Shown one piece after another: positions 1 to 39,303 of a stretch of DNA of 39,303 nucleotides. Within the stretch, counting starts at the first letter, position 1. Each line of letters opens with the position of its first letter. This DNA comes from Bacteroidales bacterium (GTDB lineage: Bacteria; Bacteroidota; Bacteroidia; Bacteroidales; JAIPAP01), in contig JAIPAP010000031.1 in NCBI GenBank assembly GCA_021740045.1, positions 1 through 39,303 on the forward strand, in the 5' to 3' direction. Under the pieces are notes generated by a model that worked only from the letters and a program-made list of their open reading frames with translations, searched no databases and had not been told where the DNA came from. The translations under genes and the position numbers were made by a program.

Positions 1-177
1 GCCAAGAACAAGGAAGAAGCCCTGGAAAAATTCTATTCGACTTTGGAAAAAGCCTTGCAAAAACCCAAAAAGCGCAAACCTACCAAACCTTCCAAAGCTG
101 CTAAGGAAAAACGACTTGAGGAAAAGAAAAAACAAGCTGAGAAAAAATCCAGACGGCAGGATCCCTTGAAAGAATAA
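1..177 (+). CDS. arfB: ArfB-type ribosome-rescue peptidyl-tRNA hydrolase, C-terminal part
   Basis: Only the last 58 codons are in the window; the frame is open from base 1 to a TAA at 175. The visible part is a short helix (KEEALEKFYSTLEKAL) followed by a very basic tail rich in Lys and Arg (KPTKPSKAAKEKRLEEKKKQ). This is the layout of the C-terminus of ArfB/YaeJ proteins, whose basic tail enters the empty mRNA channel of stalled ribosomes so that the N-terminal GGQ domain can hydrolyse the peptidyl-tRNA. The GGQ domain lies outside the window, so the call rests on tail resemblance only. A canonical RF1/RF2 is unlikely because those do not end in such a lysine-rich tail. Confidence 0.75.
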   Translation, partial: AKNKEEALEKFYSTLEKALQKPKKRKPTKPSKAAKEKRLEEKKKQAEKKSRRQDPLKE

Positions 178-205
178 AACCCCGAAACAGGTAGGCAACG
201 GGGTT
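178..205 (+). terminator. hairpin just after arfB
   Basis: AACCCCG (178-184) pairs with CGGGGTT (199-205) around a 14-nt loop, starting directly after the arfB stop codon. No good U-tract follows, so it may be a weak terminator or a 3'-end stabiliser. Confidence 0.45.
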
Positions 206-250
206 AAATGTATGTTTGAATATGCCGGTTAATAGTGAATGAAAGATTGG

Positions 251-362
251 ATGATTGGATGTTTGGATGATTGGATGATTGGATGATTGAATGAATGGAT
301 GAATGGATGAATGGATGAATGGATGAATGGATGAATGGATGAATGGATGAATGGATGATTGG
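251..362. repeat. octanucleotide tandem array, ATGATTGG/ATGAATGG
   Basis: Fourteen back-to-back 8-bp units with no spacing. The first six are ATGATTGG variants, the next eight (291-354) are identical ATGAATGG, and the last returns to ATGATTGG. On the minus strand the array leaves an open frame of HPFIHSS-type repeats, which is an artefact and not a gene. The array lies between the convergent 3' ends of arfB and nqrF. Confidence 0.9.
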
Positions 363-380
363 CAAACCACACTAATCTAC

Positions 381-463
381 CAATTAACAAATTAACAAAT
401 TAACCCTGCCTCCGGCAGGCAGGCAATTAACGAATTAACCAATTAACCAATTCACCAATTACC
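381..463. repeat. second octanucleotide array (CAATTAAC) split by a palindrome
   Basis: Three 8-bp units (381-404), then a 19-bp near-palindrome CCTGCCTCCGGCAGGCAGG (405-423), then five more units (424-463) decaying to CAATTCAC and CAATTACC. The palindrome falls exactly between two units. The unit is unrelated to the array at 251-362 although both have period 8. The remaining bases up to nqrF (464-536) show no gene or clear terminator. Confidence 0.85.
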
Positions 464-536
464 AACTGCTTCAATTCATTTAAGCATTAACCAATTTTTA
501 CTCAAGCTTTGTGAGAAAGTCTCCGCGTTTTCTGCA

Positions 537-1796
537 CTACCCTCCAAAGTCGTCGAAAGCGATATTCTCCGGCGGTACTCCAAGATCGTCGAGCATCTTG
601 AAAACGGCGTCGTTCATCATGGGCGGACCGCAAAGGTAAAACTCGATCTCATCCGGCTCGGGGTGCTGGGCCAGGTAATTTTCCAGCACAACCGTATGGA
701 TAAAGCCGGTGTAGCCATCCCAGTTATCTTCCGGTAAGGGTTCCGAAAGGGCAATGTTAAACTGGAAGTTGGGGAACTTTTCTTCAATCTCCCTGAAATC
801 TTCTTCATAAAAGATCTCGCGCTTAGAGCGGGCGCCATACCAGTAGGATACTTTGCGATTGGTTTGTTCGGTATGGAACAGGTGGAAAATGTGCGATCGC
901 AGGGGCGCCATACCGGCACCACCGCCAATGTATACCATTTCCTTATCGGTAGGCTTGATAAAGAAATCACCGTAAGGTCCTGAGATGGTGACCTTGTCCC
1001 CGGGTTTGCGCGAAAATATGTAGGATGAGGCAATACCCGGATTCACGTTCATGAATTTGCCTTTAGCCCTGTCCCAGGGTGGTGTGGCAATACGTACATT
1101 CAACTTGATAATGTTTCCTTCTGCCGGGTGGTTGGCCATGGAATAAGCCCGGAAGATAGGCTCGGGATTACGCATTTGTAGGTTAAAAATGCCCAGTTTA
1201 TCCCAGTCTTCACGGTATTCATCCTCCACTTCAATATCTTTAAAATCGACTTCACAAGCCGGTATGTCGATCTGGATATAACCGCCTGAACGAAAATCGA
1301 GCTGTTCGCCTTCGGGGAGCTTAACCACAAATTCCTTGATAAAGGTGGCCACATTTTGGTTGGATACCACTTCGCATTCCCATTTTTTAATACCGAATAT
1401 TTCTTTGGGAACGCCAATCTTCAAATCATTCCTTACCTTCACCTGGCAACCGAGACGCCAGTTATTTTGCTGTTCCTTACGGGTGAAATAACCTTTTTCG
1501 GTGGGAAGGATGTCGCCGGCTCCTTCGAACACCTGGCACTTACACTGGGCGCAGGTTCCGCCTCCGCCGCATGCCGAGGGCAGGTAAATTTCCTTTTCAG
1601 CCAGTGTGGAGAGCAATGTACTACCCGGATCCACTTCCAGTTCATCTTCATCGTTAATGGTGATGGTAACTTTGCCCTGGGGGGTTAGTTTTTTCCGTGC
1701 AAATATTAGAACGCCCACCAGCAGCAGGATAATTACCAGGAAAACGGCGATACTGCCTATTATAAACGGAACAATATCAGATGCCAGTATTATCAT
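537..1796 (-). CDS. nqrF: Na+-translocating NADH:quinone reductase subunit F
   Basis: This is the NADH-oxidising entry subunit of the Na+-NQR pump: NADH to FAD to a 2Fe-2S centre. The 419-aa product has one N-terminal membrane helix (about residues 9-33) and a plant-type ferredoxin domain with iron ligands C76, C82, C85 and C117. It continues into a ferredoxin-reductase module with the flavin-binding RAYSMAN motif, the NADH-binding [12 protein letters not shown] loop and a typical C-terminal DDFGG. Length and domain order match the family. It is the last gene of the nqrABCDEF operon, 25 bp after nqrE. Confidence 0.97.
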
Positions 1797-1821
1797 GTTT
1801 CTTCAGCTTTATATTAGTTTT

Positions 1822-2439
1822 TTATAAATCAATTCCCATAAAACTCATAAATGCAATACCCATCAAGCCTGTGATGATAAATGTGATACCTAGTCCCTGA
1901 AGGGGTTTGGGCACATTGGAGTAACGAATTTTCTCCCGGATAGCTGCAATGGCAACAATGGCCAGGAACCATCCAACGCCTGATCCCAGCCCGAACACTG
2001 TGGCTTCGGCAATCCCTTCGTATTCACGTTCCTGCATAAAGAGTGAACCTCCCAAAATGGAGCAGTTAACGGCAATAAGCGGCAGGAAGATACCCAGGGA
2101 GCTGTAAAGGGTAGGGGAGAATTTTTCGATCACCATCTCTACGAGCTGCACCATCGAAGCAATGACAGCAATAAATATGATAAAGCTAAGGAAGCTCAGG
2201 TCGACATTGGCAAACTGCGGGCCAATCCATGCGAGCGCCCCATCGGCTAAAAGGTATTTGTTAATGAGAAAATCAACCGGTACGGTGATGCCGAGTACAA
2301 AGATAACGGCAAAACCAAGTCCTACCGAGGTTTTTACCGTTTTGCTTACGGCAAGATATGAACACATGCCTAAGAAATAGGCAAAGATCATGTTCTCTAT
2401 AAAGATGGATTTAATGAATATGTTAATAAGCTCTTGCAT
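1822..2439 (-). CDS. nqrE: Na+-NQR subunit E
   Basis: A 205-aa integral membrane subunit with about six helices. It is homologous to NqrD, and the two are packed as inverted partners in the complex. C26 (FLGMCSYLA) and C126 ([10 protein letters not shown]) correspond to the NqrE half of the cysteine cluster that binds iron between NqrD and NqrE and passes electrons across the membrane. The gene starts 22 bp after nqrD in a co-directional operon. Confidence 0.97.
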
Positions 2440-2461
2440 TTTTCCCAGCTTTTAAGGTTAA

Positions 2462-3121
2462 TTATTGATTCTCTTCGATCAGATCGCGATTTTTTGCCCG
2501 TTGTATCCAAATGATCACACCCACAATAATCAGGGCCATTGGAGGAAGGATCATCAAACCATTATCCTTATAACCAATGTCGTATAGGCCGATCCATTCC
2601 ATCACAGGATAGCCCCAAACTTCTCCCGAACCGAGAAGTTCTCTGAAAAATCCAACCACAATCAGGATCCAACCGTATCCGGCAGCATTGCCAATACCGT
2701 CGAGAAATGACGGCCAGGCTTTATTACTGCTGGCAAAGGCCTCCAAACGCCCCATGATGATACAATTGGTAATGATCAAGCCCACAAACACCGAAAGCTG
2801 TTTGCTTACATCATACATGAAGGCCGAAAGCACTTCATCGACCAGTACAACCAATGAAGCAATTACCGTGAGCTGCACGATGATACGGATACGTGGGGGT
2901 ATGGCTTTGCGCAATACAGATATCACCACGTTGGAAACTCCCATAACAGCTACAACCGAAAGGGCCATAACAACAGAAGGCTCCAGCTTAACCGTGATGG
3001 CGAGTGCCGAACAGATACCCAATACTTGCACGGTGATCGGGTTTTCCTTGTTAAGCGGTGTGCTTAATAGTTTCCGGTTTTTTACCGAGAACAAGGGTTC
3101 TCTTTCTTTTTTATCACTCAT
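2462..3121 (-). CDS. nqrD: Na+-NQR subunit D
   Basis: A 219-aa polytopic membrane subunit. C37 (VLGICSALA) and the cysteine in IITNCIIMGR are the conserved cysteines that, with NqrE, hold the intramembrane iron. The Bacteroidota-type N-terminus is about 20 residues of hydrophilic sequence before the first helix. The start lies 3 bp after the nqrC stop, which suggests translational coupling. Confidence 0.97.
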   Translation of the reverse strand: MSDKKEREPLFSVKNRKLLSTPLNKENPITVQVLGICSALAITVKLEPSVVMALSVVAVMGVSNVVISVLRKAIPPRIRIIVQLTVIASLVVLVDEVLSAFMYDVSKQLSVFVGLIITNCIIMGRLEAFASSNKAWPSFLDGIGNAAGYGWILIVVGFFRELLGSGEVWGYPVMEWIGLYDIGYKDNGLMILPPMALIIVGVIIWIQRAKNRDLIEENQ

Positions 3122-3124
3122 AGC

Positions 3125-3892
3125 TTACTGCTGTAATTTTGGATTTACTTGATTAAAAAAGGGTAGATAATTTTTTAAGCCGGTTTCCAGCATTTGATCA
3201 ACGCCATTACTGGTAATGGTGCCGCCCGAAATGCCATCGACTCCATGTATGGCATCAACCGGGCTGTTTTCAATACCTCCTTTTACTACCCTGATTGATG
3301 TAAATTTTCCGTCTTCAAAGATCTTTTTTCCCTTGAATTGATCCTCAAACCAATCGGTATTGATTTCAGCGCCCAGCCCCGGGGTTTCGCCTTTATGGTC
3401 AAATGTGGCACCCTTAATGGTTTTGAGGTCGCTTTGCAAGGCTATATTACCCCATACCGGTCCCCAAAGGCCTTTACCGCGAATAGGGATTACGTATAGT
3501 TGCTCGTTCTGTTTATCGAGAATAAACACGGGCAAATGCGGTGATTGTTCAGTTTTACCCGCTTTATATTCCTTTAAGCGGTTCTTTAGGGTCTTCATAT
3601 TAACATTAAAAGCCCGCTTATCGCCCTTAAGGATCTCCCCATCTTGGTATTCGCTAACCACATCACCATCGAAGTTAACCATGAGCTCTTTTACCAGGTG
3701 CTTTTCATAGGTTTGAATAGCATCAGCTTTGGTCGATTTGATTTCCGCGGCTGCAAGGATCTCCTGTATCTTCTCGATTTTCTTATTCTTTTCCTGGAAT
3801 GGCTTCAACACAGTAGCGACGGTAGCCAAAACAGCCGCCACGGTGATGACCATTATTGCTGCAAATCGGAATATGTATGCGTTGCTGTACAT
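3125..3892 (-). CDS. nqrC: Na+-NQR subunit C, covalent FMN protein
   Basis: A 255-aa protein with one N-terminal anchor helix (about residues 8-28) and a periplasmic FMN-binding domain. The motif SGGTITS holds T225, which aligns by length and context with the threonine that carries covalent FMN in NqrC (usual motif SGATxT, attached by the flavin transferase ApbE). Gly replaces the usual Ala before the threonine. No apbE gene is present in the window. It sits between nqrB and nqrD in the canonical order. Confidence 0.96.
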   Translation of the reverse strand: MYSNAYIFRFAAIMVITVAAVLATVATVLKPFQEKNKKIEKIQEILAAAEIKSTKADAIQTYEKHLVKELMVNFDGDVVSEYQDGEILKGDKRAFNVNMKTLKNRLKEYKAGKTEQSPHLPVFILDKQNEQLYVIPIRGKGLWGPVWGNIALQSDLKTIKGATFDHKGETPGLGAEINTDWFEDQFKGKKIFEDGKFTSIRVVKGGIENSPVDAIHGVDGISGGTITSNGVDQMLETGLKNYLPFFNQVNPKLQQ

Positions 3893-3916
3893 TATTCGTT
3901 TATTTTGATCGGTTAA

Positions 3917-5062
3917 TTAGGCTTTAGCTTTTTCTAATCGTGCCAACCGGCGTTTGATATTTCCTTCAACCACATAATGATCGATGAGTGGGGCAAATAC
4001 GTTCATTAGCAGTATGGCCAGCATCATCCCCTCGGGATAGGCGGGATTGAACACCCTGAACAAGATGGCCAACAAGCCCACCAGGAATCCATAAATATAC
4101 TTTCCGCGGTGGGTTTGCGATGCCGTTACCGGATCGGTAGCCATATATACTGCGCCAAAGGCAAACCCGCCCATGGCTATCTGCATATGCGGTTGTATCA
4201 TCATGTATTCATTTGCGCCCCACAAATTAAAAATGAGCGACATAACCAACCCGCCCACAAAAACACTTAGCAATATACGGGCGCTTCCAATCCCTGTTGC
4301 TAACAGGATAATAGCTCCTATAAGCACCAGGAAGGTGGAGGTTTCACCGATAGAGCCCGGAATAAATCCGAAAAAGGTATCGCTGAAACTCGGTAAGGCA
4401 TCGGTATTACCCAGCGCTGCGTTTGCCAGCGGGGTCGCACCGGAGAAGGTATCCGGTTTATCGGCGATCCATACCTTGTCACCTGAGATATCCTGTGGGT
4501 AGGCGAAAAACAAGAAGGCCCGTGCCGTTAAGGCTGGGTTAAGGATGTTCATGCCGGTTCCACCGAAGACTTCCTTCCCGATGATAACCGCAAATGCCGT
4601 AGCTACAGCTACCATCCATAGCGGGATATCGGGTGGCAAGATCAACGGGATCAGCATTCCCGAAACAAGAAAACCTTCGTTAACCTCATGACCACGTGAC
4701 TGGGCAAAACCAAATTCGATGGCCAAACCGGTTACGTATGATACGATCACTATTGGTAAGACTTTTATAGCTCCGTAGCCCACCATTTGCCAAAAACCAA
4801 CATCTTCACCAATAGCAAGAAAATGTTGGTAACCCACATTCCAGATACCAAATAATAAGGTAGGTATCAGGGCAATGACCACCATGATCATAGTGCGCTT
4901 CATATCCATGGCATCCCTTATATGACTTCCCTGACTGGTGGTGGTATTCGGAACAAACAAAAAAGTTTCAAAGGCTTCGAAGGTAGAGTGTAGTTTCTCA
5001 AACTTCCCGCCTTTTTCAAACTGAGGCTTAATCTTATCGAGATAATTTCTCAGTGCTTTCAT
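3917..5062 (-). CDS. nqrB: Na+-NQR subunit B, membrane FMN/riboflavin subunit
   Basis: A 381-aa membrane protein with a hydrophilic N-terminal stretch of about 55 residues and then about ten helices. The motif TFSGATPLANA carries the threonine for covalent FMN (ApbE-type SGAT motif). NqrB forms much of the Na+ path and the quinone site and is homologous to RnfD. Within nqrABCDEF it is the second gene, 39 bp after nqrA. Confidence 0.97.
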   Translation of the reverse strand: MKALRNYLDKIKPQFEKGGKFEKLHSTFEAFETFLFVPNTTTSQGSHIRDAMDMKRTMIMVVIALIPTLLFGIWNVGYQHFLAIGEDVGFWQMVGYGAIKVLPIVIVSYVTGLAIEFGFAQSRGHEVNEGFLVSGMLIPLILPPDIPLWMVAVATAFAVIIGKEVFGGTGMNILNPALTARAFLFFAYPQDISGDKVWIADKPDTFSGATPLANAALGNTDALPSFSDTFFGFIPGSIGETSTFLVLIGAIILLATGIGSARILLSVFVGGLVMSLIFNLWGANEYMMIQPHMQIAMGGFAFGAVYMATDPVTASQTHRGKYIYGFLVGLLAILFRVFNPAYPEGMMLAILLMNVFAPLIDHYVVEGNIKRRLARLEKAKA

Positions 5063-5101
5063 TATCTGGTTTTCAGTTTAATATTAAAACAATCAGTTCA
5101 T

Positions 5102-6451
5102 TTAGCTCATTTCTTTCCGCATTAAATCCAACCCATTACGAACAATGGATTGTATGGGTGTTTTTGAGGGATCTACAAATTCGCACAATGCGAAATCTTC
5201 CTCATCCACTTCGTAAATACCCAGGTTCTCCATCAGGTCAATATCCTCCACCATTATGGCTTTGATCAATTGCATAGGCAGTATATCCATGGGTAAGACC
5301 TTTTCGTAAAGGCCGGTTATGACAAAAGCACGCTCACCACCGTGCAAATTGGTGTTGAGGCGGTATCTTTTATTGGGCTGTAACCAAGAGAAAAACGTGC
5401 GCGATACACTAAATTTGTTAAAACCAGGAGCCGCCCAACCGAAAAATTCGTATTGATCACCCTCCGGAATTACCGTTATTTGATTATCATAATAACCCAG
5501 GTAGCCGTCGGGCCTGATTTTATTACCGGTGAGTGCATTGCCGCTAATGACCCGTACATGTTCATTGATCAAATTCCCGGTTAATAGGGGCTCTATGCTA
5601 GCCCATTGTTTTATCTTGTAATAATGCGGTTTTTTAACTTCCGAACCGGTGAGTGCCACAATTTTTGTAGCATCATATTTTCCTTCGGTAAAGAGATGCC
5701 CTATGGTTAAAACATCCTGTGGATGAATGTACCAAACGATATCACCTTTATTTATTGGATCAACATGATGTACCTGAATGCCGACATTTCCGGTGGGGTG
5801 TGAACCACTAAAGGAGTTGATCTGAACTTTTTTGGAGTTTAAAAACACCTTTGATGTGGTATTTGTAGCATGTACGTTCAGATGGACCTTTCCATCGGTG
5901 AGTTTGGCCAATACGTCGAGGCCTGCTTGGAAAAGCTTACCCTTACCGTGAACAATAAAATCAAGATCGGGGCCCAGTGGATTGGTGTCAAAAGCCGAAA
6001 TATGAATGGCTTTCGGCTTATCGCCTGGCTCGGCAATAACGCTATACGGACGCTGACGTAAAGCCGGCCAAATTCCGCTTTTTAAAAGCTTTTCTGTGAT
6101 TTCATCGCGGCTTAGATCGTTAGGATCGGCCTTTCCGAAATCAACATATTCATCCTTGTTATCTGCTTCGATCCTGATTTCTTCAAGTACTCGCTTGGGG
6201 CCACGGATTATTTCCACCACTTTTCCGCTTACGGGCGATGTATGGGGAATATGATCACGATATTTGTCGTAAAAAACCGGCGTACCGGCTTTTACTTCAT
6301 CACCCTCGTTTACATACAGCTTGGCAAAACCAACTTTAAAATCATTGGGTTTAACCGCGTACTTGCTTATGTCAGGTGTCGACAGAGTTTGCTCTGCCAC
6401 GCCTAAAAGCTTGATATCAAGTCCCTTTTTTAAATTAACCGTTTCTGACAT
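5102..6451 (-). CDS. nqrA: Na+-NQR subunit A
   Basis: A 449-aa soluble subunit, the first gene of the operon. The N-terminal half resembles RnfC and biotinyl/lipoyl-type domains (KLYVNEGDEVKAGTPVFYDK). The family is cytosolic and contributes to the quinone side of the complex. It lacks the 4Fe-4S cysteines of RnfC, as expected for NqrA. The ATG at 6451 fits a promoter at 6492-6499, giving a leader of roughly 35 nt. Confidence 0.96.
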   Translation of the reverse strand: MSETVNLKKGLDIKLLGVAEQTLSTPDISKYAVKPNDFKVGFAKLYVNEGDEVKAGTPVFYDKYRDHIPHTSPVSGKVVEIIRGPKRVLEEIRIEADNKDEYVDFGKADPNDLSRDEITEKLLKSGIWPALRQRPYSVIAEPGDKPKAIHISAFDTNPLGPDLDFIVHGKGKLFQAGLDVLAKLTDGKVHLNVHATNTTSKVFLNSKKVQINSFSGSHPTGNVGIQVHHVDPINKGDIVWYIHPQDVLTIGHLFTEGKYDATKIVALTGSEVKKPHYYKIKQWASIEPLLTGNLINEHVRVISGNALTGNKIRPDGYLGYYDNQITVIPEGDQYEFFGWAAPGFNKFSVSRTFFSWLQPNKRYRLNTNLHGGERAFVITGLYEKVLPMDILPMQLIKAIMVEDIDLMENLGIYEVDEEDFALCEFVDPSKTPIQSIVRNGLDLMRKEMS

Positions 6452-6491
6452 ATATCTTTAGCAATAATTGTTACCAAAGTTTAAAATGAGG

Positions 6492-6499
6492 CAAATATA
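6492..6499 (-). promoter_or_regulatory. -7 element for the nqr operon
   Basis: On the minus strand TATATTTG matches the Bacteroidota -7 consensus TAnnTTTG, 41 bp before the nqrA start. A -33 TTG is not clean: the right spacing holds only CTTT. Confidence 0.5.
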
Positions 6500-6687
6500 T
6501 ATAAATTAAGCTATATATAAAGATGTTTCGATAAAACTTTACTATAAACTTATTTCATATATCGCTATTGTTCTTATTTTCACAATATTGTTAAAAAGAT
6601 CACAAATATAAAAAAATTAAAGGTTGATAAGTATTTCAAGTATCTATTTATAAAACATATATAAATGGATGCCTGATCTGATGCCAT

Positions 6688-6718
6688 CTTGTTCATGCAT
6701 TCTAAATAATTATCTTTG
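6688..6718 (+). promoter_or_regulatory. Bacteroidota-type promoter for the T9SS plug gene
   Basis: CTTG at 6688-6691 (-33 element) is followed after exactly 19 bp by TATCTTTG at 6711-6718 (-7 element, consensus TAnnTTTG). The ATG of the next gene lies 25 bp downstream, so transcription should begin about 10-15 bp before it. This is the best full promoter in the window. Confidence 0.7.
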
Positions 6719-6743
6719 TAAAAATTAATGCTACAACAACCCA

Positions 6744-8132
6744 ATGAAAATATTTGTTCGAAGATTAACAATTGTTTTGACGGTGCTTATAGCAAGCACT
6801 TTCATTTTTATAATGCCCCTGGATGTGATGCCGGGAAATGGCAGGCCAGGCGGTGAAGATGATGACAAGGCCCGCAACACCAAGCAGGTACAGGATGATA
6901 AGGATGATTATTACCGGGAAAATTATCTCCGCTATGGCGATTATATCTATAAAACGAATATTAAAACAGTACTGCTTCACCGAAAAGGCTTCGAACTGTC
7001 GGCGCCTATCCTTCGCATGAACAGCGATGAACAGCTACTGCTTTCATTCGACGACCTGGATGGCGATTACAAAAATTACACATACACCCTTGTGCATTGC
7101 GATGCTCTTTGGAATCCTTCGGAGGAAATATGGAAAAATGATTATATGAAAGGCTTTACCGAAGGATATATTGAAGATTATGATTTTTCATTCAATACGG
7201 TGCAAGCCTATACTCATTATACTCTTACCCTTCCCAATAATGTTATTCAATTTACCAAATCGGGGAATTATATTTTAAAGGTTTACCTCGAAAATGAGGA
7301 TAATGTGGTGTTTACCAGGAGGTTTATGGTGGTGGATAACCAAGTGGATATTGTGGGAAAGATAACTTATCCGAGTACACCCCGTTTTCGGGATTCAAAA
7401 CACGAAATAGATTTTTCCATTCTTACCAAAAAGTTCCGGATAATTGATACCGAACGGAATTTGCATGTGATTATCACGCAAAACGGACGTTGGGATAATG
7501 CTATTAGGGATATTAAACCCAGAATGATCCAAAGCGACCGTTTGAATTTTAATTATGACGACAGGAGAAACCTCTTTAACGGTATTAATGAGTTTCGCTA
7601 TTTCGATATGAAGAGCTTGCGATACCTTTCCGGCCAAATTAATGAAATTGGAAGAGATACCGCCGGATATCATGCTTATTTATGGCCCGATGAAAATCGT
7701 CGCAAGAAAAATTATGTATTTCGTGAGGATATTAACGGGGAGCGGCTCATAAAAAATGAAGAAACCCGCAATCCGCTTGAAGCTGATTACGCACATGTCC
7801 ACTTTTTCCTGCCTTATAAAATGCCCCTTATCGAAGGAAATCTTTATGTTTTCGGTGAATTGACCCAATGGCAGTTTTTACCGGAAGCAAAAATGAAATA
7901 CAACTTTACCGAATCGGGTTATGAAACCTCTCTTTATCTGAAGCAGGGATATTACAATTATTACTATGTTTTCCTGGGTAATGGTGAAACCGAGGGAGAT
8001 GCAACCTTTATAGAGGGCAATCATTTTGAGACCGAAAATGAATACACCATTTATGTTTATTACCGCGAGCCCGGTGGATTGTATGACCAGTTAATAGGTC
8101 TTAAACAGTTGAATTCCCGCAGTGAGCGTTAA
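6744..8132 (+). CDS. type IX secretion system plug protein (DUF5103 family)
   Basis: A 462-aa exported protein with a strong signal peptide (residues 1-28, KIFVRRLTIVLTVLIASTFIFI). The rest matches the DUF5103 family by motif: an N-terminal beta domain (YIYKTNIKTVLLHRKGFELSAPIL...FDDLDGDYKNYTYTLVHCDALW) and a C-terminal Ig-like module (YVFGELTQW...YNYYYVFLGNGETEGD). In Bacteroidota this family closes the outside or periplasmic face of the giant SprA channel of T9SS while no cargo is passing. No other T9SS component or C-terminal sorting domain is in the window. It has its own promoter at 6688-6718. Confidence 0.85.
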   Translation: MKIFVRRLTIVLTVLIASTFIFIMPLDVMPGNGRPGGEDDDKARNTKQVQDDKDDYYRENYLRYGDYIYKTNIKTVLLHRKGFELSAPILRMNSDEQLLLSFDDLDGDYKNYTYTLVHCDALWNPSEEIWKNDYMKGFTEGYIEDYDFSFNTVQAYTHYTLTLPNNVIQFTKSGNYILKVYLENEDNVVFTRRFMVVDNQVDIVGKITYPSTPRFRDSKHEIDFSILTKKFRIIDTERNLHVIITQNGRWDNAIRDIKPRMIQSDRLNFNYDDRRNLFNGINEFRYFDMKSLRYLSGQINEIGRDTAGYHAYLWPDENRRKKNYVFREDINGERLIKNEETRNPLEADYAHVHFFLPYKMPLIEGNLYVFGELTQWQFLPEAKMKYNFTESGYETSLYLKQGYYNYYYVFLGNGETEGDATFIEGNHFETENEYTIYVYYREPGGLYDQLIGLKQLNSRSER

Positions 8133-8136
8133 TTAG

Positions 8137-8410
8137 TGTCACTCCGGATTTGAGATGAATGCCTTACTCGAAGATGTTGAAAGTGTTAGCGGAATTGACT
8201 TGCAGGAAGGAATTATAAAACGAAAACAATTTGCCTTGGGGTATCGATATTGTAGAATCATTTGATTATCCCATTGAAAAAATTGATATCACGGTTACGC
8301 ACCTGAAATTTGCACCATGGGCTGAAAGCTCCGGGGAGCTGTTCCCCGATTGGTTTCAGGACGAGAGCGGATACCGGAATGAGGATAATATTTATACACC
8401 GGAGCAATAA
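8137..8410 (+). pseudogene. decayed LruC-domain (DUF4842) protein, two frames with an internal deletion
   Basis: Directly after the plug gene, 8143-8210 reads in one frame as SGFEMNALLEDVESVSGIDL, and the other frame from 8219 reads NENNLPWGIDIVESFDYP and ends with APWAESSGELFPDWFQDESG and TAA at 8408. Both pieces resemble the LruC/DUF4842 domain: the first like its NGFGxxLxxxxxxVESVTG segment, the second like its extreme C-terminus (W-xI-P...YPxEKVDIT...FxxWAxSGG...DW). In the intact domain roughly a hundred residues separate them, so I infer an internal deletion plus frameshift. There is no start codon or signal peptide, so the N-terminal part is gone too. Family recognition is by memory of the motif, not a search. 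Confidence 0.6.
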
Positions 8411-8436
8411 ATTTGAAAGCAATCATTTGATCCATA

Positions 8437-8460
8437 AAAGCCTGCCTGTTGACAGGCTTT
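8437..8460. terminator. bidirectional hairpin terminator
   Basis: AAAGCCTG (8437-8444) pairs with CAGGCTTT (8453-8460) around an 8-nt loop. It is followed by T's on the plus strand (8458-8462) and, on the minus strand, by four U's encoded at 8439-8436. It separates the LruC remnant from the convergent EamA gene, whose stop lies 5 bp away. Confidence 0.75.
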
Positions 8461-8465
8461 TTCAT

Positions 8466-9320
8466 TTATGCCAGGGCAATGAAAACAATGGCTGCCAAAG
8501 CCAGGATTACGCCGATAAAGTTTTCCCGGCGCAACTTTTCCTTAAATGCAGCATACCCTACGATAGTGGAAAGCGAGACAATGCTCACATTGAGCAGCGG
8601 CACAAATATGGATACATCGAAATAATCGAGCCCGATGAGAAAGTACAGGGTCGACCACCAGTTGAGGAGACCCAGTATAGTACCCCCGATCACATTTTTC
8701 CATTGGAATTTTCCCACTTCAGCAGCAGGCCTTACCAGTAGTACAATGCTGCCCAGGATAAGTGAAGTCCCGAATCCTGTCGCCAAAAAGAGCACGAAAT
8801 CACCGGCAATGTAATGGTATTCGGCATACTTCATCATTGAATCATTCAATCCCACGGCCAGAAACAGCAAAAAAGGCAGCCAAGCATAGCGCACATCCAC
8901 CTTTACCGTTTTATCGCGTTTGAAAATGAAGTAGAATGAAAGCAGAGCGGTGATGATCCCAATGATCTTGAACAGGTTAATGTCTTCATAAAAAATGGTA
9001 AAGCCCAATATGACCGGGATTACCACCGACATCCGGCTTGAGATACCGGTAATGGCCACACCTGCTTTTTGGGCTGAATGGGCAAATAAATTAAAAGCAA
9101 CGATAAGGGTAACGCCCACCAGGAGGGCTATGGGAAACCAGGGTTTGGAAGGAATATCGAGCATCGAGAATTCCCCCCGTTCACTCAGGTAGCCAAAAAC
9201 CGAGGCTACCAGGTAATTGACCGTAATGGCCTGTAGTATATTAATGTTGAACCGTGAAAATATCCGGAACGTAACAATTATCGCAGTTGAAGTAAGTATC
9301 GCCAGTATCAGGTAAAACAT
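8466..9320 (-). CDS. EamA/DMT-family transporter
   Basis: A 284-aa protein of nearly continuous hydrophobic helices (about ten) arranged as two EamA halves, roughly residues 1-135 and 145-284. Each half ends with the typical pattern of short loops (GLDYFDVSIFVPLLNVSIVSLSTIVGYAAFKEKL, as in EamA C-terminal halves). Members export metabolites or amino acids, but the substrate cannot be read from sequence. It is monocistronic with a -7 element at 9344-9351 and the terminator at 8437-8460. Confidence 0.85.
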   Translation of the reverse strand: MFYLILAILTSTAIIVTFRIFSRFNINILQAITVNYLVASVFGYLSERGEFSMLDIPSKPWFPIALLVGVTLIVAFNLFAHSAQKAGVAITGISSRMSVVIPVILGFTIFYEDINLFKIIGIITALLSFYFIFKRDKTVKVDVRYAWLPFLLFLAVGLNDSMMKYAEYHYIAGDFVLFLATGFGTSLILGSIVLLVRPAAEVGKFQWKNVIGGTILGLLNWWSTLYFLIGLDYFDVSIFVPLLNVSIVSLSTIVGYAAFKEKLRRENFIGVILALAAIVFIALA

Positions 9321-9343
9321 ATCACGTTGCTTATAAACCGCGG

Positions 9344-9351
9344 CAAATATA
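9344..9351 (-). promoter_or_regulatory. -7 element for the EamA gene
   Basis: Minus-strand TATATTTG (TAnnTTTG consensus) lies 24 bp before the EamA ATG. No -33 TTG is seen at 19-21 bp. Confidence 0.45.
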
Positions 9352-9464
9352 CGTGAAGTTTATCCAACCAGTGTGCTGGAAAGGTGTTTTTTGGTTTCCC
9401 GGATTTTTATTGTTTTATGCGATAATGTAAACTTCAATATATTTCTTATTTTTATTGACATATT

Positions 9465-10382
9465 ATGAGCCGGATTAATAGCATGAACAACATTAAGGAA
9501 TATCGCGAATGGTTTAAGGAAGAGCTTCTTGCTTACTATGATGAACGGGAAATTGATGCCTTTTTCCTGCGATTGATGGAGGAATGGGAAGAACTCGATA
9601 GAATTACCCTCGCCATGGAGCCCGGGTATGAATTATCGGAAAAATCGGTGGATGGATTGCCTTTAGTGGTGGAACAATTAAAACGCTACAGGCCAATTCA
9701 ATATATTTTAGGTAAAGCCTGGTTTTACGACCTGGAGCTGGAAGTGAATGAGCATGTGCTTATACCGCGCCCCGAAACCGAAGAATTGGTACAGTGGATC
9801 ATTTCCAATCTGGCTTCTCGAAAAAATGAAAAACTCCGGATACTGGACATTGGAACCGGAAGTGGATGCATAGCCCTGGCCCTGAAAAACCATTTCCCGC
9901 AAGCCGAAATAACCGCGATTGATATGTCGGCAAGCTCACTGGAAGTTGCAAAAAGGAATGCCGAAAACCTGGAGTTGCCCGTAAATTTCCAGCAGATCGA
10001 TATGATGGAAAAGGAGCAAACAGCTCGCCTGGCAGCCTATGATGTTATTGTTAGCAATCCGCCTTATGTAAGGGAGCAGGAAAAAGCCTTTATGCAGAAA
10101 AACGTGCTCGATTATGAACCTGAAAATGCGCTTTTTGTCCCCGATAGCGATGCCCTGAAATTTTACCGTTTGATTGCGGATTTTTGTGTGAAGCACCTTA
10201 TTGACAACGGGACTCTTTACCTTGAGATTAATGAGGCCATGCCCAATGAATTGATTGAGCTGCTTAAAGAATACCAGTTTTCCGATATCCTGGTAAAAAA
10301 GGATATCAATGAAAAAGCCCGGATGGTGAAGGCAGAGAAGGTAAGTTTTTCAGAGGTTCCGAATGCCATATCTACAAATTAA
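9465..10382 (+). CDS. prmC: peptide chain release factor N5-glutamine methyltransferase
   Basis: PrmC methylates the glutamine of the GGQ motif in release factors RF1 and RF2, using S-adenosylmethionine. The product (305 aa, or 299 from the second ATG at 9483) has the N-terminal helical PrmC domain. It then has VLIPRPETEELV, the SAM-binding LDIGTGSGCIALAL and the catalytic SNPPYVREQE, where NPPY contacts the substrate glutamine. The C-terminus ends after the KDINEKARMVKAE segment. Either ATG is plausible; MNNIKEYREWF at 9483 is closer to the usual family start. The stop codon directly abuts that of the convergent gene. Confidence 0.95.
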   Translation: MSRINSMNNIKEYREWFKEELLAYYDEREIDAFFLRLMEEWEELDRITLAMEPGYELSEKSVDGLPLVVEQLKRYRPIQYILGKAWFYDLELEVNEHVLIPRPETEELVQWIISNLASRKNEKLRILDIGTGSGCIALALKNHFPQAEITAIDMSASSLEVAKRNAENLELPVNFQQIDMMEKEQTARLAAYDVIVSNPPYVREQEKAFMQKNVLDYEPENALFVPDSDALKFYRLIADFCVKHLIDNGTLYLEINEAMPNELIELLKEYQFSDILVKKDINEKARMVKAEKVSFSEVPNAISTN

Positions 10383-10868
10383 CTATACATTCGATTTGCT
10401 ATGCCCCATCAGGAGGGTGGCATTTATAGTAAGAAATTGTAAAACGGCCTTGTAGATACCGGGTGAATTGCTTTCGCGCGGCCCGGCAATATTTAAAGTT
10501 TTAATGTGGTGATTCTCAAGCCATTGCTTAATCCGGTTATTATTGTTGAACGTTTTCAGGCTAACAATAAAAAGGGGCTTATTGAATTCATCGGCCAGGT
10601 CGAGGGTTAGTTGGGTTCCTTCGTCGATATCATCGCTGATAAAAACCAATGTGCCGTCGCTGTCACAAACGTTATGGCGAGTGCGTTCGTCATATTCCTC
10701 CGAATCGATTTCTTTAACCGGGTATTGTTCCGGGATGGTTCCGTCCTCAGCAAGCCGGAGTTTGGGGCACCAACCGCCGGTTTCAATGCCATGTTGAAGC
10801 GCAAAATCAAGTGCAGCCCTATCCACACCTGTTTGACCGCCACTTATTATAGTCAGATTAGATTTCAT
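10383..10868 (-). CDS. putative molybdenum carrier protein (YpsA/LOG-like Rossmann fold)
   Basis: A 161-aa soluble protein. The N-terminus TIISGGQTGVDRAALDFALQHGIETGGWCPKLRLAEDG is the signature of the putative molybdenum-carrier family (Pfam MoCo_carrier), a Rossmann-like fold related to YpsA and lysine-decarboxylase-like LOG proteins. The nucleotide-binding GGQTGVDR loop is intact. The biological role in bacteria is not established; the name derives from an algal homologue. It is a single gene, tail to tail with prmC with no bases between the stop codons. Confidence 0.85.
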   Translation of the reverse strand: MKSNLTIISGGQTGVDRAALDFALQHGIETGGWCPKLRLAEDGTIPEQYPVKEIDSEEYDERTRHNVCDSDGTLVFISDDIDEGTQLTLDLADEFNKPLFIVSLKTFNNNNRIKQWLENHHIKTLNIAGPRESNSPGIYKAVLQFLTINATLLMGHSKSNV

Positions 10869-10928
10869 GTTATACTAAGGTTAAGAAATCGGTAGCGAAA
10901 TTAACTTAATATTAATACCTAATTAAAA

Positions 10929-10956
10929 TTGACTTGACATTAAACCTTCACTTTTG
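10929..10956 (+). promoter_or_regulatory. possible promoter for the lipoprotein/TonB receptor pair
   Basis: CACTTTTG at 10949-10956 is one base off TAnnTTTG, and TTG at 10929-10931 lies 17 bp upstream, slightly short of the usual 19-21. The start codon is 72 bp downstream. Confidence 0.3.
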
Positions 10957-11028
10957 CGCCAACCAAATTGATGACAGGATAAGTTTCAAGTAAAGAGATT
11001 TTAAACAAAAGATTAAAAAACAAACAAA

Positions 11029-12489
11029 ATGAGTATGAAAAGAGTAAACTTTCAATTGTTCGCAATGTTGCTGGCAGGTATAATGCTGGCTTTCACTGCA
11101 TGTGACGACGACGATGATGACAATGGTAATGGTAACGGTAACGGTAACCAACAAGATGCTACCTACACCTATACCATGGGTTCCACTGAATTTGATGTAA
11201 ATGAAGATGAAAAAACAGTTACCATTAAGGATAATGGTGATGGTATTGGCTCACGTACACTATATGCTGATACAACTTATGTTCTTGACGGTTTCGTATT
11301 TGTTAACGGCGGCCAGGAATTGACTATTGAACCTGGAACCATGGTTGTTGGTCTTCCCGGTCAGGGTGAGAATGCTTCTGCACTTATTGTTGCCAAAGAA
11401 GGTAAGATTTATGCAGAAGGTACCGAAAGCGATCCTATTGTTTTCACCGCCTATAACGACAACTATGCAGGTGATGCATACAGCAAAACTACGCGAGGTC
11501 TTTGGGGTGGCGTTATTATCCTTGGTAAAGCTTCAACCAATGAGCCTGTTGACATCATGCAGATAGAAGGTATTCCTGCCACCGAAGAGCGTGGTGCCTA
11601 TGGTGTAGCTTCTAATCCTGATGATGCTGACAACTCTGGCGTATTCAAGTATTGCCAGATCCGTCACGGTGGTGCCGATATTGGTGCTGGTAACGAAATT
11701 AACGGTCTTTCAATGGGTGCTGTTGGTAATGGTACTGAAATCCATCATGTTGAGGTTATTGCCAACAAAGACGACGGCCTTGAGTGGTTTGGCGGTTCGG
11801 TAAATACCTCACATATCCTTGTTTCCTATTGTGGCGACGATTCCTACGACTACGACCAGGGTTTTCACGGTAAAGGACAGTTTTGGGCTACTATCCAGGA
11901 TGAGGAAGTATACGGTCGTTGCGGTGAGCATGACGGTGGACACGAAAATGAAACGGCCGAGCCATACGGCAAGCCCACTATCTTTAATGCAACATACATT
12001 GGCGGCGGCGAAGGGACTATAATCACTTTCCGCGACAACGCAGGTGGTACTTATGCAAACTCAATATTTGTAAATGCTGCCGACGGTATTGAAGTAGAAT
12101 ATCGTGGCGACAAAGACAAATGCTCCGTATGGATGTTTGAAAATGGTCATTTAAACCTGCAAAATAACGTGTTTTACAATGTAGCCGGTGACCAAATCGT
12201 AACCGACGAGCCTGAATCAGGTGCATTTACCTGGTATGTTGAGAAAGAAGGCACCGCCTATGATCTTCCTGGCAACATTGGCGAATTGCTTGAGGCTCAC
12301 TTTAACGACAACAGTAACGTATTTGAAGACCTTGGCATAACTACCGATAACGTTATGCCAAATGGTGTAGGTTCAAATGGTGCTGCAACTGTTCCCGGTG
12401 ATGCTTTCTTCACCCAGGCTAATTATCACGGTGCGTTTGATCCTAACGGTTCAAACTGGGCTGCCGGTTGGACTTTGACTTTTAAGTAA
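11029..12489 (+). CDS. surface-exposed lipoprotein with beta-helix-like body, partner of the TonB receptor
   Basis: A 486-aa lipoprotein. The signal peptide runs to LAFTAC; the lipidated Cys is followed at once by six aspartates and an Asn-Gly repeat. An acidic run right after the Cys is the known Bacteroidota lipoprotein export signal for placement on the outer surface (B. fragilis type SDDDD). The body is acidic and glycine-rich with repeating short strands (GGQELTIEPGTMVVG, GLWGGVIILGKA, HHVEVIANKDDGLEWFGGSV, GTIITFRDNAGG), suggesting a right-handed beta-helix fold. It lies 125 bp before a TonB-dependent receptor gene, the reverse of the SusC-SusD order. Ligand unknown. The ATG at 11035 is an alternative start. 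Confidence 0.75.
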   Translation: MSMKRVNFQLFAMLLAGIMLAFTACDDDDDDNGNGNGNGNQQDATYTYTMGSTEFDVNEDEKTVTIKDNGDGIGSRTLYADTTYVLDGFVFVNGGQELTIEPGTMVVGLPGQGENASALIVAKEGKIYAEGTESDPIVFTAYNDNYAGDAYSKTTRGLWGGVIILGKASTNEPVDIMQIEGIPATEERGAYGVASNPDDADNSGVFKYCQIRHGGADIGAGNEINGLSMGAVGNGTEIHHVEVIANKDDGLEWFGGSVNTSHILVSYCGDDSYDYDQGFHGKGQFWATIQDEEVYGRCGEHDGGHENETAEPYGKPTIFNATYIGGGEGTIITFRDNAGGTYANSIFVNAADGIEVEYRGDKDKCSVWMFENGHLNLQNNVFYNVAGDQIVTDEPESGAFTWYVEKEGTAYDLPGNIGELLEAHFNDNSNVFEDLGITTDNVMPNGVGSNGAATVPGDAFFTQANYHGAFDPNGSNWAAGWTLTFK

Positions 12490-12614
12490 GATTTGAGTTC
12501 TTGACGAATATTATAACAAAAACAGGTAAGGGTTTGTCTTACGAGGTTATTCTCGATAAAAAGAGGGTGACTCCAAGGGGCAACCCTTTGTACATTTAAT
12601 AAAAACGACAAATA

Positions 12615-15485
12615 ATGATGAGTGGACAAAAAGCGGTAGTGTTAATCTTGTTATTCCTTTTAGGAGGTACTGTATATGCACAAAAAGCAAAATTGGCCGG
12701 AACCATCGTTGATGCTAAGACCGGTGAAACATTGATAGGGGTAAATGTAGTATTGGCCGATAATCCTTCAAAAGGTACCATAACCGACCTAGATGGTCAA
12801 TATCAGCTTCCGCTTGAACCGGGAACCTATGATATCAAGGTTTCCTATATTTCATATCAGGCCCAGAAATTCACAGGTGTTGAAATTAAACCGGGAGAAG
12901 TTACACGGCTTAATGTTCAAATGGATGAAGCAGTTATGGACCTTGATGCGGTGGAAATTTCGGCGAAAGCCCGGCGAAATACTGCTGCAGCGATTATGGT
13001 GGTTCAGAAAAAAGCTGCCCAGGTCATCGATGGTATTTCTGCTGAAGATATGTCGAAATTGGGTGATAGCGATGCCGCTGAAGCGTTGCAACGTGTTACC
13101 GGAGTTTCAGTTCAGGAAGGAAAGTACGTTAATGTACGCGGCCTGGGAGACCGTTATAGCAAGATCACCTTGAACAAAGCCGATATTCCGGGATTGGACC
13201 CCAACAGGAATACAGTGCAAATGGATTTATTCCCAAGCAATGTTATCGAAAATATTGTTGTTCATAAATCTTTTACCCCCGATCTTGCAGGTGATTTCAC
13301 CGGAGGTCATGTTAATATTGAAACAAAAGACTTTCCCGAAAAATTTTCATTACAGTTTTCCTCTTCCTGGGGCTATAATCCGCAGTCTTCGTTAAATGAC
13401 CAATATCTTTCATATCAGGGTGGCGAGCTGGATTGGTTGGGTATTGACGACGGCACAAGAGATATTCCTGATGTTATGCAAAATGAAATTGATAAGCTTG
13501 ATCCAACCGGGCAAACAGGTCCTGATATTATTCAACAAGGGTTTTATACACCCTCGGAATTAAGGCCGCTTACCGGGTCGTTTAATCATGAGGTAGTACC
13601 CACTGAAATTACTTCTTTCTTAAATAATAATCATGAATTCGGTATGGGGAATCAAACCGAATTATTTGGAAAAACATTGGGCTATAACATTGCCTTTAGC
13701 TATGATCAAAGTTTTAAGTACTATGACAATGGTCAGTCGGCCTTTTACGAAGCTAAACCCGAGGCCTCGCCATTGGCCGATTATCAGTATGATGAAAGAG
13801 GCGAAACCGAGAATAAAATGGCCGGGTTGGTTAATTTCAACTATAAATTTTCAAACAACAGTAAAGCCAGTTTTACATTCCTCAGAAATCAAGGGGGTAT
13901 AAAATATACACGCTTTCGCAGAGGGCCATTCCCATATGAATCGGCCAGCACTATAGCAGAGGTGAGAGATTTAGGCTTCATCGAGCGCTCCTTTAATTCT
14001 TTTCAGTTAAAAGGTGAACATGTATTACCCTCGCTTAATAAGTTCAAGATTGCGTGGTTGACATCCTATACGAAGTCAAAACAGAATGAGCCCGATTTAC
14101 GAATTATCAATAACTTGATCGATCCCAATACCGAGATTCCCTTCATGAAAACTAACAATGGTCCTACCCGTACTTACCGCTTTATGGATGAGGTGAACTT
14201 CGATAACAAACTGGACCTAACCCTGCCAACCGAAGTTGCAGGAAATAACGCAAAAATCAAAGCCGGCGGGGCCTTTGTGTATAAAGAACGAAATCGCGAT
14301 CAAACCGGTTTCGAGCTGCAACCGAATGGCAGGGTAAGAATCCCGAACGGTTTCATTGATTACATGGATGATGCTATCATCGACCCGGAGACCGGAAAAG
14401 GGTATTATTATATTGTTGATATCAATGATGACTACAACAATAGTTATGACGGTGAATCCTATGTAGGCGGGGCTTATGCCATGATCGACATGCCGTTGGG
14501 TGACAAATGGCGCATTGTAACCGGTGTGCGTTATGAGCATTCACAAATCGATGTGAAAAAGAAGATATATGACTATGGAGTGGAGGATGCTACCGGCGTT
14601 GAATTGAAAGAGGATGATATTCTTCCTTCGTTAAATATTACCTATCACCCGGTGGAAGATATGAACCTTCGGTTAGGTTTAAACAGAACTTTGGCCCGGC
14701 CTGTATTTCAGGAGGTTTCATCTTCACAGTTTTATGATTACCAGGATGGTTTGAGAAAATATGGTAATCCTGAGCTGAAGCGAACCTTAATTACGAATAT
14801 TGATCTTCGCTGGGAGTACTTTTTTGAATTGGGTGAAATGGTGTCGCTCAGCCTATTTTACAAAGACTTCCAGAATCCTATTGCTCAGCGATATATACAA
14901 GAAGCGGTTAATCCGGAGATCCGTTTCTTCAACTCCGATGAAGCCGAAACCTATGGTTTTGAAGTGGAATTCAGAAAAAAACTTGATTTTATTGAAGCCT
15001 TGCAGAACTTTAGCATAGGCGGTAACTTTTCAATGATTGAATCGGTGGTGGAAAAACCGGCCGACGAAGTTGAAAATGTTAATTCCGTTAGAGAACAAAA
15101 TGGCTATGAGCTGACCGAAGATACCCGTCCCATGTTCGGGCAGGCCCCTTATCTCATAAACGGATACCTGAAATACGATAACAAGGAAATGGGGTTAAGC
15201 GCTAATGCCGGATTTAATATGGCCGGCGAAAAGCTTATGATCATTACCAAAGGCTTTGCACCATATGTATACGAACAGCCACGGGCATCGATGAACTTTA
15301 ATATCAGTAAATCGATCGGTGAGTGTTTGTCGTTCAAACTGGGCGTTTCAAACATTTTGGATGCTCCGTATGAAGCCGTTCATCATTATGATTATTTGAA
15401 TAATGAGAATGAAGGAGACCGGATTTATTATAGTTATAACCTTGGTCGCACTTACTCATTTGGATTAAAATATGTAATCGATTAA
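12615..15485 (+). CDS. TonB-dependent outer-membrane receptor with CarboxypepD_reg-like domain
   Basis: A 956-aa outer-membrane receptor. It has a signal peptide (residues 1-22, ending VYA), an N-terminal CarboxypepD_reg-like beta-sandwich (about 25-105; LAGTIVDAKTGETLIGVNVVL), a plug domain (about 115-250; ALQRVTGVSVQEGKYVNVRGLGDRYSKITLNKADIPGLDPNR) and a 22-stranded barrel ending FGLKYVID. The plug segment MDLFPSNVIENIVVHKSFTPDLAGDFTGGHVNIETKDFP is typical of a receptor subgroup with a strict RGLGDRY motif. It should import a TonB-energised substrate captured with the upstream lipoprotein, but nothing in the sequence reveals it. Terminator at 15513-15534. Confidence 0.93.
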   Translation: MMSGQKAVVLILLFLLGGTVYAQKAKLAGTIVDAKTGETLIGVNVVLADNPSKGTITDLDGQYQLPLEPGTYDIKVSYISYQAQKFTGVEIKPGEVTRLNVQMDEAVMDLDAVEISAKARRNTAAAIMVVQKKAAQVIDGISAEDMSKLGDSDAAEALQRVTGVSVQEGKYVNVRGLGDRYSKITLNKADIPGLDPNRNTVQMDLFPSNVIENIVVHKSFTPDLAGDFTGGHVNIETKDFPEKFSLQFSSSWGYNPQSSLNDQYLSYQGGELDWLGIDDGTRDIPDVMQNEIDKLDPTGQTGPDIIQQGFYTPSELRPLTGSFNHEVVPTEITSFLNNNHEFGMGNQTELFGKTLGYNIAFSYDQSFKYYDNGQSAFYEAKPEASPLADYQYDERGETENKMAGLVNFNYKFSNNSKASFTFLRNQGGIKYTRFRRGPFPYESASTIAEVRDLGFIERSFNSFQLKGEHVLPSLNKFKIAWLTSYTKSKQNEPDLRIINNLIDPNTEIPFMKTNNGPTRTYRFMDEVNFDNKLDLTLPTEVAGNNAKIKAGGAFVYKERNRDQTGFELQPNGRVRIPNGFIDYMDDAIIDPETGKGYYYIVDINDDYNNSYDGESYVGGAYAMIDMPLGDKWRIVTGVRYEHSQIDVKKKIYDYGVEDATGVELKEDDILPSLNITYHPVEDMNLRLGLNRTLARPVFQEVSSSQFYDYQDGLRKYGNPELKRTLITNIDLRWEYFFELGEMVSLSLFYKDFQNPIAQRYIQEAVNPEIRFFNSDEAETYGFEVEFRKKLDFIEALQNFSIGGNFSMIESVVEKPADEVENVNSVREQNGYELTEDTRPMFGQAPYLINGYLKYDNKEMGLSANAGFNMAGEKLMIITKGFAPYVYEQPRASMNFNISKSIGECLSFKLGVSNILDAPYEAVHHYDYLNNENEGDRIYYSYNLGRTYSFGLKYVID

Positions 15486-15512
15486 GATCGACCTGACAAA
15501 TAAATAGCTGCC

Positions 15513-15534
15513 ACTATCGGTTACCGGTAGTTTT
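15513..15534 (+). terminator. terminator after the TonB receptor
   Basis: ACTATCGG (15513-15520) pairs with CCGGTAGT (15524-15531), with one wobble and a 3-nt loop, followed by TTTT. It starts 28 bp after the receptor stop. Confidence 0.6.
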
Positions 15535-15580
15535 ATAATCTTAATTTGTTGCAATAGAAAATGGAGAATTAAATTGTTTT

Positions 15581-16348
15581 ATGATACACTTATTAAGGGC
15601 AATTACATATATATCACTGGCAGGAATACTTTTCTCATGTGGTACCCAGCAAGGCGAGCAAAAGGGTGAAAAGCAAGAGCAGTTTCAGCCTGAGAAATAC
15701 CTTGCATTACAGGAATTAAGGATGGCTGATAATTATCGTTCATTGGATGAGGCATTTCAAAATCCTAATGAGGTTTATAAGCTCATCTTATATGATAAGG
15801 GGTTGAAAAACCTACCTGAAGACATCGACAAGTTGACTTACCTGAACACCCTTGAATTAACCCGGAATGAGTTGGATGCTCTGCCGGCAGCGCTTGGGGA
15901 TATGAAATATCTTCAAAGCCTGTATCTGGCCTACAACAATTTTGAGGAAGTCCCTGAAGTGATCCGGAGGTTAAAGCGATTAAGGCGGCTCGAGGTATCC
16001 AATAATAAGCTAAACTCATTGCCCAAGGAGATTTTTAGCATTGATAGCCTGGTGGAGTTTAATTGTGAGGAAAACAGGATAAGCCGGTTGCCGGCTTCCT
16101 TTTATAAGCATAAAAAAATAAAGGTGGCTGAATTCCGTGGCAATCGCATTGACAAGCTTTCACCCGCTATTGCACAGATGAGCTCACTTGAGAAGATCGA
16201 TCTTGCCGGCAACCGGATTGAAGACCTTCCTGATTCAATGAAAGATATGAAGAATTTAAAGGAAATCGATCTTAAAAAGAACCCGATTTCATCCACAAGG
16301 ATAACCAAGTTGCGGGAAATGTTGCCAGGGATTAAAATAATTTACTAA
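15581..16348 (+). CDS. leucine-rich-repeat lipoprotein
   Basis: A 255-aa lipoprotein: signal peptide with lipobox ILFSC (Cys about residue 20), a charged linker rich in Q, E and K, and then seven to eight leucine-rich repeats of 23 residues from about residue 65 to 245 (pattern LxxLxLxxNxLxxLPxxLxxLxxL, for example LNTLELTRNELDALPAALGDMKY). The proline-containing LPxx form is common in bacterial LRR proteins that bind other proteins. Function unknown. The next gene is co-directional after 56 bp and could be cotranscribed. Confidence 0.8.
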   Translation: MIHLLRAITYISLAGILFSCGTQQGEQKGEKQEQFQPEKYLALQELRMADNYRSLDEAFQNPNEVYKLILYDKGLKNLPEDIDKLTYLNTLELTRNELDALPAALGDMKYLQSLYLAYNNFEEVPEVIRRLKRLRRLEVSNNKLNSLPKEIFSIDSLVEFNCEENRISRLPASFYKHKKIKVAEFRGNRIDKLSPAIAQMSSLEKIDLAGNRIEDLPDSMKDMKNLKEIDLKKNPISSTRITKLREMLPGIKIIY

Positions 16349-16404
16349 ATTCGTATATTAGTTAATATTAAGTTAGGATTAAAACAAGGTGAAATTAAAA
16401 AGTC

Positions 16405-16887
16405 ATGAGAAGCATTGTAAAAACAATATTGGTTTTGGTAAGCTTTTTCTTCATGGCTTCACTGGCTAACGGTCAGGAAAAGCTTCAAGAGAAAGATGGG
16501 TTATACTACAAAAATGACATGCTCTATACCGGAACACACGTGGAGTATTATGAAAACGGGAATAAGAAGTTGGAAATGCCGGTGAAAGATGGCCGTCAGG
16601 ATGGAATTACCATGTTGTATTATAAAGATGGCGCTAAGAAAGAACGCCGTGAATTTGAGGAAGGGAAAAAGGATGGCCTGTGGATACAGTGGTATAAAAA
16701 CGGCCAAAAGGAAGCAGAAGCTCGTTATAATGACGGGAAAAAGCATGGTGCCTGGTATGTTTGGGATGAAGACGGCACTAAGCGATGCGCCCTGCATTAC
16801 ACCAAGGGTAAAAAATCAGGCACCTGGTATATGTGGGATGAAAACGGCGAACTTGCTATGGAGCGGGATTATGGCAAGGATGATTAA
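16405..16887 (+). CDS. exported MORN-repeat protein (YwqK-like)
   Basis: A 160-aa protein with a signal peptide (residues 1-23, ending ANG) and five to six copies of a 22-23-residue MORN_2-type repeat (EYYENGNKKLEMPVKDGRQDG, QWYKNGQKEAEARYNDGKKHG, YVWDEDGTKRCALHYTKGKKSG). Databases often label such proteins YwqK-type antitoxin, but there is no toxin partner here and the signal peptide argues against a cytoplasmic antitoxin role. The repeats form beta-hairpins; ligand unknown. Confidence 0.8.
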   Translation: MRSIVKTILVLVSFFFMASLANGQEKLQEKDGLYYKNDMLYTGTHVEYYENGNKKLEMPVKDGRQDGITMLYYKDGAKKERREFEEGKKDGLWIQWYKNGQKEAEARYNDGKKHGAWYVWDEDGTKRCALHYTKGKKSGTWYMWDENGELAMERDYGKDD

Positions 16888-16942
16888 GCTGCAAATTTGC
16901 TTTAGAATAATAAAATAAACCGGCGGGCATCATAGGTACCCG

Positions 16943-16967
16943 ATTGGTTTTATATCAATAAACCAAT
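16943..16967. terminator. AT-rich hairpin between convergent genes
   Basis: ATTGGTTT (16943-16950) pairs with AAACCAAT (16960-16967) around a 9-nt loop, between the MORN gene and the convergent hydrolase. It has no U-tract, so a terminator role is uncertain. Confidence 0.35.
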
Positions 16968-17011
16968 GGAGCGCAATCCGCGACGCGTAACTCGATACAT
17001 TTTCTAAAACC

Positions 17012-17857
17012 TCATCTATCTATGCCTTTGTAAAAGTTCTCTATCACTTTTATGAACTTTTCCCTTTCTTCCTTAAATGGGCTGTGGCCACTTTCTTCGA
17101 AGATCACCAATCTTGAGTTATTAAGTTTTTCATGTATTTCTTTATTCATTTCCACCGGCGTTTGCGGATCATGCCGGCCCACGCAAATAAGAACAGGGCA
17201 GGTGATTTTGTTTAACTTTCCTCGGTAATGGATCTTCCGGGCATGCCAGGACCATTTCATCCGTAAGGGCTGTATTTTTTTACTATCGCCTTTTTCAACT
17301 TCCAATAGAGGCGCCAGTTCCTTGTGATAAAAAGAAGCATAGGTGATGGTGTTGCGTAATTTCTTATAGGTTGCCATGGAAGCCAGATTGGCCCATGTTA
17401 ACAAGCCCTGTAATATAACTTGCCAATATTCCTTTTGCCACCATTTAAAGTGCTTGTGAATGGAGTATTTCATCACTTCTTTATAATCGGATATGGCTCC
17501 AATTAACACAAGGCTTTTGACTGTGGAGAGATTTTCAACAATCCAGGCAATGCTACACAGGCTTCCCATGCTATGACCCATGAAATGGATAGGGGAGGAG
17601 ATGTTGAAATATTGCAGGGTTTCCCGGGTGCATTCCAGCATTTCCTGCAAATTCACCTTGGGTTTTCTAGTGGAATAATATGAACCGGGTGCATCAAAGG
17701 TGATAACCGAGCGGCCTGAATCCACCAATATATTAGCCAGGCTTCCCTCAATCATCGGGCTGTCAGTATAAGCGTGAGGATAAGGCATCAGGAAAACCGG
17801 TACACCTTTCCCGGCTTTGTATACAGCTAATCCGTCAATGATGGCTGTGGGTTGCAT
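17012..17857 (-). CDS. alpha/beta-fold hydrolase
   Basis: A 281-aa soluble protein with the alpha/beta-hydrolase landmarks in order: a strand-turn GKGVPVFLMPYPHAY, the nucleophile elbow GHSMG (serine nucleophile), the acid in ICVGRHDPQTP and the catalytic histidine in EESGHSPFKEE. The C-terminus FIKVIENFYKG is typical of the family. A cap region (about residues 135-200) contains two cationic aromatic helices. Substrate cannot be predicted. It is monocistronic; the 265 bp to the next gene hold only the RRM terminator. Confidence 0.85.
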   Translation of the reverse strand: MQPTAIIDGLAVYKAGKGVPVFLMPYPHAYTDSPMIEGSLANILVDSGRSVITFDAPGSYYSTRKPKVNLQEMLECTRETLQYFNISSPIHFMGHSMGSLCSIAWIVENLSTVKSLVLIGAISDYKEVMKYSIHKHFKWWQKEYWQVILQGLLTWANLASMATYKKLRNTITYASFYHKELAPLLEVEKGDSKKIQPLRMKWSWHARKIHYRGKLNKITCPVLICVGRHDPQTPVEMNKEIHEKLNNSRLVIFEESGHSPFKEEREKFIKVIENFYKGIDR

Positions 17858-18054
17858 AGCACTACTAGGTCTTTGGTTGGTAAATATATTAAATATATGG
17901 GGAAAATGGATTGGGGTTATGCGCTACCGGGATAGGGATGTGAACCTGCAAGGGTCTGTTTTTACAAAATGATAATACCGGTAAGATTTCTTAATCCCTG
18001 GCAGAATACCTCTATATATCTTTCCAGCATGGATGGCAGATGGTAATGGCTCAT

Positions 18055-18082
18055 AAAAAAAGCTGCCCTTTCAGGCAGCTTT
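18055..18082 (-). terminator. intrinsic terminator of the RRM gene
   Basis: On the minus strand AAAGCTGCC and GGCAGCTTT form a 9-bp stem (18082-18074 with 18067-18059) with a 6-nt loop, followed by U's at 18060-18055. It lies 40 bp after the stop codon. Confidence 0.8.
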
Positions 18083-18122
18083 AAGAGTTTTATTCGTACT
18101 TAGCACGTTTCTGTAGTGCTTG

Positions 18123-18404
18123 TTAGTATCGTCTTTGCGAATAGCTCGGACGCCGTTGTTCGATTTTAGGGCGCGCTTTCTTTACGACGATTCTGCTATT
18201 GTCAAATTCAGAATCATTAAGCCTTTCAATGGCGCTCATTGCTTCGTCGTCATTTTCCATTTCGACGAAACCGTATCGCTTTGAATTACCGGTTTCCCGG
18301 TCCATGATTACTTTGGCTGAATTTACAACGCCAAACTCTTCGAATAATTCCTGTAAGTCCTCATTCTTGGTTTCGGGACTTAGTTTTGCTACAAAAATGT
18401 TCAT
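18123..18404 (-). CDS. RRM-domain RNA-binding protein
   Basis: A 93-aa protein consisting almost entirely of one RNA-recognition motif. RNP2 is IFVAKL (residues 3-8) and RNP1 is SKRYGFVEM (about 41-49), with the aromatic residues needed for RNA stacking. A short basic tail (KARPKIEQRRPSYSQRRY) follows. Such small RRM proteins are common in Bacteroidota and cyanobacteria and are often tied to cold or growth-phase response, although their targets are mostly unknown. A leader of about 95 nt with a strong palindrome precedes the ORF, so post-transcriptional control is plausible (inference). Confidence 0.9.
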   Translation of the reverse strand: MNIFVAKLSPETKNEDLQELFEEFGVVNSAKVIMDRETGNSKRYGFVEMENDDEAMSAIERLNDSEFDNSRIVVKKARPKIEQRRPSYSQRRY

Positions 18405-18537
18405 TTTGAAAAAAATAAAAAATTAAATAATAAATTGATTAACAATAGATTAATAGGATGCAATATTGCATGAAGCAACAAGTGCGCGCCTGAAAATCTA
18501 TACAACAAAAATAGTTATATATTTTGATTAACAATAG
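18405..18537 (-). promoter_or_regulatory. promoter and structured leader of the RRM gene
   Basis: Minus-strand TATTTTTG (18513-18506, matching TAnnTTTG) has a TTG 18 bp upstream (18534-18532), predicting a leader of roughly 95 nt. Inside it lies a perfect 14-bp palindrome ATGCAATATTGCAT (18458-18471). A 14-bp direct repeat TTGATTAACAATAG occurs at 18435-18448 and 18524-18537; the distal copy supplies the -33 TTG. Confidence 0.5.
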
Positions 18538-18620
18538 TTAATTAAAAATATTTTACTGATTTAGAAAAAAATATGCAGAATTTCTTAATTCTTATTTCGT
18601 CATTCCTTAATGATCCCATA

Positions 18621-19433
18621 TTACTTTGTTGCACTTACTGTGATACTATAGATACCTTTATCGGCATGCTTATAAGCCAATAATTCAGTTTCATTCATAT
18701 AATTTAGCAGTATCTCATCGGGAATAACGATCTCCTTTTCCTTATGAATGGTCACATTAGTAAACCCGGCCTTTTCGACTATGTGGAGGTATTTCTCCTT
18801 TTGCAATGCTCCTGAAACACAGCCTGCATACATTTCGGCGTCTTTTTGCAGCGATTCAGGCAATTCACCGATCAGCACCACATCCGAAATACAAAAATGT
18901 CCCTCGTTCTTTAGTACACGGTAAATTTCTTTAAAGGCCCTTTCTTTGGATGGGACCAAATTCAGCACACAATTGCTGACAATCACATCCATCATTTCAT
19001 TCTTAAAGGGCATATCTTCTATATCACCCTGAACAAATTCCATATTCTTATAGCCCATCTTTTGCTTGTTGGCATTGGCTTTTTGCAACATTTCCTCCGA
19101 AAAATCGATCCCATAAACAAAGCCTGTATCGCCTACGATGGAACGTGCCACAAAACAATCATTTCCTGCACCTGAACCAAGGTCGAGCACTACATCACCT
19201 GGCTTGATATTGGCAAAATCGGTGGGTATGCCGCAACCAAGGCCAAGATCAGCTTCTTCGGTATAACCTTCAACCTGGGAGTAATCATCATTGAACATGG
19301 AGTAATCCTCTTCGCAACAGGCTGAAGGTCCACTGCCACAGCAGGAGGATTCATTTTCGGATTTGGACTTTTTAGCGATCTGATCGTATTTCGACCTGAC
19401 CATGTCTTTTATGTCTTTTTGCCTGGTTTTCAT
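18621..19433 (-). CDS. arsM: arsenite S-adenosylmethionine methyltransferase
   Basis: ArsM methylates As(III) to mono-, di- and trimethyl species using SAM. The 270-aa product has the SAM fold (VVLDLGSGAGNDCF) and the family's catalytic cysteines at C67 (GLGCGIP), C155 (SNCVLNL) and C205 (YAGCVSG). Extra cysteine pairs (C31-C32, C39-C40) lie near the N-terminus. DADLGLGCG-like sequence, here EADLGLGCGIP, is the ArsM signature. Its ATG overlaps the arsC stop (ATGA), so the two are translationally coupled. It is the last gene of the ars locus; the 216 bp to the RRM gene hold that gene's promoter. Confidence 0.95.
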   Translation of the reverse strand: MKTRQKDIKDMVRSKYDQIAKKSKSENESSCCGSGPSACCEEDYSMFNDDYSQVEGYTEEADLGLGCGIPTDFANIKPGDVVLDLGSGAGNDCFVARSIVGDTGFVYGIDFSEEMLQKANANKQKMGYKNMEFVQGDIEDMPFKNEMMDVIVSNCVLNLVPSKERAFKEIYRVLKNEGHFCISDVVLIGELPESLQKDAEMYAGCVSGALQKEKYLHIVEKAGFTNVTIHKEKEIVIPDEILLNYMNETELLAYKHADKGIYSITVSATK

Positions 19434-19858
19434 TGTTCTCGAGTTTTAATGTTTTGTTCATAAAATTCCTTGAAATCACGTTTTATTTCGTCTCGTACCC
19501 GGCGGAAAATACCCAGGATTTCTTCTTCGGTTCCGGTAGCCTCGGCAGGATCATCAAATCCGATGTGTAGCCGGTGATCGACTTTGCCTGTGAACAAGGG
19601 ACAAGTTTCCTTTGCGCTGTCGCATACCGTGATCACATAATTGAAGGGCTTTTCCAGGAATTGGTCCACTTGTTTGGGAAGGCCGTTACTGATATCGATT
19701 CCAATTTCATTCATTACCTGGATGGCCTTGGGATGAACCTGCCTGCTTGGCATAGTCCCCGCCGAGTGCACTTCCAGGTTCGGATCGAAGGATTTTAAAA
19801 AGCCTTCAGCCATCTGGCTGCGGCAACTGTTACCGGTACACAAGATGAGTATTTTCAT
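19430..19858 (-). CDS. arsC: arsenate reductase, thioredoxin-coupled LMW-phosphatase type
   Basis: A 142-aa enzyme of the low-molecular-weight tyrosine-phosphatase fold that reduces As(V) to As(III). The nucleophile loop is C7-TGNSC-R13, and the shuttle pair is C79 and C86 (TVCDSAKETCP), spaced by seven as in the thioredoxin-linked Staphylococcus enzyme, so this is not the glutaredoxin type. The product feeds ArsM (overlapping gene) or Acr3 (further upstream). Upstream it is separated from arsR1 by a 1.2 kb repeat/IVP cassette, and no clear promoter is visible in the 54 bp before the repeats. Confidence 0.95.
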   Translation of the reverse strand: MKILILCTGNSCRSQMAEGFLKSFDPNLEVHSAGTMPSRQVHPKAIQVMNEIGIDISNGLPKQVDQFLEKPFNYVITVCDSAKETCPLFTGKVDHRLHIGFDDPAEATGTEEEILGIFRRVRDEIKRDFKEFYEQNIKTREQ

Positions 19859-19912
19859 GTTCGTGATGTCTGTTTCTTTTTTTAATATCTCAAATTATTT
19901 CATTCTCTTTTA

Positions 19913-20284
19913 AGATTGAAGGAGATTGATTTTTGATGCTGCTCAATCTCCTTGCTGCCCTCTGGCTTTCTGCTTCTTAGCAACCTTTTGGTAAAAGATT
20001 GAAGGAGATTGATTTCTGGTGTTGCTCAAACTCCTTGCTGTTCTCTGGCTTTCTGCTTCTTAGCAACCTTTAGGTACCAGATTGAAGGAGATTGATTTCT
20101 GGTGTTGCTCAAACTCCTTGCTGTTCTCTGGCTTTCTGCTTCTTAGCAACCTTTTGGTAACAGATTGAAGGAGATTGATTTTTGATGCTGCTCAATCTCC
20201 TTGCTGTTCTCTGGCTTTCTGCTTCTTAATAACCTTTTGGTAAAAGATTGAAGGAGATTGATTTTTGATGCTGCTCAATCTCCT
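19913..20284. repeat. 83-bp tandem repeat, 4.5 units
   Basis: Units begin with AGATTGAAGGAGATTGA at 19913, 19996, 20079, 20162 and 20245, an exact 83-bp period; the fifth is cut after about 40 bp. Each unit contains an inverted repeat AAGGAGATTGA/TCAATCTCCTT (11-bp arms, 13-nt loop). Units 2 and 3 carry one shared substitution in the right arm (TCAAACTCC) and loop changes, so the array grew by duplicating variants. There are no spacers, so it is not a CRISPR. Confidence 0.92.
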
Positions 20285-20387
20285 TTCAATCTTCAATCAA
20301 TCTTTCTTCAATCTCCCTTCAATCTTCAATCAATCTTTCTTCAATCTCCCTTCAATCTTCAATCAATCTCCCTTCAATCTCCCTTCA
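20285..20387. repeat. 33-bp tandem repeat ending at the IVP stop codon
   Basis: Units start with TTCAATCTTCAATCAATC at 20285, 20318 and 20351 (33-bp period), built from CAATC words. The array ends at the base before the IVP stop codon (20388-20390). Its first copy extends the right arm of the last 83-bp unit, giving a hairpin at 20245-20292 with 17-18 bp arms and one bulged base. Confidence 0.88.
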
Positions 20388-20756
20388 CTACATAGAGTTT
20401 CTTTTTCGCATGGATGAAAGAATTTTTAATAATTCAAGGCTTTCCTTGTGTAATTCCTTAATAAAATCATCTTTAATCATACCTGAACTTATTGTTAATT
20501 CAATCCAGCCTTCAGTTTCATCAGCCTCTTCCACTGCTATAGAAAGTTTACTAAAAAAATCGGCTTTAGACCTACTTCTCAATGCTGAGCGATAATTGAT
20601 ATACATAGAAGAACCTGACTTAGTGAGTTGGTAGTTGATCACCTTTCCTCTTGAAGATTTTGGCAACTTCTCAGAAAGTTCCAGAATTCTCAAAGTAAAA
20701 CGGCGCAACCTCTCCCTAACCTCCTCTTTATAGTTTATCCAGCTTTCATTGTTCAT
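20388..20756 (-). CDS. four-helix-bundle protein (23S rRNA intervening-sequence/Avd-like family)
   Basis: A 122-aa protein from the ATG at 20756 (a longer reading from a TTG at 20804 adds 16 unlikely residues). It is all alpha-helical, with four amphipathic helices: ERLRRFTLRILELSEKLP, KVINYQLTKSGSSMYINYRSA, DFFSKLSIAVEEADETEGWIELTI and FIKELHKESLELLKILSSMRKR. The YRSALRSRSKADFFSKLSIAVEEADETEGWIEL block is the signature of the IVP/S23 family (Pfam 23S_rRNA_IVP). Homologues sit in 23S rRNA intervening sequences or pair with reverse transcriptases in retroelements; here there is neither. It is a free-standing gene flanked on both sides by short-period repeats inside an ars operon. Confidence 0.9.
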   Translation of the reverse strand: MNNESWINYKEEVRERLRRFTLRILELSEKLPKSSRGKVINYQLTKSGSSMYINYRSALRSRSKADFFSKLSIAVEEADETEGWIELTISSGMIKDDFIKELHKESLELLKILSSMRKRNSM

Positions 20757-20876
20757 GTTTATTTTGTTAATTCTTAAAATATTTTTGTCACTGTGCTTTT
20801 CCAAAAATATTTAAAAGATACATACTTTTTGCATACCCCTATTCAAGTCTCCTTCTATATCTTTATCATCCTGTTT

Positions 20877-21084
20877 AAGTCTTTCTTCAATCTTCCTTCA
20901 ATCTCCTTTCGATCTTCCTTTTCAATCTTCATCAATCTTTCTTCAATCTTCAATCAATCTTCCTTTTCAATCTTCATCAATCTCTCTTCAATCTCCCTTT
21001 TCAATCTTCATCAATCTCTCTTCAATCTCTCTTCAATCTCTCTTCAATCTCTCTTCAATCTCTCTTCAATCTCTCTTCAATCTC
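20877..21084. repeat. degenerate CAATCTTC array passing into an 11-bp tandem repeat
   Basis: From about 20877 the sequence is built of TCTTCAATC and TTCATCAATC words. From about 21012 it settles to a regular 11-bp unit TCTCTTCAATC repeated about seven times, ending 3 bp or less before the arsR1 stop (21085-21087). The words match the 33-bp array on the other side of the IVP gene. The bases 20757-20876 hold no further gene. Confidence 0.88.
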
Positions 21085-21417
21085 CTAACAAACGTCGCCA
21101 ACCTCCGTATCTAAAGAATTCAGGAATGCTTCTGACATCTCCTTCAACTCCCGTATTTTCTCAGGGTTAAGGCAGTAATTGGTTTTCACGCCCTGAACCA
21201 CACCTTTGATCAGTCCGGCTTTCTTCAATTCAGCAAGATGCTGGTTGACAGTGGTACGGCTTAGGGGCAATTCTTCTGAAATATCGCCCGTTACACATAC
21301 TTTTATATCGGAGAGATACTTCAAAATGGCCATCCGGGCGGGATGACCCAGCGACTTGTAAAGATTGGAAGTTTCCTGCAAGTGCTTTTCAAAAAGTTTT
21401 CCTTTTGATTGTACCAT
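21085..21417 (-). CDS. arsR: ArsR-family repressor 1
   Basis: A 110-aa winged-helix metalloregulator. I take the ATG at 21417 (MVQSKGKLFEKHLQ); an ATG 45 bp upstream lies within the operator. The recognition helix is LPLSRTTVNQHLAELKKAGLIKG. Cysteines near the DNA-binding helix (KVCVTGD) and at the C-terminus (GDVC) could bind As(III). The promoter region has two palindromic operators overlapping the -7 and -33 positions, indicating autorepression. It is probably the first gene of the original arsR-arsC-arsM operon, now interrupted by the IVP cassette. Confidence 0.9.
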   Translation of the reverse strand: MVQSKGKLFEKHLQETSNLYKSLGHPARMAILKYLSDIKVCVTGDISEELPLSRTTVNQHLAELKKAGLIKGVVQGVKTNYCLNPEKIRELKEMSEAFLNSLDTEVGDVC

Positions 21418-21434
21418 ATTCCTTGTAATTATAT

Positions 21435-21481
21435 TGACGCAAATATACATCAAATATTTCATCTGACGTATAATTACGTCA
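21435..21481 (-). promoter_or_regulatory. arsR1 promoter with two ArsR-type operators, 29 bp apart
   Basis: Operator 1 is TGACGCA-AATA-TACATCA (21435-21452) and operator 2 is TGACGTA-TAAT-TACGTCA (21464-21481, perfect arms). On the minus strand the -7 word TATATTTG (21447-21440) lies inside operator 1, and operator 2 covers the -33 zone. The same pair with the same 29-bp offset recurs before acr3. Confidence 0.8.
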
Positions 21482-21549
21482 TGTTAATTTTTATTAATTT
21501 ACAGTAAGGGCCGTGAGAGTGGATTTATGTATACATGGAGTACGAAAAA

Positions 21550-22761
21550 TCACCTTAGCTCAGCCAGGAAATCACGTATAAACCAATGTTCAATTCCCTG
21601 ATAATCTGTTCCACCGAGGATTTCATCCATTGAAATAACGTATTTCGGATAGTTATCTTTAACTTTCATCAGATTCCCAAATTCCCTTTCTCTTGTATTT
21701 TCGTCAGGAATCAGGTAGGCCACCTGAATATAGATTTTTTTTCCATTTTTTTCAGCCACAAAATCTATTTCTTTGCTCTCCAATTGACCAATAGTCACTT
21801 GATAACCGGACACCACTAAATGCTGATAAATAATATTTTCCAGAATCTTATTAATATCTTCTGTTTTATAACCCTTTATAGCATGACGTAACCCTAAATC
21901 TTCAAAGTAATATTTTTCATTAAACTCAAATATCTTTTTCCCTTTAATATCTGAGCGCAACACTTTAAAAATAAAAAAAGCCGAAGTTAAATATGAAAGG
22001 TAATTAGAGACCACTTGAGGAGAAATTTTGATTTGTTGCGATTTTAAGAAATCGGTGATTTTCTTCGCTGAGACTATACTTCCTGTATTGTCTGCCAGAT
22101 AATACACCAGGTTTTCTAACAAAGACACATGGCGTATCTGATATCTTTTTACCACGTCTTTGAAAAGTATAGCTGAGTAGATATTTTTCAGGTAGTCGTA
22201 AACTACTTGATTTTCCAATTCAAGATTGATTAAATAAGGTAATCCTCCGTATTTCAGGAATTTGATGAATGAACTACTGCTATCATCCAAATGATGAAAA
22301 TGGAGGAATTCAGGATATATCAAGCTATACAGTTTAATCTCCACATACCTTCCGCTTAAATAGGTGGCCAGGTCTCCCGATAAAAGTTGCGCATTGCTCC
22401 CAGTGCAGAAAATATTATAGTTCTTTTTCGACTGAAGACTTCGCAAAGCCTTCTCAAAATTTTCAATATCCTGTACTTCATCAATAAACAGATAGGTTAA
22501 TTCCTTATTGCTTTTGTGCTTTTCAATATAATCAATTAAACTTTCATCATCCTTAATTTCCTTGTATTCATGCCATTCTTTGTTGATGTAGATGATGTCA
22601 GGATTAGTGTGTTTATTTTTAATCTCATCTATTATCTGATAGAGCATGTAGCTTTTACCCACTCGCCTTTGTCCGGAAATTACTTTAATAATGTCTTTTT
22701 CCAGGTATTTTCTTATTTTATTGAGATATATTGGGCGACTAACGTATTTTGGTATATCCAT
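21550..22761 (-). CDS. AAA ATPase with DUF4143
   Basis: A 403-aa protein of the AAA_14/DUF4143 group. Walker A is SGQRRVGKSY (about residues 29-38) and Walker B is LTYLFIDEVQDIE (about 88-100). The C-terminal DUF4143 part contains the family's RHAIKGYKTEDINKILENIIYQHL and KEIDFVAEKNGKKIYIQVAYL, a nuclease-like fold segment. Members are common, patchily distributed accessory genes of uncertain role. Codon use and flanks are AT-rich compared with the ars genes, and the gene sits between acr3 and arsR1, so it looks like a later insertion (inference). Confidence 0.88.
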   Translation of the reverse strand: MDIPKYVSRPIYLNKIRKYLEKDIIKVISGQRRVGKSYMLYQIIDEIKNKHTNPDIIYINKEWHEYKEIKDDESLIDYIEKHKSNKELTYLFIDEVQDIENFEKALRSLQSKKNYNIFCTGSNAQLLSGDLATYLSGRYVEIKLYSLIYPEFLHFHHLDDSSSSFIKFLKYGGLPYLINLELENQVVYDYLKNIYSAILFKDVVKRYQIRHVSLLENLVYYLADNTGSIVSAKKITDFLKSQQIKISPQVVSNYLSYLTSAFFIFKVLRSDIKGKKIFEFNEKYYFEDLGLRHAIKGYKTEDINKILENIIYQHLVVSGYQVTIGQLESKEIDFVAEKNGKKIYIQVAYLIPDENTREREFGNLMKVKDNYPKYVISMDEILGGTDYQGIEHWFIRDFLAELR

Positions 22762-22914
22762 TGCTAATAATTTATAGATTAAATATTCAAGAAAAATAGT
22801 AATTTTTAAAGTATAAGTGAATATTTCCTGAAAAAAGGAATATTTTTAAAACATAATTTAAACTTTACTTCAAATAATTTTTAGCTATCTATTATTTCTT
22901 TCTTAAAACACATT

Positions 22915-22955
22915 TCCGGCTTCCCGACAAATCGTGTTTCTAAGCCGGATTTTTT
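22915..22955 (+). terminator. plus-strand intrinsic terminator between two minus-strand genes
   Basis: TCCGGCTT (22915-22922) pairs with AAGCCGGA (22942-22949), loop 19 nt, followed by six T's (22950-22955) on the plus strand. On the minus strand, where the neighbouring genes are read, no U-tract follows. It lies 18 bp past the acr3 stop. It may still end acr3 weakly, or stop antisense transcription. The rest of 22762-22972 is AT-rich without a gene. Confidence 0.5.
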
Positions 22956-22972
22956 CATCACCCTCTTAACGT

Positions 22973-24019
22973 TTAAGCAATGGCACCTCTTCTCCCCTGC
23001 CATCTATTAGCAAAAGCAACCAATGACAACATCACCGGAACTTCGACCAGCACACCCACCACTGTGACCAGAGCAGCCGGCGAATTCAGACCAAACAAGG
23101 TGATACTGGTAGCCACTGCCAGTTCAAAAAAGTTGCTGGCTCCGATCATGGTGGCCGGAGCAAGAACCGGGAAAGGCAGGTTGATTTTACGCCCTAAAAA
23201 CCAGGCTAAAAAGAAAATGAAATAGGTTTGGATGACCAGGGGAACAGCCGCAAGTACGATAATCAAAGGATTATTAAGAATATTCCCGGACTGGAAAGCA
23301 AAGAGGAAAACCAGGGTGACCAACAATGCAACAATGCTTACCGGCTTAAGCTTAGGGAGAAACTTGTTTTTGAACCAATCCTTTCCGCGCCGTCTTAGCA
23401 AAATTCGTTGCGTTATCACCCCTGCCACCAACGGGATAACCACAAATATCACAATGCTGGCTACCAGGGTTTCATATGGAATTGAGATGTTGGTGATTCC
23501 CAGTAGCAGGCCAACAATCGGTATAAAAGCTATCAGAATAATAAGGTCATTGACCGACACTTGTACCAACGTATAATTCGGATCGCCGTTGGTCAGGTAA
23601 GACCATACAAACACCATGGCCGTACAGGGGGCTGCACCGAGAATGATAGCCCCTGCTATGTATTCCCCGGCCATTGAAGGATCAATCCATGCCTGGTAGA
23701 TTTGTGAAAAGAAAATCCAGGCGAAAAACGCCATGGAAAAAGGCTTGATCAGCCAGTTGATGATCACGGTCATAATCACTCCTTTGGGCTTTTTACCCAC
23801 TTCTTTGATGCTGGTAAAATCAATTTGCAGCATCATGGGGTAGATCATCAGCCAGATCAGAACGGCGATGGGTATGTTTACCCTGGCGATTTGCAGGTTG
23901 CTGAGCACCTCCATGCTGTCGCCTGCATAATGTCCCAGTGCTACTCCCGCCAGAATTCCCAATGCTACCCATATAGTAAGGTATCTATCGAAAAAACTCA
24001 TTGCTTTCTTTTGTGCCAT
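22973..24019 (-). CDS. arsB: ACR3-family arsenite efflux transporter
   Basis: A 348-aa transporter (arsB is the name used for the Acr3 clade in many annotations; it is not the unrelated ArsB antiporter family). It has ten hydrophobic helices of the BASS superfamily. The conserved cysteine lies in the TM4 motif GAAPCTAMVFVWSYLTNG, essential for As(III) transport in known Acr3 proteins, and a second landmark is the helix-break PATMIGASNFFELAVATSI. It exports arsenite made by ArsC. It has its own operator-bearing promoter (24074-24120) although arsR2 lies just upstream. Confidence 0.95.
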   Translation of the reverse strand: MAQKKAMSFFDRYLTIWVALGILAGVALGHYAGDSMEVLSNLQIARVNIPIAVLIWLMIYPMMLQIDFTSIKEVGKKPKGVIMTVIINWLIKPFSMAFFAWIFFSQIYQAWIDPSMAGEYIAGAIILGAAPCTAMVFVWSYLTNGDPNYTLVQVSVNDLIILIAFIPIVGLLLGITNISIPYETLVASIVIFVVIPLVAGVITQRILLRRRGKDWFKNKFLPKLKPVSIVALLVTLVFLFAFQSGNILNNPLIIVLAAVPLVIQTYFIFFLAWFLGRKINLPFPVLAPATMIGASNFFELAVATSITLFGLNSPAALVTVVGVLVEVPVMLSLVAFANRWQGRRGAIA

Positions 24020-24073
24020 TTGAAGTATATTTTATATGGTTCAACAATGGATTAAACACCTACACTATTTTTC

Positions 24074-24120
24074 AGGCGCAAATATACGTCAAAAGTTTAA
24101 CATGACGTAAATATACGTTA
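24074..24120 (-). promoter_or_regulatory. acr3 promoter with two ArsR-type operators, 29 bp apart
   Basis: AGGCGCA-AATA-TACGTCA (24074-24091, left arm degenerate) and TGACGTA-AATA-TACGTTA (24103-24120). The minus-strand -7 word TATATTTG (24086-24079) lies inside the first. A TTTA at the -33 position, 21 bp upstream of the -7 word, lies inside the second. The layout matches that of arsR1. Confidence 0.8.
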
Positions 24121-24162
24121 CTTTCTTAAAATTTGGCAATTCAACACACAATCGCTGTATTT

Positions 24163-24498
24163 TTATCCGCAACATTTTCTATGATCTTTTTTAGCATTGA
24201 CGCTCTTCAAAAACAGTTGCAAGGTTTCCATGGCTTCGATCACCCGCTCATCTTCCAATTTATAATGCTGGCAAATTCCATAAGGGCTGCAGGTTATCAG
24301 GCCCGCCTCTTTTAGTTTGGTTAAATGTTGTGAAACCGTTGATTTGCTAAGGGGCAACTTTTCGCTAATTTTCCCGGCCGGACATTCGTCATACTCAGCC
24401 AGGTGTTCGACTATCAGCAGCCTTGCCGGATGCGATAAAGCATCCAGCAAAACCGCCAAATAGGTTTGATTGCCTGTATACTTTTTAATATCTAACAT
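24163..24498 (-). CDS. arsR: ArsR-family repressor 2
   Basis: A 111-aa winged-helix regulator with recognition helix LPLSKSTVSQHLTKLKEAGLIT. Cysteines occur at DECPAGK, ITCSPYGIC and the C-terminal KCCG, a different set from ArsR1 and ArsR3, so its inducer may differ. It follows the ArsP-like permease by 42 bp with no visible operator of its own, so it is probably cotranscribed with that gene. Which operators it binds cannot be told from the sequence. Confidence 0.9.
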   Translation of the reverse strand: MLDIKKYTGNQTYLAVLLDALSHPARLLIVEHLAEYDECPAGKISEKLPLSKSTVSQHLTKLKEAGLITCSPYGICQHYKLEDERVIEAMETLQLFLKSVNAKKDHRKCCG

Positions 24499-24540
24499 AA
24501 TTTCACATTTTTAATTCATTTTATCGATGTTCATATGCTT

Positions 24541-25857
24541 TTATATTCCGCCGTATAATAGTCCGGATACCGTAGCCATAACCACGACAAGGGTAACATA
24601 TACCAGTGTTTTCTTCGTTCCAATAACGCCACGAATTACGAGCATATTCGGCAGCGACAACGAAGGACCGGCCAGTAAAAGGGCCAGTGCCGGGCCTTTC
24701 CCCATGCCTGCACCCATCAGTCCTTGCAAAATAGGGACCTCGGTAAGCGTGGCAAAATACATAAAGGCGCCTACTATGGAAGCAAAGAAGTTGGAGAAAA
24801 CCGAATTTCCTCCTACCAGGTTGACAACCCATTCATTCGGTATTACCCCGGGCATATCCGTGTCACCGTGTGTTGAGCCCAGTAAGAAACCGGCCACCAA
24901 TACACCTAAGGCCAGGAGGGGCATAATCTGTTTGGCAAAATCCCATGTGGACAAGGTCCATTGCCGGTTATCTTCATCCTGCTTATCGAACAGTGTTATT
25001 AATGTTAGCTCCGCAATTCCAACTAATATCGGCACCTGGGGATTTTCGAAAATAAAAGCCGATGCAGCGGTAACGACTGCAGCAATCAATACGTATTGTT
25101 TTTTCAGCTTCAGCACATAGATCAATGAGAAAACAAGCAAAATGGCAAAAAATCCTGTGATGTACCATTTATGAGCCCATATCCAGTACCAGCCTCCACT
25201 CTCTACTCCTTCGGCCGGGGCGCCCCAGTTGGCAAAAACCAGGATAAGCATCAGCGTAAAAAAGTGAAAGGCAGTTTGCCACATCGGCCGTTTTTCTTCC
25301 TCCTGCGGAAAGCTCATTTGCTGCTCAGCTTTATCACGTTCCTCTTTCCGGTAAATCAACGACATGATGCTGCCAATGACAATTGCAAACACCACAGCCC
25401 CGATGATACGGGCTACACCCATTTCAAAGCCCAGAATGCGGGCTGTAAGGATTATTGCTAAGATATTGATCGCCGGGCCGGAGTAAAGGAAAGCAATGGC
25501 CGGTCCAAGACCTGCTCCCCGCTTATGAATACTTGAGAATAAGGGCAATATCGTACAGCTACACACCGCCAGAATGGTTCCGGAAACGGAGGCAATCGAA
25601 TAGGAGACCCACTTTTTGGCCTGCGCCCCGAAATACTTCAGTACCGCACCTTGACTGATAAAAATGGCAATCACTCCGGCAATGAAAAATGCCGGAAGCA
25701 AACATAAAATCACATGCTCCTGGGCATACCATTTGGTGAGGTCCAGCATGGCCATGACCGCCTCCCGAAACCGATCGCTGTATAAAGGCATAAAATACGC
25801 CAGCAGGAAAAACACGGCCATCCAGAACAGTATCTTTATCTCTCTTTTCCACTCCAT
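24541..25857 (-). CDS. ArsP-like permease (DUF318 family)
   Basis: A 438-aa permease of the ArsP_1/DUF318 family: two blocks of four to five helices split by a hydrophilic loop (about residues 172-195, KEERDKAEQQMSFPQEEEKR). The family motif AVCSCTILPLFSSIHKRGAGLGPAIAFLYSGPA contains the CxC pair expected to bind the exported metalloid. The second half repeats it as ILQGLMGAGMGKGPALALLLAGPS. ArsP exports trivalent methyl- and aromatic arsenicals, and this context (arsEFG, arsM nearby) supports that, but related permeases export other metals. It lies 87 bp after arsG with an operator in the gap. Confidence 0.8.
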   Translation of the reverse strand: MEWKREIKILFWMAVFFLLAYFMPLYSDRFREAVMAMLDLTKWYAQEHVILCLLPAFFIAGVIAIFISQGAVLKYFGAQAKKWVSYSIASVSGTILAVCSCTILPLFSSIHKRGAGLGPAIAFLYSGPAINILAIILTARILGFEMGVARIIGAVVFAIVIGSIMSLIYRKEERDKAEQQMSFPQEEEKRPMWQTAFHFFTLMLILVFANWGAPAEGVESGGWYWIWAHKWYITGFFAILLVFSLIYVLKLKKQYVLIAAVVTAASAFIFENPQVPILVGIAELTLITLFDKQDEDNRQWTLSTWDFAKQIMPLLALGVLVAGFLLGSTHGDTDMPGVIPNEWVVNLVGGNSVFSNFFASIVGAFMYFATLTEVPILQGLMGAGMGKGPALALLLAGPSLSLPNMLVIRGVIGTKKTLVYVTLVVVMATVSGLLYGGI

Positions 25858-25902
25858 ATAGTCTATAGATTGATTAATTCGTTCCTCAAGTTAATTTGAC
25901 TA

Positions 25903-25927
25903 TTTCGTATTTCGTAAAACTGCGAAA
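25903..25927 (-). promoter_or_regulatory. class-2 ArsR-type operator before the ArsP-like permease
   Basis: Palindrome TTTCGTA-AAAC-TGCGAAA (25910-25927, one mismatch) with an extra direct half-site TTTCGTA adjoining at 25903-25909. It shares the exact 15-mer TTCGTATTTCGTAAA with the site before arsE. It implies an internal, separately controlled promoter between arsG and the permease. Confidence 0.65.
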
Positions 25928-25944
25928 TAATGATCCAAAAAATT

Positions 25945-26646
25945 TTATATGTAAATGACAATCACATAATAGATACCAATGGCGATAAACAATATTGCCA
26001 CAACCCGCCGAAACCACTTTTCAAAAATCTTCACGCCATTATAAAGTTTACCAACACCGGAAATGGTATACGCGATCAACCAGGCAAAAATGATCACCGG
26101 AATACCGGTAGCAATGGCAAATATAAGCGGCAACAGCAATCCCGAGCTGCTACTCACGGTCATCGGCATGAGCATGCCAAAGTAGAGCACGCCACTGTAT
26201 GGGCAAAATGCCAGGGCAAAAATGACGCCTATCAAAAGTACTTCCCAGAAAGAGCTGATCCCTTTTTCCTGGTAGCGCTGCGCAAAATTCCCTATCCCCG
26301 GTAAATTAAGGTTGAGCACCCCCAGCATGAACAAACCGATGATAATCAATAAGGGGCCCAGAATTTTTTCGCCGTATTGCTGAAACCATCCTGAGAGGGC
26401 CAGTTGGTCGGCGCCCAAAACAATCACAGCTGCCAGTAAAGTGTAGGAAACCGCCCTGCCGGCAGTATATATCAGGCCGTTGTAAAAGACCCGGTTTCTG
26501 TTTTCAATATCTTTACCGATAAATCCGATTGCCGAAACATTGGTTGCCAGCGGGCAGGGACTGATTGCGGTCATCAGTCCCAGTATAAACGCCGACAACA
26601 ATGGTAATGAGCTATTCTGTAACAGATTAGATAAAACTTCTTCCAT
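25945..26646 (-). CDS. arsG: ArsG-family organoarsenical efflux permease (CcdA/DsbD-like)
   Basis: A 233-aa, six-helix membrane protein of the cytochrome-c-biogenesis/DsbD transmembrane fold. The two redox-type cysteines of that fold are visible in AISPCPLATNVSAIGFIG and ALAFCPYSGVLYFGMLMP. ArsG of arsEFG operons is reported to act in resistance to aromatic arsenicals such as aminophenylarsenite. The assignment rests on the neighbours in the order E-F-G; alone it could be a general CcdA-like thiol transporter. Its ATG overlaps the arsF stop (TAATG). Confidence 0.78.
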   Translation of the reverse strand: MEEVLSNLLQNSSLPLLSAFILGLMTAISPCPLATNVSAIGFIGKDIENRNRVFYNGLIYTAGRAVSYTLLAAVIVLGADQLALSGWFQQYGEKILGPLLIIIGLFMLGVLNLNLPGIGNFAQRYQEKGISSFWEVLLIGVIFALAFCPYSGVLYFGMLMPMTVSSSSGLLLPLIFAIATGIPVIIFAWLIAYTISGVGKLYNGVKIFEKWFRRVVAILFIAIGIYYVIVIYI

Positions 26647-27053
26647 TACTGAAGCGATTTTACCTTTTGTTGAACAATCTCTTTCAGTTTTTCAGGCTTC
26701 GAGCGGGCATTCAGGAAACCTTCTTGTGTAATGTTGATTTTTTTGTCACCGTCGGTTATTAAAAGTGTCTGGCCTGAAACACCCAATTTCTCGGCTATTT
26801 GCTCTCCTTCAGTTTCTTCTATATTGTAGGCTTCAAAAACTACTTTGTCACTATTCATCTCCTGAACCGCTTGTTTTGATACTCTCTCAACCGTTTTGCA
26901 GGTTGCACAACGGCGCGACATGTGAAAATAATATACTTTCACCTCCGCTGATGCTTTTACATTGGTGTCTTCCCCGGCCTTGCTGCTTTGCGCATTGCAC
27001 GAGAATACCATGCTTGTGGCCATTACAATAAAAAATACCTGTAAAATTTTCAT
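26646..27053 (-). CDS. arsF: ArsF-family nitroreductase-subunit-like lipoprotein
   Basis: A 135-aa lipoprotein: signal peptide with lipobox MVFSC (Cys about residue 19) and then a thioredoxin-like domain with CxxC in SRRCATCKTVE. The family is named from arsEFG operons, in which ArsE and ArsF are needed to reduce nitro-aromatic arsenicals and ArsG exports the product. The lipid anchor places the CxxC outside the cytoplasm, next to the ArsG membrane cysteines, so thiol transfer from ArsG to ArsF is an equally good reading (inference). It starts 12 bp after the arsE-like gene and overlaps arsG by 1 nt. Confidence 0.78.
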   Translation of the reverse strand: MKILQVFFIVMATSMVFSCNAQSSKAGEDTNVKASAEVKVYYFHMSRRCATCKTVERVSKQAVQEMNSDKVVFEAYNIEETEGEQIAEKLGVSGQTLLITDGDKKINITQEGFLNARSKPEKLKEIVQQKVKSLQ

Positions 27054-27065
27054 CTTGTATAGTTT

Positions 27066-27296
27066 TTAGTTAAATAATTTGATGATTTCTTCTTTTTTGG
27101 GAACTTTTCCGCTTACCACTACTTTTCCGTCAATAACTAATGCAGGGGTTACCATTACACCATATTGCATAATGTCATTAATATCTTCCACTTTCGTGAT
27201 ATTGGCATCTATCCCTGCTTCTTTTACTGCTTCCTGTGCAGTAGCTTCCAGCTTTTTACATTTCGGGCAACCGGTGCCCAATACTTTTATTTCCAT
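27066..27296 (-). CDS. small thioredoxin-like protein, ArsE candidate
   Basis: A 76-aa single-domain redox protein with CxxC at C10-PK-C13 (LGTGCPKCKKLE) and the cis-proline in MVTPALVIDG. It is a redox-active disulfide protein 2-type thioredoxin. It is the first gene of the E-F-G operon, and ArsE of described arsEFG operons is such a small protein; I do not assign the symbol outright because the same family also sits near DsbD-like permeases outside ars operons. A class-2 operator lies 18 bp upstream. Confidence 0.85.
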   Translation of the reverse strand: MEIKVLGTGCPKCKKLEATAQEAVKEAGIDANITKVEDINDIMQYGVMVTPALVIDGKVVVSGKVPKKEEIIKLFN

Positions 27297-27313
27297 CGAA
27301 TTATATTTTAATT

Positions 27314-27338
27314 ATTCGTATTTCGTAAATGTACGAAC
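27314..27338 (-). promoter_or_regulatory. class-2 ArsR-type operator before arsE
   Basis: Palindrome TTTCGTA-AATG-TACGAAC (27321-27338) with an adjoining direct half-site ATTCGTA (27314-27320). On the minus strand TACATTTA, one base off the -7 consensus, lies inside it. The layout is the same as at 25903-25927. Confidence 0.68.
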
Positions 27339-27393
27339 AAAGATAAGGTGAAATATTCATTTTAGGGATTGACCGCGAAAATTTATAACATGT

Positions 27394-27561
27394 CTAAATA
27401 GAGTCTGTCTACAAACTTCCTCTCGAACTTCGCCCCTCTAACTCCCCTGAAGGGGAGAACCATATAGCCGGCTGATTGTGAGGCTGTTCCCCTTTAGGGG
27501 ATTAAGGGGTTGCGGGGAGGAATATGACAAAATCGAGACTTTATAGACAAGCACTAAATAG
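27394..27561. mobile_element. MITE-like element with 8-bp target duplication
   Basis: A 152-bp body (27402-27553) lies between two perfect copies of CTAAATAG (27394-27401 and 27554-27561). The outer ends are imperfect inverted repeats sharing TGTCTAnAAA. Further in, CTCCCCTGAAGGGGAG (27443-27458) and TTCCCCTTTAGGGGA (27487-27501) lie in a larger imperfect inverted repeat (CGCCCCTCTAACTCCCCT against CGCAACCCCTTAATCCCCT). It encodes nothing. The right duplication ends 1 bp before the arsR3 stop codon. It could also serve as the arsR3 terminator. Confidence 0.55.
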
Positions 27562-27562
27562 A

Positions 27563-27871
27563 TTATAATAAGGATGAGTCAAAAAGGTCTTTAAAAAGTT
27601 TTTCGGCTTCCTTCCAGTTATGCTGGTTGATGCAGTATTTTATTTTAGGGGCTTCGATGGTACCTTGAATCAGGCCCGATTCTTTAAGAATTTTAAGATG
27701 TTGCGATAGCGTTGATTTGGCAATGGGAAGAACTTCGGAAAGATCGCCGCTGTAGCAGCAAGCTTGCTGCGATAAAAGTCTTACAATATATATTCTTACT
27801 GGATGGGCCAATGCTTTGGCAAACCGGGCCAATTGTTCCTTGTCTTCACTGATGAGTGCTTCATTTTTCAT
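27563..27871 (-). CDS. arsR: ArsR-family repressor 3
   Basis: A 102-aa winged-helix metalloregulator from the ATG at 27871; a TTG 9 bp upstream is less likely. The recognition helix is LPIAKSTLSQHLKILKESGLIQG. The vicinal pair in QQACCYSGDLSE plus KYCIN gives a set of cysteines fit for trivalent arsenic. It is the first gene upstream of arsEFG and is the natural candidate to bind the TTTCGTA-type operators. Its promoter carries a weak copy of that site. Confidence 0.9.
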   Translation of the reverse strand: MKNEALISEDKEQLARFAKALAHPVRIYIVRLLSQQACCYSGDLSEVLPIAKSTLSQHLKILKESGLIQGTIEAPKIKYCINQHNWKEAEKLFKDLFDSSLL

Positions 27872-27883
27872 ATCGTTCAATTA

Positions 27884-27901
27884 TTTAACAAAAATACGAA
27901 A
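27884..27901 (-). promoter_or_regulatory. arsR3 promoter with half operator
   Basis: TTTAACA-AAAA-TACGAAA: one good half-site (27895-27901) and one poor one. The minus-strand -7 word TATTTTTG (27896-27889) lies inside it. Confidence 0.45.
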
Positions 27902-27953
27902 GCCTTGTAAATATATTTTGTAACTTGTGAGATTCTTCAACAATTATCAAAGT

Positions 27954-28799
27954 ATGAAAAAAGCCTATTCATTATTATCCTGGAATGTCGAACATTTCGG
28001 CAAAAGTAAGGGCCCTGCCACCGGGCAACGGCGCCGGCGTATCACCCAAACCATCATCGAAACCAATCCTGATGTATTAGCGCTCTATGAAGTGGAAGGC
28101 AGTGAAGTCTTTAAGGATTTTGTAAGATATCTTCCCGGCTATACTTTTCACATCACCGAAGGTCCGCAGACGCAGGAAGTTTTGGTGGGGGTGAAGAGCG
28201 GTATTACGGCATTCTTCACACAGCGTGTAAGCTTTAAATCAGGCCTGGAATACCTGCGCCCCGGCGCTTTGCTCACCCTTACCATTGACGGTAACTATTA
28301 TCCCATTTTGTTCCTGCACCTTAAAAGCAGCGATGATCCACGTAGTTTTGGCCTCAGGGATGATATGATCCGCAGGGCCATTAAATTCTCCAAAGTCCTG
28401 AGCATGGATGAAATCCCGGCCAACTACCTGTTTATTGGCGATTTGAATACCATGGGCATGAATTATTATTATGACAGGGATATCTCACCCAAAACTGAAC
28501 TCAGAAGATCGGACCGGTATGCCGGGCAATGGTATGGTTTGAAACGACTGGAGAAAACGTATGAAAAATCCTGGAACAATGGGTCGGATTCGTCCTATGA
28601 TCCGGCTAATTTGGATCATTGTTATGCTGCCAAGCATATGCAGTTCAAGACTTATCCCAACAAAGACCGCGATGGCCAGAGCCCGGTAGATGTTAGAGGT
28701 TGGGTGGATTTGTCCGCAGGAGCCCAACAAGATAAATGGATTGAGCAATATTCCGATCATGCCATGCTTTATCTTGAAGTGCAGCAGGGTACCGATTAA
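27954..28799 (+). CDS. endonuclease/exonuclease/phosphatase-family protein
   Basis: A 281-aa protein from the ATG at 27954 (a GTG at 27927 would add nine residues). EEP-fold motifs in order: LLSWNVEHFG (metal-binding Asn), VLALYEVEG (catalytic Glu), LFLHLKSS, FIGDLNTMG (catalytic Asp/Asn) and the C-terminal YSDHAML (Asp-His pair). There is no signal peptide. The substrate, DNA or a phosphoester, cannot be told. It is divergent from arsR3 and not obviously linked to arsenic. Confidence 0.88.
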   Translation: MKKAYSLLSWNVEHFGKSKGPATGQRRRRITQTIIETNPDVLALYEVEGSEVFKDFVRYLPGYTFHITEGPQTQEVLVGVKSGITAFFTQRVSFKSGLEYLRPGALLTLTIDGNYYPILFLHLKSSDDPRSFGLRDDMIRRAIKFSKVLSMDEIPANYLFIGDLNTMGMNYYYDRDISPKTELRRSDRYAGQWYGLKRLEKTYEKSWNNGSDSSYDPANLDHCYAAKHMQFKTYPNKDRDGQSPVDVRGWVDLSAGAQQDKWIEQYSDHAMLYLEVQQGTD

Positions 28800-28852
28800 C
28801 AGCTATTCTTTTTGTTAATTCAAAGAGGTTTATGGAGAAGGTTATAAGGGGT

Positions 28853-29060
28853 TAATGTTTAAAGTCTAATGTTTAAAGTTGTTGCGGGCTGGGTTATATA
28901 TACTTTGGATACATGCTTTAGTGTTCCATGCGCGTTGCTTTTGTCCCTTTGCGCTGTGCTCCAGGCTATGCTCTGCGCTATTTGTACCATGCACCGTGCA
29001 CCACGCTCCATGCACCTTTACCAATCACTCTATGCTCATTGCTGCTCAATCTTCTTTCTT
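28853..29060. repeat. low-complexity intergenic stretch with short direct repeats
   Basis: It begins with TAATGTTTAAAGT at 28853-28865 repeated at 28867-28879 (14-bp period). From about 28920 it consists of degenerate 7-8 bp words such as CCATGC, TGCGCT, TATGCTC and GCACC. Three overlapping open frames through it have repetitive cysteine-rich translations and are not genes. Apart from this, 28800-29141 holds only a possible -7 word TATATTCG at 29107-29114. Confidence 0.65.
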
Positions 29061-29141
29061 CCTTTATTTTCTATCCTCCAAAATCAATGTCCTTCAAAAA
29101 AATTCCTATATTCGCCCCTGTAAACAAGAAAAAGAGAAGGC

Positions 29142-30155
29142 TTGCAAAGTTTAAGGGGGTATTCATTAGTTTTTATACTATCAAGTTTGATGCTGTTGTC
29201 ATGTTCAACAGCTACCAAGGATGAGACAACATATGTAACCTGCAATACGGGTGATTATCTGGCACAAGAGCCGCCGGGCGATTCTGCTGTGGTTTTCAAT
29301 GCCAGTCGTTTGGTTGAAGGTATGGCTTGCCGCGATATAGCCATTTCACCCGATGGCGATAAGATCTATTTCAGGACCACAGCCGGGAACCGTTATCTGA
29401 CCACTATCCTGATGACCGAACGAACTGAGCAAGGATGGCTCCAACCTGAGGTTGCTCACTTTGCTCGCGATCCGCAGTATGATTATATGGAACCGGCTTT
29501 TACCCCCAACGGTAACAAACTTTTCTTTGCTACTAATCAACCCATGAGCGCGACTTCCAATGCCAGTGACTTTAATATCTGGTATACCGAAAAACAAAAT
29601 GGGAGCTGGAGTAAGCCCAAACCACTTGGAACTGCGGTAAATACCGGGATAGGGGAGTATTTCCCGTCATTAGCGGAAGATGGTACACTTTATTTTACCC
29701 GTACGAACACCAAAGAGCGGACAGACTTTATTTATCGATCAAGGCTGATAAAAGATCAATATCAACCGGCCCGGAAACTACCTGAGCCAATAAATTCAGG
29801 AACAGCCCAATTCAATGCCTTTATAGCTCCCGATGAAAGCTATATTATTGTACCGGTATACGGTCGTGATGACTCTTTCGGGGGGTGTGATTATTACATC
29901 AGCTACCGGGATGAACAAGACCACTGGACGGAATTGGAACATCTTCCCAAGCCCATTAATTCCGAAGATCCTTCCGAATGGTCACCTTATGTGTCTTCGG
30001 ATGGAAACTACTTTTTCTTTATGTCAGCCCGAAAAATGAACAGGCAGACTATTGCACCGCCTTTGACATTCGACCGTTTTGTGCAGTTGCATCGTATGCC
30101 GCAAAATGGGAATTCAGCTATTTATTGGACCGAAGCAGGTTTTATTGAAAAATAA
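29142..30155 (+). CDS. PD40/WD40-like beta-propeller lipoprotein, TTG start
   Basis: A 337-aa lipoprotein: lipobox LMLLSC (Cys about residue 21), then five to six PD40 blades, for example DIAISPDGDKIYFRTT, EPAFTPNGNKLFFATN, FPSLAEDGTLYFTRT and SPYVSSDGNYFFFMSA. Such TolB-like propellers bind proteins or peptidoglycan partners, and some carry an OmpA domain that is absent here. The only start that keeps the whole signal peptide is TTG at 29142: the reading frame is closed by TAA at 29121, and the first in-frame ATG is at residue 17, inside the hydrophobic core. A TATATTCG word 28 bp upstream could be its -7 element. Confidence 0.78.
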   Translation: MQSLRGYSLVFILSSLMLLSCSTATKDETTYVTCNTGDYLAQEPPGDSAVVFNASRLVEGMACRDIAISPDGDKIYFRTTAGNRYLTTILMTERTEQGWLQPEVAHFARDPQYDYMEPAFTPNGNKLFFATNQPMSATSNASDFNIWYTEKQNGSWSKPKPLGTAVNTGIGEYFPSLAEDGTLYFTRTNTKERTDFIYRSRLIKDQYQPARKLPEPINSGTAQFNAFIAPDESYIIVPVYGRDDSFGGCDYYISYRDEQDHWTELEHLPKPINSEDPSEWSPYVSSDGNYFFFMSARKMNRQTIAPPLTFDRFVQLHRMPQNGNSAIYWTEAGFIEK

Positions 30156-30251
30156 ATAGGAAAAAATATTGCATTGTTCTGGAAAATGTAGAACTTTATA
30201 GATTGAAAGTAAACTGTTTGAAGTAATAGACGCTGTTTTAATAACAAAATC

Positions 30252-30263
30252 ATGAACGTATGA
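30252..30263 (+). other. three-codon upstream ORF overlapping the ugd start
   Basis: ATG AAC GTA TGA; the final ATGA overlaps the ugd ATG at 30260. It could couple or reset initiation at ugd, or be chance. Confidence 0.25.
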
Positions 30264-31591
30264 AAATAGTAGTAGTTGGTACTGGTTATGTGGGTTTGGT
30301 TACAGGAACCTGTTTTGCTGATGTAGGTATTGATGTTACTTGCATTGATGTAAATAAAGAAAAGATCGATAATCTGAACAAGGGCATTATCCCTATTTAT
30401 GAGCCGGGATTGGAGCAAATGGTGCACAGGAATGTACAAAAGGATCGCCTGCACTTTGCTACCAAACTAAAAGACGTGCTGGAAGGCGCTGATGTGGTTT
30501 TCAGTGCCGTGGGAACACCGCCCGACGAAGACGGCAGCGCCGATCTAAAGTATGTACTTGAGGTAGCACGCGAAGTGGGCCGTCACATGGAAGACTATAA
30601 GCTGGTGGTAACCAAAAGTACAGTTCCGGTGGGAACGGCTGCTAAAGTGCGGAAAGCCCTTCAGGAAGAGCTCGATAAGCGGGGTGTGAATATCCAATTC
30701 GACGTGGCTTCCAACCCCGAGTTTCTCAAGGAAGGTGATGCCATTAACGACTTTCTTAAACCCGATCGCATTGTGGTGGGCACTGAGTCGAAAAAAGCTG
30801 AGGATATTATGGCCAAGCTCTATAAACCCTTTACCATGAACGGGCATCCGGTTATTTTTATGGATGTGCCTTCGGCCGAGATGACCAAATATGCCGCCAA
30901 CTCCATGCTGGCTACCAAAATCAGCTTTATGAATGATATAGCCAATCTTTGTGAGGTGGTAGGTGCCGATGTGAACATGGTGCGCAAAGGAATCGGTACC
31001 GATTCACGTATTGGCCGTAAGTTTATTTATCCCGGTATAGGCTATGGCGGTTCGTGCTTTCCCAAGGATGTTAAGGCTTTGATAAGAACAGCCAATGAGT
31101 ATAAATATAAGCTTCGCGTGCTCCAAGCGGTTGAGGATGTAAACGAAACCCAGAAATCAGTACTGTTTAATAAGGCCATGAAATATTTTGGTGATGATCT
31201 GTCGGGTAAAACATTCGGACTTTGGGGGCTTTCTTTCAAACCTCAAACCGACGATATGCGTGAAGCGCCCGCCCTTGTGCTCATCGATAAGCTATTGGAA
31301 GCCGGTGCAAACGTTAAGGCTTATGATCCTGTGGCTATGGATGAAGCAAAACGCCGCTTGGGTGAGGATAAAGTAGAATTGGCAAAAGACCAGTATGAAG
31401 CGCTTATTGATGTGGATGCTTTGATGATTGCTACGGAGTGGTCGGAATTCAAATACCCGAACTTTAATGTAATTAAAAAATTGATGAAAAAGCCGGTGAT
31501 CTTCGACGGAAGAAACGTTTACGATATAGAGGAAATGCGTGATCTGGGCTTTAATTACTTTTGCATCGGTATTGACACAACCAAAAAATAA
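30260..31591 (+). CDS. ugd: UDP-glucose 6-dehydrogenase
   Basis: A 443-aa dehydrogenase that oxidises UDP-glucose to UDP-glucuronate with two NAD+. The NAD-binding loop is VVGTGYVGLVTG, the substrate loop is TKSTVPVGT, and the catalytic Cys is in GYGGSCFPKDVKAL; the C-terminal domain starts near residue 310 with TFGLWGLSFKPQTDDMREAPA. The downstream gene uses UDP-glucuronate, which favours UDP-glucose over GDP-mannose as the substrate. It ends at a strong terminator (31614-31646). Confidence 0.92.
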   Translation: MKIVVVGTGYVGLVTGTCFADVGIDVTCIDVNKEKIDNLNKGIIPIYEPGLEQMVHRNVQKDRLHFATKLKDVLEGADVVFSAVGTPPDEDGSADLKYVLEVAREVGRHMEDYKLVVTKSTVPVGTAAKVRKALQEELDKRGVNIQFDVASNPEFLKEGDAINDFLKPDRIVVGTESKKAEDIMAKLYKPFTMNGHPVIFMDVPSAEMTKYAANSMLATKISFMNDIANLCEVVGADVNMVRKGIGTDSRIGRKFIYPGIGYGGSCFPKDVKALIRTANEYKYKLRVLQAVEDVNETQKSVLFNKAMKYFGDDLSGKTFGLWGLSFKPQTDDMREAPALVLIDKLLEAGANVKAYDPVAMDEAKRRLGEDKVELAKDQYEALIDVDALMIATEWSEFKYPNFNVIKKLMKKPVIFDGRNVYDIEEMRDLGFNYFCIGIDTTKK

Positions 31592-31613
31592 TGGGGATCA
31601 TCAATTGATAAAT

Positions 31614-31646
31614 CCTGCCTGTACCTATTTATAGGCAGGTTTTTTT
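31614..31646 (+). terminator. strong intrinsic terminator of ugd
   Basis: CCTGCCTGTA (31614-31623) pairs with TATAGGCAGG (31630-31639), one G-U wobble and a 6-nt loop, followed by seven T's (31640-31646). It lies 23 bp after the ugd stop. The last T is also the first base of the next promoter's -7 word. Confidence 0.88.
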
Positions 31647-31653
31647 ATCTTTG
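31646..31653 (+). promoter_or_regulatory. -7 element for UDP-glucuronate decarboxylase
   Basis: TATCTTTG matches TAnnTTTG, 24 bp before the ATG at 31677. The -33 position would fall inside the terminator stem and holds no TTG. Confidence 0.5.
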
Positions 31654-31676
31654 TGTAACATCAACAAAAAATTAAC

Positions 31677-32639
31677 ATGCGAAAGAAAATATTGATAACC
31701 GGCGGAGCCGGCTTTTTAGGATCTCACCTGGCTGAGCGCCTATTGAATGAAGGCCAGGAAGTGATTGTACTCGATAATTATTTTACCGGGCAAAAACGGA
31801 ACATTATCCATTTAATGGACAATCCTTACTTTGAATTGATCCGTCACGACATTACCATGCCGTATTTTATTGAGGTGGATGAGATCTATAATTTAGCCTG
31901 TCCGGCTTCTCCTATCCACTATCAGTACAATGCCATAAAAACGGTGAAAACTTCCGTGATGGGCTCCATCAATATGCTGGGGCTGGCAAAGCGTATTAAG
32001 GCTAAGATTTTACAAGCCTCAACCAGTGAGGTTTACGGTGACCCTGAAATTCATCCCCAAACCGAAGACTATTGGGGGCATGTGAATCCCATCGGGGAAC
32101 GGGCTTGCTATGACGAAGGTAAACGGGCAGCCGAAACCCTTTTTGTAAACTATCACAGGCAGAATAATGTGAATATAAAGATCATGCGGATTTTCAATAC
32201 CTATGGACCCCGCATGCATCCCAACGACGGCCGGGTGGTTTCCAATTTTATCGTGCAGGCCCTGAAAGGCGAGAATATCACCATATATGGTGATGGTTCG
32301 CAATCACGAAGCTTTTGTTTTGTTGATGATCTTATCGAAGGCATGATCCGCTTTATGGATTCGAGAGATGATTTTATGGGACCGGTAAATATTGGGAATC
32401 CCCGTGAATTTACCATCCGTAAGCTTGCCGAACTGGTGATTGAGTATATTGGTTCGGATTCAAAGATCATTCATAAGCCTTTGCCCACGGATGATCCTAA
32501 GCAGCGGCAGCCCGATATTTCTTTAGCACAAAAAGAATTGGGTTGGGAGCCCAAAGTGAAGCTGGAAGAAGGCCTAAAGAAAACCATCGACTATTTTAAA
32601 ACCATCGATCTGGATGAGATTTACCGGATTGTTAATTGA
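31677..32639 (+). CDS. UDP-glucuronate decarboxylase (UDP-xylose synthase)
   Basis: A 320-aa short-chain dehydrogenase of the UXS group that converts UDP-glucuronate to UDP-xylose. The NAD-binding motif is [12 protein letters not shown]. The UXS-typical stretches are [79 protein letters not shown] (catalytic YxxxK as YDEGK) and [10 protein letters not shown]. With ugd directly upstream it forms a two-step route from UDP-glucose to UDP-xylose for surface polysaccharide. rfbD follows after 14 bp. Confidence 0.93.
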
Positions 32640-32653
32640 TAAGAGATAGCGCT

Positions 32654-33529
32654 ATGACAAAGATACTGATAACCGGAGCAAACGGACAGTTGGGCCGGTC
32701 CATTCAAAAGCTGGCCCCACAATACCCCTCGTTTGATCTTGTGTTTACCGACGTGGATGAGTTGAATATTACGGATTATGATCAGCTTGAAATGGCCTTT
32801 AACCGCTACAATCCTGATGGTATTATCAATTGCGCGGCCTATACGGATGTTGATAAAGCCCAGGAAGATCAGTTTAATGCCGAAATGCTTAATACCACTG
32901 CTGTCCGGTATATTTCGGAATATGCCCACCGCTTCAATACCTGGCTGGTTCACATTTCGTCCGATTATGTTTTTGATGGGCAAGGATTCAGGCCTTATGT
33001 GGAAACCGATCCGACTAAGCCGTTTTCATTTTACGGAAAAACCAAACTCGAAGGGGAATACGAGATGCGCGAAAATGCCGAGGATGGGTTTATTATCCGG
33101 ACTTCATGGTTATATTCCGAATTCGGTCATAACTTTGTTAAAACCATGCTTAAGCTTGGCCGCAGTAAGGAGGAACTCCACGTAGTGTTCGACCAGGTAG
33201 GTACACCCACTTATGCCACCGACCTGGCCCGGGCTATACTCGATATGTTATCGAAAAGATTGCCCTCGGGGCATCAAACCTACCATTTTTCCAATGAAGG
33301 CGTAACCAGTTGGTATGATTTTGCTTTGGAAATAATGGAGCTGGCCGGTATTTCTATTCCAATAAAACCCATTGAATCGAAAGATTACCCGTTCCCCACA
33401 CCACGACCGCATTACAGTGTGTTGAACAAAGCTAAGATCAAACGTGATTATAATATCACTATTCCGCATTGGAAGGCGAGCCTCAGGGAATGTCTTAAGG
33501 AATTAAGCGATCTGAAAGGGGATGGTTAA
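32654..33529 (+). CDS. rfbD: dTDP-4-dehydrorhamnose reductase
   Basis: A 291-aa SDR that reduces dTDP-4-keto-L-rhamnose to dTDP-L-rhamnose with NADPH. The start is the ATG at 32654; a TTG overlapping the previous stop would add six residues. The motifs are ITGANGQLGRSIQ, CAAYTDVDKAQ, HISSDYVFDG, YGKTKLEGE (YxxxK) and RTSWLYSEFGHNFVKTML, all typical of RmlD. The other rhamnose genes (rfbA, rfbB, rfbC) are not in the window. It is cotranscribed with the UDP-glucuronate decarboxylase. Confidence 0.93.
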   Translation: MTKILITGANGQLGRSIQKLAPQYPSFDLVFTDVDELNITDYDQLEMAFNRYNPDGIINCAAYTDVDKAQEDQFNAEMLNTTAVRYISEYAHRFNTWLVHISSDYVFDGQGFRPYVETDPTKPFSFYGKTKLEGEYEMRENAEDGFIIRTSWLYSEFGHNFVKTMLKLGRSKEELHVVFDQVGTPTYATDLARAILDMLSKRLPSGHQTYHFSNEGVTSWYDFALEIMELAGISIPIKPIESKDYPFPTPRPHYSVLNKAKIKRDYNITIPHWKASLRECLKELSDLKGDG

Positions 33530-33603
33530 ACCTTCTTTTTTCTTATTCGTTAAAATGTATAATAAACAATGCTTGTAGAAAACAAATAAATAAAACTTGT
33601 CCT

Positions 33604-35349
33604 ATGAATCAGGAAAATGTTGATAAGTCGATTTTGGAGAGGGCACAAAAATGGCTCGATGGTAATTATGACAGAGATACTAAAGCAACCGTGAGGAGTT
33701 ACCTGGTAAATGATCAAACCACTTTAATAGATGCATTCTACAAGGATCTTGAATTTGGAACCGGAGGCTTAAGAGGTATCATGGGTGTAGGGACCAACCG
33801 CATGAATAAGTATACGGTTGGTTCGGCTACACAGGGATTGGCCAATTACCTGAAAAAAATGTTCGCCGGCCGTGATGAAATTAAAGCGGTAATCGCCTAT
33901 GATTCGCGCAATAACAGCCGTTACTTTTCGGAAGTTACCGCCGATGTTCTTTCGGCAAACGGCATTAAGGTTTATCTTTTTGATGCCTTAAGACCTACTC
34001 CCGAATTATCTTTTGCCATTCGCCACCTGGGATGCCAAACCGGTGTTATGATCACAGCTTCGCATAATCCAAAGGAATATAATGGTTACAAAGTTTATTG
34101 GGAGGATGGCGGGCAATTGATCAAACCCCACGACAAAAATATTATTGAAGAAGTAAAACGCATCACCGATGTCAACCAGATCAACTTCGAAGGGGACAAA
34201 AACAAAATAGAAGCTATTGGCGAGAAAATCGATAAGGTGTATATTGATAAGGTCAAATCATTAACCTTGAATCCTGATATTATTCAGAAGCACAAAGATC
34301 TGAAGATCGTATATACGCCTATTCACGGAACCGGTGTGGAGCTTGTACCGAGGGCGCTTAAAGCATTGGGATTTGAGCAGATCTACAATGTTGCTGAACA
34401 GGATAAAGTGGATGGGGATTTTCCCACCGTTCATTCACCAAATCCCGAAGAACCGGCAGCCCTTGAAATGGCGCTGGAAAAAGCCCGCGAAGTAAATGCC
34501 GAATTGGTAATGGCAACCGACCCCGATACCGACAGGGCCGGGTTGGCCGTGAAAGATCATAAAGGCGAATATGTTTTGCTTAATGGCAATCAAACCGCTA
34601 CCTTGCTCATCTATTATGTATTGGGTCAATATAAGGAAAAGGATTTGCTTAAAGGCAATGAATACATTGTAAAGACGATTGTTACCACCGAATTGCTTGA
34701 TGAAATGGCCAGGGACTTCGGTGTGGAAATATTTGATGTGCTTACCGGTTTTAAGTACATTGCCGATGTGATTAAACGACACGAAGGCAAAAAGAAATTC
34801 ATTGCCGGTGGGGAGGAAAGCTACGGCTTTTTGGTGGGCGATTTTGTTCGCGATAAGGATGCGGTGATCTATGTAGCGATGATGGCTGAAACCGCTGCCT
34901 GGGCCGCCGAGCAGGGAAAATCGCTAAATGACTTGCTCATCGACATTTATCAGCAATATGGCTTATATAAGGAAAAACTAAAATCGGTGGTTCGTTATGG
35001 AAAAGCAGGCGCTGAGCACATAGCCAAAATGATGGATGAATTCCGCTCTCAGCCCCCCGTTTCCATTAATGATTCGAAGGTGTCGACAATAATCGATTAT
35101 CAGAAAGGAACCATACACGATATCGATTCAGGTGAAGAGGAACCCACTTCACTGCCCAAATCGAACGTTATTCAGTTCTACACCAAATGCGGAAGCAAGA
35201 TCACCGCACGTCCATCGGGTACCGAACCGAAAATTAAATTTTATGTGGGCGTTAAGCGCATTTTGAAAAACAAGGAAGATTTCGAAAAAATCAATGCCAA
35301 GGCAGAAGAGGAGCTAAATAAGATCATTGAGGCGCTGGATATTGAATAA
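33604..35349 (+). CDS. phospho-sugar mutase (phosphoglucomutase/phosphomannomutase family)
   Basis: A 581-aa alpha-D-phosphohexomutase of the long (PGM2-like) type, interconverting hexose 1- and 6-phosphates. The phosphoserine loop is TASHNPKEYNGYK, the metal-binding loop ATDPDTDR, the sugar-binding loop GGEESYGFL and the phosphate-binding loop RPSGTEPKIKFY, all intact. Glucose-1-phosphate from it would feed UDP-glucose for the ugd branch (inference). It is 74 bp from rfbD, with its own terminator at 35416-35448. Confidence 0.93.
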   Translation: MNQENVDKSILERAQKWLDGNYDRDTKATVRSYLVNDQTTLIDAFYKDLEFGTGGLRGIMGVGTNRMNKYTVGSATQGLANYLKKMFAGRDEIKAVIAYDSRNNSRYFSEVTADVLSANGIKVYLFDALRPTPELSFAIRHLGCQTGVMITASHNPKEYNGYKVYWEDGGQLIKPHDKNIIEEVKRITDVNQINFEGDKNKIEAIGEKIDKVYIDKVKSLTLNPDIIQKHKDLKIVYTPIHGTGVELVPRALKALGFEQIYNVAEQDKVDGDFPTVHSPNPEEPAALEMALEKAREVNAELVMATDPDTDRAGLAVKDHKGEYVLLNGNQTATLLIYYVLGQYKEKDLLKGNEYIVKTIVTTELLDEMARDFGVEIFDVLTGFKYIADVIKRHEGKKKFIAGGEESYGFLVGDFVRDKDAVIYVAMMAETAAWAAEQGKSLNDLLIDIYQQYGLYKEKLKSVVRYGKAGAEHIAKMMDEFRSQPPVSINDSKVSTIIDYQKGTIHDIDSGEEEPTSLPKSNVIQFYTKCGSKITARPSGTEPKIKFYVGVKRILKNKEDFEKINAKAEEELNKIIEALDIE

Positions 35350-35415
35350 GCGTTTGTTTAATTATTAGGTAGTTGAAAGTCTAATAGCTGATAATATAAT
35401 GCAATGTGAATAAAT

Positions 35416-35448
35416 AAGAGTCGGAGTTCTATTCCGGCTTTTATTTTT
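35416..35448 (+). terminator. terminator of the phospho-sugar mutase gene
   Basis: AAGAGTCGGA (35416-35425) pairs with TCCGGCTTTT (35433-35442), two G-U wobbles and a 7-nt loop, followed by an ATTTTT tract. Confidence 0.65.
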
Positions 35449-35493
35449 GATCGGGGTTTCGTTTTTCATTATCAACAAAAACATAGATCAAAT

Positions 35494-35540
35494 AAAAAGC
35501 CACGAATGCACGAATATGATTCATTCCTGCATTCGTGGCT
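35494..35540 (-). terminator. terminator of argF, perfect 13-bp stem
   Basis: AGCCACGAATGCA (35498-35510) pairs perfectly with TGCATTCGTGGCT (35528-35540), loop 17 nt. On the minus strand five U's follow (35498-35494). It lies 39 bp after the argF stop and faces the mutase terminator. Confidence 0.7.
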
Positions 35541-35541
35541 A

Positions 35542-35578
35542 TTCTATTTTCTAACTTCTACTTTCTATCTTCTATTCT
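35542..35578. repeat. short TTCTATCTTCTA low-complexity run touching the argF stop
   Basis: Degenerate 7-bp words (TTCTAAC, TTCTACT, TTCTATC, TTCTATT) run without a break into the argF stop codon, whose complement CTA (35579-35581) continues the pattern. Confidence 0.55.
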
Positions 35579-36580
35579 CTAGCTCCCCAGCGTCGCCACC
35601 ATCACAGCCTTTATGGTATGCAGGCGGTTTTCGGCTTCGTCAAATACCAATGAAGCTTCCGATTCAAACACATCATCAGTAACTTCCATAGCCTCGAGGC
35701 CGAACTTCCGGTAGATCTGTTCACCGATTTCTGTATCGCGGTTGTGGAATGATGGCAGGCAATGAAGGAATTTTACATTCGGGTTGCCGGTTTTTTCCAT
35801 CAGTTCCTTGTTCACCTGGAAGGGTTGCATGGTGTTAATGCGCTCTTCCCATACTTCATCAGGTTCACCCATCGATACCCATACATCGGTATAAATAAAA
35901 TCCACATCCTTAACGGCTTCCTCGGGGTTTTCGGTAAGAGTGATCTTAGCTCCGGTTTCTTTGGCTATCTCGCGGCATTGCTTTACCAATTCTTCATTGG
36001 GATGAGAAGCTTTGGGAGCGCCGGCACGGAAATCCATACCTAACTTGGCAGCGCCTACCATAAGCGAGTTACCCATGTTGTTACGGGCATCGCCCAGGTA
36101 GCAGAATTTGATCTTATGCAATGGCTTATCGGTATTTTCCTTCATGGTGAGGAAATCGGCCAGGATTTGAGTAGGATGAAACTCATTGGTCAATCCGTTC
36201 CATACCGGAACACCGGAATATTTGGCCAGTTCTTCCACCTTTTCCTGTCCAAAGCCTCTATATTCAATACCGTCGTACATGCGGCCCAATACGCGGGCTG
36301 TGTCGGCCATGGTTTCTTTTTTTCCCATTTGCGAACCGGTAGGACCGAGGTAAGTAATCTGTGCTCCCTGATCAAAAGAAGCTACCTCAAAAGCACAACG
36401 TGTACGGGTTGACGCTTTTTCGAAGATCAGGGCAATGTTTTTGCCTTTGAGCTTCTGCTGTTCGGTTCCGGCATATTTGGCCTTTTTTAAATCAGCCGAT
36501 AATTCCAGAAAAAAGTTGATCTCTTTTGGAGTAAAATCCAGCAATTTAAGGAAACTCCTGTTGCGAAGATTAAATGCCAT
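35579..36580 (-). CDS. argF: ornithine carbamoyltransferase, likely catabolic (arcB-type)
   Basis: A 333-aa transferase interconverting carbamoyl phosphate + ornithine and citrulline. The carbamoyl-phosphate loop is EKASTRTRC, the FHPTQ loop is [12 protein letters not shown], the ornithine-binding loop is [11 protein letters not shown] and the catalytic HCLP is in [16 protein letters not shown]. It has the FHPTQ and SMG motifs of true OTCases and so is not the succinyl/acetyl-ornithine form used for biosynthesis in many Bacteroidales. Being 34 bp behind carbamate kinase suggests the catabolic direction, splitting citrulline. Confidence 0.93.
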
Positions 36581-36614
36581 TTTTATTCTTGTTTTTTAGG
36601 TTATTACTATTTTG

Positions 36615-37559
36615 TTAATCTCTTACGATTTTTGTTCCTGCCCCCGGATCGCCCAGCTTGTATGCCTGAGTGATCACGGCTTGCTTACCGCCTTTTTCAA
36701 CAAATTGAATACAGGCTTGTATTTTGGGTTCCATACTTCCCTTGCTAAAATGCCCTTCTTCCAGGTATTTTTTAGCTTCACTCACGGTGATGGTATCCAA
36801 TTCCTTTTCATCGGGCTTGCGGAAATTCAGGTATACCTTTTCCACATCGGTCAGGATAAAAAACTCATCGGCGTTGATCTGAGTTGCCAGCATTGAAGAT
36901 GCAAAATCCTTGTCGATCACTGCATCTATACCCTGCAATTTATTAGGTTCTACGTAAAAATAGGGTATTCCGCCACCACCCACGGCTATTACGATTTGTC
37001 CGTCACGAACCAGCTTTTCGATAGAATGGCGGTTATTAATGCTCTTTGGCGCCGGAGATGGTACTACCCTTCTCCAGCCTCTTCCGCGGGGGTCTTCGGC
37101 AAATTTATGAGAGGTCTTTTCAGCTATTGCATCAGCCTCTTCCTTTGAATAGTAAGGGCCTACCGGCTTGGTGGGATTATCAAAAGCCGGATCGTTCTTT
37201 TCAACCATTGCCTGGGTAATGATGGAAATAATATCACGTTGCAGATTCTCCTTTTCCAGCACATTGCGAAGCTGCTGTTCGATCATATAGCCGATAGAAC
37301 CCTGGGTTTCAGCAACGCATATATCGATAGGCATTTTCGGGATATTGAACATTTTGCTACCGGCTTCATGCTGCAGCAACACATTGCCTACCTGGGGGCC
37401 GTTGCCATGCCCGATAACCAGGTTATAATCCTTTTTGATCAATTGAAGCAGGTAGGTACAGGTTTCATAGATGTTGGCTTCCTGTTCATCGATAGTTCCT
37501 TGTTGATCTCCTCTAAGTAAAGCGTTACCTCCAAGGGCAACAACCGCGAGTTTTTTCAT
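36615..37559 (-). CDS. arcC: carbamate kinase
   Basis: A 314-aa amino-acid-kinase-fold enzyme making ATP from carbamoyl phosphate and ADP. The motifs are VVALGGNALLRGDQQGT, VIGHGNGPQVGNVLLQ, GRGWRRVVPSPAP, AVGGGGIPYF and a C-terminal KLGDPGAGTKIVRD. It leads a two-gene operon with argF; no arginine deiminase or transporter gene is next to it, so citrulline, or another carbamoyl donor, must come from elsewhere. An unusually good Shine-Dalgarno AAGAGGAGAA lies at 37574-37565. Confidence 0.95.
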   Translation of the reverse strand: MKKLAVVALGGNALLRGDQQGTIDEQEANIYETCTYLLQLIKKDYNLVIGHGNGPQVGNVLLQHEAGSKMFNIPKMPIDICVAETQGSIGYMIEQQLRNVLEKENLQRDIISIITQAMVEKNDPAFDNPTKPVGPYYSKEEADAIAEKTSHKFAEDPRGRGWRRVVPSPAPKSINNRHSIEKLVRDGQIVIAVGGGGIPYFYVEPNKLQGIDAVIDKDFASSMLATQINADEFFILTDVEKVYLNFRKPDEKELDTITVSEAKKYLEEGHFSKGSMEPKIQACIQFVEKGGKQAVITQAYKLGDPGAGTKIVRD

Positions 37560-37564
37560 ATAAG

Positions 37565-37596
37565 TTCTCCTCTTTAATGTATTTTGCGCAAATCTA
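37565..37596 (-). promoter_or_regulatory. arcC -7 element and strong Shine-Dalgarno
   Basis: Minus-strand TAGATTTG (37596-37589, TAnnTTTG) is followed by AAGAGGAGAA (37574-37565), 5 bp before the arcC ATG. Purine-rich SD sites of this strength are rare before the other genes here. The rest of 37597-37896 shows no gene. Confidence 0.5.
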
Positions 37597-37896
37597 TAAA
37601 TAATTTATTCATTGATAGTTCCTGAAAATTTTGGGACAGCAAAGATATTTTTTTTCTCCATGTTAGATGGTTTTTTAGGGGAAATTTGAAAGAGTAGGAA
37701 TCCGTTTTTAAAAATTGAAAGGAAGAAGGGGTGGGAATAGAAAATCTTCAATTAAACGTATTTGGTGATCGGCTTGCTATTTTAAATAACCCTGGTCGCA
37801 AGTATTTATTAATCTTTGTTTATCCGTGGATATACGTAGTGATATGTTATACTTTTGAAGCGCTTATTCTGTAATACTCCTGGAAATTCAGATCAA

Positions 37897-38022
37897 ATGA
37901 AAAAGAAAATGCTGGAAAAAGTAAATCATTACCTGGATGTGCTCTGCAATCAGATAGGCGAGCGCGCGGTTGGAAGCAATGGAAATCAAAAAGCCATAGA
38001 AAAGTTGGTACGAAAGCTTTAA
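37897..38022 (+). pseudogene. 41-codon N-terminal remnant of an M28-family peptidase
   Basis: An ATG-to-TAA frame encoding MLEKVNHYLDVLCNQIGER then AVGSNGNQKAIEKLVRKL. The pattern LxxLCxxIGxRxVGSxGNqkA is the start of many M28 metallo-aminopeptidases. The zinc-binding part is absent; the next gene starts 40 bp later. It is therefore a truncated gene, although a real micro-protein cannot be excluded. Confidence 0.55.
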
Positions 38023-38035
38023 TGCGGTTTTTTGC

Positions 38036-38043
38036 TATATTCG
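38036..38043 (+). promoter_or_regulatory. possible -7 element for the DASS transporter
   Basis: TATATTCG is one base off TAnnTTTG and lies 19 bp before the ATG at 38063. The same variant word precedes the propeller lipoprotein (29107-29114). No -33 element is seen. Confidence 0.3.
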
Positions 38044-38062
38044 CGCAAAATAATGCACGGGC

Positions 38063-39303
38063 ATGAAAACCTCCATTAGAACAAGCCGGTTACTTAGCCT
38101 GTTATTGGGGCCTCTAAGTTTTATTCTGATCATTTTACTGGTGGATGCCGATCCGGAAAAACCGGAGATTACCTATACATTGGCAGTGGCAGTATTTATG
38201 GCCATCTGGTGGATCACCGAGGTGATCTCCCTGGCCATAACCTCGCTGCTGCCATTGGTGCTTTTTCCTTTATTGGGTGTGATGGACGGTGGCCAAACAG
38301 CTTCCACTTATTTCAACCATGTGATCTTTCTTTTTATCGGGGGCTTTATGGTGGCCCTGGCTATGCAGCGTTGGGACCTGCATAAGCGCATTGCCCTGTT
38401 GATCCTAAAAAATATAGGTGCCAGTCCGGGAAGGATACTGCTGGGCTTTATGCTGGCCACCGCCTTCCTTTCCATGTGGATATCCAATACCGCCACTGCC
38501 ATGATGATGATCCCCATCTTGATCTCGATGATCGCCGAATTGGAAAAACACTTTGACAAAATGACTATTGCGCATTATTCCACCGGCTTATTGCTGGGCA
38601 TTGCCTACAGCGCTTCCATTGGTGGAGTGGCTACACTTGTGGGTACGCCCCCCAACCTGGCATTTGTCCATATTTTCCATATTATGTTCCCCGAAGCTCC
38701 TGATATTTCCTTTGCCCGCTGGTTTGCATTTGCCTTTCCCCTAACAGTGGTTTTTTTTGGTATTGCCTGGATTTACCTCTATTTCATCTTCAAACCTAAA
38801 AAAGGAGCATGGCGTTCATTTGATAAATCGGTTTTTAAGGTACAATACAAACAGCTGGGCAAGACCAGTTGGGAAGAAAAAGTGATCCTCATCATTTTTA
38901 TCCTGCTTGCCTTGTTATGGCTTTTCAGAAGTGACATCAAAGCCGGCGATTTTGTAATTCCCGGTTGGACCCGACTGCTGGACAATCCCGATTATATGAA
39001 AGATGGAAATATTGCCATCCTTATGGCTTTGCTGCTTTATCTTATCCCTTCAAGGAACCGGCCGGGGCAGCAACTCATGGACTGGAAAACCACTAAAAAA
39101 CTCCCCTGGAATATCGTGCTTCTTTTTGGGGGTGGATTTGCCTTGGCACATGGATTCAAAGAGTCGGGGCTTACCTTATGGCTGGTAAACCAACTGGAAT
39201 GGCTTAATGCCCTTCATGTCGTGCTTATCATTTTGATGGTGGCCTTTGCCATCACTTTCCTTACCGAATTAACCTCCAATACGGCTACTACACAAATGAT
39301 CCT
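38063..39303 (+). CDS. SLC13/DASS-family sodium:anion symporter, 3' end outside window
   Basis: 413 codons are visible without a stop; the gene runs off the right edge. It is a polytopic inner-membrane transporter with the family's two sodium-binding SNT motifs: MWISNTATAMMMIP (about residues 137-150) and ELTSNTATTQM at the end of the window. Also typical are AVFMAIWWITEVISLAITSLLPLVLFPLLGV and GVATLVGTPPNLAF. A cytoplasmic loop lies about residues 237-270 (KPKKGAWRSFDKS). Substrates of the family are dicarboxylates, citrate or sulfate; which one cannot be decided from this part. Confidence 0.93.
   Translation, partial: MKTSIRTSRLLSLLLGPLSFILIILLVDADPEKPEITYTLAVAVFMAIWWITEVISLAITSLLPLVLFPLLGVMDGGQTASTYFNHVIFLFIGGFMVALAMQRWDLHKRIALLILKNIGASPGRILLGFMLATAFLSMWISNTATAMMMIPILISMIAELEKHFDKMTIAHYSTGLLLGIAYSASIGGVATLVGTPPNLAFVHIFHIMFPEAPDISFARWFAFAFPLTVVFFGIAWIYLYFIFKPKKGAWRSFDKSVFKVQYKQLGKTSWEEKVILIIFILLALLWLFRSDIKAGDFVIPGWTRLLDNPDYMKDGNIAILMALLLYLIPSRNRPGQQLMDWKTTKKLPWNIVLLFGGGFALAHGFKESGLTLWLVNQLEWLNALHVVLIILMVAFAITFLTELTSNTATTQMI

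Follow-up and report, generated by a model that had tools for sequence, protein, structure and literature searches.

The window, by which we mean the whole 39,303-nt stretch analysed here (positions 1 to 39,303 of contig JAIPAP010000031.1, or C32, from a Bacteroidales bacterium), carries an arsenic-resistance operon in which a small gene and several blocks of short tandem repeats lie between arsR and arsC (Table 1). The gene encodes a member of the Pfam family 23S_rRNA_IVP (PF05635; IVP hereafter), a family for which we know of no stand-alone role; the closest solved structure by sequence is 2rld (E 1.7e-15). The neighbouring genes were assigned by Pfam and all lie on the minus strand, the name ArsM being a reading from context. 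The stop codon of arsR abuts the 5′-side array; at the other end, the arsC start follows the block after 53 nt. An earlier note on this DNA had placed a cassette of repeats and gene (19913-21084) between arsR and arsC-arsM, with CAATC words on both sides of the gene and no reverse transcriptase at hand. All of this is borne out: TRF recovers the arrays at scores above those of shuffled sequence, the words are present, and RVT_1 is absent from the window contig, the single match of the genome being on contig C125.

Table 1. Features of the arsenic-resistance region and of the repeat arrays in the window.
Feature	Position	Strand	Description
Methyltransferase (ArsM)	18621-19433	-	Pfam
LMWPc/ArsC	19430-19858	-	Pfam
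Outer 3′-side array	19912..20285	.	83 bp x 4.5; TRF 636
Inner 3′-side array	20275..20387	.	33 bp x 3.4 = 11 bp x 10.3; TRF 205
IVP gene	20388..20756	-	122 aa; PF05635 23S_rRNA_IVP, 56.8 bits vs gathering cut-off 33.8
5′-side array, upstream in gene orientation	20880..21084	.	11 bp x 18.4, also 45 x 4.6; TRF 205-242
ArsR-type HTH	21085-21462	-	Pfam
IVP-less arrays of the same style, outside the ars block	236..465	.	TRF; TGAATGGA, then AATTAACA/CAATTAAC

The three arrays of the block were compared with 200 dinucleotide shuffles of each stretch, taking the highest TRF score; the best scores were 636 vs a shuffle maximum of 58 for the outer 3′ array, 205 vs 108 for the inner 3′ array, and 238 vs 166 for the 5′ array. 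Each 83-bp unit of the outer array has inverted halves of the GATTGAAGGAGATTGA...TCAATCTCCTT type, and the five matches of this unit in the examined genome are the window's own copies, with none elsewhere. The inner 3′ array consists of CAATCTCCCTT / CAATCTTCAAT units (self-match 0.78 at lag 11 and 0.96 at lag 33), and the 5′ array of GATTGAAGAGA-type units (0.69 at lag 11). The unit is thus 11 bp with a weaker 7-bp component, and these are not heptamer arrays. The arrays that flank the gene directly share one orientation (direct score 72.5), and an inverted relation is found only between the outer ends of the block; its score of 15.5 lies above the 99% cross-locus level in two of the locus sets described below (15.1 for 35 loci, 14.5 for 150 loci) and below it in the set of 51 IVP loci with controls (16.0). 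With its 11-bp units, direct inner arrays and amplified 83-bp unit, the window copy is an atypical member of its group. A further short array of TTCTATC type lies between convergent genes at 35542-35581, also without an IVP gene.

The block does not fall into the established classes of elements. No transposase was found in it, the IVP being the only open reading frame with a Pfam family (four further plus-strand frames of the block matched none), which sets it apart from classical transposons and insertion sequences. It lies between arsR and arsC and not in a 23S rRNA gene, the location that defines 23S rRNA intervening sequences (IVSs), for which reason we class it with IVS-like elements that lie outside rRNA. 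The neighbouring reverse transcriptase of the Avd/DGR arrangement is likewise missing from contig C32, and an Rfam scan of the window gave no match at gathering level.

The three nearest homologues that we found all have repeats, the opposite of the outcome that the earlier note had named as refuting a link between gene and arrays. In one Bacteroidales MAG (L134), the gene occupies the ars site as it does in the window, with arrays of the same kind and similar 80-bp units. In Petrimonas (L135), it lies between a phosphoesterase and polyphosphate kinase (ppk), with GATTGA arrays of period 11, and in Mangrovibacterium (L136) between cas4 and cas1, with GATTGA arrays of period 9, the first GATTGA containing the cas4 stop codon. 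The same IVP subfamily is thus found at ars, phosphoesterase-ppk and cas4-cas1 junctions, each time with GATTGA arrays. Comparison with L134 gave an omega of 0.098 (dS 0.45) for the IVP, which indicates purifying selection on the protein. This value and the ars placement common to window and L134 are what could be expected if the gene acted locally in arsenic resistance, as a regulator or an accessory, and had repeats incidentally, a reading that the presence of IVP homologues beside unrelated genes makes extremely improbable. Across 18621-22761, the window and L134 are 97% identical in AAA/DUF4143, 87% in ArsR and 90% in the IVP (dS 0.16-0.57), and 69% in ArsC and 75% in ArsM, with silent differences near 0.8. 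The drop in identity suggests a recombination joint at the arrays that separate the IVP gene from arsC.

The flanks of IVP genes were surveyed with a facing-arm test, in which the upstream flank is aligned to the reverse complement of the same locus's downstream flank and the null is formed by pairings between different loci (20,000 for the set of 150), which keeps composition and repetitiveness. Among 150 distinct IVP loci with usable flanks, drawn from ranked hit lists and all from Bacteroidota except for two MAG contigs, one each of Planctomycetota and Acidobacteriota, 73 exceeded the 99% cross-locus level (1.5 expected) and 31 the 99.9% level (0.15 expected). The remaining 77 have no significant arms at the 99% level, so that clear facing arms, as judged by this test, are a trait of roughly half of IVP loci. 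The counts by locus set were 26/51, 8/11, 17/29, 14/29 and 8/30, the last and lowest being the set with the best Pfam scores, and among representatives below 50% protein identity 29 of 50 passed. In the genomes of the order, 24 of 51 IVP loci exceeded the 99% level vs 1 of 25 ParE and 0 of 29 ArsR-type control loci (1/54 controls together), and arrays stood on both sides of 20/51 IVP, 1/25 ParE and 1/29 ArsR-type genes. Direct similarity between flanks is not specific to IVP genes in this comparison (9/51 IVP, 5/25 ParE and 2/29 ArsR-type loci over the same level); it exceeds the 99% level at 19 of the 150 loci. The loci used and fetched were 35/36 in the 35-locus set and 51/53 IVP, 25/30 ParE and 29/30 ArsR-type in the control survey; the large set used 150 of 153, with L025, L124 and L210 dropped, and L145 was omitted as a second copy of L006.

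The survey of stand-alone IVP genes that the earlier note had proposed thus returns a strong enrichment of short-period, mostly inverted arrays over control genes. The window's own genome has eight PF05635 matches in 3.9 Mb, five of which pass the facing-arm test (L002, L005 and L008 fail), and the word on one side of the gene is the reverse complement of that on the other, with a different word at each locus. Elsewhere, at L035 (G027:C67), two IVP genes stand in tandem about 0.5 kb apart from start to start; the two have the same Pfam score, and their flanks are so alike (direct score 127.5) that the pair is probably a recent local duplication.

The arms share a common anatomy. Their unit is mostly 7-8 bp: of 93 IVP loci, 23 have self-match tracts at lag 7 and 10 have them at lag 8; every other lag from 5 to 12 is found in at most 2 of the 93, and no lag in any of 60 controls. 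The word is specific to the locus, with a G-rich arm 5′ and a C-rich arm 3′ of the gene. In gene direction, G exceeds C in the 5′ arm at 68 of the 73 armed loci, C exceeds G at 4 and one is a tie (28:1 among the representatives below 50% identity), and the mean composition of this arm is A.31, C.09, G.25 and T.35. Within the 150 nt next to the gene, armed loci have 2549 G and 1489 C upstream and 1687 G and 2314 C downstream, and loci without called arms show a milder excess upstream (7072 G, 5496 C) and almost none downstream (6380 G, 6073 C). Coding-strand skew does not account for the G-rich 5′ arm, since the arm downstream of the gene, read on that strand too, is rich in C. According to mechanically called open reading frames, the median distance from the upstream coding sequence to the start of the 5′ arm is 4 nt (66 arms with a codirectional one), and this distance is within 15 nt in 47 of 72 cases. 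In 35 of 68 cases, the 3′ arm reaches to within 15 nt of the following coding sequence. The IVP gene runs with both neighbours at 122 of 146 loci and against both at 2. Judging from this statistical pattern of placement and direction, the unit is presumably transcribed with the host operon and does little harm there.

Stop codons were considered as a reason for the repeated units and set aside. The 5′ arms contain 284 stops vs 244.7±9.9 in mononucleotide and 265.7±7.9 in dinucleotide shuffles, all three frames are stopped in 38 of 73 arms (17.7 expected) and ten arms have no stop (3.6 expected), an effect too weak to rest on. At L160, a tRNA-Gln(TTG) gene lies among the repeat arms directly upstream of the IVP gene (1378-1450).

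Complementary ends, present at 73 of the 150 loci, together with an IVP open reading frame in the sense of the host transcript, are traits of 23S rRNA IVSs as described in the consulted part of PMC4990558. They raise the possibility that the arms pair in the operon transcript and that RNase III excises the IVP message, as in the rRNA IVSs; the large share of genes that run with both neighbours fits such an arrangement as well. A stem selected as RNA should be recognizable in its mismatches, and here G.U-type mismatches between arms show no excess over A.C-type ones (157 vs 165, p 0.70), so that selection for an RNA stem was rejected. The window arrays also fold no better than shuffles (z 0.07, -1.19, -0.39 and 0.54). 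The hairpin-forming array transcripts suggested in the earlier note find no support in this folding result, and excision from mRNA is a poor candidate. The units differ from rRNA IVSs further in that they lie between protein genes and end in arrays of many units with a locus-specific word.

That gene and repeats form one unit, the central proposal of the earlier note, gains support from the relatives, the survey and a direct comparison of insertion sites; its general form is a pair of facing inverted arrays, of which the window is an atypical case, and its hairpin transcripts are the part that found no support. Two Saprospiraceae MAG contigs (L138 and L139) carry IVPs that are 89% identical at non-homologous sites. 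Over compared stretches of 6.3 and 4.7 kb that are otherwise unrelated, DNA similarity is confined to repeats plus gene (about 2847-3606 in L138 and 2886-3476 in L139), and one alignment of 452 bp spans the 5′ arm into the gene. L138 and L141 give a similar picture. Gene and arms thus appear to move together, with joint presence at non-homologous sites for one pair and support from others. Among armed loci, arm similarity exceeds the 99% level in 36% of the 28 pairs with IVP identity above 60% and in 1-8% of pairs below it (1826 pairs), the first figure overstating movement as some of the 28 pairs occupy the same site (L146/L147, window/L134). Arm words are, accordingly, common to loci mainly when their IVPs are more than about 60% identical. 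In L139, the word of the IVP unit recurs in a further short array at 4502-4528, roughly 1 kb downstream of the unit, as if arrays spread locally.

A junction between a Mur ligase gene and ftsW was compared in 30 loci of genus g40, which we take to be Flavobacterium. Three of these carry an IVP unit (L175-L177, gap 477-491 bp; the unit of L175 fills the gap, in the same place as in L172), 11 have a hairpin without a gene, 12 have no significant hairpin, and four gaps are too short for the hairpin test. Arm-like hairpins therefore also exist without the gene. At most two of 100 shuffles were as good as these gene-less hairpins, which often have another word (e.g. GTTTCAA, GTTTAAG or GGTTTTG). 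No clean pair of filled and empty sites was found among the 30 loci. The hairpin of L186 was considered as a deletion derivative of an IVP unit and rejected, as it aligns no better than with a shuffled loop.

Hairpins with other words at this junction are among the observations that favour a different account, in which the arrays are independent intergenic repeats, pairs of which simply offer IVP genes a place to land or persist, as at a hot spot or by hitch-hiking. Gene-less arrays also outnumber the genes (in the window's own genome, 374 kb with the window included contain 29 noncoding arrays, and the 3.9 Mb as a whole 8 IVPs), and arrays sometimes flank other sequence: at L281 and L291 facing arrays enclose seemingly ordinary host genes, and at L288 no clear gene. 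Two contigs of the own genome (L043 and L054) end inside short-period arrays, and for this reason arrays are probably under-counted in draft genomes.

The distribution across genomes argues against this account. PF05635 was found in 298 of 395 sampled genomes of the phylum (matches at E 0.001 or better, 279 of the 395 being over the Pfam cut-off, with at most 11 candidates scored per genome), in 22 of the 31 genomes that represent the order with one genome per family, and in 41 of 41 genomes of genus g40. A period-7 GATT pattern, counted with arrays at IVP genes themselves included, occurs in 121 of the 298 IVP-positive vs 9 of the 97 IVP-zero genomes (Fisher p 1.2e-9). Its frequency scales with IVP number, from 9% at zero to 68% at 7-9 and 64% at 10 or more, and the relation holds in permutations within families (p=0.0002).

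Samples of 20 kb, with 1.5 kb masked on either side of each IVP gene, weakly support the association in the same direction; they are not random, since contig ends are the starting point of many and hit tables were the source of many of the contigs, for IVP-positive genomes in part the IVP tables. TRF arrays number 1.5 per 100 kb in the nine IVP-zero and 7.1 in the 22 IVP-positive genomes of the order (rank test p 0.054), and their density correlates with IVP number (Spearman 0.48, p 0.006). Under a strict test, calls at lag 7 or lag 8, where one array may count at both lags, number 32 in 1.11 Mb vs 0 in 0.47 Mb, with a patchy distribution (9 of the 22 IVP-positive genomes have any; per-genome rank test p 0.047 at each lag), and seven further IVP-positive genomes of genus g40 gave one call in 0.26 Mb. 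A looser tract test placed 1 of 71 tracts in IVP-zero genomes, and an inverted-gap measure was alike in both groups (2.7 vs 3.0 per 100 gaps). The rarity of arrays in IVP-zero samples, the scaling of the period-7 pattern with IVP number, and the fact that related IVPs bring the same word to unrelated sites make independent repeats an unlikely explanation, if one that retains some weight.

The Pfam family also resembles the DGR accessory protein Avd, a four-helix-bundle relative (PMC10053308, as far as consulted), which leaves room for a retroelement that is not autonomous and in which the Avd-like protein would rely on a reverse transcriptase already resident in the genome. Unlike in DGRs, the window contig has no RVT_1 match, and 9 of the 22 IVP-positive genomes of the order have none either, these being drafts and one 88% complete. 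A resident RVT_1 reverse transcriptase thus seems not to be required, and a retroelement of this kind is very improbable.

IVP units occur outside chromosomes and outside Bacteroidota as well. One IVP query matched 31 of 72,556 plasmid records, mostly cyanobacterial, and 0 of 50,697 phage records, so that carriage by phages is unsupported. In 18 of the 31 plasmid loci (16 cyanobacterial, one Gemmatirosa and one Riemerella), facing arms exceed the 95% cross-locus level in 11 and the 99% level in 8; for the cyanobacterial loci alone, the counts are 9 and 6 of 16. The 5′ words on plasmids are again G-rich (e.g. GGGAGTA, AGGTGAC, GGGTGTA and AAAAGGG), and the sites include cas6-IVP-cas4, cas10-IVP-cmr3 and, in Riemerella, a position before sufB. 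The Planctomycetota (L137) and Acidobacteriota (L144) MAG contigs also pass the facing-arm test. Units within CRISPR-Cas operons are found in L136 (2397-4413), L345, L349 and L350, at cas4-cas1, cas6-cas4 and cas10-cmr3 junctions. In a CRISPR survey, a legend on novel associations of adaptation modules names 23S rRNA IVP (PMC10910872, the consulted part). Insertion into cas operons may explain this reported association of IVP genes with CRISPR.

REP/RAYT and MITE elements have short inverted ends and occur in gene-carrying and gene-less forms; the units described here differ from them in that no transposase was found and that their ends are short-period arrays instead of fixed palindromes. Several described heptamer repeats come closer. 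The GACAGAT heptamer stands two or three times in tandem before the IVP start codon of the Coxiella 23S rRNA IVS, and the IVP homologue of X. campestris is reported to form a homopentameric ring of four-helix bundles (both from the part of PMC4990558 at hand). In Xanthomonas and Nostoc, GGGAATC and GGGGATT heptamers, respectively, are abundant and mostly intergenic; those of Xanthomonas lie on average 28 nt from the upstream open reading frame and form 70 and 75 convergent pairs in two genomes (PMC4692102, in part), which we read as having the same polarity as the IVP arms. The present arrays differ from them in using many words within one genome and in enclosing an IVP gene. TAACTGA direct repeats are described from Beggiatoaceae, Cyanobacteria and five Bacteroidetes, and some Bacteroidetes have long sets of intergenic heptamers (PMC4679880, in part). 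They resemble the IVP arms in being heptamers that lie, in one genome, mostly just upstream of start codons, and differ in being mostly direct and of one word. The terms S23, four helix and 0516 are absent from the available text of PMC4692102, as are S23, four helix and intervening from that of PMC4679880. In the open-access literature searched, so far as its texts were available, no general link between IVPs and heptamers was found, the only point of contact being the Coxiella heptamers.

Taken together, these results make it on balance probable that the block in the window is one copy of a widespread transposase-free element, in which an IVP gene lies within its own end arrays and moves with them. 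Such an element would typically end in facing arrays of 7-8-bp units (11-bp in the window) that share one word, G-rich at the 5′ and C-rich at the 3′ end, and it would sit between two operon genes in the direction of the operon. The null result of the RNA-stem test and the seeming dispensability of a resident RVT_1 make a process at the DNA level the better guess. In the most likely step, the IVP protein would act on the arrays as DNA, in cis and also in trans on gene-less arrays, and host replication or recombination between arrays may do the copying and expansion. Gene-less heptad arrays could then be non-autonomous or relic ends of the IVP element.

A broader proposal, which we put forward tentatively and regard as more doubtful than not, is that IVP proteins are trans-acting makers or maintainers of heptanucleotide arrays, in an element of several phyla without transposase, recombinase or reverse transcriptase, with the Nostoc and Xanthomonas heptamers as its gene-less ends. 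Heptamer arrays have long been known but not explained, and the link to IVP genes suggests an origin for them and gives arrays and protein each a testable function. If true, the proposal would add a mobile element that gets by without any known DNA-moving enzyme.
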